Below are positions 1 to 64,000 of a stretch of DNA of 64,000 bases, one piece after another. Each line of letters begins with the position of its first letter. Position 1 is the stretch's first letter. The DNA is from Pedobacter sp. (lineage in GTDB: Bacteria > Bacteroidota > Bacteroidia > Sphingobacteriales > Sphingobacteriaceae): positions 1-64,000 of the forward strand of contig JANXVH010000141.1 in NCBI GenBank assembly GCA_025351765.1, read 5' to 3'. The notes beneath the pieces were generated by a model that was given only the letters and a program-made list of their open reading frames with translations, was not told the DNA's origin and did not search any database. Made by a program: the position numbers and the translations under genes.

Positions 1-1945
1 CGGGCAACGATTGATCATGGGTATAAACAGTCGCCCCATTTAAAGGAGAAGGGTCAAATCCGTTCAACTGCCCACCACTTCCTGTTATAAATATTTCATT
101 TTTCAGGGCCTGTAGGTCAAATTGTTTATTGCCACCTGACATAGCGGTATACACAGGCGAACTTAATAATCGCCATCCCCTAGCAGATGCGGGAGCGATG
201 TAGTTTCCTGAAATAAACTGTTGGACAATCACCTCTCCGCTGATACTTGAAATATTTGGATTATTTATTGGCATTACTGCCGCAGTATTTGTGGCAGATG
301 TAGCAAGCAGTATCAAATTGCCATTAGAAATTAGCATTCCTTTTTTCGCTTCTACGAAACCGGTAACCTGAACCGGCGAATTAAGCACTAGCTTAAATAT
401 TGTTTCCGCCTGTTCATTTTTAAGTCGCTGTACTTTTAACACACCTGTCCCGCTATAATCTTGGACTTGCTGTCCCCCAGCAAATCTGATGGTTCCGCCA
501 GAGGCATCAGAAGATATGGAGCCATTGTTTAGAACGTTCGATGAAAATGTGAGTGTTGCCCCGCTGCTAAGAGTCAATGCACCTCCTAATGCAACCTGCG
601 ATATGCAGCTGGCCTGCATATCTGCAGCCAACGTTAAACTGCCACCCTGTTCTATGATGAGCTTATTCAATATATTAGGACTCCCGCCTAAGTACTTTAC
701 GGTTTTCCCTGAAGGGATCACCACATTCGCATTCGAGCCCGGTACGGTGGCTGTGCTCCAATTTGATGCAATATTCCATTGATTACTTGAACCTATAAAT
801 CTATAAAAGCCTGAGGGGCTATATTCTTCTGCAGATACCGTGTAAAAACTGGCAGGATCATTCTGGTTGTTATATTCCGTTTTCATCCATTCTGTGCCGA
901 TGGCGATTTTCTGGATCCTCAGCTCGTCCATGGCGCCATAAAATTTGTTATTTCCAAGGCGATTGCGTCCTATTCTTAGCGTACCGCCCGGCCCTAGACG
1001 CAGTGACGGTATGGAGGCTGAGCCTACGGCGTTTCCATTCAAGTAAATGGTGCCTACTGTTCCGGAAAAGACCACGCATACATGGTATAGGGTTCCCGCA
1101 TTTAGAGCAGTTAGGCCTCCGGTAATACTTGCCGTAGCAGAAAGGCCCTTGAAAACATCTAGCACCAGTTTATTGTCCACGTTCATCCTCAACTGATAGC
1201 CACCCCTTGCTAAACTATCATTTGTCAATATGACTTGGTCTCTGCCAATTCCACTCGACTTTATCCAACCGGAAATGGTAATGGTTGTACTCTCTTCTGT
1301 GCCAGCGTTGAAAATCGCCGAAGTAGTGTTAAGCTCAATGCCAAGGCCTATTTTAGCGCTTTTAAATACATCGCTGTTCGGAACATCACTATTAAAATTC
1401 TGTAAACCCTGGCCTTGATAAAAAGCATTCATATGCAAAACTTTTGAGTAATCTGCATTCCAGGTATTAAGGGCTGTTGTTGAGTATGGATTGTGCAAAT
1501 TGGCGGGGGATGAACTGCCGTAATACAGATAAATTGCAGTGGCCGTAGTGGCGGTTTTGTTTGCTGCTAACGCACTGATTTTAACCCAGCAGGTCAATCT
1601 GCCAGAGATTGGGTCATAGCGTTCAAGCTGAAAATTCAGAGGAACACCCGGCGCAGTGCTTAAAGCAAATGAAATGTCTTTGCCGCCAGCATCTTGTATT
1701 TTATTTCCACATGCACCCGGGTAGTAGATAAGGTCGTTGTCTGTCAGGTCTATCAATACTGGAAAATCAACTAAATCATAATCTACAGTATTTGTGGAGC
1801 TATAAACTATAGTTTTGGCATTAACCTTACTTTTATCTATTGTTATTTTTTTACGGTAACTGAAGCCGTTCATCCACGATTGTGCCAACAAGCACTGGCC
1901 AGATATCATCAGGATTACTAAAAATCCGGCATATTTGAGGGTCAT
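1..1945 (-). CDS. DUF2341/LamG-domain secreted surface protein (N-terminal part, cut by window edge)
   Basis: The reading frame is open from an ATG at 1945 to the window edge (648 codons), so this is the N-terminal part of a large protein. A signal peptide is visible (MTLKYAGFLVILMISGQ, ending near LLAQ). Residues about 25-160 look like DUF2341 (FSYRKKITI at the start; LERYDPISGRLTCWVKI and AIYLYYGS later). About 190-330 resembles a LamG/concanavalin A-like fold (ITISGWIKS, LYHVCVVFSGTVGTIYLNG, DELRI). The remainder has beta-rich repeats ending in a segment like the pre-C-terminal part of Bacteroidota surface proteins (RGWRLLSSP). The function is probably carbohydrate or surface binding; no catalytic residues are seen. 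The C-terminus, where a type IX secretion signal would sit, lies outside the window. It is divergent from the small gene at 2061. Confidence 0.8.
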   Translation of the reverse strand, partial: MTLKYAGFLVILMISGQCLLAQSWMNGFSYRKKITIDKSKVNAKTIVYSSTNTVDYDLVDFPVLIDLTDNDLIYYPGACGNKIQDAGGKDISFALSTAPGVPLNFQLERYDPISGRLTCWVKISALAANKTATTATAIYLYYGSSSPANLHNPYSTTALNTWNADYSKVLHMNAFYQGQGLQNFNSDVPNSDVFKSAKIGLGIELNTTSAIFNAGTEESTTITISGWIKSSGIGRDQVILTNDSLARGGYQLRMNVDNKLVLDVFKGLSATASITGGLTALNAGTLYHVCVVFSGTVGTIYLNGNAVGSASIPSLRLGPGGTLRIGRNRLGNNKFYGAMDELRIQKIAIGTEWMKTEYNNQNDPASFYTVSAEEYSPSGFYRFIGSSNQWNIASNWSTATVPGSNANVVIPSGKTVKYLGGSPNILNKLIIEQGGSLTLAADMQASCISQVALGGALTLSSGATLTFSSNVLNNGSISSDASGGTIRFAGGQQVQDYSGTGVLKVQRLKNEQAETIFKLVLNSPVQVTGFVEAKKGMLISNGNLILLATSATNTAAVMPINNPNISSISGEVIVQQFISGNYIAPASARGWRLLSSPVYTAMSGGNKQFDLQALKNEIFITGSGGQLNGFDPSPLNGATVYTHDQSLP

Positions 1946-2060
1946 ACTAAATAATTTCTGAGCCTAAACTGGATGAATTTTAATTAAGAATACAACCTGA
2001 CGTGCAAAATATTGTTCAGAATAGTTGTATTCCTAAAAATAAATCAATCAGGTTTGAGCC

Positions 2061-2240
2061 ATGAAATACCATCTGTTAAACTTCTTGCTTTGTATCATTG
2101 TTGGATCGGCTACTGCGCAATATGGTGATCCCGGTCTTCCCGGAGGAGATCCTGATGTTCCATTAGATGGAGGTGTAACTTTATTGCTTATTGCCGGAGC
2201 TTGTTATGGTATAAAAAAAATAAGAGAAACTAAACAATGA
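2061..2240 (+). CDS. 59-aa mini-protein with PID-CTERM-like sorting signal
   Basis: The ATG at 2061 follows a weak AGG and opens a 59-codon frame. It encodes a signal peptide (MKYHLLNFLLCIIVGSATAQ), a short Gly/Pro/Asp linker (DPGLPGGDPDVP), the motif PLDGG, one hydrophobic helix (VTLLLIAGACYG), and a basic tail (IKKIRETKQ). This tripartite end (short motif, transmembrane helix, basic residues) resembles the PID-CTERM family of tiny Bacteroidota proteins, which are thought to be processed by an exosortase-like enzyme. I assign that family from memory of the pattern. The gene is divergent from the LamG surface protein. Its last 11 bp overlap the end of the convergent kinase gene (stop at 2230). 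No sorting enzyme is visible in this window. Confidence 0.7.
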   Translation: MKYHLLNFLLCIIVGSATAQYGDPGLPGGDPDVPLDGGVTLLLIAGACYGIKKIRETKQ

Positions 2241-3084
2241 GGCCTTCTTTTTTTAGGATGTAATTATAAATGCCTTCAATCGGCTTTTGGAAAATTTTGC
2301 CAACATTTACCTGGTTTTTTGTGCAAATCTCGAGAAGAACATCCTGGTAATAATAGGCAATCGATCCAACGAAATGACAATTGAGATCTTTATAGTTTGC
2401 ATAATCTTTCACGTTAGTATCAACGAATTCTTGAAAACCTTCACGCAGGATATTTAGGATAAAAGGATGATCGGTGCGGTTGATCATAAAACGGCTTATA
2501 GAGGCTAAAAATATGTTTGGCGCCGGTTTTTGATAAATATTAGTGATCACCATTTCTTTATCAAGGTCAAACGCGGCTTTAAATTCTATACTAAGGTCTG
2601 ATGGCATTTGATTGTATAAAAAGCTCTTGATCAGTTTTCTGCCGAAATGGGTGCCGGAGCCTTCATCCCCTAGTATATAACCCAAGCCATGTGCCCCACT
2701 GTGTACTTCTTTGCCGTCGTAATAAGAAATGTTGGAGCCCGTCCCTAAAATACAAGTTAGTCCTTCTTCGTCGCCGCAGGTAGCATAAGCAGAGCCGATA
2801 AGATCATGCTCTACAGACACGTAGGAATTCGTAAAATAAGAGGAGATCCCGTTTGAAATCACCTCTATTTTATCAGGGGAAGAACAACCTGCTCCAAAAA
2901 AATAGATTTCCTTGACACGATCTGCAAAACCAAGCAACTCCTTTTTCTTAGTAAAGATCTTGAAAATATCGTTTGCATTCAAAAAATAAGGATTTATCCC
3001 TTGTGTGCTAAAACTAACTTTTTCATCGGGACTATAACCCATCCAATCCGTTTTAGAAGAACCACTGTCTGCTACCAAAATCAT
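2230..3084 (-). CDS. BadF/BadG/BcrA/BcrD-type ATPase, N-acetylglucosamine kinase-like
   Basis: This 284-aa protein has the ASKHA sugar-kinase layout. The phosphate-1 loop is near the N-terminus (ILVADSGSSKTDW, residues 2-14) and a second loop lies at about 110-117 (CILGTGSNIS). A glycine-rich patch follows (HGLGYILGDEGSGTHFGRK, about 132-150). That last segment is typical of the GlcNAc-kinase branch of the BadF family, which phosphorylates amino sugars in the cytoplasm. The length matches the family (about 280-300 aa). There is no operon partner: the gene is convergent with and overlaps the mini-protein gene by 11 bp. The exact substrate is inferred. Confidence 0.8.
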   Translation of the reverse strand: MILVADSGSSKTDWMGYSPDEKVSFSTQGINPYFLNANDIFKIFTKKKELLGFADRVKEIYFFGAGCSSPDKIEVISNGISSYFTNSYVSVEHDLIGSAYATCGDEEGLTCILGTGSNISYYDGKEVHSGAHGLGYILGDEGSGTHFGRKLIKSFLYNQMPSDLSIEFKAAFDLDKEMVITNIYQKPAPNIFLASISRFMINRTDHPFILNILREGFQEFVDTNVKDYANYKDLNCHFVGSIAYYYQDVLLEICTKNQVNVGKIFQKPIEGIYNYILKKEGLIV

Positions 3085-3290
3085 TTGCTAAAATTAGTAA
3101 TCTTATTGGATATTTAAAGTTCGGCTTGTACCTTTTAAACTGATCTCCGGAAGCTAGACCGGTAAGGTGCTTCTAGTTATCTTATAACGGCATCTATAGA
3201 ATTTCGCTGCGCCTCAACAATCAGGAAAAGCATACATGCACATTGTGTTAAGTACGTTACAGCGTAGTGTTTTCATTGGTGCACTTTTGA

Positions 3291-3321
3291 TTGCATTAAA
3301 GCGCTATTTTTTTTAGTTTTG
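3291..3321 (+). promoter_or_regulatory. Bacteroidota-type promoter for the M61 peptidase gene
   Basis: A TTG at 3291-3293 is followed after 20 bp by TAGTTTTG (3314-3321), matching the phylum's -33 TTG / -7 TAnnTTTG consensus. It ends 22 bp before the ATG at 3344. Confidence 0.55.
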
Positions 3322-3343
3322 GTGGTGGTTAAATAGGCTAATT

Positions 3344-5134
3344 ATGAGCAGGAGAGTGTTAGGGTTAATATTAGTAATATTGTCGATAGGTATGGCAGGT
3401 AAATCGCAAGTTAAAGTTGGGTTTGAGGTAAGTTTTATTGAGCCTCAAGCACACTATGCAGAAATTGAGATGAACATTTCTGGATTGGTCAAAGACTATG
3501 TCGATGTAAAAATGCCCGTCTGGGCGCCGGGTTCGTATCTTATTAGGGAATTTGCCAAAAGTGTAGAGGGATTCAGTGCCAACGCTAATGGGAAAGCGCT
3601 GAAGTTTGAAAAGGTACGCAAAAACGCCTGGAGGATACATTCCGCAAAAGCCAGCGCCATAAAAATTAAATATAGGGTATATGCCTTCGAGATGTCGGTA
3701 AGGACTTCGTTTATAGACGATACCCATGCGTTTTTATCTAGCACATCTATTTTTATGTATCCAGATGGTCAGCTAAAATTACCAAGTACAGTAAAGATTA
3801 ATCCTTTTAAGGGTTGGAGTAAAGTATCAACCGGACTAGAACCAGTAGCAGGCACTAAGTTTACTTACAAGGCATCGAATTTCGATGTCTTGTTCGATAG
3901 CCCGATCGAGGTAGGCAACCAGGAGGTATTTGAATTTACTGCCTCCGAGGTCAAGCATGAAGTGGCGATGTATGGCATGGCCAATTATAATCAGGAACGT
4001 TTGAAGGTTGATATGCCAAAAGTTGTAGAACAGATTACTTCCATTTACGGGGAGAACCCCAATAAGCATTATACGTTTATTGTACATAATTTAAGTGTGG
4101 GAAGCGGCGGACTAGAGCATCTAAACTCAACAGTTCTAGGTGTGGCCAGAGATTCGTATGTGACAGAAAAAGGTTACAAAGGATTTTTAGGACTTGTGGC
4201 ACATGAGTACCATCACCTATGGAATGTAAAACGATTAAGGCCAATAGCACTTGGCCCATTCGACTATGATAATGAAAATTACACAACCAACTTGTGGGTA
4301 GCTGAAGGATTTACTTCCTACTTTGAGAATAAGATCTTGCTGCGAGCCGGTTACAAGACTGAAGTTGAAACTGCTCAGGCTTTTGTAACAGATATTGCAG
4401 CGGTTTACAATAAACCCGGAGCGAAGGTACAGTCGGCAGCCGAAGGGAGTTACGATGCCTGGATTAAAAGCTACCGCCCAAATGAAAACTCTGGGAACAC
4501 CACCATTTCCTATTACACGAAAGGTTCTGTTATTGCTACTTTAATGGACCTGGAGATTGCACACGCTACCAAGGGAACTAAATCTTTGGACAATGTAATG
4601 CACGATATGTACCAGCAATATTATAAGAAATTAGGCAGAGGATATACCGATTCAGAATTTAAGACTATGGTTGAAAAGATCAGCGGGATTAGCTTTACTG
4701 ATTTCTGGGCTAAGTATGTGAATGGCACAGCGGACGTTGATTACGATAAACACCTAGGATTTGCGGGTATTTTAGTCGCAAACGAAAATTTAGGAAACCA
4801 GGAGCCTTACCTTGGTGTGGCGTCAAAGAAAATTGAAGGTTTGGTTATGGTATCTTCTATATTGCGTAACTCGGCAGCGTGGGCTGGTGGTTTAAATGTG
4901 AATGATGCGGTGATCAGCGCTGATGGTATTCTATTAGATACCCTTCTCGAAAAGATGCCTTTAATCGCTACGAAAAAGGTAGGCGATACCATTACCCTAA
5001 TGGTAAGAAGAGATGGAATAGTAAAAGAAATAAAACTTACCTTAACTGCTAATCCAAACATTAAGCTGGTTGCCAAATTTGATGATGTTGCGACAGAAGA
5101 ACAACTCAAAGTTAGGAAAGCAGTGTTTTATTAA
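3344..5134 (+). CDS. M61-family metallopeptidase with PDZ domain
   Basis: This 596-aa secreted peptidase has an N-terminal signal peptide (RRVLGLILVILSIGMAG). A beta-rich N-terminal region (about 25-195) is followed by the gluzincin catalytic core. The zinc motif HEYHH is at 287-291, with the third-ligand segment WVAEGFTSYFE about 25 residues later. A PDZ domain occupies about 485-575 (YLGVASKK, VMVSSILRNSAAWAGGLNVND). This domain order and length fit the M61 glycyl aminopeptidase family, which acts in the periplasm or at the surface. It stands alone between a strong promoter and a weak hairpin. Confidence 0.92.
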   Translation: MSRRVLGLILVILSIGMAGKSQVKVGFEVSFIEPQAHYAEIEMNISGLVKDYVDVKMPVWAPGSYLIREFAKSVEGFSANANGKALKFEKVRKNAWRIHSAKASAIKIKYRVYAFEMSVRTSFIDDTHAFLSSTSIFMYPDGQLKLPSTVKINPFKGWSKVSTGLEPVAGTKFTYKASNFDVLFDSPIEVGNQEVFEFTASEVKHEVAMYGMANYNQERLKVDMPKVVEQITSIYGENPNKHYTFIVHNLSVGSGGLEHLNSTVLGVARDSYVTEKGYKGFLGLVAHEYHHLWNVKRLRPIALGPFDYDNENYTTNLWVAEGFTSYFENKILLRAGYKTEVETAQAFVTDIAAVYNKPGAKVQSAAEGSYDAWIKSYRPNENSGNTTISYYTKGSVIATLMDLEIAHATKGTKSLDNVMHDMYQQYYKKLGRGYTDSEFKTMVEKISGISFTDFWAKYVNGTADVDYDKHLGFAGILVANENLGNQEPYLGVASKKIEGLVMVSSILRNSAAWAGGLNVNDAVISADGILLDTLLEKMPLIATKKVGDTITLMVRRDGIVKEIKLTLTANPNIKLVAKFDDVATEEQLKVRKAVFY

Positions 5135-5157
5135 GTTTAGCGCAGTAATATAAAAAA

Positions 5158-5177
5158 GGGCTGCATGTTTTCAGCCC
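5158..5177 (+). terminator. Possible weak terminator after the M61 gene
   Basis: GGGCTG (5158-5163) pairs with CAGCCC (5172-5177) around an 8-nt loop. The following sequence (ATTCTTTA) is only moderately T-rich, so termination may be partial. The remainder of 5178-5430 is AT-rich with no gene I can support. Confidence 0.4.
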
Positions 5178-5430
5178 ATTCTTTATATCCGACATTCTGC
5201 ATTTTGTTCAGTAAATCGACGATGTATTATTGAATGTTTTGACAAACGAGTTTGTATGTTAAATTAAATTATAGATGTTTAATAATTACTTAAAACCATT
5301 TCCTATCTTACAGATGTTCTCAACCATCCCAGGTTGTTCAAATCTGTTTATGAAAACGAAACAAATTTTAATAACAATTGAACAGCTTACTCTTATAAAG
5401 AAGGGTCAAACATTTATTCAATAAACATAA

Positions 5431-6900
5431 ATGAAGGATAAGTTAAAGATATTGCATCTTGAAGATTCACCAGACGATGCGGTTCTTGTTAACCGTGCGT
5501 TGCAGAAAGGTCACATCAATTTTGAAACGATAGTAGTAGTGACTAAGGCAGAATTTGTAAAAGGAATAGCGGAGTTTATACCTGATGTAATATTGTCAGA
5601 CCATTCGCTACCTACCTTTAACTCTTACGAGGCTTTAACAATCTTTAAACAATGTGATTTAAATATCCCTTTTATACTTATTACTGCGACCATTTCAGAA
5701 GATTTTGCTGTTGACATTATGAAGCGTGGCGCAGATGACTATGTGTTGAAGGACCGGCTGGACCGACTACCCTTAGCTTTGCAAAGTGCTCTTGCCAAAT
5801 TTAAGCTTGCTAATGATCTTAGAGAAAACCTTAGGGTTATTGATGCCATCGCAGAAGAAAAGAATATTATACTCGAAAGTATTCAGGATGGTTTCTATGC
5901 ATTGGATAAGGACTGGATTGTTACCTATTGGAACAGGGAGGCTGAACACATATGGGGTAAAAGAGCTGTCGATATCATTGGGAAAAACATTTGGGAGGAA
6001 TTTCCCGATTCTGTTGGCTCAATTTCCTATGTCAACTACCATAAGGCGGTTGGAGAAAATACAGTACACCATTATGAAATGTATCATGAAGAAATGAATG
6101 TATGGCTGGAAGTCGTTGCTTATCCCTCGGCTATCGGGCTTTCTATCTATTTTAAGAATGTCAATGAAAGGAAACTGGCAGATCTGGAAAGAGTGAACAT
6201 GATTAAAGATATATTGCAGCGCAACAAGGAGTTGGAGCAATTTTCTTATATTGTTTCTCATAACCTTAGGGCTCCGGTAGCCAATATATCCGGCCTGGCA
6301 AATGAGCTTAACCAGGAGAATCTTAGCGAAAGTGATATTGCAGAGTTGAGTAAACATTTAATCAATTCTGCGGGAAAGTTAGATGGGATTATCATAGACC
6401 TTAATAACATCCTCCACATTAAGGGAGATATCAGTGAAAGTAAGGAAAATGTAGTATTGTCGGCCATCATAGCAGACATCCTAAATGGGCTATTAACACC
6501 TATTCAACGCGCTCAACTTACGGTTAATTTGGATGTTGCCGCCTGGGATATCATCTGGACTACAAAGAGTTATTTTTACAGTATTTTTTATAATTTAATA
6601 TCAAATAGCCTTAAATATTGCAAAGTAGAAACCCCTGTGGTTATTAAAGTGACTACGGAGATGACAGAAAAAGCAATGGTCGTAAGGTTTAACGACAATT
6701 GCCTCGGGATAGACTTAATAAAGCATGGTGATGAGCTTTTCGGACTTTACAAGCGGTTTCATCAGCATGTGGTAGGTAAAGGCATGGGGTTGTTTATGGT
6801 AAAAACCCAAATGGATACTCTTGGTGGAAAAATCAGCGCGACCAGCGAAGTAAACGTAGGGACGGCATTTAGATTGGAATTTAAAATAGATGAAGATTAA
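5431..6900 (+). CDS. Hybrid sensor: receiver-PAS-histidine kinase
   Basis: This 489-aa cytoplasmic protein has a CheY-like receiver at residues 1-120 (acidic ED at 11-12, phospho-acceptor Asp57 in ILSDHSLP, Lys107 in VLKDRL). A PAS domain lies at about 145-250 (GFYALDKDWIVTYWNREAE). A HisKA-type dimerisation helix carries His277 (FSYIVSHNLRAP), and the HATPase domain covers about 350-485 (FYNLISNSLKY N-box, DNCLGIDL, GKGMGLFMVK). There is no transmembrane segment. A receiver at the N-terminus of a kinase means it probably takes phosphate or a signal from another kinase before acting. No response regulator is adjacent, so the output partner is unknown. Its stop overlaps the convergent DoxX-like gene by 4 bp. 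Confidence 0.93.
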   Translation: MKDKLKILHLEDSPDDAVLVNRALQKGHINFETIVVVTKAEFVKGIAEFIPDVILSDHSLPTFNSYEALTIFKQCDLNIPFILITATISEDFAVDIMKRGADDYVLKDRLDRLPLALQSALAKFKLANDLRENLRVIDAIAEEKNIILESIQDGFYALDKDWIVTYWNREAEHIWGKRAVDIIGKNIWEEFPDSVGSISYVNYHKAVGENTVHHYEMYHEEMNVWLEVVAYPSAIGLSIYFKNVNERKLADLERVNMIKDILQRNKELEQFSYIVSHNLRAPVANISGLANELNQENLSESDIAELSKHLINSAGKLDGIIIDLNNILHIKGDISESKENVVLSAIIADILNGLLTPIQRAQLTVNLDVAAWDIIWTTKSYFYSIFYNLISNSLKYCKVETPVVIKVTTEMTEKAMVVRFNDNCLGIDLIKHGDELFGLYKRFHQHVVGKGMGLFMVKTQMDTLGGKISATSEVNVGTAFRLEFKIDED

Positions 6901-7661
6901 TTCTTTAAGATACTGCCAGGTTTTAATGCAAAATATAACGAAAGTAAAATCCCATAACTACCACTACGCTCTACCCATTCAAATATTTCCCATTGGGGAT
7001 AAAAAAGCTCAGTAGCCATTTTCCATAGTAGGTAAAATAGTATTATCGGGCGAAGTGGCTTTATTAATATAAAAAATGCTCCAGTAATTTCTACTGCTCC
7101 CGCGATAGCCGCTGTTAAATGCAAATTTTTGAATCCTAGTGATGAATATTGAGCAATTAGCCCCTTTTTCTCTAATAGGTTTAGCCAACCGTGTCCTGCC
7201 AGCAAAACTGCTCCGGCAATTTTTAAAATTAATAAGACTCGTTTTAGGTTTTCGGTCGAAAGTGTACAGGGGGGGTCTAATTTTTTCTTCCATTCACTGA
7301 TGCCATTTTCTCCAGCGCATAAAACTAAAAGTGTTAAAGGCGCGCTGAAATTCCCTGCTCGTTCTAAAAACTCGGCAAAGGTCTCGCCTGAGAGCGGGCG
7401 TACGGCTGCCGTTATCAAACCCCATATCACCAACCATAATAGAATGGCTTTTACTGGATATATTAACAAAATTAGTCCCAACAATAGGTCTATAAACCCT
7501 ATAATTGGCATAAATTGGTATGCCAATTCTTGATCAATGCCTACCACAGCAAAATAATTGCACCAAATGCTTTTTGTTAAAACTCCAAAAACACCATGGC
7601 CAATAAGGCACATTGCCGAAGTGATTCGCAGTGTGTAGTAGATTTTTTTTTCAGTTGTCAA
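6897..7661 (-). CDS. DoxX-like integral membrane protein
   Basis: This 254-aa protein has about seven hydrophobic segments and the repeated pattern seen in DoxX-type proteins (LIGHGVFGVLTK near the start, LAGHGWLNLLEKKG in the middle). That suggests an internal duplication of a four-helix unit. The role of these membrane proteins is unclear; some are tied to oxidative stress or quinone chemistry. The start used is TTG at 7661. No in-frame ATG lies upstream before a stop, and the first internal ATG (codon 17) would cut into the first helix. The start is therefore uncertain. Confidence 0.7.
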   Translation of the reverse strand: MTTEKKIYYTLRITSAMCLIGHGVFGVLTKSIWCNYFAVVGIDQELAYQFMPIIGFIDLLLGLILLIYPVKAILLWLVIWGLITAAVRPLSGETFAEFLERAGNFSAPLTLLVLCAGENGISEWKKKLDPPCTLSTENLKRVLLILKIAGAVLLAGHGWLNLLEKKGLIAQYSSLGFKNLHLTAAIAGAVEITGAFFILIKPLRPIILFYLLWKMATELFYPQWEIFEWVERSGSYGILLSLYFALKPGSILKN

Positions 7662-7714
7662 GATTTGTCTATAAAAGATTTATATTTATTGTCACCCAAG
7701 TATATAACAAAATA

Positions 7715-9052
7715 ATGAAACAACTAATAATTTGCTGCGCATTGCTATTCTGTTTAATGAGCTGCAAAAAAGAAATACATCCCGAGCTGAGAAACAAAGA
7801 TATCGCCAAGGTTTTGGAGGAGATGACACAGTTAATGATCCATGATGTAACCAATCCACCTCTGGCTGCCAGGTTTTATTCCTATACCTGTCTTTCGGGA
7901 TATACCGTTATGGCTTTGAACGATTCAAGTATGATATCATTTAAAGGGGTACTAAACCAGTTTCCAGAAATCACAAAACCCTTAGATTCAGGGCAATATT
8001 CAGCTCCTTTGAGTGCGATACTTGCCATGACTGGCACCGCAAAAAAAATGCAGCCTTCTGGTAAATTGTTCGTTGCTTTTGAGCAGCAATTTCTGGACTC
8101 CTGTAGAAAAATCGGTTTCTCAGATGAAATCATTGGCCATTCACAGTCGTACGCCAATCAGATTATTAAACAAATATTGCCTTACGCAAAAAAGGACAAG
8201 TACAATAGGATTAGTAATTACCCTCGTTACACGCCAAGTAATACTGAGGGCAGCTGGTATCCCACTCCACCGGCATTTTTTGCGCCTGTAGAACCGTACT
8301 TTAATACCGTAAGGCCATTTTTTATTGACTCAGCTTCACAATTCGTATCAATCCCTCCTGTTCCTTATTCTAAGGATAAGAATTCAAAATTTTATAAAGG
8401 GTTAAAGGAAATCTATATAGATGCAGGGAGCGGTTTAACTAAAGAAAACAAAGAAATAGCGTCATTTTGGGACTGTAATCCTTTCGCTTTGAAGAATCAA
8501 GGACATTTATTGGTAGGGATGAAAAAAATATCACCGGGCGCACATTGGATTGGTATCACGGGTATCGCTTGCCAAAAAGCAAAAGCTAATTTTTCCAAAA
8601 CACTTGAAATTTATACGGTGATAGCTATGGGGCTCACTGATAGCTTCATTTCCTGTTGGGACGAAAAATATAGAACCAACAGGATACGTCCGGAAACAGC
8701 TGTTAGAAATCTTATCGATCCTACGTGGAAGCCCATGCTGCAAACACCGCCCTTCCCTGAATATATGAGCGGCCACTCACATATATCATCAACAAGTGCA
8801 ACTATTCTTACCTATTATTTTGGAGATAATTTCAAGTATACAGATAATGTAGAGGAAAAATACGGACTTAAATCTAGAAAGTTTGCCTCGTTCCTCCAAG
8901 CAGCCCAAGAGGCCGCTAATAGCAGATATTGGGGAGGAATCCATTTTAGGGACGGTATAGTAAATGGAGTTTCCGTTGGTATTGAGATTGGTAAACATAT
9001 CGTTAATGAGCTAAAAAGCAATCATATCAAGCCCCTGGCTGAAATAAAATAG
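7715..9052 (+). CDS. Vanadium haloperoxidase / PAP2-type lipoprotein
   Basis: From the ATG at 7715 the 445-aa product starts MKQLIICCALLFCLMSCKK, a lipoprotein signal with the lipobox LMSC. The frame extends upstream, but those residues would precede the signal peptide, so the ATG is preferred. The C-terminal half holds the PAP2/vanadium haloperoxidase phosphate- or vanadate-binding set: a Lys/Arg segment (KYRTNRIRPET), SGHSH (in PPFPEYMSGHSHISS), and RYWGGIHFRDG. It probably acts at the outer membrane or periplasm as a phosphatase or haloperoxidase; the two cannot be told apart from sequence. Its start region overlaps the upstream part of the divergent DoxX-like gene. Confidence 0.88.
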   Translation: MKQLIICCALLFCLMSCKKEIHPELRNKDIAKVLEEMTQLMIHDVTNPPLAARFYSYTCLSGYTVMALNDSSMISFKGVLNQFPEITKPLDSGQYSAPLSAILAMTGTAKKMQPSGKLFVAFEQQFLDSCRKIGFSDEIIGHSQSYANQIIKQILPYAKKDKYNRISNYPRYTPSNTEGSWYPTPPAFFAPVEPYFNTVRPFFIDSASQFVSIPPVPYSKDKNSKFYKGLKEIYIDAGSGLTKENKEIASFWDCNPFALKNQGHLLVGMKKISPGAHWIGITGIACQKAKANFSKTLEIYTVIAMGLTDSFISCWDEKYRTNRIRPETAVRNLIDPTWKPMLQTPPFPEYMSGHSHISSTSATILTYYFGDNFKYTDNVEEKYGLKSRKFASFLQAAQEAANSRYWGGIHFRDGIVNGVSVGIEIGKHIVNELKSNHIKPLAEIK

Positions 9053-9116
9053 TCAATACCAAAATGATTAAGCCCGTTTCTAAAGACGGCCTTAGCCTCT
9101 CGGCTTTATAACAACG

Positions 9117-9157
9117 ATACTTCTCCACAAAAAGGCAACCTTTTTGTGGAGAAGTAT
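9117..9157. terminator. Strong bidirectional hairpin between convergent genes
   Basis: A perfect 19-bp inverted repeat with a 3-nt CAA loop has its left arm ATACTTCTCCACAAAAAGG at 9117-9135 and its right arm at 9139-9157. It lies between the haloperoxidase gene (+) and the beta-propeller gene (-) and could stop transcription from both sides. Confidence 0.75.
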
Positions 9158-9233
9158 GGTCTAAATATGGTTCTTGTATGCTCTTTGTGTAGACGCAGGG
9201 ACAATCAGGTTAAACACGGATACTTCCGTTGTA

Positions 9234-11885
9234 TTATTTCTTCTGTGCTGACAGGAAGGTGATCAGTGAAGCAAATTCTTCGTAAGACAATGAATTTGCC
9301 ATGCCTGTGGGCATCATAGATGTTTCCAATTCTTTGCGTTTCAGGATATCAGCAGTTTTAATAGTGGATACTTGGCCTGAAATATCACGTAGCGTAATCT
9401 TTGTCGCCGATTCTGCTGTAACAAAGCCCATATAGCTCTTGTCGCCTTTAGCCATAATTTCTACTGTTGCAAATCCTTGTGAGATAGAAGCATTTGGCTT
9501 AAGAATAGATTCTGCAATCTGCTCACGGCTCATGATGGAGCCAATCTGACCCATAAATGGGCCTTTCAAAGGCTCACCTTTATTGATACTGTGACAAGCA
9601 ATACAACCTTGCTTTGCAAAAAGGCCTTTACCTAAGCCTGCATCTCCTTTGATTTTTGCCATGGCCAACATAACATCCTCAATAGAAGACTCGCCGATCT
9701 GACCTTTCTTGTTCCTGATCTTTTCTAGATCTACTTTTACTTCATCTTTGGCCACTTGAGTTTCCTCGCCTCCAAATTCAGTAATACCCATTTGGTTCTT
9801 TTCGTTCAGGTCTGCAAACCACTGTTTATCGCCCACTCCACCTTGTGCAAATACGCCAGTAAGGAATTTTCTGATCACAGGCGACTGGCCCCAGTCTGCC
9901 GCTTCATAATAAGGGCCGTGACCATCCGGGCGTGTACTCCACCAAGTAGTTCCCATGTATGGGGCTTCAATTTTATAAAGCCTAGCAAGTGTGTTTATGA
10001 TCTCTTTTTTAATAGCAGGCTTATCTGATTTCTGGTAAGCAGAGATTAGCCCATCTACTGCTTTTTGACTGTGCATATAACGCAATGCCCAAAGTGCTAT
10101 TGTAGAATTCTTTGTTGTGATTGCCTGAATGCAAGCATCTGTAGCATTTAAGCTAACCAATGCTTGAACAGCCAGATGTGCTGGTATAATTGCTGAATTT
10201 GGTGTAGCATGTGGACCTTCTGTGTTTTTAGCAGGAGCAACAAAAGAAGCTGGTACTTTTACTTGTAACAATGCAGGTATCGCGTCTGGGTTGCCCAATC
10301 TGCCTAATGCAATGGTTGCAGCTGCCTGAATCCTCACAGAAGCATCATTTAGCGCTGTCAGAAATGGAGCTATAGGCACATTTTTTACTATAGTTTTCCT
10401 ATCAGTCAATGCACGCAGGGCGAATTCTTTGACGTCATTTTCTGCGCTAAGCTTAATCAGGTTGTTAATGCCGGCTTCGCCTGTTAACTGTGCATAGGCA
10501 AAAATACCCACCAAGCGGCTGTACAGCGGGATATTTTTATCTGTAGCAATTTCCCAGGATGTTTTGATTGCATCTTTAGCAGGACGGGTAAGTAACTCTT
10601 GTTGCGCATTAATTCTCGCCACTGCACTATTGGATTTAATTAAGTTTGCTAATGTTTTTATAGAAGCCTTTTTAAGGTCAGGGAATGCCTTGTATTTCCA
10701 GTCTTTCGGAACAGCGCGAACGATAAATCCTTTATCCGGACTACCCAAATAGCCTGCCCCATCCCATGCTGAAAGGTACAAACGGCCTGAGCCATCTACA
10801 TCAAGATCAGTAATCTGGTTCAGTTTAATAAATTCTTCGTCTTTCTGAGTAAAACTTGCCCCATCTGGTGTAACGCGGTGGATGTATAGCTGGCTGTTTC
10901 CCCAATCAGCCATCATCGGCACATGGTTGTATTTATCTGGCCAGGTAGGCTCATCCATAAAAAGACAGCCTGTTCCCGAACCACCACCAACATCTACCAG
11001 TCCGGGTAAGATCTCTTCAGTAAAGTTCTTAAATAAAAGTGGATAGCCATATTCTCCCGATTGGATATGGTGACTGAACCTGATATTCCATCCCCCCCCG
11101 TCGTTGGTATTGTCGCGGGTAAAAATATTCATGTAAGGATCAATGGCTACATCGTAAATGTTACGGGTTCCGTGTGTATATAATTCCATTTCCCTGCCGT
11201 TTGGCCTAACACGTACGATACCACCACCATGTAGGGTTAGCTTTGTCCCATCCCGGTCTACAGCATTGTAAAAACCAAAGTCTCCCGCTGCGATATAAAT
11301 CCATCCATCGATACCCAGGCGAATACCATTGGTGGCGTGATCTGTACCCCTGCTTTGTACAAACTTAGGAGAACTGATATTCTCTATAAGAGGCTGAGAA
11401 GGCCCGTCTGCTATACCATCATTGTCTTTGTCTTCAAAAACAACAAGGTCCATGCCTTTGGCAATGCCTGTCTCTTTAGAAAAAGTAGTGTGCAACACAT
11501 ACACCTTGTCGCCCACAGCAATGATACCCCTTGGGTTATCTACCACTGCAAACTGGGTGTGTTTATCGATCTTGCCATCGTTGTCGCTGTCAATCAGCTT
11601 CACGATACTGCCCTTTCCAGGTTCTTTACCCAGAGAGCCGATCTTGTCGACACCTACAAAAACTTCACCTGTTGGCGCTACTGCTAAGCAGGCCGGACTA
11701 GGTGTAAGCTCTGATCCCGCAAAATTGGTAAGGCTAAGTTGGCCCGGCCATTTAGAAGCATTACGCGGCGTATCTAGTCGCACGCCTATCTGGCTTTTTT
11801 CAGAAGTGTTAAAATGCGATTTGCTTAAGCTAAAGCCAATAAGGCTCAGAAAAGCATAAATAATGAGTAAGTGGATTTTAAACAT
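9234..11885 (-). CDS. Secreted beta-propeller/HEAT/cytochrome c fusion, PQQ-type sugar dehydrogenase-like
   Basis: This 883-aa protein has a signal peptide (IHLLIIYAFLSLIGFSLS). The N-terminal half (about 45-400) is a six-bladed propeller of the sorbosone/glucose dehydrogenase-like kind (DNPRGIIAVGDKVYVLHT, GIRLGIDGWIYIAAGDFG, DVAIDPYMNIFTRDNTN). The middle (about 410-650) has HEAT-like alpha repeats (TIALGRLGNPDAIPALLQVK). The C-terminal about 120 residues form a cytochrome c domain with heme motif CIACH and a probable axial Met in MMPTGMANS. The expected role is periplasmic oxidation with electrons passed to the attached heme. The substrate is unknown. The gene is isolated, with a strong hairpin at its 3' end. 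Confidence 0.85.
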   Translation of the reverse strand: MFKIHLLIIYAFLSLIGFSLSKSHFNTSEKSQIGVRLDTPRNASKWPGQLSLTNFAGSELTPSPACLAVAPTGEVFVGVDKIGSLGKEPGKGSIVKLIDSDNDGKIDKHTQFAVVDNPRGIIAVGDKVYVLHTTFSKETGIAKGMDLVVFEDKDNDGIADGPSQPLIENISSPKFVQSRGTDHATNGIRLGIDGWIYIAAGDFGFYNAVDRDGTKLTLHGGGIVRVRPNGREMELYTHGTRNIYDVAIDPYMNIFTRDNTNDGGGWNIRFSHHIQSGEYGYPLLFKNFTEEILPGLVDVGGGSGTGCLFMDEPTWPDKYNHVPMMADWGNSQLYIHRVTPDGASFTQKDEEFIKLNQITDLDVDGSGRLYLSAWDGAGYLGSPDKGFIVRAVPKDWKYKAFPDLKKASIKTLANLIKSNSAVARINAQQELLTRPAKDAIKTSWEIATDKNIPLYSRLVGIFAYAQLTGEAGINNLIKLSAENDVKEFALRALTDRKTIVKNVPIAPFLTALNDASVRIQAAATIALGRLGNPDAIPALLQVKVPASFVAPAKNTEGPHATPNSAIIPAHLAVQALVSLNATDACIQAITTKNSTIALWALRYMHSQKAVDGLISAYQKSDKPAIKKEIINTLARLYKIEAPYMGTTWWSTRPDGHGPYYEAADWGQSPVIRKFLTGVFAQGGVGDKQWFADLNEKNQMGITEFGGEETQVAKDEVKVDLEKIRNKKGQIGESSIEDVMLAMAKIKGDAGLGKGLFAKQGCIACHSINKGEPLKGPFMGQIGSIMSREQIAESILKPNASISQGFATVEIMAKGDKSYMGFVTAESATKITLRDISGQVSTIKTADILKRKELETSMMPTGMANSLSYEEFASLITFLSAQKK

Positions 11886-11905
11886 GGTTACATTTGATTG
11901 TTATC

Positions 11906-11913
11906 CAAACTTA
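11906..11913 (-). promoter_or_regulatory. Possible -7 element for the beta-propeller gene
   Basis: On the minus strand 11913-11906 reads TAAGTTTG, matching TAnnTTTG and lying 20 bp upstream of the ATG at 11885. I see no well-spaced -33 TTG. Confidence 0.35.
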
Positions 11914-12135
11914 AAGAAAAATATCAAGTTTTTATCGGGGTTCATTTGTAAAAACACTCTTTTATTTAACATGTAGCCATATTAGCCCGCGAATAGCTAA
12001 TGCACTTTAAGTCTTGTTGTCGTAAATTTTATGCCCTAGGCACGAGATGTGAATATTGCATTTCTTAAAGAATTTCCAAAAGAATAATTATTAGCTTTAA
12101 CACAATAACCAAATTCATAATATAAGCTGCAAGGT

Positions 12136-13911
12136 ATGGCCGTAACGATAACGAGGGTTTTTGATCTGCTTCAGTACAATCTGGAGAATTTTCCAAAAGA
12201 CGATTTTATAAACGGAAAGATAAAGGGAGCGTGGAAAAATTATGGAACTGTAGAATTTTGCAATGCAGTTGATGCATTGAGCAAGGGACTGGTGAACATA
12301 GGAATTGGTAAAGGGTCCAGAGTGGCGGTGATGTCTCATAATAGACCCGAGTGGAATATTACAGATTTTGCGATTATGCAGCTGGGCGCTTACCAAGTGC
12401 CATTATACCCCACACTTGCTGCCAATGATATCAAATTCATATTGGAAAATGCAGAAGTATCTGTAGTATTTGTGGCAGATGAAGCATTATATGCTAAGCT
12501 AAAGCCTGTGTGTGAAGGCTTAGCCAATGGAATAAAGATATTTACGTTTGATGAAGTAGATGCGGCCGATTCTTGGAAACAACTGAATATTGAGAGCGCC
12601 GAACTTGAGCATATTAATCTTGATTTATATCGGGAGCAGGTTAAGCCGGATGATATCCTTACACTGATCTATACATCAGGCACTACCGGTACGCCAAAAG
12701 GTGTAATGCTAACTCACAACAACCTGGTAAAGAATTTTCAAAATTCAGCTGTGCTGCTTCCAGGAGGGATAAAAAAAGGATTGAGCTTCTTACCACTATC
12801 GCACATCTTTGAACGTATGGTAGTGTACCTGTATATGTATTGTGATACTTCCGTATACTATGCAGAAAGCATGGATACCATTGTGGCCGATATACAATTT
12901 GTGAAACCTAATGCTTTCTCTACCGTTCCCCGCTTGCTGGAAAAGGTTTATGAAAAGATAATGGAGAAAGGGAAGGCATTAACAGGAATAAAAAAGGGTC
13001 TGTTTTTTTGGGCAGTATCAATAGGAGAGCAATTTGAGTTTGAAAACGGCTGGGTCTATAAAATGAAACTTGGCATTGCGCGTAAATTGATATTTAAGAA
13101 ATGGCAGGAAGCACTTGGAGGTAATATTTTAGTAATCATATCAGGAGGAGCAGCGTTAAATCCACGTCTGGCCAGGATATTCTGGGCTGCCGATATGCCT
13201 GTTTTTGAAGGCTATGGATTGACAGAAACCTCGCCTGTTATTACGGTAAACCATTTAGGTAACACCAAATTTGGTACAGTAGGTCCGGTGATTAAAGGTG
13301 TAGAAGTAAAGATAGCGGAAGACGGTGAAGTACTTGCCAGGGGACATGCTATAATGAAGGGTTATTACATGCGTGATGACCTTACTGCCGAGACGATTGA
13401 TCAGGATGGCTGGTTCCATACCGGAGATATTGGTCAGATGGTGGATGGAAGGTTCTTAAAGATCACTGATAGGAAGAAGGAGATTTTTAAAACCGCTGGA
13501 GGTAAATATGTTGCACCGCAAATTTTGGAGAATAAGTTTAAAGAAACCATTTTGGTAGAGCAGGTAATGGTTTTGGGTGAAAACAGAAAATTTCCAGTAG
13601 CATTGATCGTTCCTAATTTTGGAGCTTTAAAGGCATGGGCTGAGAAAAAGGAAATACCTTATACTACAGATCAGGGAATGGTATTTAATCAGCAGGTGAT
13701 TGATAAGTTTCAGAGTATTATAGAATATACCTGCAAGGACTTTGGTAAATGGGAACAGGTAAAACGCTTTGCATTACTGCCAAAACAATGGAGCATTGAA
13801 GCGGGTGAGCTTACGCCAAAATTAAGTTTAAAAAGGAAGGTAGTTCTCGAGAAAAATAAAGATATTATCGAAAAAATCTATCATGACGCTGAAAATTATA
13901 AAACACCTTAA
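12136..13911 (+). CDS. Long-chain fatty acid-CoA ligase (AMP-forming)
   Basis: This 591-aa member of the ANL superfamily activates fatty acids with ATP and CoA to acyl-CoA, feeding beta-oxidation. The P-loop motif is at about 176-190 (LIYTSGTTGTPKGVML). The A5 motif is GYGLTETSPV (about 355-364), and the A7/A8 motifs are WFHTGDIG and ITDRKKEIFKTAGGKYVAP. The catalytic C-terminal Lys would lie near LTPKLSLKRK. Length fits the bacterial FadD/FAA type (about 590-600 aa). It lies 3.4 kb upstream of the fadN-fadA-fadE operon on the same strand, separated by an OmpA-family gene. Confidence 0.93.
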   Translation: MAVTITRVFDLLQYNLENFPKDDFINGKIKGAWKNYGTVEFCNAVDALSKGLVNIGIGKGSRVAVMSHNRPEWNITDFAIMQLGAYQVPLYPTLAANDIKFILENAEVSVVFVADEALYAKLKPVCEGLANGIKIFTFDEVDAADSWKQLNIESAELEHINLDLYREQVKPDDILTLIYTSGTTGTPKGVMLTHNNLVKNFQNSAVLLPGGIKKGLSFLPLSHIFERMVVYLYMYCDTSVYYAESMDTIVADIQFVKPNAFSTVPRLLEKVYEKIMEKGKALTGIKKGLFFWAVSIGEQFEFENGWVYKMKLGIARKLIFKKWQEALGGNILVIISGGAALNPRLARIFWAADMPVFEGYGLTETSPVITVNHLGNTKFGTVGPVIKGVEVKIAEDGEVLARGHAIMKGYYMRDDLTAETIDQDGWFHTGDIGQMVDGRFLKITDRKKEIFKTAGGKYVAPQILENKFKETILVEQVMVLGENRKFPVALIVPNFGALKAWAEKKEIPYTTDQGMVFNQQVIDKFQSIIEYTCKDFGKWEQVKRFALLPKQWSIEAGELTPKLSLKRKVVLEKNKDIIEKIYHDAENYKTP

Positions 13912-14108
13912 TTAATTCGTTATGTAGTGTCGCTTTCATCAGACCTCCTAAGTGATGATCAGTATTTGGGTTGATGGCTATAGTCTGCTTGTATAGAATT
14001 AAGAACAGTGATTCAATAAATAGATGTTTAAATGCTGTTTACGCGAATGGCCTGAGTATTGAATTACAGTAACAACTAACAACCTCTTATAAATTATAAA
14101 ATTTGAAT

Positions 14109-15449
14109 ATGAAACAAAATTTATTAAAGTGCCTGCCTTTTGCTGCAGCGATGCTGATAGCCGTAACTACACAGGCTCAGGAAACGACAATGACTACGGG
14201 AAGTGCGACAATGCCGCTAACATCTTGGTCTATTGGCTTAAATGCTGGTGTACTTACCCCCATTTCTCCATTGGGAGGAAAGAACGATTTCTCTAATTGG
14301 AAAACAAACCTGGGATATGGATTATATATTAAAAAGCAATTTACACCTTATTTTTCTCTACGATTGGATGGAGTAAGAGGTAAATTAAGCGGAGATAACA
14401 GTAAGCCATATGATAGTGGCATAACGCCAAGTAGTCCTGTCAATGCCTTTGAAACTGACTTAACCTATTCTGGAAGTTTAAATGCTGTTGTAAATCTTTT
14501 TAACATAGATATGTTTAATAAAGAGAACAGTGTTCAGTTATATGCATCCGCGGGTGCCGGTTTAGCAGGCTACAAAGTCACAACATCGGCAGCTGCCACT
14601 GGTGGAACGTTTAGCGATTACGCAGGAGGCAAGACAATCAGTGAGCTAATTATTCCGGTTGGATTGGGTGCAAAATTTAAAATAGCAGAAAAAGTTAACT
14701 TGGATTTAGGGTGGACCGTGAACTTTGTTGATGGCGATAACCTTGACGGTGTATACACACAAACTAACGACAGATATTCTTATGGCTATGCGGGACTTGA
14801 ATTTGCATTGGGTGCAGGTAAACAAAAAGCTTGGCACAATCCGGTAGCATTAACATACGACGAAGCTTTAGCTGCTAAACGTACTGCAGAGGGATTAAAA
14901 GGTGATCTTGATGCACAAAGAGCTGAAAATGCAAGATTGCGCTCCGATCTTAATGACTTGCTGAAAGATACGGATGGTGACGGTGTTGCCGATAAACTAG
15001 ATAAATGCCCTGGAACATCAGCAGGTACTGTAGTAGATGGAGCTGGCTGCCCTTTAAAGGTACCTGCTCAAATAGTTACGGAAAAAGTAATTATTACAGA
15101 AGCTGATAGAAAAGTAGTTGCTGATGCGATTAAAAATTTAGAGTTTGATCTAGGTAAAGCTACTATCAGATCAAAATCTTACCCTACTTTGAATAGAGTT
15201 TCTGCTTTGTTAATGGAGAAGAATTTTAGCTTGAAACTGGCTGGACATACGGATAATACTGGATCAGATGCGTTGAATATGAGATTGTCTAAAGACAGAG
15301 CTGAATCTGTTAGGTCTTACTTGGTTTCTCAGGGTGCAAATGCTTCTAGAATTGAAGCTACGGGTTATGGTGAAGGACAACCGATTGCGACTAACAAAAC
15401 TGCTGCTGGAAGACAGGAAAATAGAAGAGTAGTATTTACATTGTTCTAG
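14109..15449 (+). CDS. OmpA-family outer membrane protein with TSP3 repeat
   Basis: The 446-aa product begins MKQNLLKCLPFAAAMLIAV, a signal peptide cleaved near TQAQ. Residues about 30-235 look like an outer-membrane beta-barrel (alternating strands, many Tyr/Gly, ending SYGYAGLEFALGAG). A short coiled linker follows (RTAEGLKGDLDAQRAEN), then one calcium-binding TSP3-like repeat (DTDGDGVADKLDKCPGT). The C-terminus is the OmpA peptidoglycan-binding domain (LAGHTDNTGSDALNMRLSKD, RIEATGYGEGQPIATN). The role is to link the outer membrane to peptidoglycan. The frame begins two codons earlier at a TTG, but the ATG at 14109 starts the signal peptide. Confidence 0.92.
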   Translation: MKQNLLKCLPFAAAMLIAVTTQAQETTMTTGSATMPLTSWSIGLNAGVLTPISPLGGKNDFSNWKTNLGYGLYIKKQFTPYFSLRLDGVRGKLSGDNSKPYDSGITPSSPVNAFETDLTYSGSLNAVVNLFNIDMFNKENSVQLYASAGAGLAGYKVTTSAAATGGTFSDYAGGKTISELIIPVGLGAKFKIAEKVNLDLGWTVNFVDGDNLDGVYTQTNDRYSYGYAGLEFALGAGKQKAWHNPVALTYDEALAAKRTAEGLKGDLDAQRAENARLRSDLNDLLKDTDGDGVADKLDKCPGTSAGTVVDGAGCPLKVPAQIVTEKVIITEADRKVVADAIKNLEFDLGKATIRSKSYPTLNRVSALLMEKNFSLKLAGHTDNTGSDALNMRLSKDRAESVRSYLVSQGANASRIEATGYGEGQPIATNKTAAGRQENRRVVFTLF

Positions 15450-15472
15450 TTAAGACAAAAGAAAAATTTAGT

Positions 15473-15507
15473 AGCTGCCCTGAGGTTTCCAGGGCAGCTT
15501 TTTTTTT
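15473..15507 (+). terminator. Rho-independent terminator after the OmpA gene
   Basis: AGCTGCCCTG (15473-15482) pairs perfectly with CAGGGCAGCT (15490-15499) across a 7-nt loop, followed by a run of nine T (15499-15507). Confidence 0.9.
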
Positions 15508-15524
15508 GAAAGATTTTAAGATAA

Positions 15525-15577
15525 TATGTTTGCATAGTAATTTATTTATGGATAGCTTTGTTATGCAAGCATAGTAA
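15525..15577 (+). promoter_or_regulatory. Promoter and likely MarR autoregulation sites for the fad operon
   Basis: TATGTTTG (15525-15532) matches the -7 TAnnTTTG consensus. The 9-mer GCATAGTAA occurs twice in the same orientation, at 15532-15540 (overlapping the -7 end) and 15569-15577 (just before the ATG). The second copy is part of an imperfect palindrome ATGCAAGCAT (15563-15572). Placing repeats over the -7 and the start is what a self-repressing MarR would use; binding is inferred. Confidence 0.5.
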
Positions 15578-15578
15578 A

Positions 15579-16037
15579 ATGAAACAACAGGAGACCATAG
15601 ATTATTTTTTAAAAGTGGTTTGGCAGAACATGGCCAATAGTTATAATCAGATTGCTTCGGGCTTTGGAATTACCCAGGCTATAGGATATGTGCTGATTAA
15701 TATTGAAAAGGAAGGCACTGCGGTTTCTAAGTTGGCCGGGTTGCTTGGTGTTAAGGCCACCAGCCTTTCCCGGATGCTCAATAACATGGAGGAATTGGGC
15801 TTGATTTACCGGGAAGGTTCAGTCGGTGATAAGCGTTCTGTAAAAGTTTTTCTTACTGATTTTGGCGTGCAGAAAAGACACCTGGCTAAAGATGTAGTGA
15901 TTTCTTTTAATGAATATTTAAACGATAATTTAACTGGGCATGAAAAAAATAGCCTGATTGGTACGCTACAAAAATTGAACAGACTTACACTGGCATATTC
16001 AAATACAATTGTAAATGATGAACAAAAAGATAAATAA
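15579..16037 (+). CDS. MarR-family transcriptional regulator of the fad operon
   Basis: From the ATG at 15579 the product is 152 aa. A winged helix-turn-helix covers about 40-105 (TAVSKLAGLLGVKATSLSRM as recognition region, NNMEELGLIYREGSVGDKRSVKVFLTDFG as the wing), flanked by helices for dimerisation. Being the first gene of the operon and overlapping the next gene by 23 bp, it most likely senses acyl-CoA or fatty acid and represses its own operon. The repeated GCATAGTAA sites around its promoter support this. A TTG seven codons upstream is in frame but is not preferred. Confidence 0.88.
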   Translation: MKQQETIDYFLKVVWQNMANSYNQIASGFGITQAIGYVLINIEKEGTAVSKLAGLLGVKATSLSRMLNNMEELGLIYREGSVGDKRSVKVFLTDFGVQKRHLAKDVVISFNEYLNDNLTGHEKNSLIGTLQKLNRLTLAYSNTIVNDEQKDK

Positions 16038-18378
16038 GGTTGCAGTACTGGGTTCCGGAATTATGGGGTCAAGGATAGCCTGTCACTTTGCTAATATTGG
16101 AGTAGAAGTTTTACTATTGGATATTGTTCCTAAAGATGGTCCGAGAAATGGTATTGTTGATATGGCACTGCTTACCGCCGTTAAAACAAACCCTTCACCG
16201 ATATACTCAAAAAAGGTGTTGAACAAGATTACTACAGGTAATTTTGAGGATGATATGGCCAAAATAGCTGCGGTAGACTGGATCATTGAGGTGGTGGTTG
16301 AGAATATTGACATTAAGCGAAAGGTTTTTGAACAGGTTGAACTGCATAGGAAAGTTGGTACATTGGTTACTTCAAATACTTCTGGTATACCAATTCATAG
16401 GATGGCAGAAGGGCGAAGCGAAGATTTTAAATTGAACTTTTGCGGCACCCACTTTTTTAATCCTCCTAGATACCTAAAATTACTGGAGGTTATTCCAACT
16501 GCCCATACCAAGCCGGAACTGGTTGATTTTTTAATGCATTATGGCGATCTGTTTTTAGGCAAGACTACTGTACTGTGTAAAGATACTCCTGCATTTATTG
16601 CCAATCGCGTTGGCGTATATTCTATCATGGCTTTGCTGCATCTGGTAGAAAAAATGGAACTTACAGTGGAGGAGGTAGATAAGTTTACTGGTCCGGCGCT
16701 TGGTAGACCTAAGTCTGCCACTTTCCGGACAACCGATGTTGTTGGACTTGATACCATGATTAAGGTTTCTAAAGGACTTTATGACAACTGTCCGGATGAT
16801 AAGGCGCATGACTTATTTAAGCTGCCGGCCTACGTAGAAAAGATGGAGTCCAATAACTGGCTAGGTGATAAGACTAAGCAAGGCTTCTATAAAAAGACAA
16901 AAACTTCGGAAGGAAAAACTGAAATACTGGCGCTGGATTTAAAAACGTTGGAATATAGACCTCAGCAGAAGGTAAAGTCGGCCACTCTGGAAATGACTAA
17001 ATCCATTGAAAATGTGAAGGACAGGATGAAGGTTTTTGCTGCCGGAAAAGATAAGGCTGCAGAACTGTTTAGAGCTTCTTTCTTTGGATTGTTTGAATAC
17101 GTCTCTGACCGAATACCTGAAATATCTGATGAACTTTATCGTATTGACGATGCAATGCGTGCCGGTTTTGGATGGGACTTGGGGCCATTTGAAGTTTGGG
17201 ATGCGGTAGGCGTGGATGAAGCGATAGCAGGTATGAAAACTTACGGACATGCGCCAGCTAAATGGGTTACAGAAATGATTGGCGATGGAAACCTGACATT
17301 CTATAAAATAGAGGCCGGTGTGAAAAAGTATTACGATATCCCTTCCAAAAGTTACCAGGCAATACCTGGTACAGAAGGGCTGATAGTGCTGGATAACCTG
17401 AGAGCCAGTAACGTGATCTGGAAAAACTCGGGAGCATCAATTATAGACCTTGGTGATGGCATCATCAATGTGGAGTTCCATTCTAAAATGAATACGATTG
17501 GGGGTGATACCCTACAGGCTATTAACAAAGCAATTGACTTGGCTGAGAAAGAATATAGGGGAGTGGTGATAGGGAATGATGGAGCCAATTTCTCTGCAGG
17601 GGCGAATGTAGGAATGATTTTTATGATGGCGGTTGAGCAAGAATGGGATGAATTAAATATGGCCATACGCCTATTCCAGAACACCTCGATGCGCATCAGG
17701 TATTCCTCTATTCCAGTAGTTGTGGCACCGCACAGCTTAACTCTTGGCGGAGGATGCGAATTTAGTCTGCATGCAGACCATGTGCAGCTCCATGCGGAAA
17801 CCTATATGGGGCTGGTAGAATTTGGCGTTGGTGTGATACCTGGAGGCGGCGGTACTAAAGAATTTGCATTGAGGGCTTCTGATGAATATAGGGAAGATCA
17901 GATTATACAAAATGTGTTAAAGGATAGGTTCCTGACAATAGGGATGGCAAAGGTATCTACCTCTGCCGTAGAAGCCTTTGAACTTGGGTACCTGCAAAAA
18001 GATAAATATTCGATAACAATGAACAGGGGCAGGTTGATCGGGGATGCCAAAGCAAAGGCATTGGAACTTGCAGATGCCGGATATACGAAACCCGTGCAGC
18101 GTAAAGACATTCGTGTGCTGGGCAAGCAAGGCTTAGGTATTGTTTATGCTGGAGCCAATACCATGTATTCTGGGCATTACATATCAGAGCATGATAAAAA
18201 GATATCTGAAAAGTTGGGATGGGTAATGTGTGGTGGTGATTTATCATCGCCAACAGAAGTAACGGAACAATATCTCCTGGATTTGGAGCGGGAAGCATTT
18301 TTATCGTTATGCGGAGAACGCAAGACGCTGGAACGCATTCAGAGTATTGTAACCAAAGGTAAACCTCTAAGAAATTAA
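16015..18378 (+). CDS. fadN: 3-hydroxyacyl-CoA dehydrogenase / enoyl-CoA hydratase fusion (FadN type)
   Basis: This 787-aa bifunctional beta-oxidation enzyme has the dehydrogenase half first. The Rossmann motif is at residues 8-18 (VAVLGSGIMGSRIACHFANI) and the 3HCDH C-terminal domain follows (PAFIANRVGVYS, GRPKSATFRTTDVVGLD). The C-terminal third is a crotonase fold (VVIGNDGANFSAGANVGM, HSLTLGGGCEFSLHAD, FGVGVIPGGGGTKEFALRA). E. coli FadB has the opposite order; this order and length match B. subtilis FadN (about 789 aa). Two ATGs in a row (16015, 16018) lie inside the end of the MarR gene, implying translational coupling. The name is given by architecture and operon order. Confidence 0.9.
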   Translation: MMNKKINKVAVLGSGIMGSRIACHFANIGVEVLLLDIVPKDGPRNGIVDMALLTAVKTNPSPIYSKKVLNKITTGNFEDDMAKIAAVDWIIEVVVENIDIKRKVFEQVELHRKVGTLVTSNTSGIPIHRMAEGRSEDFKLNFCGTHFFNPPRYLKLLEVIPTAHTKPELVDFLMHYGDLFLGKTTVLCKDTPAFIANRVGVYSIMALLHLVEKMELTVEEVDKFTGPALGRPKSATFRTTDVVGLDTMIKVSKGLYDNCPDDKAHDLFKLPAYVEKMESNNWLGDKTKQGFYKKTKTSEGKTEILALDLKTLEYRPQQKVKSATLEMTKSIENVKDRMKVFAAGKDKAAELFRASFFGLFEYVSDRIPEISDELYRIDDAMRAGFGWDLGPFEVWDAVGVDEAIAGMKTYGHAPAKWVTEMIGDGNLTFYKIEAGVKKYYDIPSKSYQAIPGTEGLIVLDNLRASNVIWKNSGASIIDLGDGIINVEFHSKMNTIGGDTLQAINKAIDLAEKEYRGVVIGNDGANFSAGANVGMIFMMAVEQEWDELNMAIRLFQNTSMRIRYSSIPVVVAPHSLTLGGGCEFSLHADHVQLHAETYMGLVEFGVGVIPGGGGTKEFALRASDEYREDQIIQNVLKDRFLTIGMAKVSTSAVEAFELGYLQKDKYSITMNRGRLIGDAKAKALELADAGYTKPVQRKDIRVLGKQGLGIVYAGANTMYSGHYISEHDKKISEKLGWVMCGGDLSSPTEVTEQYLLDLEREAFLSLCGERKTLERIQSIVTKGKPLRN

Positions 18379-18382
18379 TGAC

Positions 18383-19561
18383 ATGCAGGAAGCATATATA
18401 ATTGCAGGATACAGAACCGCTGTTGGAAAAGCGCCGCGTGGAGTATTTCGTTTTACCAGGGCTGATGATTTGGCCGCTGAGGTGATCAGGCAGCTGGTAG
18501 CCTCTGTTCCTAATTTGAATAAAGAAGAAATTGATGATGTAATTGTGGGCAATGCCACACCTGAAGCTGAGCAGGGACTGAATGTTGGGAGGATGATCTC
18601 GCTGATGGGTCTGGATACCGATAAGGTACCCGGAGTAACTGTGAATCGCTATTGTGCATCCGGTTTGGAAACTATTGCTACGGCAGTTGCTAAAATTAGA
18701 AGTGGTATGGCAGATTGTATCATAGCGGGTGGAGTGGAGGTAATGTCGGGAATGCCCTTTGGAGGATGGAAGTTAGTACCTAATGCAGTGGTTGCTGAGA
18801 ACAACCCGGATTGGTATTGGGGTATGGGTTTGACAGCGGAGGCTGTTGCTAAAGAATATAATGTAAATCGTGAAGATCAGGATCAATTTGCTTATCAATC
18901 TCATCAAAAAGCGATAGAGGCGATAAAGAACGGCAGCTTGAAAGCGGGTGTTTTACCGATAACGATAAATGAAACCTATCTGGATGAAAACCTGAAGAAG
19001 AAAACGAGAAGTTATATAGTTGATACCGATGAGGGACCAAGAGCGGATACATCCATTGATAAACTTTCCAAATTGAGACCTGTATTTGCTGCGGATGGCT
19101 GTATTACAGCAGGTAACTCTTCACAAACATCTGACGGTGCTGCATTTGTGTTGGTCGTTTCTGAGAAGAAGATGAAAGAACTCGGGGTTGATCCAATAGC
19201 GCGAATGGTGAGTTATGGAGTTGCCGGTGTGCCGCCACGTATTATGGGTATAGGCCCTATTTATGCGATTCCAAAAGCATTGGCGCAGGCTGGTATGAAG
19301 CTGGATCAAATAGATTTGATAGAGCTAAACGAAGCATTTGCGTCACAATCGCTTGCCATAATCAGGGAGTTAGACCTGAATACAGAAAAGGTAAATGTAA
19401 ATGGGGGAGCAATAGCGCTGGGTCATCCTCTGGGTTGTACTGGTGCAAAATTATCAGTGCAATTGTTTAATGAATTGAAACAGAGAGATCAGAAATATGG
19501 TATGGTAACCATGTGCGTTGGGAGCGGGCAGGGAGCCGCGGGTATTTTCGAAATGCTTTAA
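18383..19561 (+). CDS. fadA: Acetyl-CoA C-acyltransferase (thiolase)
   Basis: This 392-aa thiolase catalyses the last step of beta-oxidation, cleaving 3-ketoacyl-CoA with CoA. The nucleophile Cys lies near residue 92 in VNRYCASGLETIA. The C-terminal catalytic His and Cys are in GGAIALGHPLGCTGAK and MVTMCVGSGQGAAGIFE. Length is normal. It starts 4 bp after the fadN stop, so the two genes are cotranscribed and their products likely work as a pair. Confidence 0.94.
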   Translation: MQEAYIIAGYRTAVGKAPRGVFRFTRADDLAAEVIRQLVASVPNLNKEEIDDVIVGNATPEAEQGLNVGRMISLMGLDTDKVPGVTVNRYCASGLETIATAVAKIRSGMADCIIAGGVEVMSGMPFGGWKLVPNAVVAENNPDWYWGMGLTAEAVAKEYNVNREDQDQFAYQSHQKAIEAIKNGSLKAGVLPITINETYLDENLKKKTRSYIVDTDEGPRADTSIDKLSKLRPVFAADGCITAGNSSQTSDGAAFVLVVSEKKMKELGVDPIARMVSYGVAGVPPRIMGIGPIYAIPKALAQAGMKLDQIDLIELNEAFASQSLAIIRELDLNTEKVNVNGGAIALGHPLGCTGAKLSVQLFNELKQRDQKYGMVTMCVGSGQGAAGIFEML

Positions 19562-19574
19562 AATCTTATATAAA

Positions 19575-21365
19575 ATGGAAGCTACAGGCAAAAAAGCAAT
19601 TAAAGGGGGTGAGTTTTTAATAACTGAAACCATTTATCAGGATGTATTTATTCCTGAAGAATTTGATGAAGAGCAAAATATGATTGCCCAGACCTGCAGG
19701 GATTTTCTTGTGGCAGAGGTTTTTCCACAGCTTGATAGGATAGATGCACAGGAAGAAGGATTGATGCTATCTTTAATGGATAAAGCGGGAGAGCTGGGAA
19801 TATTAGGAGTTTCCATCCCTGAGCAATATGGTGGCTTTGGAAAGAATTTTAATACCTCGATGCTGGTTGCAGACGTGATTGGGGCGGGCCACTCTTTCGC
19901 AGTAGCTTTATCTGCTCATACAGGTATTGGGACACTTCCGATCCTTTATTACGGAAATCAGGAACAAAAAGACAAATATATACCTAAGTTGGCTACAGGC
20001 GAGTGGAAAGCTGCTTATTGTTTAACAGAACCCAATTCTGGCTCTGATGCCAATTCTGGAAAGACAAAGGCTAAGCTGACCGAAGATGGTAAGCACTATG
20101 TGATCAACGGTCAGAAAATGTGGATTACCAATGGGGGCTTTGCAGATGTATTTATTGTTTTTGCAAAGATTGATGATGATGTCAACCTGACAGCATTTAT
20201 TGTGGAGCGTGATTTTGGAGGAATTACGATGAACCCAGAAGAGCATAAGATGGGTATAAAGGGGTCATCAACAAGACAAGTGTTTTTTAATGACTGTCAT
20301 GTTCCTATTGGAAACATGCTTTCTGAGCGCCAGAATGGTTTTAAGATTGCGGTCAATATTTTAAATATCGGACGTATAAAACTTGCTGCAGCAGCAATAG
20401 GCGCATGTAAATCTGTAATAGGTGCTGCGGTAAATTATGCCAATGAACGGGTACAGTTTGAGCGGCCAATATCCAAATATGGAGCAATACGCTTTAAGAT
20501 AGCGGAAATGGCGGCTAAAGTATACGCTGTTGAATCTGCAAACTACCGGGCAGGGCAAAACATAGATGATGCTTACGACGCACTTGTGGCAGGAGGTATG
20601 GATGAAGGGAAAGCGAAGCTAAAATCTACTGAGCAGTTTGCTGTTGAATGTGCCATATTAAAAGTTTGGGGCTCTGAAGTGCTGGATTACGTAGTGGATG
20701 AGGGTGTTCAAATTTATGGAGGCATGGGTTTTTCTGCCGAGGCACCTATGGATCGCGCTTATCGGGATGCCAGGATAAACAGGATATTTGAAGGAACCAA
20801 TGAGATTAACAGGTTGCTTACAGTTGATATGATGTTGAAAAGAGCAATGAAAGGGGAGCTTGATTTAATGACGCCTGCTACTGCTGTAGCATCAGAATTG
20901 ATGTCTATTCCTGATTTTGGTGAGGAAGATGATACCTTGTTTGCCGCAGAGAAAAAGATCATCGCTAATTTGAAAAAAGCAACCCTAATGGTGGCTGGAG
21001 CCGCAGTGCAGAAACTGATGATGAGTCTTTCAAAAGAGCAGGAAATATTGATGAATATTGCCGACATGGCCAGCTATGTTTATGTGGCTGAGTCGGCCAT
21101 GTTACGCACGGAAAAACTGGTAAGCATTAAAGGCCAGGAAGCCTGTGAAGGACAGCTAAATATGATAAAGATTTACTTTGTAGAGGCGGTTGACGGGGTT
21201 AATAAGGCAGGGAAAGAAGCACTCTGGGGATTTGCAGAAGGAGATGAGCTTAGGATGATGATGGTTGGATTGAGAAGATTTACAAAAATGGAGGCCTTTA
21301 ACGTTAAAAACGTTCGCCAGAAAGTGGCGCAACAGGTAATTGCAGCTAATAAATATTGCTATTAA
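19575..21365 (+). CDS. fadE: Acyl-CoA dehydrogenase, long FadE type
   Basis: The 596-aa flavoenzyme catalyses the first oxidation of beta-oxidation. Residues about 45-440 form the acyl-CoA dehydrogenase fold (AYCLTEPNSGSDANS, MWITNGGFADVFIVFAK, VQIYGGMGFSAEAPMDR, YRDARINRIFEGTNEINR). The extra C-terminal domain of about 150 residues is as in B. subtilis FadE (about 594 aa), which sits in the same fadN-fadA-fadE order. The frame extends upstream into fadA, but the ATG at 19575, 13 bp after the fadA stop, is the natural start. A strong terminator follows. Confidence 0.92.
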   Translation: MEATGKKAIKGGEFLITETIYQDVFIPEEFDEEQNMIAQTCRDFLVAEVFPQLDRIDAQEEGLMLSLMDKAGELGILGVSIPEQYGGFGKNFNTSMLVADVIGAGHSFAVALSAHTGIGTLPILYYGNQEQKDKYIPKLATGEWKAAYCLTEPNSGSDANSGKTKAKLTEDGKHYVINGQKMWITNGGFADVFIVFAKIDDDVNLTAFIVERDFGGITMNPEEHKMGIKGSSTRQVFFNDCHVPIGNMLSERQNGFKIAVNILNIGRIKLAAAAIGACKSVIGAAVNYANERVQFERPISKYGAIRFKIAEMAAKVYAVESANYRAGQNIDDAYDALVAGGMDEGKAKLKSTEQFAVECAILKVWGSEVLDYVVDEGVQIYGGMGFSAEAPMDRAYRDARINRIFEGTNEINRLLTVDMMLKRAMKGELDLMTPATAVASELMSIPDFGEEDDTLFAAEKKIIANLKKATLMVAGAAVQKLMMSLSKEQEILMNIADMASYVYVAESAMLRTEKLVSIKGQEACEGQLNMIKIYFVEAVDGVNKAGKEALWGFAEGDELRMMMVGLRRFTKMEAFNVKNVRQKVAQQVIAANKYCY

Positions 21366-21391
21366 AAGAACAATTCATAATTAAACTGGAG

Positions 21392-21420
21392 CGCCCCCGA
21401 CTTGTTGGGGGCGTTTTTTT
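21392..21420 (+). terminator. Rho-independent terminator ending the fad operon
   Basis: CGCCCCC (21392-21398) pairs with GGGGGCG (21407-21413); a further weak pairing narrows the loop. Seven T follow (21414-21420). Confidence 0.92.
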
Positions 21421-21463
21421 ATGGCTTGCGGGAGGTCTTAAGTATGTTAAAATTGGTTAAAAA

Positions 21464-21494
21464 TTGCTGTATACCTAATAAAAGAGTATTTTTG
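21464..21494 (+). promoter_or_regulatory. Promoter placed for a leaderless or near-leaderless transcript
   Basis: TTG at 21464-21466, a 20-bp spacer, then TATTTTTG (21487-21494). The -7 ends 6 bp before the ATG at 21501, so the expected RNA start falls at or next to the start codon. It also argues against the earlier in-frame ATG at 21444, which lies upstream of this promoter. Confidence 0.6.
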
Positions 21495-21500
21495 TGCACT

Positions 21501-21989
21501 ATGTTGAAAAACGGGCTTTTATGGGTATTGCTGCTTGTTTCGGGTATTGTTGCCTCTTGCGAAAAGCCCGAAGTCTACAATGAGGATGCGCAAAATCAAA
21601 TAGATGAGGCACTGATAAAAAAATGGTCTGACTCTACTCATATTTCCCTTACCAAACACGAATCTGGGATATATTATAAGATTGTTAGTCCGGGTACTGG
21701 AACTGTGCCAATTGAATTGACAGACATGCTGACTGTATTGTATACAGAGAAGTTGTTAAACGATACATTGATTAGCCAAACAACTGATACAACGGGGTAT
21801 AGTTTTGTACTGGAGAAAAGTATTCCAGGATGGAGAAATGGCTTGCCGCTAATTAGAGAAGGCGGGCAGATTAGGTTATTAATTCCCTCGTCCCAGGCTT
21901 ATAAAAACTATAATGTAGTAACTAATGTACCAAAAAACGCCGTACTTAACTTTGTAATTAACTTAAAAAAAGTAGCTAAAAAAAAATAA
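21501..21989 (+). CDS. FKBP-type peptidyl-prolyl isomerase lipoprotein (single domain)
   Basis: The 162-aa product starts MLKNGLLWVLLLVSGIVASC, a lipoprotein signal with lipobox VASC. Residues about 65-160 form one FKBP-like domain (IYYKIVSPGTGTVPIELTD, IPGWRNGLPLIREGGQIRL, LIPSSQAYKNY, NAVLNFVINLKKV). The expected role is folding of periplasmic or outer-membrane proteins; several active-site aromatics differ from classic FKBP12. It is followed after 1 bp by a related two-domain gene. Confidence 0.8.
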   Translation: MLKNGLLWVLLLVSGIVASCEKPEVYNEDAQNQIDEALIKKWSDSTHISLTKHESGIYYKIVSPGTGTVPIELTDMLTVLYTEKLLNDTLISQTTDTTGYSFVLEKSIPGWRNGLPLIREGGQIRLLIPSSQAYKNYNVVTNVPKNAVLNFVINLKKVAKKK

Positions 21990-21990
21990 T

Positions 21991-22884
21991 ATGTTAAAGA
22001 AATTATCATCATATACCTTTTTATTAATTGGGATTATGGTTCTTCTGAATTCTTGTAAGAAAGAATATCCAAGCGTTCAAAGTATTGATGACCATAAAAT
22101 TGAAGATTACATTTCAAAAAATAATGTTTCGGCAATTAAAGATCCGAAAGGTACTGGTTTTTACTACCAGGTCACTACTCAGGGTACTGGAGATTTTTAC
22201 AAGAACACCGATTCTGTAAGGTATAGCGTAGTGGTGAAATCACTTTTAAACGGTACAGTTTATTACACTACTCCAGAAACGTCAAATCTCGGAACATTTG
22301 TAGGCTACTCAAGTCAATTATTAGGTATTAATGTTAAAGGGATGATTAATGTGCTTAATCAAATGAAGGCCGGTGGAACAGGAAGGGTAATTATCCCCTC
22401 TTACCTGGCATTTGGAAAGAACGGATATGAAACATTAAAAATTCCTAACAATGAAATTCTTGATGTTACAGTTAAGACCTATACTGAAAGTCAGGCTTCG
22501 CTTGATGATAAACATATCAATTTGTTTTTGACTGCAAATAAGTTGACGGCTACTAAAAGCCCGTCTGGAGTATACTATATTGTGACTACCTTAGGCACAG
22601 GTAACCAAATCAAACTTGCTTCTACAATAACCTATAATTATACAGGAAGGATTTTAAGTGGTCTTATATTTGACGCGGCTAATGGTGCAATAAGTCCACT
22701 TGTTGGGTTGATGCCAGGATTTAGCGTATTCACAAATTTTAGACAAGGTACCATAATAAGGGTTATCATTCCTTCAGTATTGGGGTACGGAGCAACAGGA
22801 ACACGTAATTCAGCAGGGGTTACTCTTGTATCTGGAAATGAATGTCTGGATTTTGATGTGGAAGTAACTGCAACAGAAAATTAA
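21991..22884 (+). CDS. FKBP-type peptidyl-prolyl isomerase lipoprotein with two domains
   Basis: The 297-aa lipoprotein (signal LLIGIMVLLNSC, Cys followed by KKEY) carries two FKBP-like units, at about 45-165 and 175-295. Each has the FKBP ending pattern (GRVIIPSYLAFGKNGYE; IIRVIIPSVLGYGATGTRN). The first unit has the stronger substitutions, the second keeps the AYG-like turn (GYGATG). The 1-bp gap after the preceding single-domain gene points to one operon and common descent. A role in outer-membrane or surface protein folding is inferred. Confidence 0.82.
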   Translation: MLKKLSSYTFLLIGIMVLLNSCKKEYPSVQSIDDHKIEDYISKNNVSAIKDPKGTGFYYQVTTQGTGDFYKNTDSVRYSVVVKSLLNGTVYYTTPETSNLGTFVGYSSQLLGINVKGMINVLNQMKAGGTGRVIIPSYLAFGKNGYETLKIPNNEILDVTVKTYTESQASLDDKHINLFLTANKLTATKSPSGVYYIVTTLGTGNQIKLASTITYNYTGRILSGLIFDAANGAISPLVGLMPGFSVFTNFRQGTIIRVIIPSVLGYGATGTRNSAGVTLVSGNECLDFDVEVTATEN

Positions 22885-22885
22885 C

Positions 22886-24193
22886 TTATTGATCATTTAA
22901 GGCATCCTTAAAGACCTTTAAAATTCTTTCTCTTGCAAAAGCATGGTCAACAATTGGGTGGACATGCTTTTGTTGTTTAATTTCAGGCACCCATTTGTTA
23001 ATATATTCCTGTTTAGGGTCAAATTTCTTTGCTTGCAATTCCGGGTTAAATACCCTGAAATAAGGGGCGGCATCATTTCCGCAACCACATGCCCATTGCC
23101 AGCCGCCAATATTGCTAGACATATCATAATCCAGGAGTTTTTCTGCAAAATAGGCCTCGCCCCAGCGCCAGTCTATCAACAGATGTTTGGTAAGGAAACT
23201 GGCAACTACCATACGTACCCGGTTGTGCATAAATCCGGTTTTATTAAGCTGTCGCATGCCCGCATCAACCAAAGGATAGCCAGTTAATCCATTGCACCAT
23301 GCTTCGAATTCCTTTTCATCATTTCTCCATTGGATGTTGTTGTATGCTGGTTTGAAACACGATTTACTGGTGTAAGGAAATTGCCAGAGAATCATCATAT
23401 AGAAATCCCGCCAGGCTAGCTCAGATAGCCACTTGCCTGCCTTATGCGCTATTGCCTGTGAAACCGCTTCGCGGATGCTAACCGTGCCGAAACGAAGGTG
23501 CAAGCCAATTCTCGTTGTTGCATCATCGCCGGGGAAGTCACGCTTTTCTTCGTAACTGCCCAGTTTATTTACAAAATTTAGTTCAGGAAATTCCTCGTTA
23601 GATTTTGTAAAACCCATGGTATTGAGTTCTGGTATATCTAGTTGCGAAGTTTTCAACAGATTGTTTAGGTATTTGGTTACAGGATATTCTTTGTGATAAA
23701 AAGGGTTCAGTTTTTTTTCCCATTGTCGGTAATAAGGAGTGAACACCGTGTACGGTTTTCCATCGGCTTTTACGATCTCTTCCTTTTCAAAAATCACCTG
23801 GTCTTTAAAAGATTTAAAAGCAATCCCTTCAGAGGCTAAATATTCTGCAAGCAACTCATCCCTTTCCCTCGCATAGGGCTCATAATCGTGATTTACATAA
23901 ACTGACTTCACGTTGTAAGCTTGGAGTACGTTTCTCCATACCTCTTCAGGGGTGCCATAGCCAATAAAGATAGTTGAGTTACTGGCAGCAATTTTTTTGC
24001 GCAAGCTGATTAACGTCTGATAAATAAAGGTGACGCGGGCATCATCTTTCGCATTAAGTTTATCCAGAATATTTTTGTCGAATAAGAATAATAATAGCAC
24101 CGGATGGTTGCCTTTTAAAGCATGATATAACGCTGCATTATCTTCCAGTCGCAAATCCCTTCTTAACCAGCAAATACTAACTTCCTTTCGCAT
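22886..24193 (-). CDS. phr: Deoxyribodipyrimidine photolyase (class I, cryptochrome/photolyase family)
   Basis: This 435-aa protein has an N-terminal alpha/beta photolyase domain (VSICWLRRDLRLEDNAALYH) and a C-terminal FAD domain. FAD and DNA-lesion motifs include TRIGLHLRFGTVSIRE, LAWRDFYMMILWQFPY, KTGFMHNRVRMVVASFLTKH, DWRWGEAYFAEKLLDYD and GGWQWACGCGNDAAPYFRVF. It repairs UV-induced cyclobutane dimers using light. The ATG overlaps the stop of the upstream epimerase gene by one base (TAATG), so the two are translationally coupled. Confidence 0.93.
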   Translation of the reverse strand: MRKEVSICWLRRDLRLEDNAALYHALKGNHPVLLLFLFDKNILDKLNAKDDARVTFIYQTLISLRKKIAASNSTIFIGYGTPEEVWRNVLQAYNVKSVYVNHDYEPYARERDELLAEYLASEGIAFKSFKDQVIFEKEEIVKADGKPYTVFTPYYRQWEKKLNPFYHKEYPVTKYLNNLLKTSQLDIPELNTMGFTKSNEEFPELNFVNKLGSYEEKRDFPGDDATTRIGLHLRFGTVSIREAVSQAIAHKAGKWLSELAWRDFYMMILWQFPYTSKSCFKPAYNNIQWRNDEKEFEAWCNGLTGYPLVDAGMRQLNKTGFMHNRVRMVVASFLTKHLLIDWRWGEAYFAEKLLDYDMSSNIGGWQWACGCGNDAAPYFRVFNPELQAKKFDPKQEYINKWVPEIKQQKHVHPIVDHAFARERILKVFKDALNDQ

Positions 24194-25098
24194 TATTTAT
24201 AGATTTGTTTTAAGGCATCCTCCAAATGAGTGTACTTGAATTTAAAGTCGTGATCAAGTAATTTCTGTGAAGAGGTATTGGTGCTGATTGTCGCAATAAT
24301 GCTCATTTTCCCAAGGATCATTTCCAATACTTTTTCTGGGACATTAATTGGCCATACTGGCCTATGCAGTTGTTTGGCAATTGCTTTGGTTAGTGTAGCG
24401 TTGGTTACTGGGAAAGGAGCACATCCGTTGAATGCACCTTCATAATTTTCATTATCAACTGCTTCCACATAGATATTTACAATGTCATCGATATGTATCC
24501 ATGGAACCCATTGTTTACCAGAACCCAACGCTGTGCCTGCAAAAAAGCGGATGGGTTTATCTAATGAAGACAGGCCACCATCGCCTTTGCCAAGAACAAA
24601 ACCAGTTCTGATCTTAACAATTCTCATGTCAAAGATATTTCCTTTATCAACCGCTTGTTCCCATAAAATGCAGCATTTTGCAAGGAAACCATTACCAGGG
24701 TCAGACTCCTCCTGCAAGATCTCATCAGCACGATCACCATAATAGCCTGTTGCGGAAGATGAAATGAAATTCTGAACGTTTGATTTTGTTTTTTTTATGG
24801 TTTCAAAGAGTAATTCTGTACTCATTACTCTACTGTCCACAATCATTTTTTTTCTTTCTTTAGTCCATTTTTTATCGGCAATTCCCTCACCCGCCAGATG
24901 AATAATAGTATCTATACCATCCATGCAGGATTGGTCTATTTCCTTTTTATAGATATCCCATAAAAAAGTATTTACATTTTTAATCTGGATGGGTTTTCTC
25001 GCCAAAATAGATACCGTGTGACCTTTTACAAGAAGTTGAGTTACTAATTTTCTCCCGATCATTCCAGTAGCACCCGTAATTAGTATTCGTTGTTTCAT
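24193..25098 (-). CDS. TIGR01777-family NAD(P)-dependent epimerase
   Basis: This 301-aa protein has an NAD(P)-binding Rossmann motif at residues 6-14 (ITGATGMIGRKL). The family body is clear (IDTIIHLAGEGIADKKWT, SSSATGYYGDR, RTGFVLGKGDGGL, WVPWIHIDDIVNIY), as is the DUF1731 C-terminus (WPINVPEKVLEMILGKM). The natural substrate of this family is not established. Coupling to the photolyase by a one-base overlap suggests light- or stress-linked expression; many Bacteroidota keep this gene beside photolyases, from my general memory. Confidence 0.88.
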   Translation of the reverse strand: MKQRILITGATGMIGRKLVTQLLVKGHTVSILARKPIQIKNVNTFLWDIYKKEIDQSCMDGIDTIIHLAGEGIADKKWTKERKKMIVDSRVMSTELLFETIKKTKSNVQNFISSSATGYYGDRADEILQEESDPGNGFLAKCCILWEQAVDKGNIFDMRIVKIRTGFVLGKGDGGLSSLDKPIRFFAGTALGSGKQWVPWIHIDDIVNIYVEAVDNENYEGAFNGCAPFPVTNATLTKAIAKQLHRPVWPINVPEKVLEMILGKMSIIATISTNTSSQKLLDHDFKFKYTHLEDALKQIYK

Positions 25099-25190
25099 TG
25101 TTAAATAACTGGATTGTGAAGTTTTAGTTTGCAGATTGCCCCCTAAAATAGATAATAATTATTTTATGCCCATGTCTTTCTTCGTTTGCT

Positions 25191-25300
25191 AGCCTCCGGT
25201 CTGGCTAAGGTCTGCCTTCGGCCTGGGTAGTACCTGCCTTCGGTCTGGGTAGTACCGTCGGTTATCCGTTCCGTATCCGTCGGCTATCGGTTCGGTATCC
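25191..25300. repeat. Ten tandem 11-bp units between divergent photolyase genes
   Basis: The 110 bp split into ten consecutive 11-mers. Units 3 and 5 are TGCCTTCGGCC and TGCCTTCGGTC. Units 4 and 6 are both TGGGTAGTACC. Units 7-10 alternate GTCGGTTATCC, GTTCCGTATCC, GTCGGCTATCG, GTTCGGTATCC. It therefore has an 11-bp period with a 22-bp higher order, and is much more GC-rich than the flanks. Eleven bases is about one helical turn. Function is unknown. The remainder of 25099-25540 is AT-rich apart from the inverted structure at 25367. Confidence 0.8.
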
Positions 25301-25366
25301 TTGGTATATCTAAATGATAGCTAGATAAGCCAAAACAGCTCACTAAAGCATACCAAATATACGAAG

Positions 25367-25432
25367 CCAGGATGGATTCGAAACCTTGGGAAGGGGTGTA
25401 GGGCACTTATTTCGGTCCGTGCCTAAGCCTGG
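25367..25432. other. 66-bp structured element, closed by CCAGG/CCTGG
   Basis: CCAGG (25367-25371) pairs with CCTGG (25428-25432). Inside, GGCAC and GTGCC form a second hairpin. On the minus strand the segment GGTTTCGAATCC resembles a tRNA T-arm, but the T-stem does not pair and no D-arm or anticodon arm can be drawn. It may be a degenerate or small structured RNA, or just an imperfect inverted repeat. Confidence 0.3.
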
Positions 25433-25540
25433 ATTTTATGGTACAGCGATATTTTGTTAAATAAAAATTGCTTTTACTTTACTAATTAACTTAAAAAATC
25501 ATATATTTTTGTAGTCCAACAAATACCGGCATATAAATTA

Positions 25541-26836
25541 ATGAAGTTTAAGAAGATTTTGGTTTGGTTCAGAAATGATCTGCGTCTGCATGACAATGAA
25601 ATGCTGGTGGAGGCCATTGCCAAATCTGATTCTATTTTACCCGTTTACTTTTTTGATCCCCGGTATTTCATACAAACCAAGTTTTTAACGGCCAAGACCG
25701 GTGTTAACAGGGCAAAATTTCTATTGGAAAGTGTATCTGCATTGAAAGAGAAGCTTAGGGTATTAGGGGGAGATCTTTTAATAGTAGAAGGAAAACCAGA
25801 AGACCATATTTTAAAAATTGCAGAGCAATACGAGATTTCTGAAGTCTACCACCACAGGGAAGTAGGCGTGGAAGAAACCAGGATCTCTGCTTTGGTGGAA
25901 GACACTCTTTGGAAACAGAAGATAAATCTTAAACATTTTATTGGCCATACACTCTATAACAAAGAAGATTTGCCTTTTCCTATAAAGGATATCCCTGATG
26001 TGTTTTCCCAGTTTAAAAAGAAAACGGAACGCGATGCTAATGTAAAAGAATGTTTTGAGGCGCCGGCAAAAATTTCTTTTGTAGAAAACAACGAATGGGG
26101 GGGGTTACCCGATTTGAATGCGCTTGAATTTGATAGCAACACGACCTCTGAAAGTCAGGTTGCTGTGATGGGGGGAGAAAGTGCTGGCCTTGCGCAATTG
26201 GACGAATTACTTGATATTGATTCTCCTATTTATAAAAAAACGGGTGCAAAGAGTGGGGGTAAACAAGCATTTAGTTCAAGGCTATCGGCATGGCTTGCAT
26301 TAGGATGCCTGTCTCCACGTAAAGTTTATTGGGCCATTAAATTTGCCGAACAACGGTTTGGCAATAACGGTAATTTTAGTCAGATTTTACTTGGTTTACT
26401 TTACAGGGATTATTACAGGTTTATGTTTAAAAAACATGGTGTTAAATTTTTTAAAGAACCTAACTTACTAACAATCATTGATACGCCTGCACCTGAAGAA
26501 GAATTTTTAATGAACCTTTGGCGGCAAGGTAATACGGGGCAGCCTCAGGTGGATGCGTATATGAAGGAGCTCAACAGGACTGGCTTTATTCCAAATATTG
26601 GAAGACTGCTGGTTGCTACTTATTTAATCCATGTACTTCAATTACATTGGACAAGGGGTGCTTTTTATTTTGAGGAGAAACTGATAGATTATTCTGCAGC
26701 TAGCAATTGGGGCAATTGGGCTAGTATTGCTGGAGAAGGTCTAGATTTAAAATCTAAAACCATGTTTGACCTCGAGAAACAGCTAAAAATGCTTGATATA
26801 AACCGTTCAGAGGTTGGCCATTCATATCTCTCTTAG
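25541..26836 (+). CDS. DASH-type cryptochrome/photolyase with divergent C-terminus
   Basis: This 431-aa protein has an N-terminal photolyase domain (ILVWFRNDLRLHDNEMLVEA). DASH-family features include LPVYFFDPRYF, LGCLSPRKVYWAIKFAEQRF, LLYRDYYRFMFKKHG and KELNRTGFIPNIGRLLVATY. The FAD domain ends in SNWGNWASIAGEG, where DASH proteins usually continue into a Tyr-Asp-rich tail ending in WLPEL. Here the tail is short and altered (FDLEKQLKMLDINR) and lacks WLPEL. Known DASH enzymes repair dimers in single-stranded DNA. A -7-like TATTTTTG lies at 25504-25511. A MerR-type regulator follows in the same direction after 64 bp. Confidence 0.88.
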   Translation: MKFKKILVWFRNDLRLHDNEMLVEAIAKSDSILPVYFFDPRYFIQTKFLTAKTGVNRAKFLLESVSALKEKLRVLGGDLLIVEGKPEDHILKIAEQYEISEVYHHREVGVEETRISALVEDTLWKQKINLKHFIGHTLYNKEDLPFPIKDIPDVFSQFKKKTERDANVKECFEAPAKISFVENNEWGGLPDLNALEFDSNTTSESQVAVMGGESAGLAQLDELLDIDSPIYKKTGAKSGGKQAFSSRLSAWLALGCLSPRKVYWAIKFAEQRFGNNGNFSQILLGLLYRDYYRFMFKKHGVKFFKEPNLLTIIDTPAPEEEFLMNLWRQGNTGQPQVDAYMKELNRTGFIPNIGRLLVATYLIHVLQLHWTRGAFYFEEKLIDYSAASNWGNWASIAGEGLDLKSKTMFDLEKQLKMLDINRSEVGHSYLS

Positions 26837-26862
26837 GAAGAAATGTGAACAAAATTTGTAAT

Positions 26863-26880
26863 TTAAACAAACTTGTTTAA
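26863..26880. promoter_or_regulatory. Perfect palindrome, candidate operator of the CarH-like regulator
   Basis: TTAAACAA (26863-26870), AC, TTGTTTAA (26873-26880) is an 8-bp perfect inverted repeat with a 2-bp spacer, 20 bp upstream of the regulator's GTG start. Self-repression through such a site is common in this regulator class; binding here is inferred. Confidence 0.5.
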
Positions 26881-26900
26881 CATTTGTTGTAAATAATGTC

Positions 26901-27779
26901 GTGAAGAATTTTTCAATTAGTGATATAGAAGCTTTAATTGGCATAAAGGCCCATACCGTTAGGGCTTGGGAAATGAGGTATAACATTGTGCCACCTAAAA
27001 GAACGGCTACAAACATCAGATATTACAGTGAAGATGACCTGAAAAAGCTACTAAATGTTGTAGCACTGAATGAAAACGGATATAAAATCAGCAAGATTGC
27101 TAAAATGAGTCAGACGCATATTGCTAATCTGGTAAAGCAATTGAAAACTGACTGGGAGAACGATTCCATACAAATGCTTCATCTGTCTAACTCAACAATA
27201 GCTTATGATGAAAAGCAATTTTCTGAAGTACTAACCGGGTGTGTTGCAGAAATGGGTTTGATTAAAACAATGGATGTGTTGCTTTATCCCTTTATGAAGA
27301 AGGTAGGAATGTTATGGCAAACAGGCACTATAGACCCATCGCATGAACATTTTGCTTCCAGCCTGATCAGAGAGCGAATCATTGTAGAGATTGATAAGGT
27401 AGAAATGCCAGTAAAAAAAGATGCGAAGCGATTTATCTTATTTTTGCCTGAAGCGGAGATGCATGAAACCGGTCTATTGTTTACGCGCTATTTGCTAAAA
27501 AAATGCGGGCATGAAACACTTTACCTGGGGCAGGAAATTCCATATACCGATCTGAAAAAGGTGATAGCATCCTATAAACCAGATTACGCATTTATTACCC
27601 TTACTTCCCTAAACCTGGGTAAGGATATCAATAAAGTTATAGGTAAGGTAATGGATAATTTAAACGTTCCGCTTATAGTAGCCGGAAGTTTGATCTCTGA
27701 ATTTGATATACTTGTTAAAGATCAGCTTACACCACTTAAGAACGTTTGTGATATGGTGGAGTTTCTTGAAGATTTATAA
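26901..27779 (+). CDS. CarH/LitR-like MerR regulator with B12-binding light-sensor domain
   Basis: This 292-aa protein starts at GTG 26901; an ATG at 26896 is out of frame, and the next in-frame ATG would delete the helix-turn-helix. Residues 1-70 are a MerR DNA-binding domain (HTVRAWEMRYNIVPPKRT, IRYYSEDDLKKL). About 100-165 form a four-helix bundle with the CarH-type signature W-x9-EH (Trp139, Glu149, His150). About 175-292 form a cobalamin-binding fold with E-x-H-x-x-G (Glu186, His188, Gly191). In Myxococcus/Thermus CarH these residues bind adenosylcobalamin, and light breaks the repressor tetramer. Its position next to a DASH cryptochrome and photolyase fits a light-response role. The target genes are inferred. 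Confidence 0.88.
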   Translation: MKNFSISDIEALIGIKAHTVRAWEMRYNIVPPKRTATNIRYYSEDDLKKLLNVVALNENGYKISKIAKMSQTHIANLVKQLKTDWENDSIQMLHLSNSTIAYDEKQFSEVLTGCVAEMGLIKTMDVLLYPFMKKVGMLWQTGTIDPSHEHFASSLIRERIIVEIDKVEMPVKKDAKRFILFLPEAEMHETGLLFTRYLLKKCGHETLYLGQEIPYTDLKKVIASYKPDYAFITLTSLNLGKDINKVIGKVMDNLNVPLIVAGSLISEFDILVKDQLTPLKNVCDMVEFLEDL

Positions 27780-27844
27780 GAAGTTTACCTGTATATTAAG
27801 GTAAAAAATCCTAATTTCGTAACACTTATAGCAATTCAAGAATA

Positions 27845-30640
27845 ATGGATAACTTATCTTATCTTAACGGCGCAAATGCCGAATACATAGAGTCCTTATA
27901 CCAATCTTATAAAGAAGATGCCAATTCAGTTGAATTCGGCTGGCAGAAATTTTTCGAGGGGTTTGATTTCGGAAGAAGTTCATCAGGTACTGCAGTAACT
28001 ACTGAGACACCAGAACAGTTTTTGAAAGAAATTAGTGTTCTTAATTTAATAAACGGCTATCGTCAAAGAGGACACCTTTTTACCCAGACAAACCCGGTAA
28101 GGGAGCGTCGACATCATTTGCCAACTCTTGATCTGGAGAATTTTGCTTTGGCAGAATCCGATCTTGAAACTGTTTTTAATTCAGGCATAGAAATCGGCAT
28201 CGGCGCGGCCACGTTAAAAGATATTGTTGCTTTTTTAAAGCAAACCTATTGTAAATCGATAGGGGCAGAATATAAATACGTACGAACTCCTGAAATACTT
28301 CACTGGATTGAAAATAAGATGGAAAGTGTGCGTAACACGCCAAATTTTTCAATTGATGAGAAAAGAAGGATACTAAAGAAATTAAATGAAGCAGTAAGTT
28401 TTGAGAATTTTTTAGGGACAAAATTTCTGGGTCAGAAAAGATTCTCTTTGGAAGGAGCCGAAGCTTTGATACCAGCACTGGATTCTGTTATAGAAAAAGG
28501 CGCTGCATTGGGCATTGAAGAATTTGTAATTGGTATGGCACATCGTGGTCGCCTAAATGTGCTCGCCAATATTATGCAAAAAACCTTTAAGGATATATTT
28601 GCAGAATTTGAAGGTAAAGGTTACAGTGCAGAATCGCCATTTGGAGGTGATGTGAAATATCATCTTGGTTATTCTACAGATGTAACTACAAACGGTGGTA
28701 GCAATGTGCATTTGAGTTTATGCCCTAATCCTTCTCACCTTGAAACCGTTAATGGTGTGGTAGAGGGAATGACGCGTTCAAAAATAGATTTTAAATACGG
28801 TGGAGATGATGCCCGTATCGCACCTATACTTATACATGGTGACGCTTCGGTAGCTGGCCAAGGTATTGTTTATGAAGTGATACAAATGGCAGGCCTTGAT
28901 GGTTATAAAACTGGGGGAACAATTCATTTGATTATTAACAACCAGATTGGCTTTACCACCAATTATAAAGATGGTCGTACCAGCACTTATTGTACAGATA
29001 TCGCCAAAGTAACCCTGTCTCCAGTGTTTCATGTCAACGGAGATGATGTTGAAGCGTTGGTATATGCAACCAATCTGGCTATGGAATACCGGCAGAAATA
29101 TAAGAACGATGTTTTTATTGACATCCTTTGCTACCGCAGGTTTGGGCACAATGAGGCCGATGAACCAAAATTTACACAGCCCTTGCTTTATAAAACGATA
29201 GAAAAGCATGCTAATCCGCGTGATATTTATATTCAACAACTGATTGGTGAGGGTAAAATGGAAGCGAGCCTTGCCAAGGAACTTGAAAAAGAATTTCGCG
29301 GAATTTTACAGGAAAGATTAAACGAAGCGAAGGAAATTACCTCTACTTACCAGGATGTAAAATTTGGCGGTGCTTGGTCTGATATGAGAATTGCTACACC
29401 AAAAGACTTTGAAACATCTCCGAATACTGCTGTAAAAAAATCAACCTTATTGGAGATTGCGAAACGAATAAGCGCATTGCCATCAGATAAAAAATTCTTT
29501 AAGAAAATAGAGAAGTTATTTGATGAGCGCAGTAAAATGGCCAATACAACTCATGTTTTTGACTGGGCTATGGGAGAACAGCTTGCGTATGGCACATTAC
29601 TGGCAGAAGGTAAAAGAGTGCGATTAAGTGGTCAGGATGTTGAGAGGGGTACGTTTTCTCACCGCCATGCTGTATTGACTTTGGAGGATTCTGAAGAAGA
29701 ATATATTCCATTGGCTAATATTTCCGATCAACAGGCAACATTTGATATTTATAATTCTCACCTATCTGAATATGGGGTTTTGGGATTTGAATATGGTTAT
29801 GCCATGGCCAATCCAAACGCTTTAACCATTTGGGAAGCACAATTTGGAGATTTCTTTAATGGTGCTCAAATTGTAGTAGACCAATATATTGCCAGTGCCG
29901 AGACTAAATGGCAAAGAGAGAATGGCCTTGTATTATTATTGCCCCATGGTTATGAAGGTCAAGGACCGGAGCATTCATCTGCCAGGATTGAACGCTTTAT
30001 GGAGCTATGTGCAGATTACAACATGCAGGTAGTAAACTGCAGTACGCCTGCTAATTTCTTCCATGCATTAAGAAGACAGTTTAAACGCGATTTTAGGAAG
30101 CCTTTGGTAGTTTTTACACCAAAGAGTTTACTGCGTCATCCAAAATGTGTTTCTCCACTTGAAGATTTCACAGATGGGAAATTTCAGGAAGTGATAGCCG
30201 ACCCTAACATTAAAACAGCAGATGTTACCAGGGTACTGTATTGCAGCGGTAAGATCTATTATGAATTGCTGGAGATGCAAGAAAAAGAGCAGATCAAAAA
30301 CGTTGCCGTAGTTCGTGTTGAACAGCTATATCCAACTCCGCTTGCTCAAATGGAGGCTATATATAAGAAATATAAAAATGCGAAAGAAGCAGTTTGGGTA
30401 CAGGAAGAGCCTGAGAATATGGGCGCATGGCCGTATTTGTTAAGGAAAGTTAGAAAGACATTCTTTCACGATTTAGATGTGATATCCCGGAAGGAAAGCA
30501 GTAGCACGGCTACAGGATTTGCAAGGCAGCATGCCGACCAGCAGGCGTTAATCCTGGCAAGGGCTTTTGAAACGTCCGTAAATGAACAAGAGCAAAAGAT
30601 TGCACGAAAATCAGTTAGTAAAGTATATAACGTAGATTAA
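27845..30640 (+). CDS. sucA: 2-oxoglutarate dehydrogenase E1 component
   Basis: This 931-aa thiamine-diphosphate enzyme of the TCA cycle decarboxylates 2-oxoglutarate and passes the succinyl group to E2. The N-terminal helix that contacts the complex is present ([20 protein letters not shown]). Active-site and TPP segments include [48 protein letters not shown], and [18 protein letters not shown]. The transketolase-like C-terminal half has [19 protein letters not shown] and [20 protein letters not shown]. Length is normal. sucB follows after 13 bp. Confidence 0.96.
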
Positions 30641-30653
30641 CAAAATAGTCATT

Positions 30654-31886
30654 ATGAGTATAGAAATAAAAGTTCCGCCGGTTGGAGAATCAATAACCGA
30701 AGTTGTTTTGTCGCGCTGGGTGAAAAATGATGGTGATGCAGTGGAAATGGATGAAGTGATCGCGGAACTGGAATCAGATAAAGCCACGTTTGAATTAACT
30801 GCAGAACAAGGCGGAACTTTAAAAGTGGTAGCTGCCGAAGGCGATACTTTAGCCATTGGTGCAGTTGTTTGTAAAATTGAAGATGGTGGAGCCCCTGCTA
30901 AACCAAAAGAAGAATTAACAGCCCCTGCCAATGAAAAATCCGCTGTTGCTGCTGATAAAGTTGCCGCTCCAGTTGCTGAAAAAACAGGCGAGACAACCTA
31001 TGCTTCAGGAACTCCGTCACCTTCTGCCGGTAAAATACTTGCAGAAAAAGGAGTTGATACCGCTGCAGTAAAAGGTACCGGTGTTGACGGAAGAATTACT
31101 AAAGAAGACGCTTTAAATGCGCAGAAAGCTGCACCTAAAGCGGAGTCTAAAATAGCAGTATCTACAGCATCTGTTAATAAAGGTGAAAGAAACGAACGTA
31201 GACAAAAAATGTCTCCATTAAGGAAGACCGTTGCTAAACGCCTTGTTTCTGTTAGAAATGAAACTGCGATGTTAACCACCTTTAATGAGGTTAATATGAA
31301 GCCTATCATGGATCTTCGCGGAAAATATAAGGATCAATTTAAAGAGAAATATGGAGTAGGACTGGGATTTATGAGCTTTTTTACCAAAGCTGTATGCGAG
31401 GCTCTTAAAGATTTTCCATCAGTTAATGCAAGGATTGACGGAGAAGAGATTGTTTATAATGATTTTGCAGATATATCAATTGCAGTATCTGCGCCTAAAG
31501 GATTGGTTGTTCCCATCATCCGCAATGCAGAGAGCATGAGCCTTGCTCAAATAGAGAAAACAGTAATTGAGTTGGCCACTAAAGCCAGAGATAGTAAATT
31601 GACAATTGAAGAAATGACGGGCGGAACGTTTACCATTACTAATGGTGGTGTTTTCGGATCGATGATGTCTACACCTATTATCAACGCGCCTCAGTCGGCT
31701 ATACTGGGTATGCACAATATCATTGAACGTCCGATAGCAGAAAAAGGTGAAGTGGTGATTCGTCCGATGATGTACTTAGCTTTATCTTATGATCACCGTA
31801 TTATCGACGGAAGAGAATCTGTTGGATTTTTAGTGAGGGTTAAGCAATTGCTTGAAGATCCTGCAAGATTGCTTTTAGGTATATAA
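30654..31886 (+). CDS. sucB: 2-oxoglutarate dehydrogenase E2, dihydrolipoamide succinyltransferase
   Basis: The 410-aa protein has a lipoyl domain at 1-78 with the lipoylated Lys43 in [11 protein letters not shown], and an Ala/Pro/Lys-rich linker. A peripheral subunit-binding domain lies at about 120-155 ([30 protein letters not shown]). The catalytic acyltransferase core has the active His/Asp in [12 protein letters not shown]. It forms the core of the complex with SucA. The E3 partner is probably the lipoamide dehydrogenase at 37.4 kb. The gene is in operon with sucA and ends at a strong hairpin. Confidence 0.96.
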
Positions 31887-31900
31887 CTCTTTTAAAATTT

Positions 31901-31941
31901 ATAAAAAGTCCGCAATTGTTATTCAATTGTGGACTTTTTAT
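31901..31941. terminator. Bidirectional terminator between sucB and the M1 peptidase
   Basis: An 18-bp inverted repeat with one G-T wobble (left arm 31901-31918, right arm 31924-31941) and a 5-nt TTATT loop. Each side ends in an A/T run that gives a T tract in either direction. Confidence 0.9.
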
Positions 31942-31952
31942 TTGCAGAGGAA

Positions 31953-33620
31953 TTAGTGGGGTTTAGCATGTTGCAGGTTAATATAATAATCAGGCTGCGA
32001 CTTAAAGTTCTCATTTGAGACATTCTGATCCACAGCAATAGATTTCCATTTATTGGTTGGATAGAGGGGACTATATATTCCGTCTTTAAGTGTAACCTTT
32101 AATGGCATGCGAAAACCAGTAACCTTGGTAACCCATCTGTAATTTAGCATTCCCGCTGCTGTAATATTATACGCTAGAATTGGTATATCGGCCTTCCTCA
32201 AATACTGCTCAAAGAAAGCGGCAAGCTTTAGTCCTGTAAACTGCGAGATATACCCTTCAATCTGACTGGTTGTTACTGTTTTGTGGTAAAAGGTTTTATT
32301 CAAGCCCCTCAGCAGTTCTCTAAATTTTTCGTCGTTGCCAATTAATTGCCTCAGCGTATGAATTATGTTTGCTCCTTTGTAGTACATATCAGATGATCCT
32401 TCGGTATTTACACTATAAGGCCCGATTATGGGTTGATCATTCTTGACTATTTTTCTGCTGCTGATTACATATTCTGATCCTGCTTGTTTACCGTAATAAG
32501 TTTCCAAAAATAAAACTTCAGAATAGCTGGTAAAGGCTTCATGAATCCACATATCAGCAATATCTTTTGAGGTGACGTTATTCCCAAACCACTCATGGCC
32601 ACTTTCATGGATAATGATGTAATCAAATTTTAACCCCCAGTTGGCGTCAGACTTGCTGTAATCCCTTCCCTGATAACCCATTTTAAACTTATTGCCATAG
32701 GCAATTGCGCTTTGATGTTCCATACCCAGATAAGGTGACTGAACTAGTTTATATCCATCCTGGTAAAAAGGGTAGGGACCGAACCAGTGTTCAAAAGCTT
32801 TGAGCATACGCTTAGTGTCAGCATCCCAATGTGGCTTTGCTTGAAGGCTATCTTCTGCTAGCGACCAATAATCAATAGATAACTTGCCTTTTTCACCAAT
32901 GTATTGATCAGTCCAGTGCGCATATTTACCGATATAAAATGTAACGTTATAATTATTAATTGGATTGCTCACAAACCAATTATATTGGACAAGCCCATCA
33001 GCTCTATTCACAATGTTTCTTAACCTGCCGTTTGAAATTTCATTCAGGTCTTTAGGAACACTGATACTGATTAGCATACTATCTACCTCGTCACTTTGGT
33101 GGTCTTTTGTGGGCCACCATGAACTGGCACCGAAACCCTGGCATGCAACAGATATCCATGGATTGCCAGATCTGTCTTTACTAAAAATGAAACCCCCATC
33201 CCAAGGTGCATTCCGAGCGATATTTGGTAGGCCGGAATAGAATACTGTAAAGCTTTGTTTACTTCTTTTTTTAATTACAGCTGGGAAATTCACGAATACA
33301 GCATTAAAGGCCCTTATATAATTAAGTTCATGGCCGTTATATACAATTCTATCAATCTTTAAATTGGAAAACAAGTCGAACTGAAGTTGTTTAAAATCCT
33401 GAACCGCAGTAAACCTAAATTCATTGTTGCCGCTAATGGTTTTTTTTATAGGATCTATGCTAACATCTAGATGGTAGTAATTAACGTCGTAACAACTTCT
33501 TAAAGAGCTGTTATACCCTCTAAGACTGTCTTGTTTACTAAACTGCCTTTTAAGTGTCTGACTATCGCAAAATAATGATGATAGCAACAGCGCCATTAAT
33601 CCTATTGCAAATAACCTCAC
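31953..33620 (-). CDS. M1-family metallopeptidase (aminopeptidase N-like), secreted
   Basis: This 555-aa zinc peptidase starts at GTG 33620, two bases after the stop of the upstream hydrolase gene. An N-terminal signal peptide is visible (LFAIGLMALLLSSLFC). The N-terminal beta domain resembles M1 enzymes (YHLDVSIDPIKKTISGNNEF). The substrate-binding loop is a variant GMEHQSAIAYGN in place of GAMEN. The zinc motif is HESGHEWFGNN with third ligand in WIHEAFTSYSE. It lacks the long C-terminal armadillo domain of large M1 enzymes. Pairing with an S15-like hydrolase suggests a peptide-degrading operon. Confidence 0.92.
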   Translation of the reverse strand: MRLFAIGLMALLLSSLFCDSQTLKRQFSKQDSLRGYNSSLRSCYDVNYYHLDVSIDPIKKTISGNNEFRFTAVQDFKQLQFDLFSNLKIDRIVYNGHELNYIRAFNAVFVNFPAVIKKRSKQSFTVFYSGLPNIARNAPWDGGFIFSKDRSGNPWISVACQGFGASSWWPTKDHQSDEVDSMLISISVPKDLNEISNGRLRNIVNRADGLVQYNWFVSNPINNYNVTFYIGKYAHWTDQYIGEKGKLSIDYWSLAEDSLQAKPHWDADTKRMLKAFEHWFGPYPFYQDGYKLVQSPYLGMEHQSAIAYGNKFKMGYQGRDYSKSDANWGLKFDYIIIHESGHEWFGNNVTSKDIADMWIHEAFTSYSEVLFLETYYGKQAGSEYVISSRKIVKNDQPIIGPYSVNTEGSSDMYYKGANIIHTLRQLIGNDEKFRELLRGLNKTFYHKTVTTSQIEGYISQFTGLKLAAFFEQYLRKADIPILAYNITAAGMLNYRWVTKVTGFRMPLKVTLKDGIYSPLYPTNKWKSIAVDQNVSNENFKSQPDYYINLQHAKPH

Positions 33621-33622
33621 TT

Positions 33623-35494
33623 CTATTTCAATACTGTTAAGGTTATCGAGGAAGCATTGTTCACATCATGGAATACCCGTTGAGTAGCTTTTTGAAAATC
33701 TGAGCGCTCTGCCTGATAAATGTCCATGAACTTCTGGGGGTTTCTATCTCCTAGCGGGAACCATGAGTTCTGTACCTGAATCATTATTTTATGTCCCCTT
33801 TTGAACGTGTGGGCAACATCAGGCAATGCATAATTTACTTTCGTTACCATACCTGGTATAAATGCTTCAGGTTTTTCAAAACTGTTGCGATATTTTCCAC
33901 GCATAATCTCACCACGTACTAGCATCTGGTATCCACCCATTAATAGGTTTTTTGGATTTGGAATTGGTACTGGCGCATCCTCTGGATATACATCAATAAG
34001 TTTAACCACATAATCGGCATCAGTTCCCGTGGTAGATACAACCAGGTTAGCTAAAACTGGGCCGGTTAATGTGATGTCTTCGTTTAAAACGTCGGTCTGA
34101 TAAACTTTAACATCCGGTCTCCTTGCGGCGAAACGTTGATCGTCTATCATGTATTCTCTGGTTCTTTTAGCCTGAACTCCATCTTGGTAAGGTACTGGAT
34201 TGTTTGGGTCACTTACGTATTCATCCCAGCTATCTGTCCTGCCAACTTTTTCAAAGCTTAGCTTGCCATTAGGTTGTAGGTATAATATTTTTTGCTCAGT
34301 CTCTTTAGGGGGCCATGCAGAAAATTTTTTCCATTGGTTACTCCCGGTTATAAAAATATTGGCTTCGGCGGGTTTGAAATCGCCCTCTTCTTTAAGATAA
34401 TGTTTAAAGAACGGAAGTTCATACTTTTCCTGGTACTCCTTGCTTGTGGCCTGTCCGAATTCTATATCTCCAAATGAGCTCCCCGTACCTCTTACCCATC
34501 CACCATGGAACCATGGGCCCATTACCAATATATTATTGGCAGATGGATTTTGCTTTTCTATACTTTTGTAGGTAGCAAAGGTTCCATAAGCATCTTCAGC
34601 GTCAAAGAAACCACCAACCACCATAACAGCGGGTTTAATATTGGTTAAGTGCGGTTGTATGTTTCTGGCTTTCCAAAAGGTATCCAAGTTAGGGTGGGCA
34701 AATAAGTTATTCCAAAACCTAATGCTATCTGCAAAGTATTTATCCTTCAAATTTTTAACTGAACCTGCTTCCAGATAAAACCTGTAATTGTCTTTGATTG
34801 GGAATGTAAAAGCCTTAGGCCCCATATCCGGAGTTATAGGCTTTGGTCTCGGTACGCCGAAAGTGGTCATAAAACTAAAAGCATCCATTATAAAAAGCAC
34901 ACCATTGTGGTGAAAATCGTCGCCAACAAACCAATCCGTAACAGGTGCTTGCGGCGATACAGCTTTTAATGCAGGATGTGCTCCTGGTAATGACGTTGTA
35001 GAGTAAAAGCCGGGATAAGATATTCCATATATACCCGCCTTGCCATTATTGTTTTTAACATTTTTAACCAGCCAGTCTATCGTGTCGTACGTGTCAGAAC
35101 TCTCATCAATATCTTTTTTGCTTTTTTTATTAGCAACCTGAGGTCTAATATCGTCAAAAGTTCCTTCGCTCATCCACTTTCCTCTAACATCCTGGTAAAC
35201 AAATATGAAACCTTCGCGCATCATTGCCGGAAAGTTACCGAGGCTGGTTTTATATTTATCACTACCGTAAGGTGCAACGGTATACGGTGTCCTATTGATT
35301 AGGAACGGATACTTTTTGGATTGATCTATAGGTATGTAAATCGCAGTGAATAGTTTTATTCCATCTCGCATTGGGATGCTCCGTTCAATTTTAGTGTAGT
35401 GTTCCAGAACATATATAGAGTCCAGATTTTGAGCATAACCAGCAAAATGTGCACTCAAAAGTACAATAAGCCAAAAAAGTTTTAAACGTGCCAT
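33623..35494 (-). CDS. CocE/NonD-type hydrolase (X-Pro dipeptidyl-peptidase S15 family), secreted
   Basis: The 623-aa protein starts with a signal peptide (KLFWLIVLLSAHFAGYAQ). The S15/CocE alpha/beta fold is shown by MRDGIKLFTAIYIP, FVYQDVRGKWMSEGTFDDIRPQ, and the nucleophile elbow GIYGISYPGFYS (Ser about 165). Further motifs are VGGFFDAED and GPWFHGGW, which hold the Asp and His. The C-terminal jelly-roll domain (DITLTGPVLANLVVSTTGTD) is typical. It probably cleaves proline-containing peptides or acyl esters in the periplasm. It is the first gene of a two-gene operon with the M1 peptidase. Confidence 0.92.
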   Translation of the reverse strand: MARLKLFWLIVLLSAHFAGYAQNLDSIYVLEHYTKIERSIPMRDGIKLFTAIYIPIDQSKKYPFLINRTPYTVAPYGSDKYKTSLGNFPAMMREGFIFVYQDVRGKWMSEGTFDDIRPQVANKKSKKDIDESSDTYDTIDWLVKNVKNNNGKAGIYGISYPGFYSTTSLPGAHPALKAVSPQAPVTDWFVGDDFHHNGVLFIMDAFSFMTTFGVPRPKPITPDMGPKAFTFPIKDNYRFYLEAGSVKNLKDKYFADSIRFWNNLFAHPNLDTFWKARNIQPHLTNIKPAVMVVGGFFDAEDAYGTFATYKSIEKQNPSANNILVMGPWFHGGWVRGTGSSFGDIEFGQATSKEYQEKYELPFFKHYLKEEGDFKPAEANIFITGSNQWKKFSAWPPKETEQKILYLQPNGKLSFEKVGRTDSWDEYVSDPNNPVPYQDGVQAKRTREYMIDDQRFAARRPDVKVYQTDVLNEDITLTGPVLANLVVSTTGTDADYVVKLIDVYPEDAPVPIPNPKNLLMGGYQMLVRGEIMRGKYRNSFEKPEAFIPGMVTKVNYALPDVAHTFKRGHKIMIQVQNSWFPLGDRNPQKFMDIYQAERSDFQKATQRVFHDVNNASSITLTVLK

Positions 35495-35643
35495 ATTGAT
35501 GTTTAGATTTATTCGTTAAACGTACAAAAAATAAAATTTTTCAAGTCATAGTAGAGGCCGATGTCTTTAAAAATTTACATGAGCGTACCGAAAACGGTTT
35601 TTTAGTTACTTTTACAGCATTAACCAGTTGTAGTTTAATAAGA

Positions 35644-37314
35644 ATGGAAATGATGGGCCAACCCCTTTCGGAACAAAAAGCTAAATATCTGTATCTATTT
35701 ATAGGGTTGGCTGTTTTAATTAATCTTAGCGGTCTTTTTGTTACCATTATAGGTCCTGATGGTGCGTTGTATGCCTCAATTGCCAAGACAATGGTAGTAA
35801 GGAATAACTTTACAGATCTTTTTGTTGAGGGGCGTGATTGGCTTGATAAGCCCCATTTTCCATTTTGGATGGCGGCTTTTTCCTTTAAGATGTTTGGCAT
35901 TAACACTTGGGCTTACAAGTTGCCCGCCTTACTTTTTACCTTTATTGGGGCTTTTTATACTTACAAATTAGCGCTGACTATTTATGATAAGCACGTGGCA
36001 TTATGGGCAGCTCTTATTCTCCTTACCGCTCAGCATATCTTTATATCTGATATGGATGTAAGGGCAGAGCCATACCTAATCGGCCTAATTATAGGCAGTA
36101 TATATCATTTAAATAAGGCCCAGTCAAGACAGTGGTTTCTGCATTTGTTGATTGGCTGTATATGGGCTGCCTGTGCAGTGATGACCAAGGGGATTTTTGC
36201 CTTGATCCCTGTCTTTGGTGCAATTGCAGGGCCGTTAATTATTACGAAAAATTGGAAAATGCTGTTTAATTTTAGATGGCTCCTGTCAGGTGTACTTATT
36301 TTAATTATGATTATACCAGAGCTGTGGTGCCTGTATCTTCAATTTGATATCCATCCAGAGAAAATCATTTTCAATCGAACAGGAGTATCCGGCATTGGGT
36401 TTTTCTTTTGGGACAGCCAGTTTGGGCGGTTCTTTAATACAGGTCCCATAAAGAAGTCAGGGGGAGATCCGTCCTTCTTTTTGCATACGATACTCTGGGC
36501 TTTTCTACCGTGGTCGGTCATGTTTTATATAGCTATGGTGGATTTCTTCAGGAATAAAGTACAGAGACTTAAACCCGAAAACTGGATAAGTATTTGCGGT
36601 ACAATTTTAACCATCTCAGTGCTTTCCCTTTCCAAATTCCAGCTGCCGCATTATATCATTATTATCTTCCCTTTTTTCGCCATCATCACGGCCAATTATC
36701 TATGTAATATTAGAAGTCCTCAAGCAATAAAGGGTATAAATATTACTCAGAAACTGGTTTTAATATTAGCGGTGATCCTGCTGATTGTGGTACAATTTTT
36801 ATTTAAAGCAGATATCACAGCACTGAGCGCAGCATCGTTTTTAATAGCTATGGCATTATTGATCTACGTATCTTTCGCCATAAAAGACAGGTATCGGATT
36901 TTCTTTCAAACCGCTGCGGTTATCATTCTTGTTAATATTTACTTCAATCTCTCTTATTATCCGGGGCTGATCAAGTATCAGGCAGATAGCGAAGCAGCCA
37001 TATGGCTCAATGCCAATAATCCCAATCATTTACCTGTAGTGAAAGTAGTAAACAATTACGCCTACGCCATTGATTTTTACAGCGATCAAGTAGTTCATGA
37101 TTATCATCCTGGAGAAGAGAATGTATTACCGGCAAAGCCTTATTTTTTATATGGTCAAACAGATCAGGTAGATGAGTTTAGGAAAGCCAATCTGAATATT
37201 GAACTCATTAAAACGTTTAACAGTTATCAGATAACCAGAATGAAACTCAAATTTTTAAACTACAACACCCGTAAAGATGCAGTAAGCGCTACCCAGCTTG
37301 TCATAGTAAGATAG
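35644..37314 (+). CDS. Glycosyltransferase family 39-like membrane protein (ArnT/PMT-like)
   Basis: This 556-aa integral membrane protein has about 11-12 hydrophobic helices. The first periplasmic loop holds the family signature (GPDGALYASIAKTMV, then DWLDKPHFPFWMAAFS) with acidic residues that bind metal and lipid-linked donor. A later loop has MDVRAEPYLIGL. Enzymes of this clan move a sugar from a polyprenyl-phosphate carrier to lipid A or protein on the outer side of the inner membrane. The acceptor cannot be read from sequence. No partner genes are adjacent. Confidence 0.85.
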   Translation: MEMMGQPLSEQKAKYLYLFIGLAVLINLSGLFVTIIGPDGALYASIAKTMVVRNNFTDLFVEGRDWLDKPHFPFWMAAFSFKMFGINTWAYKLPALLFTFIGAFYTYKLALTIYDKHVALWAALILLTAQHIFISDMDVRAEPYLIGLIIGSIYHLNKAQSRQWFLHLLIGCIWAACAVMTKGIFALIPVFGAIAGPLIITKNWKMLFNFRWLLSGVLILIMIIPELWCLYLQFDIHPEKIIFNRTGVSGIGFFFWDSQFGRFFNTGPIKKSGGDPSFFLHTILWAFLPWSVMFYIAMVDFFRNKVQRLKPENWISICGTILTISVLSLSKFQLPHYIIIIFPFFAIITANYLCNIRSPQAIKGINITQKLVLILAVILLIVVQFLFKADITALSAASFLIAMALLIYVSFAIKDRYRIFFQTAAVIILVNIYFNLSYYPGLIKYQADSEAAIWLNANNPNHLPVVKVVNNYAYAIDFYSDQVVHDYHPGEENVLPAKPYFLYGQTDQVDEFRKANLNIELIKTFNSYQITRMKLKFLNYNTRKDAVSATQLVIVR

Positions 37315-37388
37315 AACTTTGCAATAAAGGGGGTAGGCCATGCAGTTATTCTTTTGATGTTTGTTAACTTCGCAAAAAAATCTTTCAT

Positions 37389-38795
37389 ATGCAATACGAT
37401 GTAGTTGTAATTGGTTCTGGTCCGGGTGGTTATGTTGGTGCAATCAGATGTGCCCAATTAGGCTTGAAAACAGCGGTAATAGAAAAATATAAAACTTTTG
37501 GAGGTACTTGCCTTAATGTTGGTTGTATCCCATCAAAAGCACTTCTTGATTCTTCCGAACATTTTTATAATGCAGGGCATACCTTCAAAACACACGGTAT
37601 TGGATTAAAAGATCTGGAGGTAGATATGGCGCAAATGATTGCACGTAAAAACGATGTAGTTGATCAAAACACTGCAGGTATAGTTTATCTTTTCAAAAAG
37701 AATAAAATTGACAGTTTTGAGGGCGTAGGGTCATTTGTAGACAGAAATTCAATTAAAATTACCAAGGCAGATGGAAGTACAGAAACGATAACTACAAAGA
37801 ATGTGATAATTGCTTCAGGTTCTAAACCTACAGCTTTGCCTTTTCTGCCGATAGATAAAAAGAGAATCATCACTTCAACTGAGGCATTAAATATTCAGGA
37901 AGTACCAAAGCAAATGGTGGTTATAGGGGGTGGAGTAATTGGTCTTGAACTTGGCTCAGTTTACGCAAGACTAGGAACCAAGGTTTCAGTGGTTGAGTTT
38001 TTGCCGTCTATTATTTCTACTATGGATGCTGGGTTGGGAAAAGAATTGCAAAGAGTGCTAAAAAAATCTTTGGGTATGGAATTTTTCATGAACCATAAAG
38101 TAACCGGTGCCACTACCAAAGGAAAAAAAGTTACTGTTACTGCAGAGAATGCAAAAGGAGAGCAAGTTAACCTAGAAGCAGATTACTGCATAGTTGCGGT
38201 TGGCCGGACAGCTTACACTGCGGGTCTTGGTTTAGAAAATATTGGCATTAAAGCTGAAGATAGGGGTAATAAAATTCCTGTAAACGAACATCTGGAAACT
38301 AGCGTTCCTGGCGTTTTTGCTATAGGCGACGTAATTAAAGGTGCCATGCTAGCTCACAAAGCGGAAGATGAAGGTATCTATGTTGCAGAACGACTTGCAG
38401 GGCAAAAGCCACATATCAATTACAATTTGATTCCTGGTGTTGTTTATACCTGGCCTGAAGTAGCATCAGTAGGTTACACAGAAGAGCAATTGAAGGAAAA
38501 AGGAGTTCAGTATAAAGCAGGTTCTTTTCCTTTCAAAGCAAGTGGCAGGGCGAAAGCAAGCATGGATACGGATGGATTTGTAAAGGTATTAGCCGATGTG
38601 AAAACTGACGAAATATTAGGGGTTCACATGATTGGTCCGCGTGCCGCCGACATGATTGCAGAAGCTGTTGTAGCGATGGAATTTAGGGCATCTGCAGAAG
38701 ATATTGCGAGGATATGCCATGCGCATCCAACTTATACAGAAGCACTAAAAGAAGCGGCAATGGCGGCAACAGAAAATAGGGCAATCCATATCTAA
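37389..38795 (+). CDS. lpdA: Dihydrolipoamide dehydrogenase (E3)
   Basis: The 468-aa flavoprotein has the FAD motif GSGPGGYVGAIRCAQLG near residue 9. The redox pair is CLNVGC at Cys41/Cys46, an NAD motif lies at about 180 (VVIGGGVIGLELGSVYARLG), and the C-terminal active His-Glu is in CHAHPTYTEALKEAA. It reoxidises lipoyl groups of 2-oxoacid dehydrogenase complexes, probably including SucA/SucB 6 kb away. The gene is followed by a strong hairpin. Confidence 0.96.
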   Translation: MQYDVVVIGSGPGGYVGAIRCAQLGLKTAVIEKYKTFGGTCLNVGCIPSKALLDSSEHFYNAGHTFKTHGIGLKDLEVDMAQMIARKNDVVDQNTAGIVYLFKKNKIDSFEGVGSFVDRNSIKITKADGSTETITTKNVIIASGSKPTALPFLPIDKKRIITSTEALNIQEVPKQMVVIGGGVIGLELGSVYARLGTKVSVVEFLPSIISTMDAGLGKELQRVLKKSLGMEFFMNHKVTGATTKGKKVTVTAENAKGEQVNLEADYCIVAVGRTAYTAGLGLENIGIKAEDRGNKIPVNEHLETSVPGVFAIGDVIKGAMLAHKAEDEGIYVAERLAGQKPHINYNLIPGVVYTWPEVASVGYTEEQLKEKGVQYKAGSFPFKASGRAKASMDTDGFVKVLADVKTDEILGVHMIGPRAADMIAEAVVAMEFRASAEDIARICHAHPTYTEALKEAAMAATENRAIHI

Positions 38796-38846
38796 CTATA
38801 ATGCTTATTCCAATGCCCATGTTTCCTCTCATTAGGAAATGGATAA

Positions 38847-38886
38847 ATACAAAAAGAGGAACCCTGAAAAGTTCCTCTTTTTGTAT
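38847..38886. terminator. Bidirectional terminator between lpdA and the RND operon
   Basis: A perfect 16-bp inverted repeat (ATACAAAAAGAGGAAC at 38847-38862 and its complement at 38871-38886) with an 8-nt loop and T tracts on both strands. Confidence 0.92.
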
Positions 38887-38899
38887 TTTATGGATGTTA

Positions 38900-41800
38900 T
38901 TAGTGACTGGTGGTATCTATGTCATATTCTAAAACATCTTTATGATCGTACGGCTCAGCCATCATTTCATCTATACTCTTTCCTTTTTTGTTAAAGCCCA
39001 GTTTGTCCAGAATAATATCAAAGATCAAGTAAACCACTGGAACCACAATTAGTGTTAAAAATAACGAACTGGTTAAACCACCTACAATAACCCAGGCTAA
39101 ACCATTTTTCCATTCCGCACCGGCACCACTTGCCAAAGCAATTGGTAACATACCAAAAATCATGGCTATGGTAGTCATTAAGATTGGACGCAAACGGGCA
39201 TGGTTAGCTAAGATCAGTGCTTCAATTGTATTTTTTCCCTCTGCCTTCATGTGATTGGTGAAATCGACTAATATAATCGCATTTTTAGCTACCAGCCCCA
39301 TTAACATAATGAAACCTAAAATGGTGAAGATGCCGATGGAATTGTTTGTTAATGCTAGTGCTAGGAAAGCTCCAATCAAGGCAAGCGGGAGAGAGAACAT
39401 CACTACTAATGGGTAAACAAAACTGTCGTACAGTGCCACCATAATTAAGTAAACCAAAATAACAGATGCCAAAAGGGCAATTCCTAAAGTTCCAAAACCA
39501 TCAGCCTGGTTCTCCTGATCTCCGCCCCAAGTATAGCTCACGCCAATTGGGGTTTTTAACTTTCCATTTTTTTGTAGCTCCTCTAATTTCTTTTGAAATT
39601 CAGCAACCACAGTTCCTGTAGGTCTTCCAATAGATTGCGCTTTCACAGATACGGAAGTTGATTTATTTAGACGCTCTAACTGACTTGGTCCAGAACCTTC
39701 AGTGATGGTTGCAAACTGAGATAGTTTTATCTGCGCTCCATTAGCGTTTACAAAGATCAGGTTACGAACATCATCTACATTCTTTCTGTTGAAGTCCTGG
39801 TATTGGATATTGATGTCATATTCATATTCACCTTTTCTGTATTTAGCATTGGTGTTGCCAGCAAAAGCCGTTTGCATAGTAGAACCTACTGTCTGTAAAT
39901 TTAATCCTACGGCCGACATCTTATCTCGGTCCACCTGAACGTTAATCTCAGGGGTTCCTTTCTCTACAGACAACTTAATTTCTGTTGCACCAGCTATTCC
40001 AGTAAGTACTTTTTGGGCACCTTCGGCATATTTTAATGCGCTGTCTAAGTTAGAGCCCATAACAACCATTTGTATCGGTGCATTTTCTGCGATACCCATA
40101 ATACTAATAGGTACAGTTTTAACTTTCGCCCCTACCAGTTGTTTAGCTAGCGCACGACTCATCTTAGTCGCAAAAATATCTGAAGAGACATTATTCCGTT
40201 CCTTCCGCTCAACTAGTTTTACGTTGATCTCAGATTTATACGCTGTTGCCTGTGTTCCGCCAAAATCTCCACTAGCTTGTCCAACAGTAGTAATTTGTTG
40301 TATAATTTCAGGTTGTTTAGCCAAAAAAGCTTCAGCTCTCTGCGTATAGAAGTTGGTTTGAGACAAAGGAGCATCTTTAGGTAATTCAATTTGAATTAAG
40401 AACTCACCCTTATCAGATTTTGGGAAAAACTCAGAGCCAATAAAGCCCGCTCCTGCTAACCACATTGCTCCCACAAATAAAATGACAACAGCGGCCATTG
40501 TACGCCGTTTGTGGTTTAATGACCAGGTTAAGATGGCTGTTACCCACAACGTGAATTTTTTTAATTGTCTTTCGAACCAAAGGATAAAGCGACCGAAAAC
40601 GTTTTTCCCTTCAATATGTTCAAGCTTGCCATATCTGGAGAAAAGCAACGGTACGATAGTAAATGAAGCAAGTAATGAAAGCATTGTGGCAATAATTACC
40701 ACCACACAGAACTGCCGCAAGATGTTAGATACCAAGCCGGAACTAATGGCGATAGGGAAGAATACTACCACGATTACCAAAGTAATGGAAACCACAGTAA
40801 AACCTATTTCCTGGGTTGCATCAGAAGCGGCCCTCACTTTATTTTTACCCATCTCCATATGTCGCTGGATGTTCTCCAAAACCACAATCGCATCATCCAC
40901 CAGAATACCGACTACCAGCGATAGGCCGAGTAAAGACATCAGATTTAGGGTAAAGCCAAATAAGCTAATGCCGATAAATGTTGCGATTAATGAAGCAGGA
41001 ATAGATACCATTACTATTAAAGCATTTCGCAAACTATGCAGGAAGAAAAGCATAACAAACGCTACCAATATTACCGCAAGAATTAAATCGTGAATTACGG
41101 CATCAGCAGATTCCAATGTGAAGATGGAACTATCGTTCACAATTTTAATATCTAGCTTATTTGCTGCGTATTCAATTTTAAGCTTTTCAATAACAGCATG
41201 TACACCTTTACTTACCTGTACAGCGTTTGCATCACTTTGTTTAATAATTTGAATGGCAATAGCGCCTGCCCTATTAATACGAGCTATTTTTTCAGTTTCT
41301 TTCTGGGCATCCTGTACATCGGCAACATCACCCAAACGAACCTGGGCGCCATCCTTAGAAGTAGTTATAACTAAGTTTCTCAACTCGTCTAAGCTGCTGT
41401 ATTTACCAGACAGACGAATTAAAACGTCCTGGTTTTCTGTCTTAACACTTCCTGTAGGGAAATCTAAATTGGAAGTCAAAACCATTTGTTGTACCTGGGG
41501 TACAGAAAGGTTGTAGCCCTGTAGTTTGTTGGCATCCAAAGAAACTTTTATTTCCCGCTCAGAGCCACCAATTAAGTTAACCTGCGCAATACCACTAACC
41601 CTGGAAATTACAGGAGCAATTCTTTGATCAATCATATCATAAAAACTCACGTCGTCCATATTAGCAGATGCTGACATGGTTATTACCGGTAGATCGTCTA
41701 GTGAGAATTTACTTAATGAAGGTGCTTTAACATCGTCCGGTAAATTCGAAAGGATCGCATTGACCTTACGCTGTGCATCATTTAAAGATATATCAATATT

Positions 41801-42097
41801 GGCTTTATCAGTTAACGTTATCGTAACTGTTGATAAACTCTCAAATGAAACCGAGTTTATTTTTTTGATGTTTTCCATTGAAGACACCGCATCTTCAATT
41901 TTCTTGGTTACTGTATTTTCTACCTCAGAGGGTGAAGCCCCAGGATAAATTGTTGCGATTGAAACTACGTTGTTGGAGAATTTCGGTAATAACTCATAGC
42001 CCAACGAAAAGTAACTCAATAGCCCTAGTAAAGTAAGCGCAGTAAAAACTACAATTACCAGAGAGGGCCTCTGTATAGATATGTCTGTTATCTTCAT
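38900..42097 (-). CDS. RND efflux transporter permease (AcrB/HAE1 type)
   Basis: This 1065-aa inner-membrane pump protein has 12 transmembrane helices in two halves with large periplasmic loops. Signatures include an N-terminal helix (RPSLVIVVFTALTLLGLL), the proton-relay helix 4 segment GILVDDAIVVLENIQRHME, and LMGLVAKNAIILVDFTNHMK in the second half. The Asp-Asp pair and overall length fit hydrophobe/amphiphile (HAE1-like) efflux rather than metal efflux. It is the last gene of a TetR-TolC-MFP-RND operon, 6 bp after the adaptor gene. Substrates are not predictable. Confidence 0.94.
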   Translation of the reverse strand: MKITDISIQRPSLVIVVFTALTLLGLLSYFSLGYELLPKFSNNVVSIATIYPGASPSEVENTVTKKIEDAVSSMENIKKINSVSFESLSTVTITLTDKANIDISLNDAQRKVNAILSNLPDDVKAPSLSKFSLDDLPVITMSASANMDDVSFYDMIDQRIAPVISRVSGIAQVNLIGGSEREIKVSLDANKLQGYNLSVPQVQQMVLTSNLDFPTGSVKTENQDVLIRLSGKYSSLDELRNLVITTSKDGAQVRLGDVADVQDAQKETEKIARINRAGAIAIQIIKQSDANAVQVSKGVHAVIEKLKIEYAANKLDIKIVNDSSIFTLESADAVIHDLILAVILVAFVMLFFLHSLRNALIVMVSIPASLIATFIGISLFGFTLNLMSLLGLSLVVGILVDDAIVVLENIQRHMEMGKNKVRAASDATQEIGFTVVSITLVIVVVFFPIAISSGLVSNILRQFCVVVIIATMLSLLASFTIVPLLFSRYGKLEHIEGKNVFGRFILWFERQLKKFTLWVTAILTWSLNHKRRTMAAVVILFVGAMWLAGAGFIGSEFFPKSDKGEFLIQIELPKDAPLSQTNFYTQRAEAFLAKQPEIIQQITTVGQASGDFGGTQATAYKSEINVKLVERKERNNVSSDIFATKMSRALAKQLVGAKVKTVPISIMGIAENAPIQMVVMGSNLDSALKYAEGAQKVLTGIAGATEIKLSVEKGTPEINVQVDRDKMSAVGLNLQTVGSTMQTAFAGNTNAKYRKGEYEYDINIQYQDFNRKNVDDVRNLIFVNANGAQIKLSQFATITEGSGPSQLERLNKSTSVSVKAQSIGRPTGTVVAEFQKKLEELQKNGKLKTPIGVSYTWGGDQENQADGFGTLGIALLASVILVYLIMVALYDSFVYPLVVMFSLPLALIGAFLALALTNNSIGIFTILGFIMLMGLVAKNAIILVDFTNHMKAEGKNTIEALILANHARLRPILMTTIAMIFGMLPIALASGAGAEWKNGLAWVIVGGLTSSLFLTLIVVPVVYLIFDIILDKLGFNKKGKSIDEMMAEPYDHKDVLEYDIDTTSH

Positions 42098-42103
42098 CTT
42101 TTA

Positions 42104-43171
42104 TTATTTTACAATACTTACTGCAGTACCTTCAGCCAGGTTGATCTGTCCACTGGTGATCACAGTTTCTCCTTCATTCAATCCGTCAAGAATTTCTACA
42201 GAATCACCTAGAATGCGGCCTGATACTACTTTGCGGACTTTGGAAGTATTATTTGATTTATCATATAGAAATACCTGGTTACTGCTTACACTGCCTACAA
42301 AAGAGGTGCGTGGAACCAAGATGGTGGGGGTTTGTTTAGGGAAGTTAAATACTGCCGTGCCATACATTCCCGCTTTAAGAAGGTTTTTAGCGCTGTTATC
42401 CACCTCAATTTCAATTGGAAAATTCAAAGTGGCATCAGCTTTTGCTGCGATAAAAGTAACCTTACCATTAAATTTTTCTGTTGGGAAAACAGAAGATTTA
42501 ATATTGATCATGTTACCCACTTTAAGGTTGGAAACTTGGCTTTCATTTACAGTTACTTTCAGTTTCAGTCTCGAAACATCAACAAGCTCAAACATTTGCG
42601 TGCCCTGTGCGTTCACAAAAGCACCTACCTCCACATATTTTTTATTTACAATAGCATTTATAGGAGATTTAAGGTTGGCATCACTTACCCTTTTTGTTGC
42701 GCTTTGTAATCTCAAACGTGCATTTCTTACGGTTAGTTTGGCATTATCCAGTTGTTGCTGCGTTACGCCGCCGGTAGTAAATGCACTGTTATATCTTGCT
42801 TCATCTTTTATGGCATTTTCTAGGGTAGCCTGTGCAGTTTCTCTATCTGTATTAACAATCTCAGCGTCAATAAGTGCCAATACTTGACCTCTGCTTACGC
42901 GATCGCCTTCTTTAACATAGATTTTGCTCACACGGCCAGCATTCTCAGCCATAAAATTTAGTTCCTGTTTTGGTGCAAAAACTCCGTTAACACTAAAATC
43001 TAAGTCAACTATTTTCTTTTCTACAGTTGCAATACGAACGGCAACCGCACCACCACCTTCTGCTATAAATGCAGTTTTGGCTTCATTTTTCTTTTTATTG
43101 TTGCCTAATATGAAGGCAATACCTGCAACAACCGCAACAATTACCAGGACTGCTATTATTATTCTTTTCAT
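42104..43171 (-). CDS. RND efflux periplasmic adaptor (membrane fusion protein)
   Basis: This 355-aa protein has an N-terminal membrane anchor (IIIAVLVIVAVVAGIAFILG) and a barrel-sandwich lipoyl-like domain (NAGRVSKIYVKEGDRVSRGQ). An alpha-hairpin follows (about 110-165, rich in Ala/Arg/Asn), then beta-barrel regions (LKVGNMINIKSSVFPTEKF). It bridges the RND pump and the TolC-like channel. It overlaps the tolC-like gene by 4 bp, a coupled start. Confidence 0.93.
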   Translation of the reverse strand: MKRIIIAVLVIVAVVAGIAFILGNNKKKNEAKTAFIAEGGGAVAVRIATVEKKIVDLDFSVNGVFAPKQELNFMAENAGRVSKIYVKEGDRVSRGQVLALIDAEIVNTDRETAQATLENAIKDEARYNSAFTTGGVTQQQLDNAKLTVRNARLRLQSATKRVSDANLKSPINAIVNKKYVEVGAFVNAQGTQMFELVDVSRLKLKVTVNESQVSNLKVGNMINIKSSVFPTEKFNGKVTFIAAKADATLNFPIEIEVDNSAKNLLKAGMYGTAVFNFPKQTPTILVPRTSFVGSVSSNQVFLYDKSNNTSKVRKVVSGRILGDSVEILDGLNEGETVITSGQINLAEGTAVSIVK

Positions 43172-44499
43172 TGTAATAGTGATTTTATATTTCCGTTTGA
43201 TTTGATTAATTGTATTTCGGCAATTTTGTAATTTAATAATGATTGAGTGTAACTGTTTTGGGCTTCAGTAAGCGAGCTCTCTGTGTCCAGTAAGTCTGTT
43301 AAAGTTGCCAAACCGTTGTTATAATTGTTTTGCGTGCTTTTGTAAATCTCATTTGCCAGATCAGCATTTTTCTTTTGAGCATTAATTGCATTCAAGCTAT
43401 AACGTAGTTGATTTTTGGCGTTATCGTAAGCTAAATTTAATGAGTTGTTAGTTTCCCTGCGGTCTTCATTTGCTTTCTTTATGTCAACATCTGCCTGGCG
43501 GATTTTTGACCGGGTTAAAAAACCATTAAAGATTGGAACCTTTAATGATAAACCTATTGCAGATGATCCGTAACCAATAGATGTTGCATTAGAGCTTAAA
43601 AAATCAAAGCCACCGCTTTGGCTAGAGTAAGTGTAGTTACCCGATAAGGCCAGTGTAGGATAATATTCTGCTACATAAGCCTTACGCTGAAGCCACAGAA
43701 GTTTATCCTGCGTATCTAGAATTTTGATCTCTGTTCTGCTATTTAAAGCAATAGTATCTGCAAACTGCGGAAGTTCGGTAATTGGTGTAAGCTCAGTTCC
43801 AGGCAGTGTAATAGCCGTGCTTATTGGCATGCCCATCGCATACTTCAATTGGTTTTCCAACTGAGAAATTGCATTGGAGATTTGCTCCCGTTGTGTCTGC
43901 AAATTGGTAAGTCTTACTGTAATACGATCTACATCTATTTTTTTAGCAAGGCCATTTCTATAATTGCTTTCTATAGCTTTTTCATTAGCCGTTACATTTT
44001 TAATATTGTTTTCTATCACAACCAATTGTTGTCTGGTAACCAATGCCTGATAATAGTTATTAGCTACCAACTCAATAATCTGCTCTTCAGTCAACGCCGA
44101 GGTAAGGTTATAATATTCTTCACTGGATCTGGCAGCTTGCAGGCCAGTAAATACCTGCTGATTAAATAGCTGCTGCGACAACTGAACTCCCGCTGTGGAA
44201 TTCCATGTCTTGCCCAATTTAATGGGGTTATCTCCAAATACAACTTGTGCAACTACAGGATTGTAAGTAAGCCCTCCAGTTCCTGTAATTTGCGGCAAAG
44301 CCTGGGCCCTGATCTCTTCTGTTTTATATTTACCCTTATCAATATCGAGCTTAGCCTTACGAATCCTCACATTGTTCTGTAGGGCAAAGTTTAAAGCATC
44401 TTTTAAACTTAAGGTTTGCTGCGCAATTACCGTGTTGGATAATGCCAACCCAAGTAAGAGCAAGGGGATGGTTTTTATTTGTTTAATGATCGCATTCAT
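43168..44499 (-). CDS. TolC-family outer membrane efflux protein
   Basis: The 443-aa protein has a signal peptide (TIPLLLLGLALSNTVIAQ). Two repeats of long alpha-helices and beta strands are typical of TolC proteins (LSLKDALNFALQNNVRIRKA at the start; GLATLTDLLDTESSLTEAQN near the C-terminus). It forms the trimeric outer-membrane duct for the pump encoded downstream. It starts 26 bp after the TetR gene at 44526, consistent with one transcript. Confidence 0.93.
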   Translation of the reverse strand: MNAIIKQIKTIPLLLLGLALSNTVIAQQTLSLKDALNFALQNNVRIRKAKLDIDKGKYKTEEIRAQALPQITGTGGLTYNPVVAQVVFGDNPIKLGKTWNSTAGVQLSQQLFNQQVFTGLQAARSSEEYYNLTSALTEEQIIELVANNYYQALVTRQQLVVIENNIKNVTANEKAIESNYRNGLAKKIDVDRITVRLTNLQTQREQISNAISQLENQLKYAMGMPISTAITLPGTELTPITELPQFADTIALNSRTEIKILDTQDKLLWLQRKAYVAEYYPTLALSGNYTYSSQSGGFDFLSSNATSIGYGSSAIGLSLKVPIFNGFLTRSKIRQADVDIKKANEDRRETNNSLNLAYDNAKNQLRYSLNAINAQKKNADLANEIYKSTQNNYNNGLATLTDLLDTESSLTEAQNSYTQSLLNYKIAEIQLIKSNGNIKSLLQ

Positions 44500-44525
44500 A
44501 TAATGATATATTATAGTTTGTATTC

Positions 44526-45131
44526 TTATTTAAGGCCTTTAATAAATATTTTGGATAAGCTAAGTTGTTTATCCAGCATTACCTTCATCTCTTTTTTGCT
44601 TGGAAAAAGCTCTTTATTACCATGCATAATACAAAGAGAGGAAATTCCCATTTGGCTCTCCAGATAAAGCTCAACTGTTTTTGCTAGGTCGGTCTCTGCA
44701 ATTTCACCCTTATCCAAAGCTTTTTTGAAGATGCTCACATGCACGTCAACATTCTTCCTTTTCATGTCCATAAACCTAGCTTTCAGCTCGTCTGAGTTTA
44801 AAGAAGCATCCGGACTTGTTCCCGAAAGGTGTAGCATGTAGTACTTCTGAAAAAACTTAAACCTGATCTCTATCAGATTGTTCATTCGCTCATCCAGCGA
44901 CATATCAATAAGCAGTTCTTTTTCCGTCACTTCAAAATAATCATCAAAAATCTTTTGAATCACGCCTTCTATCAAACTGCTTTTGTCTGGGAAATAATAA
45001 TATAACGAAGGTTTTGATACAGAGAGGTCTTCAGCAATTTCGTTCATCGTCGTCTTTTGTATGCCATAGTGGATGAAACGCTTGATGGCGCCCTCTATTA
45101 TTGCATCTCTTTTCTTATCCATTACTAACAT
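44526..45131 (-). CDS. TetR-family regulator, proximal to the RND operon
   Basis: This 201-aa protein has an N-terminal helix-turn-helix at about 10-55 (AIKRFIHYGIQKTTMNEIAE, SVSKPSLYYYFPDKSSLIEG) and an all-helical ligand domain. As first gene of the transcript with the pump, it is likely the self-repressor that senses pump substrates. A 23-bp inverted repeat lies just upstream over the expected transcription start. It is related to the next gene upstream (same HTH layout and C-terminal pattern of Phe-Pro then Lys). Confidence 0.9.
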   Translation of the reverse strand: MLVMDKKRDAIIEGAIKRFIHYGIQKTTMNEIAEDLSVSKPSLYYYFPDKSSLIEGVIQKIFDDYFEVTEKELLIDMSLDERMNNLIEIRFKFFQKYYMLHLSGTSPDASLNSDELKARFMDMKRKNVDVHVSIFKKALDKGEIAETDLAKTVELYLESQMGISSLCIMHGNKELFPSKKEMKVMLDKQLSLSKIFIKGLK

Positions 45132-45148
45132 CCTACTTTTTTTCTTTC

Positions 45149-45177
45149 TGACTATTTTATTTCAATGGTCAAAAATA
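45149..45177 (-). promoter_or_regulatory. Promoter -7 and TetR-like operator before the RND operon
   Basis: On the minus strand 45177-45170 reads TATTTTTG, a -7 match. Immediately downstream, TGACTATT (45149-45156 on the plus strand) and AATGGTCA (45164-45171) form an 8-bp inverted repeat with one mismatch and a 7-bp spacer. It overlaps the expected start of transcription, 18 bp before the TetR ATG. Confidence 0.5.
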
Positions 45178-45249
45178 AGGCCATTATTCGGGCTGCCGAA
45201 ATTTAATTGAATAAATTAATCAACATTACCTGAAGCTGACTTAATTGAT

Positions 45250-45852
45250 TTAGGCTGAGACTCCAGCCATAAAAATTTCTGCAAATACCTTTTCTTTATA
45301 AAAGATGGTTTTAAACTGGTCTTTAGCAGGAAAAATGTTCTTGTCTTTAGCTAAAATATTAAAATGAATGCCAGCAATTGCATCTATAAAAATATCTGTG
45401 GCAAGGTTTGGGTCCTCAATTTGCAATTCTCCGCTAGCAACGCCACGTGTAAATAAAGAATTGATTATGATCTTCTCAAAAGCCTTCGCTTTATCAAATT
45501 TCTCAAAAAGATCATCCGGCAAATCATTTCCTATAGTTTGGCTCGACTCAAACAGATTGTAGTATTTTTGGATGTAGGATTGACGTTTCTGAAGCAATTT
45601 TAATACAGCATCTTTAGCTGTTGATGTTTTGTCAATTGACTTAACAATTTCACGACTCATCTTATGCATTAAAAATGCCATTGTGCTTACATATAAGCTC
45701 AGTTTATCTGGAAAATAATAGTATAAAAGTGCTTTTGATAAAGATATATCTTTGGCAATTTCAGACATTGTAGTCTTAGAAAGACCATAATGTGCAAATC
45801 TCTTTAAAGCGGCTTCAATAATTATTATTTTCTTCTTATCCTGGTTTTCCAT
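45250..45852 (-). CDS. TetR-family regulator, distal paralog
   Basis: From the ATG at 45852 the product is 200 aa. The HTH (RFAHYGLSKTTMSEIAKDIS, LSKALLYYYFPDKLSLYVST) closely parallels the neighbouring TetR, and the C-terminal domain ends with FPAKDQFKTIFYKEKVFAEI, similar to its neighbour. This looks like a tandem duplication. A TTG six codons earlier is in frame but less likely. The 118-bp gap contains a separate promoter for the second TetR, so this gene may be regulated on its own. Its effector is unknown. Confidence 0.88.
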   Translation of the reverse strand: MENQDKKKIIIIEAALKRFAHYGLSKTTMSEIAKDISLSKALLYYYFPDKLSLYVSTMAFLMHKMSREIVKSIDKTSTAKDAVLKLLQKRQSYIQKYYNLFESSQTIGNDLPDDLFEKFDKAKAFEKIIINSLFTRGVASGELQIEDPNLATDIFIDAIAGIHFNILAKDKNIFPAKDQFKTIFYKEKVFAEIFMAGVSA

Positions 45853-45902
45853 AAAAAATCTAATATACAAAGGGGCAATTAAAGTGCCTAACTATTTTTT
45901 TC

Positions 45903-45910
45903 TAAGTTTG
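45903..45910 (+). promoter_or_regulatory. Possible -7 element for murB
   Basis: TAAGTTTG matches TAnnTTTG and lies 20 bp before the murB ATG. No clear -33 TTG at the usual distance. Confidence 0.35.
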
Positions 45911-45930
45911 TACATTCGTATATTATAACT

Positions 45931-46944
45931 ATGCTTACTATCCAGGAAAATATTTCGCTTAAACCGTACAATACTTTTGGAATACCGGCTTCTGCCGTTG
46001 CTTTCGCAGAAATTTTATGTGAAGAAGATCTGATCTCCCTGCTTCAGGAAGACCTAACCGGGCAGCCACTTCTCATTTTAGGAGGAGGAAGTAACGTGCT
46101 TTTTACGAAGGATTTCGAAGGCTTAGTGATTAAGATGAGCATTCAGGGTATAAAATTCGAAGAAACGGCACAAGGCATTGAAGTCACATCGGGAGCCGGG
46201 GTATTGTGGCACGAATTAGTCGTATACTGCGTAACGCAGGGATTTGCTGGGTTGGAAAATTTAAGTCTAATCCCAGGAACAGTAGGAGCCTCACCTGTTC
46301 AAAACATAGGTGCTTACGGAGTAGAACTTAAAGACATATTCAAATCATGTGTTGCCTATGAAATTGCCACCGGAACAAAAAAAATATTTACATACAACGA
46401 TTGCAAATTTGGTTATCGTGACAGCATTTTTAAGACTGAACTCAAAGGTAAATATGTCATTACATCAGTTACTTTTAAACTTAGTGCCACACCGAAGATA
46501 AATACCCGTTACGGCGCTATCCAAGAAGAGCTGCAGAGACGCAATATAGCGCAGCCAACTATTGCTGACATATCTAATGTGGTATCGGAAATCAGGGTCG
46601 GTAAACTTCCTGATCCGTCAACAATCGGTAATGCTGGAAGTTTTTTCAAAAACCCGGTAATCGCACCAATGCAGTTTCAGGAGCTCTATATAAAATTTCC
46701 TGATGTTGTTCATTATCCCCTTGTAGATGGATATCAAAAGCTGGCAGCCGGATGGCTCATTGAGCAATGTGGGTTTAAGGGGATTATTTCAGGTAACACA
46801 GGTACCTGGAAACACCAAGCCCTTGTTTTAGTTAACTATGGTGGCGCCACAGGTGCAGAAGTGTATAGTTTTTCGGAACAAATCATTTCAAAAGTGAATG
46901 CCAAATTTGGTGTGGTTCTTGAAAGGGAAGTAAATATTTTGTGA
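45931..46944 (+). CDS. murB: UDP-N-acetylmuramate dehydrogenase
   Basis: This 337-aa FAD enzyme reduces UDP-GlcNAc enolpyruvate to UDP-MurNAc in peptidoglycan synthesis. FAD-binding segments include LKPYNTFGIPASA, LLILGGGSNVLF and LSLIPGTVGASPVQNIGAYG. The active-site region has CKFGYRDSIFK (type I, E. coli-like) and the catalytic Ser/Glu region NAGSFFKNPV and GCGF-like QCGFKG. Length matches the E. coli enzyme. It is divergent from the TetR genes. Confidence 0.94.
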   Translation: MLTIQENISLKPYNTFGIPASAVAFAEILCEEDLISLLQEDLTGQPLLILGGGSNVLFTKDFEGLVIKMSIQGIKFEETAQGIEVTSGAGVLWHELVVYCVTQGFAGLENLSLIPGTVGASPVQNIGAYGVELKDIFKSCVAYEIATGTKKIFTYNDCKFGYRDSIFKTELKGKYVITSVTFKLSATPKINTRYGAIQEELQRRNIAQPTIADISNVVSEIRVGKLPDPSTIGNAGSFFKNPVIAPMQFQELYIKFPDVVHYPLVDGYQKLAAGWLIEQCGFKGIISGNTGTWKHQALVLVNYGGATGAEVYSFSEQIISKVNAKFGVVLEREVNIL

Positions 46945-47112
46945 CATTTCACTCTCTTCCCCTTAAACAAACATTAATAATTTCTTAACAATCGATTTCA
47001 TTTTTTGGTATACCTATTGTAGAGCTTATGTTGTACAGTGTTAAACAAATAGTGTTTCGCCACAAGATAAACCTGATTTGTTTGCTTTTATTTACCTCAA
47101 AACTTAAACATT

Positions 47113-47643
47113 ATGACAAAAAATGAATTTAATCTTCAGCTTCACGATCACTCCGTATCCTTACAGTCATTCGCTTTAAATTTTACTAAAGACATAGAAG
47201 ACGCAAATGACTTGGTTCAAGATACTATGTTAAAAGCTGTTACTTATTACAGTAAATTTAAAGAGGGAACAAATTTAAAGGGATGGTTGTTTACAATTAT
47301 GAAAAATACATTCATTAACAATTACAGAAGGCTTGTTAAAACAAATGCATTAATCACTAAAACTGACGACATTTCTTCTGCTAACCTCCACTATAGTGCT
47401 TCTACAAATGCCAGTGAAAGCAAATTCGTAATAGGAGATATCAATAAAGCCCTGTCAACTTTAGCACCTGAATATTATGTGCCGTTTATAAAATATTTTG
47501 AAGGCTTCAAATATCATGAAATTGCCGAAGAACTAAATATTCCTATTGGCACCGTGAAAACAAGGATACATGTTGCCAGGCAAATACTTAAGAAATACTT
47601 AAAAACATATTCAAAAGATATTTTAGGAGCAGACATCTCATAA
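47113..47643 (+). CDS. ECF-type RNA polymerase sigma factor
   Basis: The 176-aa protein has region 2 at about 10-80 (EDANDLVQDTMLKAVTYYSK, GTNLKGWLFTIMKNTFINNY) and region 4 at about 120-170 (PFIKYFEGFKYHEIAEELNI, PIGTVKTRIHVARQILKKY). No anti-sigma gene is adjacent. The protein closely resembles, from memory, the ECF sigma factors that sit in Bacteroidota carotenoid clusters beside a light-sensing MerR regulator. Upstream (46945-47112) are two copies of TTAAACAA (46963-46970 and 47041-47048), the same octamer as half of the palindrome before the CarH-like gene. A terminator follows. Confidence 0.9.
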   Translation: MTKNEFNLQLHDHSVSLQSFALNFTKDIEDANDLVQDTMLKAVTYYSKFKEGTNLKGWLFTIMKNTFINNYRRLVKTNALITKTDDISSANLHYSASTNASESKFVIGDINKALSTLAPEYYVPFIKYFEGFKYHEIAEELNIPIGTVKTRIHVARQILKKYLKTYSKDILGADIS

Positions 47644-47663
47644 AGTATTAATATTTCTACCTA

Positions 47664-47697
47664 AAGGCTTGGCTCAAACGAACCAGGCCTTTTTTTT
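47664..47697 (+). terminator. Rho-independent terminator after the ECF sigma gene
   Basis: AAGGCTTGG (47664-47672) pairs with CCAGGCCTT (47683-47691) with one G-T wobble, followed by a T run to 47697. Confidence 0.85.
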
Positions 47698-47738
47698 AAA
47701 GTATGCATTGCAAATAATTATATATTCTTGGCAGAAAA

Positions 47739-47972
47739 ATGGAACTTCCTATTTACACGAAACAGCAACTGGCTTTGCGCAATGGACAAGATAAACCACA
47801 AATATGGGTTGCTTTTAAAGGTCTTATTTATGATGTTTCAGAAAGCAGGTTATGGAAGAATGGTAAACATTATGAACACTGGGCGGGGCAGGACTTAAGT
47901 GATGAGCTGCCTGATGCCCCGCATACTGAAAGTGTTTTTGAAAAATTTATTGTTATTGGTTTGTTGAAATAA
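47739..47972 (+). CDS. Small cytochrome b5-like heme/steroid-binding protein
   Basis: This 77-aa soluble protein spans one cytochrome b5 fold (YTKQQLALRNGQDKPQIWVA, KGLIYDVSESRLWKNGKHYE, HWAGQDLSDELPDAPH). The His of HYEHWAGQD and the later His in PDAPH are probable heme ligands. It has no membrane anchor. The role could be electron transfer or ligand binding. Its stop codon directly abuts the stop of the convergent PfkB gene, with no terminator between. Confidence 0.85.
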   Translation: MELPIYTKQQLALRNGQDKPQIWVAFKGLIYDVSESRLWKNGKHYEHWAGQDLSDELPDAPHTESVFEKFIVIGLLK

Positions 47973-48893
47973 CTAGGCCTCTATGGTAAAAGAGCTCAGG
48001 TTAACAAACTCCTGAACACGAGCTGTCACCTCTTCTTCTGTTAGATTTAATATTTTTTCTATACCAAATTTCTCTACACAAAAAGACGCAAGGGCAGAAC
48101 CGAATATAATCGCATTCTTCATGTTGTTGAAGTTTATAGTGCCTACCTTTGCAAGGTATCCTATAAAACCTCCGGCAAAAGTATCTCCTGCGCCTGTTGG
48201 GTCGAATACATCTGCCAATGGAAGTGCAGGGGCAGAGAATATTTTGTCTTCATGGAATAGTAGAGCTCCATGCTCACCTTTTTTGATGATCAGGTATTTT
48301 GGCCCCATTTTCAAAATTTTCTTAGCTGCTTTCACGAGTGAATATTCGCCAGAGAGCTGACGCGCTTCCGCATCATTTATCGTTAACACATCTACCAATT
48401 TAATAGTTTCCAACAAATCAGACATCATTATGTCCATCCAAAAATTCATTGTGTCCAGAACGATAAGTTTTGGGCGCGTTTTAAGGCGCTTTATCACGGT
48501 TTGCTGTACTATCGGGGTAAGGTTGCCAAGCATTAAATATTCGCAGTCCTGATAGCTCTCTGGTATAATAGGATCAAAATTTTCCAACACGTTCAGCTCT
48601 GTAATCAACGTGTCGCGACTGTTCATGTCATTATGGTACTTGCCAGACCAGAAAAAAGACTTTTCACCCTTTTTTATTTGTAGTCCTTCAGTATCAATTC
48701 CATGTTCAGTAAATTTATCAATGTTCTTTTTACCAAAGTCATCACCAATTACTGCAACAATTTTAACCTTATTATAAAAGTAGGATGCGGATAAACTGGC
48801 GTAAGTTGCGGCACCACCTACTATTTTATCTGTCTTTCCAAAGGGTGTTTCAATAGCATCAAAAGCTACAGTTCCTATGATTATCAGGCTCAT
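47973..48893 (-). CDS. PfkB-family carbohydrate kinase
   Basis: The 306-aa ribokinase-like enzyme has the N-terminal substrate region GGAATYASLSASYF and the C-terminal ATP/anion-hole motif DPTGAGDTFAGGFIGYLA, with the catalytic Asp in GAGD. Substrate is not clear; this branch lacks the strict ribokinase features and could act on a sugar or nucleoside. It stands alone. Confidence 0.87.
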   Translation of the reverse strand: MSLIIIGTVAFDAIETPFGKTDKIVGGAATYASLSASYFYNKVKIVAVIGDDFGKKNIDKFTEHGIDTEGLQIKKGEKSFFWSGKYHNDMNSRDTLITELNVLENFDPIIPESYQDCEYLMLGNLTPIVQQTVIKRLKTRPKLIVLDTMNFWMDIMMSDLLETIKLVDVLTINDAEARQLSGEYSLVKAAKKILKMGPKYLIIKKGEHGALLFHEDKIFSAPALPLADVFDPTGAGDTFAGGFIGYLAKVGTINFNNMKNAIIFGSALASFCVEKFGIEKILNLTEEEVTARVQEFVNLSSFTIEA

Positions 48894-49025
48894 ATATATT
48901 TTTTAGATTTTTTTTGCTACAAATATTGCATAAATAATTTAAAAGCCCTAATATTGCATTCCCAAAACGAACAAGGGTTTGTCTCTTTGAGAATCTCCCA
49001 AAGGCGTTTTTGGTAACCAGAGTAC

Positions 49026-49099
49026 TCCTTCTTAGCTCAGCTGGTTAGAGCATCTGACTGTTAATCAGAGGGTCGCTGGTTCGAGCCCAGCAGAGGGAG
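49026..49099 (+). tRNA. tRNA-Asn (anticodon GTT)
   Basis: The 74-nt cloverleaf has its acceptor stem TCCTTCT/AGAGGGA with one G-T pair and discriminator G at 49099. The D-arm is TTAGCTCAGCTGGTTAGAGC, the anticodon arm TCTGA-CTGTTAA-TCAGA has GTT at 49060-49062, and the T-loop is TTCGAGC. No CCA is encoded. A terminator and integrase remnant follow. Confidence 0.97.
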
Positions 49100-49126
49100 C
49101 TCAGATTTTTAGGTCCGAAAATCGCA

Positions 49127-49161
49127 AAAAACCCCATTTCTAGTAATAGAATGGGGTTTTT
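49127..49161 (+). terminator. Terminator after tRNA-Asn
   Basis: AAAAACCCCATT (49127-49138) pairs perfectly with AATGGGGTTTTT (49150-49161), loop of 11 nt, with a T run. Confidence 0.88.
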
Positions 49162-49253
49162 GTTTGCATATAGGAATTCTTCTACCCACTCGAATAGTTT
49201 CTCAATGCCTGTTCTTCGTCAAGTTTTACACTTAAAAATGTCAAACTTCTCGA

Positions 49254-49277
49254 AAAATCGTTACAAAAATCGTTACA
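49254..49277 (+). repeat. Two perfect 12-bp tandem repeats upstream of the integrase remnant
   Basis: AAAATCGTTACA occurs twice head-to-tail (49254-49265, 49266-49277). Short direct repeats between a tRNA and an integrase gene are the usual place for arm-type integrase sites; this use is inferred. Confidence 0.6.
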
Positions 49278-49336
49278 GAAAAATCCAGTTATGTAGGGCT
49301 TCCGGCATCCTTAAACCCATTAAACCTACAAGAAAA

Positions 49337-50163
49337 ATGGCAACTGTAGAAGCAAAAGTGTTTGCACACCATTACAAAAATGATAGCACTTGGAATGTAA
49401 AGATCAGAGTATTTCACAAAATCCAGGTTAGATTTTTAGACACAGAACACTTTGTGTCTGAAAAACAGGTAAAAAAACATCCAAAAAACAAAACAGAATA
49501 TCTAATCAAAGATCCCTTTATCAAGAAATTGCTGAATAACGAACTCGAAGATTTTCGAATCGCAATTAGCAATTTAGGCACTCGATTAAAACTATTCAAT
49601 CCCGATGAACTCAAAAACTATCTGACTAAAGACAATGAGGATATCGACTTCATTAAATTCTGTAACGAATATATCGAAGAGCTTAAGGGGCTTAAAAAAA
49701 CAAGAGTGCAGCCAACTTTAATACAGTTAAGAATAGCATAATTGATTTCTTCAAAAGGGAAAAGGTGGTTGCAGAGGAAATCAATTTGGATTAGCTCTTC
49801 GATTGGGAGAGATTTCTCAGAACTGAGCGTATAATCACAAGATTAAACCAATTTAATGTTCCAGTCACTACAGTGCAAAAAGCTTTGACGGATTCCAGCG
49901 TCCACAATTATATGCGTGATTTGCGTGGGCTTTTTAATCATGCCCGCAAAAGATACAGTAGAAAAAGTTTGGGGATAATAAGGATAGAACATTATCCATT
50001 TGAAGAGTTCAAGATTGTTGATGCGCCACAAACAGAAAAGAGAAATACCCAAGTAAAAAGATTAAGGATATTAGGGATTGTAATCCTAAATGTAATTGTA
50101 GAGCAGAGCTTGCTAGAGATCTTTTTATGTTATCATTTTAGATGTGTGGAGTCCGCCTGGCAG
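49337..50163 (+). pseudogene. Decayed tyrosine recombinase (integrase) next to tRNA-Asn
   Basis: The ATG at 49337 starts a typical Bacteroidota integrase N-terminus (MATVEAKVFAHHYKND). The reading frame then breaks. A 1-nt deletion near 49731 moves the frame (LRNSIIDFFKREKV continues in another frame). A TAG at 49792-49794 interrupts NLD-LFDWERF, and the SAM-like core region follows (SVHNYMRDLRGLFNHARKRY). A further frameshift lies around 50060-50085. A TAG at 50139-50141 interrupts ELARDLFMLSF-MCGV. A final stretch NINIKLQQ may continue to 50248. The catalytic R-H-R-Y half is not recognisable. This is a dead integrase of an element that entered at the tRNA. Confidence 0.88.
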
Positions 50164-50248
50164 TAAAATTGTTCGCCAAAATATTAATATCAAGTTGCAG
50201 CAGGCTTCACCTCATTCTTATTTAGGCAATCGTTTAGGGAAAGTCTGA

Positions 50249-50693
50249 TTATAATATAGGCTACATTGGGCTTCCGTATGTTGATGCTCTCGCTGTTTAG
50301 CAATTTTTGGATAGTTGGCTTTGCACAGATGGAAGAGACGGATATTGCTAATAAAACAGAAAACCACAACTTTATACAATTCAACTCATAGTTTCATATG
50401 TTTAAAAGCTCATTATAAATGTAAAATTAATATTACCAAGTTAATAAAAGGTTAAATATTGCCACTTTCAAATTTCACATTATGGCTTTATTCACTCTAA
50501 AAAATTTTATGCGGTTGAGATTAACGTTTTGTGAATTTAATGTATCTGAATGATTAAATTTTAATACCTGGGCGGTTATTTTTTTGTTAAATTTAGTTTG
50601 CCGATTTAATGGTGTTTTTATCTAATCGTCTTCATTCGGGAATATTCAACTAACATGACTCTTCTATTTTCGTGCAGCAATAATTAAATAATA
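50249..50693. other. AT-rich gap without a supportable gene
   Basis: Between the integrase remnant and the broken aldo/keto reductase the sequence is very AT-rich, with stops in all frames except short ones. I see no RNA gene, repeat or promoter I can support. It probably contains decayed element sequence. Confidence 0.5.
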
Positions 50694-51245
50694 TGCGCAT
50701 GAAAAAAAACTTACTCAATTTAATACGAATGCTTTTTACAACTGCCTTTAGTGCATTACGGTAAAGCAACAAGTAGTCCGGGAGATTATGAAGAAGGTTT
50801 AGCAAACATGCTGGCTTTGCAAAAAGAAGGTAAAATCTTGCATATAGGACTTAGTAACGCTACTGTCGATCAATTCAAAAGGGCGATAAAAATGGGTAAA
50901 ATTGCCAGCGTTGAGAATATGTATAGCTACACGCAGCGTATTACAGATCCGGCGAGTCCTTACGGATTTCAGGGCGGAGAGCTGCTGCCTTTTTGTGAGG
51001 AAAATCAGATTATATTCATTCCTTTCTTTTCATTACAAACCTCTTTGCCGACCGGGCAAAATGAAATGAAAGAACTGGCAGATGCCAAAGGTGTAACTGT
51101 TGCACAACTTAATATTGCCTGGCTGCTTCATCAGTCTTCTTGGATATTACCAATTCCCGGCACTACCTCCATCCAGCATCTGGAAGAAAATATAAATGCC
51201 GCTAACATTGCCTTTTCAGATGACGAGTTAGCCTTTTTAGGTTAA
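50694..51245 (+). pseudogene. Truncated aldo/keto reductase (C-terminal part only)
   Basis: The open part at 50751-51245 encodes the last about 160 residues of an aldo/keto reductase (LQKEGKILHIGLSNATVDQF, GGELLPFCEENQIIFIPFF, LNIAWLLHQSSWILPIPGT). The catalytic Tyr/Lys/Asp half is absent. Upstream a different frame begins at an ATG (50694, or 50700) with a basic, hydrophobic start (MKKNLLNLIRMLFTTAFSA) and stops at 50762 (TAA at 50760-50762). This looks like a deletion that joined a foreign 5' end to the reductase tail. No functional enzyme is expected. Confidence 0.8.
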
Positions 51246-51387
51246 TTGAATGACATGAATAATACTACCTTCTTGGATTGTTTATAAATCAAGGGGTAAA
51301 TGTTGGCACTCAAAATGTTGTAAGAAAAGCCTGGGGTTATTGGCCTGCTTTTTAAATTTCTAAGGACGATAGTTTAATCCGTTTAGG

Positions 51388-51504
51388 CTATTCAATTGGG
51401 CTTAAAAGTTCCAGTTGTTTTACTATGTCGTTCGAATTCTGACCAGTCAGCGATATTAAATAAGCCAATTTAAATAGTGCAGCCTGCTTCTGTATAGTCG
51501 TCAT
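51388..51504 (-). CDS. 38-aa small ORF directly after the AraC gene
   Basis: The ATG at 51504 lies 2 bp after the AraC stop, implying coupling. The product is MTTIQKQAALFKLAYLISLT followed by GQNSNDIVKQLELLSPIE. I do not recognise a family. A related end (TGHNSNQFIVALKLV) is found at 53278-53355 upstream of the SDR gene on the same strand; the DNA around the shared TGxNSN codons is nearly identical (GTTCGAATT then one mismatch each side). This supports real coding. The remainder of 51246-51387 shows nothing I can support. Confidence 0.5.
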   Translation of the reverse strand: MTTIQKQAALFKLAYLISLTGQNSNDIVKQLELLSPIE

Positions 51505-51506
51505 AG

Positions 51507-52412
51507 TTAGTTAAATGACTTTCTAAAGTCGTTTGGCGAAAGATTGGTCCAGCGCTTGAATAACTTATTGAAAGATTGAGGATGTTCAAAACCGATTTGA
51601 TAGGCGATTTCAGCAATGGTGAGCCTGGTTGTACTTAACAGTACTTTAGTCTTTTCAATTAACCTGTCATGGATATGCTGTTGCGTACTTTTCCCTGTCA
51701 GCGACTTTAACATATCTGTGAGGTATCTTGGAGAAACATGAAGATGAGCGGCAACTTCAAAAACCGTTGGTATCCCATGTGCCTGATCTGCAAACCGATT
51801 CGCAAGGTAGGTATCCATCTGAACGATCAGGTCATGATGGACTGCTTTGCGTGTAAGGAACTGCCGGTTATAAAAACGATTACTGTGATTCAGTAACAAT
51901 TCAATTTGAGAAACGAGCACATCCTGGCTAAACGCGTCTGTATTATTGCCCAGTTCTGCAACAATGCTTTCAAACAGAAAGGTTATTACTTTTTTTTCCT
52001 TTTCAGATAGAAATAGCGATTCGTTCACCGCGTAAGCGAAGAAACCATATCGGTCAATGTTTTTTGCCAACGGGTAATTACGGATCAGGTCGGAATGGAA
52101 ATAGAGCGTATAGCCTTCATAACTGCTTTCGTCACCGGTCATCGTCACCAACTGATTGGGGGCTAAAAAAGCCAGACCGCCTTCCTCAAAGTCATAATAA
52201 CCCTGTCCATATTTTACCCGGCCCTTAAAATCTTTTTTAAAGGAAACCTTATAAAAATCGATCAGGAAACTTCGGCCGACATTCTCAAGAATGATCTTTG
52301 TAATGTCGTAATTCACTACCGCAACCAGCGGATGTAAGGGTTTGGGCATATACATCCTCCGCATCAATTCTGAGATGGTTTTAATTACAATAGGTGGCTG
52401 CGAAACTTTCAT
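51507..52412 (-). CDS. AraC-family transcriptional regulator
   Basis: From the ATG at 52412 the product is 301 aa. The C-terminal about 100 residues hold two helix-turn-helix motifs (FEVAAHLHVSPRYLTDMLKS and LTIAEIAYQIGFEHPQSFNK, ending FKRWTNLSPNDFRKSF). The N-terminal part is a cupin-like sensor. A longer frame starts inside the SDR gene, but the ATG 16 bp after the SDR stop is preferred. It probably regulates the SDR and the former aldo/keto reductase nearby. These genes appear more GC-rich than the flanking core genes. Confidence 0.88.
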   Translation of the reverse strand: MKVSQPPIVIKTISELMRRMYMPKPLHPLVAVVNYDITKIILENVGRSFLIDFYKVSFKKDFKGRVKYGQGYYDFEEGGLAFLAPNQLVTMTGDESSYEGYTLYFHSDLIRNYPLAKNIDRYGFFAYAVNESLFLSEKEKKVITFLFESIVAELGNNTDAFSQDVLVSQIELLLNHSNRFYNRQFLTRKAVHHDLIVQMDTYLANRFADQAHGIPTVFEVAAHLHVSPRYLTDMLKSLTGKSTQQHIHDRLIEKTKVLLSTTRLTIAEIAYQIGFEHPQSFNKLFKRWTNLSPNDFRKSFN

Positions 52413-52428
52413 TTGCACTAAGTTAGTA

Positions 52429-53169
52429 TTAATCTTGTACAGCAGGCCGTATAACAATATCGCCTACGTCCACATTATCCGGCTGACTAATGGCATAGGC
52501 CACCGCTCCGGCTATGGCTTCAGGAGTAATAGCAATCTGTACCGCCTTTTCTTTAATGGCGGACCTGGTCGCTTCATCTTTAATATGATCAGTAAGTTCT
52601 GTGTTGACAAAACCGGGTGAGATTCCTGTAACGCGGTATTTGCCGCCCGATTCCTGGCGTAGGGCCTCAGTTATAGTACGTACTGCATTCTTGGTGCCTG
52701 CATAAATGCCCTGAACCGGAACTATTTTGATGCCTGAAGTCGATATAATATTGATGATATGACCTGAGCCTTGCTGTTTAAAAACAGGCAGGGCAGCAGC
52801 TATGCCATACAAAGTGCCTTTGATGTTTACATCGATCATTTCTTCCCAATCAGTCACCTGCAAATCGTCCACACGTGAGAGACGGGCGATCCCGGCGTTG
52901 TTCACGATAACATCTAAACATCCGTAAGTTTCACAAGCAAAATTAACCAATTGAACCAGATCACTTCTTTTTTTGATATCGGTCACCACATATGCGGCTT
53001 CACCGCCAGCTGCTTTGATCCTTGTAACCAGACCTTCTAAGCGATCTTTACGACGAGCGCCCAAAACCACTTTAGCACCTTTGGCGGCCAGCATGATTGC
53101 TGTTGCTTCACCAATGCCACTGCTGGCACCTGTAATAGTTATTACTTTTCCTTTGATATTGTGTTCCAC
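52429..53169 (-). CDS. SDR-family oxidoreductase
   Basis: The 246-aa classical short-chain dehydrogenase starts at GTG 53169 (residues MEHNIKGKVITITGASS fit the family start). NAD(P) motif TGASSGIG is at 13-20, NNAG at 90-93, and the catalytic Tyr156 and Lys160 are in YAGTK. Arg39-Arg40 after the second strand favours NADP. It is the first gene of an SDR-AraC-small ORF unit. Substrate unknown. Confidence 0.92.
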   Translation of the reverse strand: MEHNIKGKVITITGASSGIGEATAIMLAAKGAKVVLGARRKDRLEGLVTRIKAAGGEAAYVVTDIKKRSDLVQLVNFACETYGCLDVIVNNAGIARLSRVDDLQVTDWEEMIDVNIKGTLYGIAAALPVFKQQGSGHIINIISTSGIKIVPVQGIYAGTKNAVRTITEALRQESGGKYRVTGISPGFVNTELTDHIKDEATRSAIKEKAVQIAITPEAIAGAVAYAISQPDNVDVGDIVIRPAVQD

Positions 53170-53277
53170 AAGGCAAAGTTCTGCAATGTTACTTGTAAAA
53201 AATTAGCCTAACCGGTTAAAAGTGTAGCCAGAATCTCCAGAACAAGTCACGCGGGGCAATGTTGGCTTGTTGAAGCA

Positions 53278-53355
53278 TTATAAGGAACCTACAAGTTTCA
53301 GTGCTACGATAAATTGGTTCGAATTATGTCCAGTCTGGGGAGCTTCAAAATCAAT
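53278..53355 (-). pseudogene. 3'-terminal remnant related to the small ORF at 51388
   Basis: On the minus strand a stop-to-stop frame reads DFEAPQTGHNSNQFIVALKL then VGSL and a stop. It matches the end of the 38-aa ORF (TGQNSNDIV then LEL). No start codon is in frame, so only the 3' end survives. It sits upstream of the SDR gene. Confidence 0.45.
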
Positions 53356-53360
53356 GATTT

Positions 53361-53391
53361 AACCCGAACTTCGGCAAGTGTGGGTTTTTTT
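53361..53391 (+). terminator. Hairpin with T tract upstream of the YegD-like gene
   Basis: AACCC (53361-53365) pairs with GGGTT (53382-53386), with an inner ACTT/AAGT stem over a CGGC loop and one internal mismatch, followed by T to 53391. The remainder of 53392-53609 holds TGCA-rich short repeats (AATGCATC at 53413 and 53430) and the phased GATACG repeats, but no gene. Confidence 0.6.
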
Positions 53392-53500
53392 GTGCACAGA
53401 ATTTGCACAAAAAATGCATCGTTTTCACTAATGCATCTAAATGCCATTAACCTTTCATTGCTACAATGAACTATCATCATTTAAATCAAAATTCGACAAT

Positions 53501-53537
53501 GATACGATTTGATACGAAAATATACGATGGTGATACG
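53501..53537 (+). repeat. Four GATACG-like hexamers phased at 10-11 bp
   Basis: GATACG at 53501, GATACG at 53511, TATACG at 53521 and GATACG at 53532 are spaced 10, 10 and 11 bp, all on one face of the helix. It could be a binding array for a regulator or recombinase. A 22-codon frame (53499-53567) spans it but is probably chance. Confidence 0.55.
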
Positions 53538-53691
53538 GTAAAACGATGCGTTTATTTTAAAGAATAATTTGTGCCGGCTCCTAAACCATTTTTTTTATAA
53601 GATTTTTTGCCATTAAGTTTGCAATAAAATACATTTAAAGTAACCGCTCAAAAGGGAGTATCAATAAGGTTATTATTGTGGGTTTTTTTAT

Positions 53692-53699
53692 TAGTTTTG
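53692..53699 (+). promoter_or_regulatory. Possible -7 element close to the YegD-like start
   Basis: TAGTTTTG matches TAnnTTTG and ends 10 bp before the ATG at 53710. A second match, TAAGTTTG, lies at 53614-53621. Neither has a well-spaced -33. Confidence 0.35.
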
Positions 53700-53709
53700 C
53701 ATCCCTTTT

Positions 53710-54981
53710 ATGAAAAATTATTTATACGGTATTGATTTTGGAACAACCAATTCTGCGTTGGCAATTTATGATGAAGATTCTAAAGAAATTCACAGTACCA
53801 TCATTATTCCCTCCCTCATCTATTTTTACCATCAGATAAAAGGCATAGATGAGCAAAGTTATGTGGTAGGAGAGGAAGCAATTATCGCATACCTTAACGA
53901 TGGCATGAAGGGTCGCTTTATCAAATCAATTAAGCAAGTCCTATCCCGAAGCAGTTTTACAGAAACCCGCATCCACAATAAAAAATACAATGCTTCAGAC
54001 CTGGTTGCCATCATTTTAAAAGAACTTAAAAGCAAGGCCGATGAATTAATTGGTATGGATTGTAAAAAGGCAGTCATTGGCAGGCCCGTATTTTTTGATA
54101 ATGATAATATACAACAGGATACACTTGCGCAAAATAGGCTTAAGAAGGCAGCCGATATTGCTGGCTTTACAGAAGTGCGTTTCCAATTTGAACCCATTGG
54201 CGCCGCTTTTGCTTATGAGAAAACACTGTAAAAAAAGGAAAATGTATTAGTAGCCGATCTAGGTGGTGGTACAACAGATTTTACCTACCTGGTATTAGAT
54301 CCTGCAAAAGTGGGTGCTAAAAATAGGAAGAATGACATGATGGCAACCGGCGGTATTTACATTGGTGGGGATAGCTTTGACGCTGCTTTTATGTGGGAGG
54401 TAGGCACGCCTTACTTTGGCAAACACACTACCTACGAAGCTACATTGGGCAAAAGATTAACCGTGCCTAAATCACTTTTTGTTAATATCTGCTCCTGGGA
54501 ACAGATGAATTTTTTTAACGGTCAGCGTATTAAAAAAGATATCGAGAATTATTACTACTTTTCAGGTAATGACCCTAAATTTAAAAATCTAATTACACTT
54601 ATAGACAATAACTTAGGTTACTCTGTATTTCAGTCAATTGAAAAAACAAAAATAGCTTTATCAAAAGCAAAGCGATCGGTATTCAGCTATAAAAGAATGG
54701 ACATCAGCATTAAAGAAGAGATCTCCTTACAGCGCTATGAGCAAATCATTGAAAAAGATGTAACACGAATTGAAGAGTACCTGAATGGATTTATGTTGCA
54801 GCACAATATTAATGTGAACGACATCGATAGCCTCTTTCTTACGGGAGGTACTTCTATGGTAGGAAGCATACAAAGGTTATTTAAAACCAAATTTCCTCAC
54901 ATCACACTAAATGCTGGAGATAATTTTAAAAGTGTTGCAAAAGGACTGGCCTATAGCGGTTACTTATTTGACAATAAGTAA
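53710..54981 (+). pseudogene. YegD-like Hsp70-family protein split by one in-frame stop
   Basis: One frame of 424 codons encodes a full Hsp70/actin-like ATPase domain. Phosphate-1 is GIDFGTTNSALAIYD (residues 7-21), the connect region is FEPIGAAFAYEKTL, phosphate-2 is VLVADLGGGTTDFTYLVLD, and the adenosine motif is LFLTGGTSMVGSIQRLF. Codon 174 is TAA (54229-54231), between EKTL and KKENVLVADLGGG. No frameshift occurs: the second part continues in the same frame. Length equals the YegD family (about 420-450 aa, lacking the Hsp70 substrate domain). A single substitution explains the stop, so inactivation is recent, or the codon is read through, or it is a sequence error. Confidence 0.88.
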
Positions 54982-55077
54982 CCGCACTAATGTTTATATT
55001 TGTTCTGCTAATTGCAGTATATGTAATCCTTAGTTAAGGGTAGGTCTATATTAAGTTAATATTTGGCTATTAACTAA

Positions 55078-55132
55078 TAGGGACGTAATAGGGAGGTAAC
55101 AGGGACCTAACAGGGACGTAACAGGGACAATC
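55078..55132 (+). repeat. Five tandem 11-bp units (TAGGGACGTAA type)
   Basis: TAGGGACGTAA, TAGGGAGGTAA, CAGGGACCTAA, CAGGGACGTAA and a decayed CAGGGACAATC follow head-to-tail with an exact 11-bp period. They lie between the YegD-like pseudogene and the hydrolase operon. The unit length equals that of the array at 25191. The flanks are AT-rich. Confidence 0.8.
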
Positions 55133-55205
55133 TCCCTTCTAAATCCTTATTAACTCCTAATTAAATTCCAATTAATAATTAATTAGCACAAAATTTGTAT
55201 TTATT

Positions 55206-55307
55206 TTGTCTAGAATTTCTACAGAACAGATTATTTACGGAGTAAAAACAAAGATTTCGGGTGCCGACTTCAGTTCATCAGTTTTAGGAGCAGAAGGGGC
55301 GCTCTGA
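55206..55307 (+). pseudogene. Possible short coding remnant (ROK-kinase-like end)
   Basis: An open stretch ends VKTKISGADFSSSVLGAEGA then L and a stop. The SVLGAEGAL ending faintly resembles the C-terminus of ROK-family sugar kinases (short motif ending in a small-residue GA). The match is short and may be chance. Confidence 0.2.
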
Positions 55308-55343
55308 GAGTACGAAGCTAAAGCGAGCTTTTATTTGAGGGCA

Positions 55344-56195
55344 TTAAATATTCTCCCGGATAAAGGAAAGTATTGCTGCAATTGCTTCTGGGTCTATAAT
55401 TATTTTGGCATGCGTAGTGTGTGTGTATGCTGTTGCCTTTACTGCCGTATTTTCTGCAAGAAAGTCCATTATAAATTGAGTAGGAGAAATCTGGTCGTTC
55501 AATTCATATAGCAGTAAATGATTAACAGACGCTTTAAAATCATACATCTTTAAGAGTGAAAAATTTTCAGTGCTTTGCCCGAAAAGTTCTTGAAATGTAT
55601 TGAGGAATTTTTGTTGTTCAGTTAACGTTACGCCAGCTGTAGTCATGCTAGCTTTGAAATTTTCTGTTAAATTGATGAGCGGGGCTATGCTTATCATCAG
55701 CTTGGGTGCCTTTTTGGTTTGTTGTACTGCACCTACGTTAGCCATACCACCCAAAGAGTGACCTATCATTACATCAGGTATACCAAAAGTATCTTCAATT
55801 TGTTTAATGGCTTCAATAAACAAGAATAGGTTGCTTAGCTCGCCTTCAGAACTGCCGTTTCCTGGCGCATCAAAAGCCCAAACTTCTACATTATCTACAA
55901 GTAAAAGGGATTTAACCAGTTCACCAAAATCTGCCGCTTTAGAGCCCCAGCCATGGGTAAGCAAAATTTTTATGGAACCTGCTCCCCATTTAAAAAAATT
56001 GAAGTGCAGTGTAGATTTAGAGAAGTAACGGTCAAATACCTGAAGCGTTGATTGCGATGCTTCTTCCAATAATTGTTGCTGGTGAAGCCTGATCGGCATT
56101 TTTGGAGAGTAGCAGATTAGCTGCCAAAGCAGCTCTTGTAAATTCTCATCTTTGGCTATTTTAACTTCTTCGTAAACCTGCCTTAGGTACTTCAT
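55344..56195 (-). CDS. Alpha/beta hydrolase
   Basis: From the ATG at 56195 the product is 283 aa. The oxyanion segment is ILLTHGWGSKAADF, followed by WAFDAPGNGSSEG and the nucleophile elbow MIGHSLGGMANVGA (Ser about 155). The acidic residue and His near the end (YELNDQISP, THTTHAKIII) complete the triad. No signal peptide. Substrate unknown. It starts 2 bp after the stop of the sterol desaturase-like gene, so the two are cotranscribed and may act on the same lipid. Confidence 0.86.
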   Translation of the reverse strand: MKYLRQVYEEVKIAKDENLQELLWQLICYSPKMPIRLHQQQLLEEASQSTLQVFDRYFSKSTLHFNFFKWGAGSIKILLTHGWGSKAADFGELVKSLLLVDNVEVWAFDAPGNGSSEGELSNLFLFIEAIKQIEDTFGIPDVMIGHSLGGMANVGAVQQTKKAPKLMISIAPLINLTENFKASMTTAGVTLTEQQKFLNTFQELFGQSTENFSLLKMYDFKASVNHLLLYELNDQISPTQFIMDFLAENTAVKATAYTHTTHAKIIIDPEAIAAILSFIRENI

Positions 56196-56197
56196 GC

Positions 56198-57085
56198 TCA
56201 AATGTAACGAATATTCCGCTGCATCTCTTTTGCTGTTTGTGTACTATTGTCATGACTCCAGCCGGGTGGGTAAAAGATATATTTTAGCTTGTTGCGGTAG
56301 CTTGATGTTTTTTTCATGTCTACCCATATTGCTATAAATTCATGAAAGATTATGTTTACCGGTCCGCCGTCTTCTGGTTGCTTGGTCAAGCCAAATTTAA
56401 TTTCTTCTTGGTCAATTTCAGCCTGGAAGGTTCCAAACATTCTATCCCATAGGATGAGTACCATACCCATATTTTTATCCAAATACCTCAAATTACTGGC
56501 ATGATGAACCCGGTGATGAGAAGGGGTAACTAGTATATACTCAATAATAGGGTGTAGTTTTTTTATCGCCTGGGTATGTACTATATTCCCATAAATTTGA
56601 GTAATTAGATAGGCAAACAAAATATCAAAGGCATCAAAACCCACCAGCGCAAGAGGCAGATAAAAAAATACGCGGTATAAGGGCTCAAAAACTGTTGACC
56701 TGAAACCAGTGGTTAGGTTAAAAAATGTTGACGAATGGTGTGTTACATGCATCGCCCAAAAGAACCTTACGTAATGGCCTGTATAATGAAGTACCCAATA
56801 AAGAAAGTCTTGCATTAAAATAAGTGTCAACCAGTATAAAATGATATTGTTGATATGAAAAATACGGTAGTGTAAATACACATAATGTAAAAGCAGGAAA
56901 GTGGCTGCTTTGGTGGTTAGGTTGATAATAAATGCAAATACCATCAGGTATATGTTGGTTAAAGTGTCTTTTTTGTGATAGTGCTCCTTATCTTGATGGT
57001 AACTAAAATACATTTCAACGAGAGTAATAAGGATAACCATACTAAACAGTACGATTACTGAAATGCTTTTGTAAAATTCTATCAT
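56198..57085 (-). CDS. Sterol desaturase / fatty acid hydroxylase family membrane protein
   Basis: The 295-aa integral membrane protein has about four to five helices and the family's His clusters: HYTGHYVRFFWAMHVTHHSS and TPSHHRVHHASN, which bind a di-iron centre. Family members hydroxylate or desaturate sterols, fatty acids or carotenoids. In a Bacteroidota cell the substrate may be a fatty acid, sphingolipid or carotenoid; it cannot be decided here. First gene of a pair with the hydrolase. Confidence 0.9.
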   Translation of the reverse strand: MIEFYKSISVIVLFSMVILITLVEMYFSYHQDKEHYHKKDTLTNIYLMVFAFIINLTTKAATFLLLHYVYLHYRIFHINNIILYWLTLILMQDFLYWVLHYTGHYVRFFWAMHVTHHSSTFFNLTTGFRSTVFEPLYRVFFYLPLALVGFDAFDILFAYLITQIYGNIVHTQAIKKLHPIIEYILVTPSHHRVHHASNLRYLDKNMGMVLILWDRMFGTFQAEIDQEEIKFGLTKQPEDGGPVNIIFHEFIAIWVDMKKTSSYRNKLKYIFYPPGWSHDNSTQTAKEMQRNIRYI

Positions 57086-57244
57086 TTTTTGCTAACGTTG
57101 AAGCTAATTTTCGATCAAGAATCAGGCCTTAGTTGTTACCGAAAAGTTATCTTTTTGTAAAATTCAATTACTGGAAAAATATTGGTAATTTTAGTTTTCC
57201 CATCTTAATTGGGATACTAACTCTATTAATTCAAATAAAAACTG

Positions 57245-59284
57245 ATGAAGAAAACTAAAAAATTGGTGATCCCTATGGTTGCCCTCGGTATATTGGGTTT
57301 GGCGGCTTGCAAAAGTGGTAGCCCTACCGGCCAGCTACATTCGGGGATCAGCGTAAAAAACATGGATACTACCATAAATCCAGGCGATAACTTTACGGCT
57401 TATGTAAATGGTACCTGGGTTAAGAATACCAAATTACCGGCCGACAAGGCTTCTTACGGTGCTGGAGCTATTGTTAATGACAAAGCGCAGGAAGATGTAA
57501 AAGCAATTATAGAGAATGCAGCTAAAGGCAGTCCTAAGAATGGTTCTGAGGAGCAGAAGATTGGTGATTTCTATGAGTCTTTTATGAACATGAAGGTGCG
57601 TGATTCTATCGGCCTTGCCCCTTTAACTGCAGAACTTAAAAAAATTGATGCCATTAAAACTGCTAAAGACCTGGCTTCTTATATGGCTTATGCCAATAGG
57701 GTAGGTCTTAAAATTCCTTTTAACGTAAGCGTTAGCGAAGATTTTAAAGACCCAAAACGTTATATGCTGTTGACATGGCAGGGAGGTTTAGGTTTACCAG
57801 ACCGGGAGTATTATTTTTTAGCAGATGCTAAGTCTGCCGCGCTCCGCGCTAAATATGTACTACACATTGAAAAGATGTTGATGCTTGCAGGTATACCGGA
57901 TGCTAAAATTAAAGCAGCGCAAATAATGGCGCTTGAAACTCAGCTTGCCGGCAAGCAGATGAAGAAAGAAGACACTCGGAATATTGCCGCATTATACAAT
58001 AAATATGCAGTAAAAAGCTTAGGTACCCTTACTCCGGATTTTGATTGGAATACCTTTTTAGCTGGGGCTGGTGTTAAGAATCCTGATAGTATTGTTGTTA
58101 GCCAAGTGGCTTATACCAAGGATTTGAATGCTATATTTAAAGGTACGACAATAGATACATGGAAAAATTATTTTAAATGGGGAGCTGTAACCGGTGCCGC
58201 TACGCTTTTAAATACGGCGCTTGATCAGGAAAATTTTGATTTCTATTCTAAAACCATGTTGGGTATTAAAGTGCAGAAACCACAATGGCGCAGGGCGGTG
58301 AGTATAGTTAATGCCAACCTTGGTGAAATGGTAGGTAAGTTGTATGTGGAGAAACATTTTCCGCCTGCAGCTAAGGAAAGAATGTTAAAAATGGTTAATA
58401 ACTTACTTGAAGCTTATGAAACCAGCATCAAGGCATTGGATTGGATGAGTCCAGAAACAAAGAAACAGGCACTTGTTAAGATTAAAAAGTTTATGCCTAA
58501 AATAGGTTATCCTGATGCCTGGAGAGATTATGGTGCACTGAGCGTTGTTAGAGGTGATTTGTATGGCAATTCCTTACGCGCTACTGAGTTTGAATATAAC
58601 CGGACAATGAACAAGCTAGGTAAGGTAGTTGATCGTAAGGAATGGGGCATGACGCCGCAAACGGTTAATGCTTACTATAACCCTACGCTTAACGAGATCG
58701 TTTTCCCTGCTGCTATTTTACAACCTCCGTTTTTTGATATGGAAGCTGATGATGCGGTAAATTATGGTGGTATTGGTGCAGTAATTGGACATGAAATTGG
58801 TCATGGTTTTGACGATCAGGGCAGTACTTTTGATGGCGATGGTGTACTAAGAAACTGGTGGACTCCAAAGGATCTTTCTGAATTTAAAAAACGCACCAAT
58901 GCGTTGGTAGCGCAATATAACGGTTTTAAAGTTTTTCCTGACCTGAGTGTAAATGGTACTTTCACTTTGGGTGAGAATATTGGTGATCTAGGTGGATTAA
59001 GCATTGCAATGAAAGCTTACAAGGCTAGTTTAGCTGGTAAACCCGCTCCTGTAATGGATAGTTTTACTGGAGAGCAGCGCGTATTAATTGGTTGGGCGCA
59101 GGCCTGGTTAAATAAAGGTAACGAAGAGGCTTTGAGAAATCAGGTGGGTACTGATCCGCATTCTCCCGCTAAATTCAGGGTAAACGGAGTGGTAAGAAAT
59201 ATTCCTGAGTTTTATGAAGCGTTTAAAGTTAAACCTACAGATTCATTATATCTTGCTCCAAAAGACAGGGTTAAAATCTGGTAG
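57245..59284 (+). CDS. M13-family metallopeptidase (neprilysin/PepO-like) lipoprotein
   Basis: The 679-aa protein has a lipoprotein signal (VIPMVALGILGLAAC, Cys22). The N-terminal helical domain (TTINPGDNFTAYVNGTWVKN) and catalytic domain are complete. Substrate loop is VNAYYNPTLNEIVFPAAIL, zinc motif VIGHEIGHGFDDQGS, third ligand ENIGDLGGLSIA, and the C-terminus ends with FYEAFKVKPTDSLYLAPKDR. It acts as a periplasmic or surface endopeptidase on short peptides. A terminator follows. Confidence 0.95.
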   Translation: MKKTKKLVIPMVALGILGLAACKSGSPTGQLHSGISVKNMDTTINPGDNFTAYVNGTWVKNTKLPADKASYGAGAIVNDKAQEDVKAIIENAAKGSPKNGSEEQKIGDFYESFMNMKVRDSIGLAPLTAELKKIDAIKTAKDLASYMAYANRVGLKIPFNVSVSEDFKDPKRYMLLTWQGGLGLPDREYYFLADAKSAALRAKYVLHIEKMLMLAGIPDAKIKAAQIMALETQLAGKQMKKEDTRNIAALYNKYAVKSLGTLTPDFDWNTFLAGAGVKNPDSIVVSQVAYTKDLNAIFKGTTIDTWKNYFKWGAVTGAATLLNTALDQENFDFYSKTMLGIKVQKPQWRRAVSIVNANLGEMVGKLYVEKHFPPAAKERMLKMVNNLLEAYETSIKALDWMSPETKKQALVKIKKFMPKIGYPDAWRDYGALSVVRGDLYGNSLRATEFEYNRTMNKLGKVVDRKEWGMTPQTVNAYYNPTLNEIVFPAAILQPPFFDMEADDAVNYGGIGAVIGHEIGHGFDDQGSTFDGDGVLRNWWTPKDLSEFKKRTNALVAQYNGFKVFPDLSVNGTFTLGENIGDLGGLSIAMKAYKASLAGKPAPVMDSFTGEQRVLIGWAQAWLNKGNEEALRNQVGTDPHSPAKFRVNGVVRNIPEFYEAFKVKPTDSLYLAPKDRVKIW

Positions 59285-59291
59285 TAGTGTA

Positions 59292-59334
59292 AATAAATGG
59301 CCGCTTGATTTGCTCAACCGGCCATTTATTTTTT
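59292..59334. terminator. Terminator between the M13 gene and the CBS gene
   Basis: AATAAATGGCCG (59292-59303) pairs perfectly with CGGCCATTTATT (59319-59330) around a 15-nt loop, with a T run after it. Serves convergent genes. Confidence 0.88.
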
Positions 59335-59761
59335 AACTGCTGATGTAGTTTTCCAGTTGTGATATGGTTTGTTTTTGATCTGCAATAATAAATTTTACTA
59401 GGTCTCCAATAGAGACCATGCCCAGCAATTTTCCATCTTTCATTACCGGCAAATGCCTGATGTGTTTATCAGTCATGATTTGCATACATTTTTCAATGCT
59501 GTCTGCAGGTTGCACGGTAATGGGGTTTGCTGTCATTACTTCATGAATGTTGGTATCAGCAGATGTTTTCCCGTGCAGGATAATCTTTCTGGCATAATCC
59601 CGTTCTGTAAAGATTCCAGTTAACACATCTTCTTTTGTAATAAGCAGGGCGCTAACATTTCGCTCCATCATCAATTGAAGTCCCGAAAGAACAGATGAAT
59701 TTTCAGCTACTGAAAATATTTGCGAGGGCTTCGCATCTAGTAATTGTTGTACCTTCTTCAT
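59333..59761 (-). CDS. Two-CBS-domain protein
   Basis: This 142-aa protein has tandem CBS domains at about 10-65 (NSSVLSGLQLMMERNVSALL, GIFTERDYARKIILHGK) and 75-130 (VQPADSIEKCMQIMTDKHIR, HLPVMKDGKLLGMVSIGDLV). Such pairs bind adenine nucleotides and act as energy sensors. No attached catalytic domain; its partner is unknown. Confidence 0.92.
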   Translation of the reverse strand: MKKVQQLLDAKPSQIFSVAENSSVLSGLQLMMERNVSALLITKEDVLTGIFTERDYARKIILHGKTSADTNIHEVMTANPITVQPADSIEKCMQIMTDKHIRHLPVMKDGKLLGMVSIGDLVKFIIADQKQTISQLENYISS

Positions 59762-59805
59762 AAGTTATTAATTTTTAGCCATTTGAAATTAGCTAAAAAA
59801 AACCA

Positions 59806-61314
59806 CTACAGCAACTCTAAAATTTCATCTACGTACTTTCTATCGTTGGCCAATCGCGGTACTTTGTGTTGGCCGCCAAGTTTACCTTTCTTCTTAAGCC
59901 AATTATAAAAGGTGTTGGCGGGAGCATTATGTACCCTTGGCCGTTTAAGTGCCATGTCTTTAAATCGTTTGGCATCATAATCAGAGTTTACGTCTCTGAG
60001 TGTTTGATCCAATACATCAACAAATTTCTCAAAATCGTTTGGTTGCTGATCAAACTCTATGATCCATTCGTGCCCCCCTACATCTTCTCCCTTAAAGTAA
60101 ATAGGACAAGCAGTGTAATCTTTAAAGACTGCTCCGGTAACATCACATGCTTTGCAAATGGCTTGTTCTGCATTGTCAATGATCACTTCTTCTCCAAATG
60201 CATTGATAAAATGCTTTGTACGGCCAGTAATCTTAATGCGATATGGAGCAATGTTAGTAAATTGTACGGTATCCCCAATCATGTAGCGCCAGAGGCCGCC
60301 GTTTGTAGAGATAATGATTGCATAATTCTTATTAAGCTCAACCTGATCCAGTGAAAGTGTATTTGCATATTCATCATCCAGGTTTTCTATAGGAAGAAAC
60401 TCGTAGTAAACGCCATAATCCAGCATTAAGAGCATTTCATCAGAATTTACTTCATCCTGTATGCCAAAGAAACCTTCAGAAGCATTGTAGGTTTCCAGGT
60501 AATACATGTCTGCACAGGGTATCAGCTCTTTAAACTGCTCTCTATAGGGTTTAAAGTTTACCGCACCATGGGTATAAAGCTCCAGGTTTGGCCATACTTC
60601 AAGCAAGTTATTCTTACCAGTAATTTCGAGTACTTTTTTTGCAAGTACGATGGTCCATGTAGGAACGCCAGCAATACTGGTTACGTTTTCTTTGATGGTG
60701 GCCTCGGCCATCTTTTCCATCTTGATCTCGTAATTGTCCATCAGCGCTATTGAAATATTTGGCGTGCGGTAATATTCTGCCCACATGGGTAGGTTTTTGA
60801 TCAGCACTGCAGATAGATCACCGTAAAAGGAATCTTCATTAAGCTGGTTAATCTGATGACTTCCGCCAAGTACCAGGCCTTTACCTGATAGTATTTGGTT
60901 TTCTGGGCGGTTATTGCAAAATATGGAGAGGAGGTCTTTGCCGCCTTTAAAATGGCACTCCTGTAAAGATTCTTCTGATACAGGAATAAACTTACTCCTA
61001 TCGCTCGTTGTTCCAGATGATTTGGCAAACCATTTAATCTCTGATGGCCAGAGAATGTTTTGCTCGCCGTTTAGCATCCGCTCGATGTAGGGCTTTAGTG
61101 TGTCATAATTTTGAATAGGAACCCTTTCTTTGAATTGCTTTGGGTTTTCGATGCTATGGTAATGGTATTTCTCTCCCCATTCCGTATCTCTTGCACTGCT
61201 AATCAACTTTTGGAACCACTCTTCCTGAACATCATGGGGATATTTCATGAAAAGCTCGATCTGATGAACACGCTTCTTCATATACCATGTAAAAATAGAA
61301 TTTACAATTGCCAT
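59806..61314 (-). CDS. GH3-family acyl-adenylating protein
   Basis: The 502-aa protein has GH3/ANL-type motifs: WFAKSSGTTSDRSKFIPVS (ATP loop), YNASEGFFGIQDE, and GLWRYMIGDTVQFTNIAPYR, with a C-terminal lid domain (RFKDMALKRPRVHNAPANTF). Plant GH3 enzymes join amino acids to hormones; bacterial members are thought to form acyl-amide links on unknown substrates. It lies 16 bp upstream of the conserved lptB-recJ genes on the same strand in reading order recJ, lptB, GH3, which suggests one operon. Confidence 0.9.
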   Translation of the reverse strand: MAIVNSIFTWYMKKRVHQIELFMKYPHDVQEEWFQKLISSARDTEWGEKYHYHSIENPKQFKERVPIQNYDTLKPYIERMLNGEQNILWPSEIKWFAKSSGTTSDRSKFIPVSEESLQECHFKGGKDLLSIFCNNRPENQILSGKGLVLGGSHQINQLNEDSFYGDLSAVLIKNLPMWAEYYRTPNISIALMDNYEIKMEKMAEATIKENVTSIAGVPTWTIVLAKKVLEITGKNNLLEVWPNLELYTHGAVNFKPYREQFKELIPCADMYYLETYNASEGFFGIQDEVNSDEMLLMLDYGVYYEFLPIENLDDEYANTLSLDQVELNKNYAIIISTNGGLWRYMIGDTVQFTNIAPYRIKITGRTKHFINAFGEEVIIDNAEQAICKACDVTGAVFKDYTACPIYFKGEDVGGHEWIIEFDQQPNDFEKFVDVLDQTLRDVNSDYDAKRFKDMALKRPRVHNAPANTFYNWLKKKGKLGGQHKVPRLANDRKYVDEILELL

Positions 61315-61329
61315 AAGGGTTTAATCTGG

Positions 61330-62064
61330 TTATAGATTTTTACTGCGCAATACGAAGTTGGATCCAAGATATACTCTTCTAACCATTTCATTGGCTGCGA
61401 GTACTTCTGGTGTGCCTGATTCCAACAGTTTACCTTCAAATAATAAGTATGCCCTATCTGTTATAGAAAGTGTTTCCTGAACGTTGTGATCGGTAATTAA
61501 TATGCCTATGTTCTTTTGTTTGAGTTTGTAAACTATAGTTTGGATTTCCTCTACAGCTATTGGATCCACACCGGCAAAGGGCTCATCTAATAGGATGAAG
61601 TTTGGACTGGCAGCCAATGCCCTGGCAATCTCTGTCCTTCTTCTTTCTCCTCCAGATAGGAGGTCTCCCCGGTTTTTTCTAACTTTATGCAGGCTGAATT
61701 CGCTGATGAGTTCTTCTAGCTTTTCATGGCGTTCTTCTTTACTCATTTTAGTCATTTCCAAAATGGCCATGATGTTGTCTTCTACGGAAAGCTTTCTAAA
61801 AACGGATGCTTCTTGAGCAAGATACCCGATGCCTTTTTGCGCACGCTTATACATAGCATCAGCGGTGATATCTTCATCATCAAGAAAAATGCTTCCTTCA
61901 TTTGGCTTTATCAAACCTACAATCATATAAAAGGAGGTAGTTTTACCCGCCCCGTTTGGTCCCAGTAAGCCAACAATTTCGCCCTGACCAACAGAGAAAG
62001 AAACGTCGTCTACAACTGTTCGCTGCTTGTATTTCTTAATTAGATGCTCTGCTCTTAATATCAT
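61330..62064 (-). CDS. lptB: LPS export ABC transporter ATP-binding protein
   Basis: The 244-aa ATPase has Walker [15 protein letters not shown] (residues 36-43), a Q-loop YLAQEASVF, signature [17 protein letters not shown] and Walker [16 protein letters not shown]. The ERRR signature and length are typical of LptB, which powers lipopolysaccharide extraction with LptF/LptG. It lies 8 bp after recJ. Confidence 0.95.
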
Positions 62065-62072
62065 TTGGTGTA

Positions 62073-63782
62073 TTAATTATCGATTTTTATCGCTTTGACG
62101 TTTAATTGAATTGTCCGCTGATCTCGCCATACATTTTCCTCAACTGTATAACAAACAGAGAAAGGCTGATTTAGTTGTAAAAGCGTTTCGTATTCTGCGA
62201 GTCCGAATCCAATGCATTCAAAATTTGCTGAATTTAGTTGTTTTATACTAAACTTAAGGTGTTTTTCGCTCACTACCTGCGGATACCTTACCAAGTAAAC
62301 GTTATGGGTAACAAATAATGGGGCGCTGTTATGCGGGCCAAAAGGTGCCATTTGGGCAATGATCCGTTGAAACTTCCCATTTATTTGCAATAATTCTATT
62401 TCACTGTTTATCGTAACTTCCGGACAAAGCAAATCATCAGTTATAGTAGCAGCAACTACTTGCTCAAAGCGCTCTGAAAAGCGGGTAATATTTTCTGGTT
62501 TTAGGGTTAGGCCAGCGGCAAACTTATGCCCGCCAAATTGCTCCATCAAATCTTGACAGGCCAATAGGGCTTCATATAAGTCAAACCCTGCCACAGATCT
62601 GGCAGAACCCGTTAAAAATCCGTTTGATTCTGTTAAAACGATGGTTGGCCGGTAATATTTTTCTGTTAGTCTGGAAGCAACTATACCAATAACACCTTTA
62701 TTCCAGTTCTGGTTGTATACAACTGTTGTTTTTTTTCCTATCAGGATTTCAGATTCGTCTATTAAAGCGAGTGCCTCCGCAGTGATACTTTGATCAGATG
62801 TTTTACGGTCGGCATTTTGCAAGTTAATAAATGCACTCTGTTCCAAAGCGGCATTGTCTTCATCACAGATCAGCATTTTTACAGCCTGATTGCCATGATC
62901 CATTCGCCCTGCGGCATTAATTCTGGGTGCCAGACTAAATACCACATCTGTTATTGTATAGGTTTTTTGCCTGCCAGAGCTATCCATTAAAGCTTTTAAA
63001 CCCCTGCAAGGATTGGAATTTAATTTAAGCAAACCATGATAAGCTAAAATCCTGTTCTCGTCTTCAATTGGTACCATATCGGCGGCAATGCTTACCATCA
63101 CCAGGTCTATGTATTGGAGGAAACCGTTTGGAGACAAGTTGTGTTTTATGCTATAAGCCTGCGCCAGCTTAAAGCCAATGCCGCATCCGGCAAGCTCTTT
63201 AAAAGGATAATTGCAATCTTTACGCTTAGGATCCAATACGGCTACGGCTTGTGGTAATTCATCTCCAGGTAGGTGATGGTCGCATATAATGAAATCAATG
63301 GTTAAGGTTTTGGCATAAGAAATCATTTCGAGTGATTTAATGCCGCAATCCAACGCTATGATCAGTGTGTAATTATTGAGGTGTGCATAATCAATTCCGG
63401 CACGGGAAATTCCATAGCCTTCTTTGTGCCTGTCTGGAATGTAATAAGCTATATTGTTGGTGATTTTATTGAAGAAACTATAGGCAAGCGCAACAGCAGT
63501 AGTCCCGTCTACATCATAATCGCCATAGATCAGTATGTTTTCTTTGTTCGCTATAGCTTCGTCTATTCGTTGAATTGCTTTGTCCATGTCCTTCATTAGA
63601 AAAGGATTGTGAAGCAGTTCCAAACTGGGCCTAAAAAAGTCTTTGGCCTGTTCAAAAGAAGTGATATTTCTTTGTACCAGTATTTCAGCTAAAGTGAGGT
63701 CAATATTTAGATGCTGCGCTAGTAAAATTGCCGACTCCTCATCGCCTTTTGGTGTTTCCACCCATCTTTTCTTCGTCGTCAT
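62073..63782 (-). CDS. recJ: Single-stranded-DNA-specific exonuclease RecJ
   Basis: The 569-aa nuclease has the DHH domain ([31 protein letters not shown]) and DHHA1 domain ([15 protein letters not shown]), followed by an OB-like C-terminal domain. It degrades 5' single strands in recombination and mismatch repair. First gene of a recJ-lptB-GH3 run. Confidence 0.95.
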
Positions 63783-63786
63783 TTGG

Positions 63787-63816
63787 TTGTATGTTCAAGC
63801 AGGTTCTTTATCTTTG
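63787..63816 (+). promoter_or_regulatory. Promoter for the right-edge MBL-fold gene
   Basis: TTG at 63787-63789, 19-bp spacer, TATCTTTG at 63809-63816: a full match to the phylum consensus. It lies 54 bp before the TTG start at 63871. Confidence 0.6.
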
Positions 63817-63870
63817 CGTTGATATGGTAAATATATCATTTATTCTTTTTTTCTCACTAAGATTACGCCA

Positions 63871-64000
63871 TTGCAAGTTTTCACATTATACGAAGGTTCC
63901 TACTCTGTAGATGCTACTAAAAAGTTTGTTCCATTTGATGATGCTGTAGATAATCCGAAGGATCGTCCAGCTTCTTTGTTTATACATGTGCAGCCATTTT
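63871..64000 (+). CDS. MBL-fold metallohydrolase, N-terminal fragment (cut by window edge)
   Basis: From TTG at 63871 the frame is open to the edge: LQVFTLYEGSYSVDATKKFV, then PFDDAVDNPKDRPASLFIH. This start resembles, from memory, MBL-fold hydrolases of Bacteroidota; the metal motif HxHxDH lies outside the window. No ATG is in frame nearby, so the TTG start is likely but not certain. Confidence 0.6.
   Translation, partial: MQVFTLYEGSYSVDATKKFVPFDDAVDNPKDRPASLFIHVQPF

Follow-up and report, generated by a model that had tools for sequence, protein, structure and literature searches.

A PID-CTERM mini-protein of Pedobacter sp., its candidate exosortase and a proposed role beside T9SS cargo

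Near the start of the stretch of Pedobacter DNA analysed here (64,000 nucleotides, below called the window), a gene for a 59-aa protein diverges from the gene of a large LamG surface protein. Judged from its sequence, the small product is an exported protein with scarcely anything beyond a protein-sorting tag. The locus raises the question of what such a tag is for, which enzyme handles it, and whether its large neighbour has a part in the matter.

The mini-protein and its peptide

The mini gene (2061-2240, forward strand; 59 aa plus stop) encodes just what the first-pass annotation had described, a signal peptide, a Gly/Pro/Asp-rich linker, PLDGG, a single hydrophobic helix and a basic tail. 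The signal peptide (residues 1-19, 2061-2117) has a predicted cut between ATA and Q, and the predicted mature peptide, QYG..PLD, comprises 17 residues (20-36, 2118-2168) with the core conserved in nine Pedobacter sequences. The P-L-D-G-G sorting motif (2160-2174), presumed to be the region of exosortase recognition and cleavage, leads into the sorting signal's transmembrane helix (residues 39-51, 2175-2213) and the basic C-terminal tail (residues 52-59, 2214-2237), all on the forward strand. A PEP motif is absent ahead of the helix, PLDGG standing in its place. NCBIfam model NF046080 (PID_CTERM) matches residues 33-56 with 41.3 bits and E 9.3e-11 (cut-off 26), a score at which the motif is not a matter of chance, and the earlier assignment to PID-CTERM is confirmed by it.

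Mini-proteins of this kind are small throughout. PID genes with a readable frame (126 of 128 sites) have a median of 67 aa; 111 of the 126 do not exceed 100 aa and 125 do not exceed 200 aa, and the exception reads 965 aa. The view that there is hardly any mature part thus holds for the window protein and for most of its relatives. A signal-peptidase site could be called, heuristically, in 99 PID sequences and not in four others; in the 99, the median length predicted for the mature peptide is 16 residues (quartiles 14 to 19). By the same heuristic it begins with Gln in 74/99, and Pro makes up 28% of its residues. The mature peptides are rich in Pro, Gly, Asp and Gln and almost devoid of Lys or Cys. 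In some relatives the N-terminus is extended by a CxxC..CxxC stretch, which would lie in the cytoplasm.

Among nine Pedobacter sequences including that of the window, conservation is highest in the peptide core, with 84% identity against 65% for the helix and 18% for the signal peptide, and with pN/pS of 0.17, 0.29 and 0.80, respectively; the contrast is inflated, because the search pattern imposed 7/13 core residues and synonymous differences are near saturation. The PG-x-PG part of the core is free of the search-pattern constraint and is kept in 9/9 sequences.

Between the mini gene and the divergent LamG gene, a promoter scan of the intergenic stretch found no sigma-70-type site. An inverted repeat at 1988-1996 / 2024-2032 of the window was considered as a promoter element and set aside, since 14/200 shuffles reach it, and no claim is made for it.

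The exosortase and the cargo neighbours

The first-pass annotation had proposed a check of the whole genome for further tails and for exosortase-like genes. In the assembly (94.95% complete) no second PID_CTERM protein was found over the cut-off, whereas a gene of the exosortase family is there, so that of the two absences which together would have refuted the earlier reading one is observed. A further PID match (G000:C99, 16.1 bits, inside a 1414-aa frame), weak and below the cut-off of 26, was dropped. A PF09721 profile search of the genome found no exosortase, whereas TIGR04178 detects a single one (G000:C146:7961-8224, 37.4 bits, cut-off 23) in a gene of 178 aa (L053:7706-8242). Of the NCBIfam models, exosortase Y (NF046083) fits it best, at 130.3 bits, which falls short of the cut-off (160); near relatives in the Pedobacter genomes G579 and G648 score 160.7 and 170.7 bits. 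The tree groups it with the enzymes of G579, G648 and G698 (support 0.986). On sequence grounds, it is a divergent XrtY-like enzyme. Its operon includes XrtY_assoc_Wzy (542.7 bits, cut-off 420), glycosyltransferase XYAG1 (479.1 bits, cut-off 400), a Wzc-like kinase, an ABC polysaccharide exporter, a WcaF-type acetyltransferase, and a GT2-like glycosyltransferase with matches under cut-off. The presumed catalytic residues are kept in aligned exosortases (Cys92 30/30, Arg133 30/30, His152 29/30), and we take Cys, Arg and His to be the residue set of the exosortase superfamily. The exosortases of G579, G648 and G698 are fusions with a glycosyltransferase-like domain, the scan covering G579 and G648. 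A search by sequence for solved structures resembling the window genome's enzyme found none (E up to 1).

Co-occurrence was assessed in a phylum sample of 296 Bacteroidota genomes and in 201 genomes of the window's own family. PID_CTERM exceeds its cut-off in 48 and TIGR04178 in 112 of the phylum genomes; the latter is present in 48/48 PID_CTERM genomes vs. 64/248 others (Fisher 2e-24, a value that overstates independence because genomes share ancestry). In the own family an exosortase occurs in 30/31 PID genomes vs. 64/170 others (p 1e-10), the PID genome without an exosortase match being G565 (93% complete). As the same counts show (64/248 and 64/170), exosortases without PID_CTERM are common in both samples. 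Exosortase X is over cut-off in 36 phylum genomes, 35 of them with PID_CTERM. XrtY is over cut-off in six, of which one has PID_CTERM over cut-off, and XrtY-like enzymes under cut-off are found in the window's genome, G033 and G091, all three with PID. The mini gene directly adjoins the exosortase gene in G045, G072, G115, G273 and G033. A crude filter found no small targets near the XrtY gene in PID-negative G080 and G138. The cutting enzyme had been called not established; one XrtY-like candidate has now been found, and cleavage by it is what we infer from such evidence.

Most PID genes lie beside genes for T9SS cargo-like proteins. Clustering of their neighbours gives one dominant family, seen in 33 genomes and made up of large proteins with a T9SS-like tail, encoded on the same strand as the PID gene and mostly within 100 nt upstream. 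At 128 PID sites taken by profile coordinates, a count that leaves out six over-cut-off sites, two at G108 contig starts and the window site, a T9SS cargo-like gene lies upstream within 400 nt in 98 and downstream in 8, with none within 400 nt in 22 (2 at an edge). Tails were scored with a profile built from 32 partner tails instead of TIGR04183. The background is 31/550 other genes of the fetched loci, leaving out same-strand downstream neighbours, which are tail-positive in 11/52. A count by motif filter, which missed some sites, gave 80/102 beside T9SS cargo, and the profile seeds were 32 of its 79 positive upstream neighbours; with the seeds removed, all of them taken as counted hits, 47/55 upstream neighbours are tail-positive. 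TIGR04183 is over cut-off in 10/10 scanned partners, which had been chosen for their tails.

The tandem pair occurs in nine of the 11 families sampled (f1, f2, f4, f9, f21, f23, f42, f43 and f50), and f7 and f8, with one site each, have none. Family f23 supplies 69 of the 98 tandem sites, and its minis and cargo tails look recently duplicated; elsewhere the pair is found at 1/1 (f1), 4/6 (f2), 7/9 (f9), 7/15 (f21), 4/6 (f42), 1/3 (f43) and 4/4 (f50) sites, and in f4 the cargo neighbour is missing at 4/5. Near-identical mini copies reach up to nine matches per genome, mostly beside separate cargo genes. In the own family, loci read by eye have a T9SS tail upstream on the same strand at 18/26 parsed loci (6 of these tails confirmed by TIGR04183; 3/29 loci had no parsed mini) and a divergent LamG gene at 2/26. 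In the first neighbour analysis none of 36 opposite-strand adjacent genes had a T9SS tail, so the divergent layout of the window is unusual.

The partner gene in the window (2..1945, reverse strand) encodes a secreted protein with Laminin_G_3 (76.7 bits), DUF2341 and G8 domains, all over Pfam cut-offs. Its 648 aa are the N-terminal part only, because the window starts where the contig (C116) starts and the contig end cuts the gene. Full-length orthologs have 1062 aa in G698, 1070 aa in G648 and 1080 aa in G579, with 41, 42 and 38% identity, respectively, to the window protein over about 650 aa. All three adjoin a mini gene, and all three have TIGR04183 (25.6, 32.9 and 28.0 bits; cut-off 23), a domain whose place in the window copy would lie beyond the contig end; that copy, to judge by these orthologs, is presumably T9SS type A cargo too. 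The LamG and mini genes are divergent in G698 and G648, as in the window, vs. tandem on the same strand in G579, where 12 nt separate the end of the cargo gene from the mini gene downstream; the pair therefore persists through a change of layout. The suggestion that the large surface neighbour may be meaningful gains support from these orthologs and from the 98/128 count. G579, G648 and G698, the genomes with these full-length LamG orthologs beside a mini gene, are also the three whose enzymes group with the window genome's exosortase. The window's own genome has the T9SS pore SprA (TIGR04189, 1956.7 and 569.1 bits, on two contigs) and just two TIGR04183 matches over cut-off.

On the other side, convergent to the mini gene, lies a NagK-like kinase gene (2230..3084, reverse strand; match under cut-off), which is conserved in Pedobacter and probably stands outside the mini-gene system. 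Among 80 named loci, nearly all from Pedobacter, the kinase is present in 74. A motif filter, which missed the known P. metabolipauper copy, found a mini beside the kinase in 13 of the 74, six of them also with a LamG homolog, and none at 61, three of which have a LamG homolog. A neighbouring M61 protease has up to 74% identity to P. panaciterrae.

The probable counterpart in Flavobacterium johnsoniae

PID-like minis recur in Flavobacterium, with a match at E <=0.01 in 214/249 genomes (seven-row alignment; matches not inspected singly). Genome G427, which we take to be F. johnsoniae UW101, has one significant mini, of 80 aa (710501-710743, E 8.8e-7; next best 0.36). By its chromosomal position this is probably Fjoh_0651. 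The position was anchored with the insert sizes for Fjoh_0707 and Fjoh_1449 given in the part of PMC10936215 used here, which equal those of a porZ-like ORF (2283 bp) and an XrtF-associated ORF (447 bp) in G427. From the neighbour of the mini to porZ, a coding-score count gives 57-58 protein genes and one tRNA (57 on omitting a 47-aa ORF); it starts at the neighbour because the mini gene was not among the genes called. A cruder ORF count gives 65 steps from the mini gene. The locus-tag distance from 0651 to 0707 is 56, and that from RefSeq RS03415 to RS03710 in steps of 5 is 59 (PMC10936215). The 243-bp gene is compatible with the 434-bp complementing fragment including a promoter (PMC10936215); this insert could also suit five further small genes without annotation (702.8-704.5 kb), which are at least seven genes farther from porZ. 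Fjoh_0651 is annotated as hypothetical with no COG (PMC10936215). The genes flanking the mini, by our own reading riboflavin synthase and a DNA methyltransferase-like gene, are unlike that entry; they are not T9SS cargo, and the site lies outside the 128-site neighbour count. The protein has no match to NF046080, which would explain its annotation as hypothetical. Its gene order matches that round the PID genes of G029, G103, G107 and G226, the PID protein of G029 scoring 41.1 bits against NF046080.

Deletions of Fjoh_0651, xrtF and Fjoh_1449 are identical in every entry of Table 2 of PMC10936215. All three are under-represented in the screen and reduced in sand colonization, have much reduced biofilm and no zorbs, and are fewer on sand within the community; B. 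cereus colony expansion and planktonic community are as in the wild type, and colonization is regained on complementation (PMC10936215). If the mini is Fjoh_0651, surface colonization, biofilm formation and zorbs all depend on it. The agreement with xrtF lacks specificity, because deletions of porU, porZ and Fjoh_0334 have the same entries and those of porV and sprA differ solely in B. cereus expansion (PMC10936215). Under the same identification, the table is suggestive of one phenotype class that unites the mini-protein, the exosortase, the T9SS and a polysaccharide gene. On sand in root exudate, failure was likewise seen in mutants of cell wall/membrane and T9SS genes and not in the rest (PMC10936215). 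That part of the text names no single strains, and its figure could separate the mutant classes. The purpose of such proteins, which the first-pass annotation had considered not established, is to this extent illuminated, the F. johnsoniae mini being very probably a gene with a published deletion phenotype (PMC10936215). The targets of XrtF are left to future work in the sections of PMC10936215 used here and are "not yet known" in those of PMC12188702 (2025). We propose the Fjoh_0651 mini-protein as a substrate of XrtF.

Possible roles of the peptide and comparison with known systems

The reading that we prefer, with a probability of about 0.6, is that an exosortase excises the peptide of ~17 residues and attaches it to a glycan or lipid, where the peptide then serves both the biofilm matrix and the T9SS partner. 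The useful part of the precursor would be the conserved peptide of about 17 residues. Signal peptidase would take off the N-terminus, and the XrtY-like exosortase would cut near PLD-GG and pass the peptide on to a glycan or lipid that its exopolysaccharide operon produces, as co-occurrence, the tree and genome context suggest. The signal-peptidase and transfer steps are covered by the exosortase model as presented in PMC7468200, where attachment, not release, is proposed. The tagged peptide would act at the surface alongside the product of the gene it is paired with (in the window the divergent LamG protein), most likely as an anchor, acceptor or matrix component that keeps cargo and polysaccharide together in the biofilm. 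Both the contact with the cargo and the attached molecule are parts that we infer, and the benefit to T9SS partner and matrix is proposed because of the genome context and the F. johnsoniae phenotype. Several observations weigh against this reading, namely the frequency of exosortases without PID_CTERM, the scarcity of PID_CTERM among genomes with XrtY over cut-off (1/6), the score of the window genome's enzyme below the XrtY cut-off, G565 with PID and no exosortase match, the 22 sites lacking a T9SS neighbour and the 8 with a downstream one, the unusual divergent layout of the window, the kinase loci in which the filter found no mini, and in F. johnsoniae the neighbours of the mini and the unspecific mutant match. 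A bolder and very unlikely version is a relay of two sortases. In it, the exosortase would load the mini-peptide on the glycan or lipid at the inner membrane, the conjugate would travel to the surface, and there the T9SS sortase PorU would link the neighbouring cargo by its C-terminus to the free N-terminus of the peptide, making the peptide a covalent link between a T9SS protein and a polysaccharide. Such a relay would explain a substrate without a body, its siting beside T9SS cargo genes, and the alike F. johnsoniae mutants in xrtF, the mini gene, the T9SS and polysaccharide genes.

The pairing with T9SS genes could also be hitch-hiking, in which surface genes are duplicated as whole cassettes and a mini has no functional tie to its cargo neighbour. 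The recent look of the duplications in f23, home to 69/98 tandem sites, and the 4/5 sites without a cargo neighbour in f4 are in its favour, but the pairing recurs in f1, f2, f9, f21, f42, f43 and f50 and outlasts an inversion in Pedobacter, and we regard this explanation as unlikely. Somewhat harder to accept is release of the peptide as a secreted signal or matrix peptide, with the T9SS neighbour merely co-regulated. Exosortases are proposed to attach their substrates, not to release them (PMC7468200, in the part used here), and several near-identical copies per genome by separate cargo genes are, in our judgement, unusual for signalling peptides; a tiny mature part rich in Pro, Gly, Asp and Gln and with almost no Lys or Cys, the strongly conserved core, and the loss of colonization on deletion of the F. 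johnsoniae gene (PMC10936215) would nevertheless suit a released peptide.

That the mini-protein is never processed, and as a two-helix membrane hairpin acts on the exosortase or the T9SS as a regulator or chaperone, seems improbable. Such a role would fit a precursor that is nearly all membrane segments and the CxxC..CxxC extension of some relatives, if cytoplasmic. Against it, the most conserved segment of the Pedobacter set is the periplasmic core, most mini genes adjoin varied cargo genes and not machinery genes, and the co-occurrence of 48/48 is with an enzyme of C-terminal processing. Attachment of the excised peptide by the exosortase thus remains the explanation that we favour.

Exosortases are known as sorting enzymes for full-size surface proteins. 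The substrates proposed here have a payload of about 16 residues, and most are tied by genome context to another secretion system. The proposed XrtF substrate falls in the genetically tractable F. johnsoniae, for which deletion strains exist, so that two questions become directly testable, namely what exosortases attach and how T9SS cargo stays on the surface outside oral pathogens. The PID_CTERM signal and the X/Y exosortases are already known to the NCBIfam curators, whose models for PID_CTERM, exosortase X and exosortase Y have neighbouring accession numbers; a literature search found no paper naming PID-CTERM or exosortases X/Y. With respect to the parts of the literature examined, the mini-protein pattern, the T9SS pairing, the Fjoh_0651 identity and the Flavobacterium outliers to NF046080 are new.

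The window protein shares P-x-D-G-G, the helix and the basic tail with NF046080, a model that covers just 25 positions, and there is no difference in kind between the two. Among exosortases X, Y and F (NF046081, NF046083, TIGR04128), the enzyme of the window's genome is nearest to XrtY and lies in an XrtY-type operon; it differs from exosortase Y in scoring under the cut-off, and 5/6 XrtY phylum genomes are without PID_CTERM over cut-off. With the PEP-CTERM/exosortase system (EpsH, XrtA) the mini system has in common a C-terminal motif, a helix, a basic tail, an exosortase and polysaccharide genes. PEP-CTERM substrates are usually full-size proteins; the mini system, in contrast, has the PxDGG motif, tiny substrates and T9SS cargo as the usual genetic partner. 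GlyGly-CTERM/rhombosortase likewise has Gly-Gly ahead of the helix and anchors T2SS cargo at the surface (PMC7468200, part used here), much as the mini system is tied to the cargo of another secretion system, but the companion enzyme found here, where exosortase models were searched, is an exosortase. In the T9SS type A cargo/PorU sortase system the resemblance lies with the partner, as the LamG orthologs end in the TIGR04183 domain, whereas the mini-protein is without that domain and has a C-terminal signal of its own.

Variant architectures among the mini-proteins

Some PID mini-proteins, encoded at loci L005, L006, L096, L100, L134, L143, L146, and L158 of the compared genomes, are extended at the N-terminus, ahead of the signal segment, by a zinc-ribbon-like stretch that holds two CxxC motifs; Pfam gave no match for the three CxxC-extended proteins scanned. 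Three mini-proteins of genome G231 (L069:4031-4279, L164, and L165) have in common a longer, Pro-rich mature part whose end is GPGPPPPPPPPPNVPLDGG.

Exosortase fusions and PID_CTERM-negative genomes

Exosortase and a GT2-like glycosyltransferase domain form one fused protein in three Pedobacter genomes (L294:1861-3318, minus strand; L295:6185-7666, plus strand; L297:7156-8295, minus strand), and the PID-negative genome G099 (L186) appears to encode such a fusion too. In the window's genome, the glycosyltransferase and the exosortase are separate, adjoining genes that overlap (L053:6852-7709 and 7706-8242). Profile searches of the phylum and family genomes gave no PID_CTERM match in Pedobacter G080, G138, and G643, and these PID_CTERM-negative genomes do possess an XrtY-type exosortase (L054, L055, and L308).

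Surroundings of the mini gene

In L312 and L315, where the mini and LamG genes diverge, the stretch separating them holds the palindrome ATTAACCGGATATATCCGGTTAAT upstream of the mini gene, matched by 0 of 200 shuffles at both loci; L311 has a degenerate form upstream of its mini gene, and the palindrome was not seen in the window. In the region corresponding to window 2230-5134, relatives have an apparent RND efflux operon (TolC/AcrB/AcrA-like) between the NagK-like kinase and M61 protease genes, and the window's genome is without this operon there. In G577 and G685 (L284 and L285), which belong to the same family as the window's genome, the mini gene adjoins the exosortase within polysaccharide gene clusters, unlike the layout of the window.
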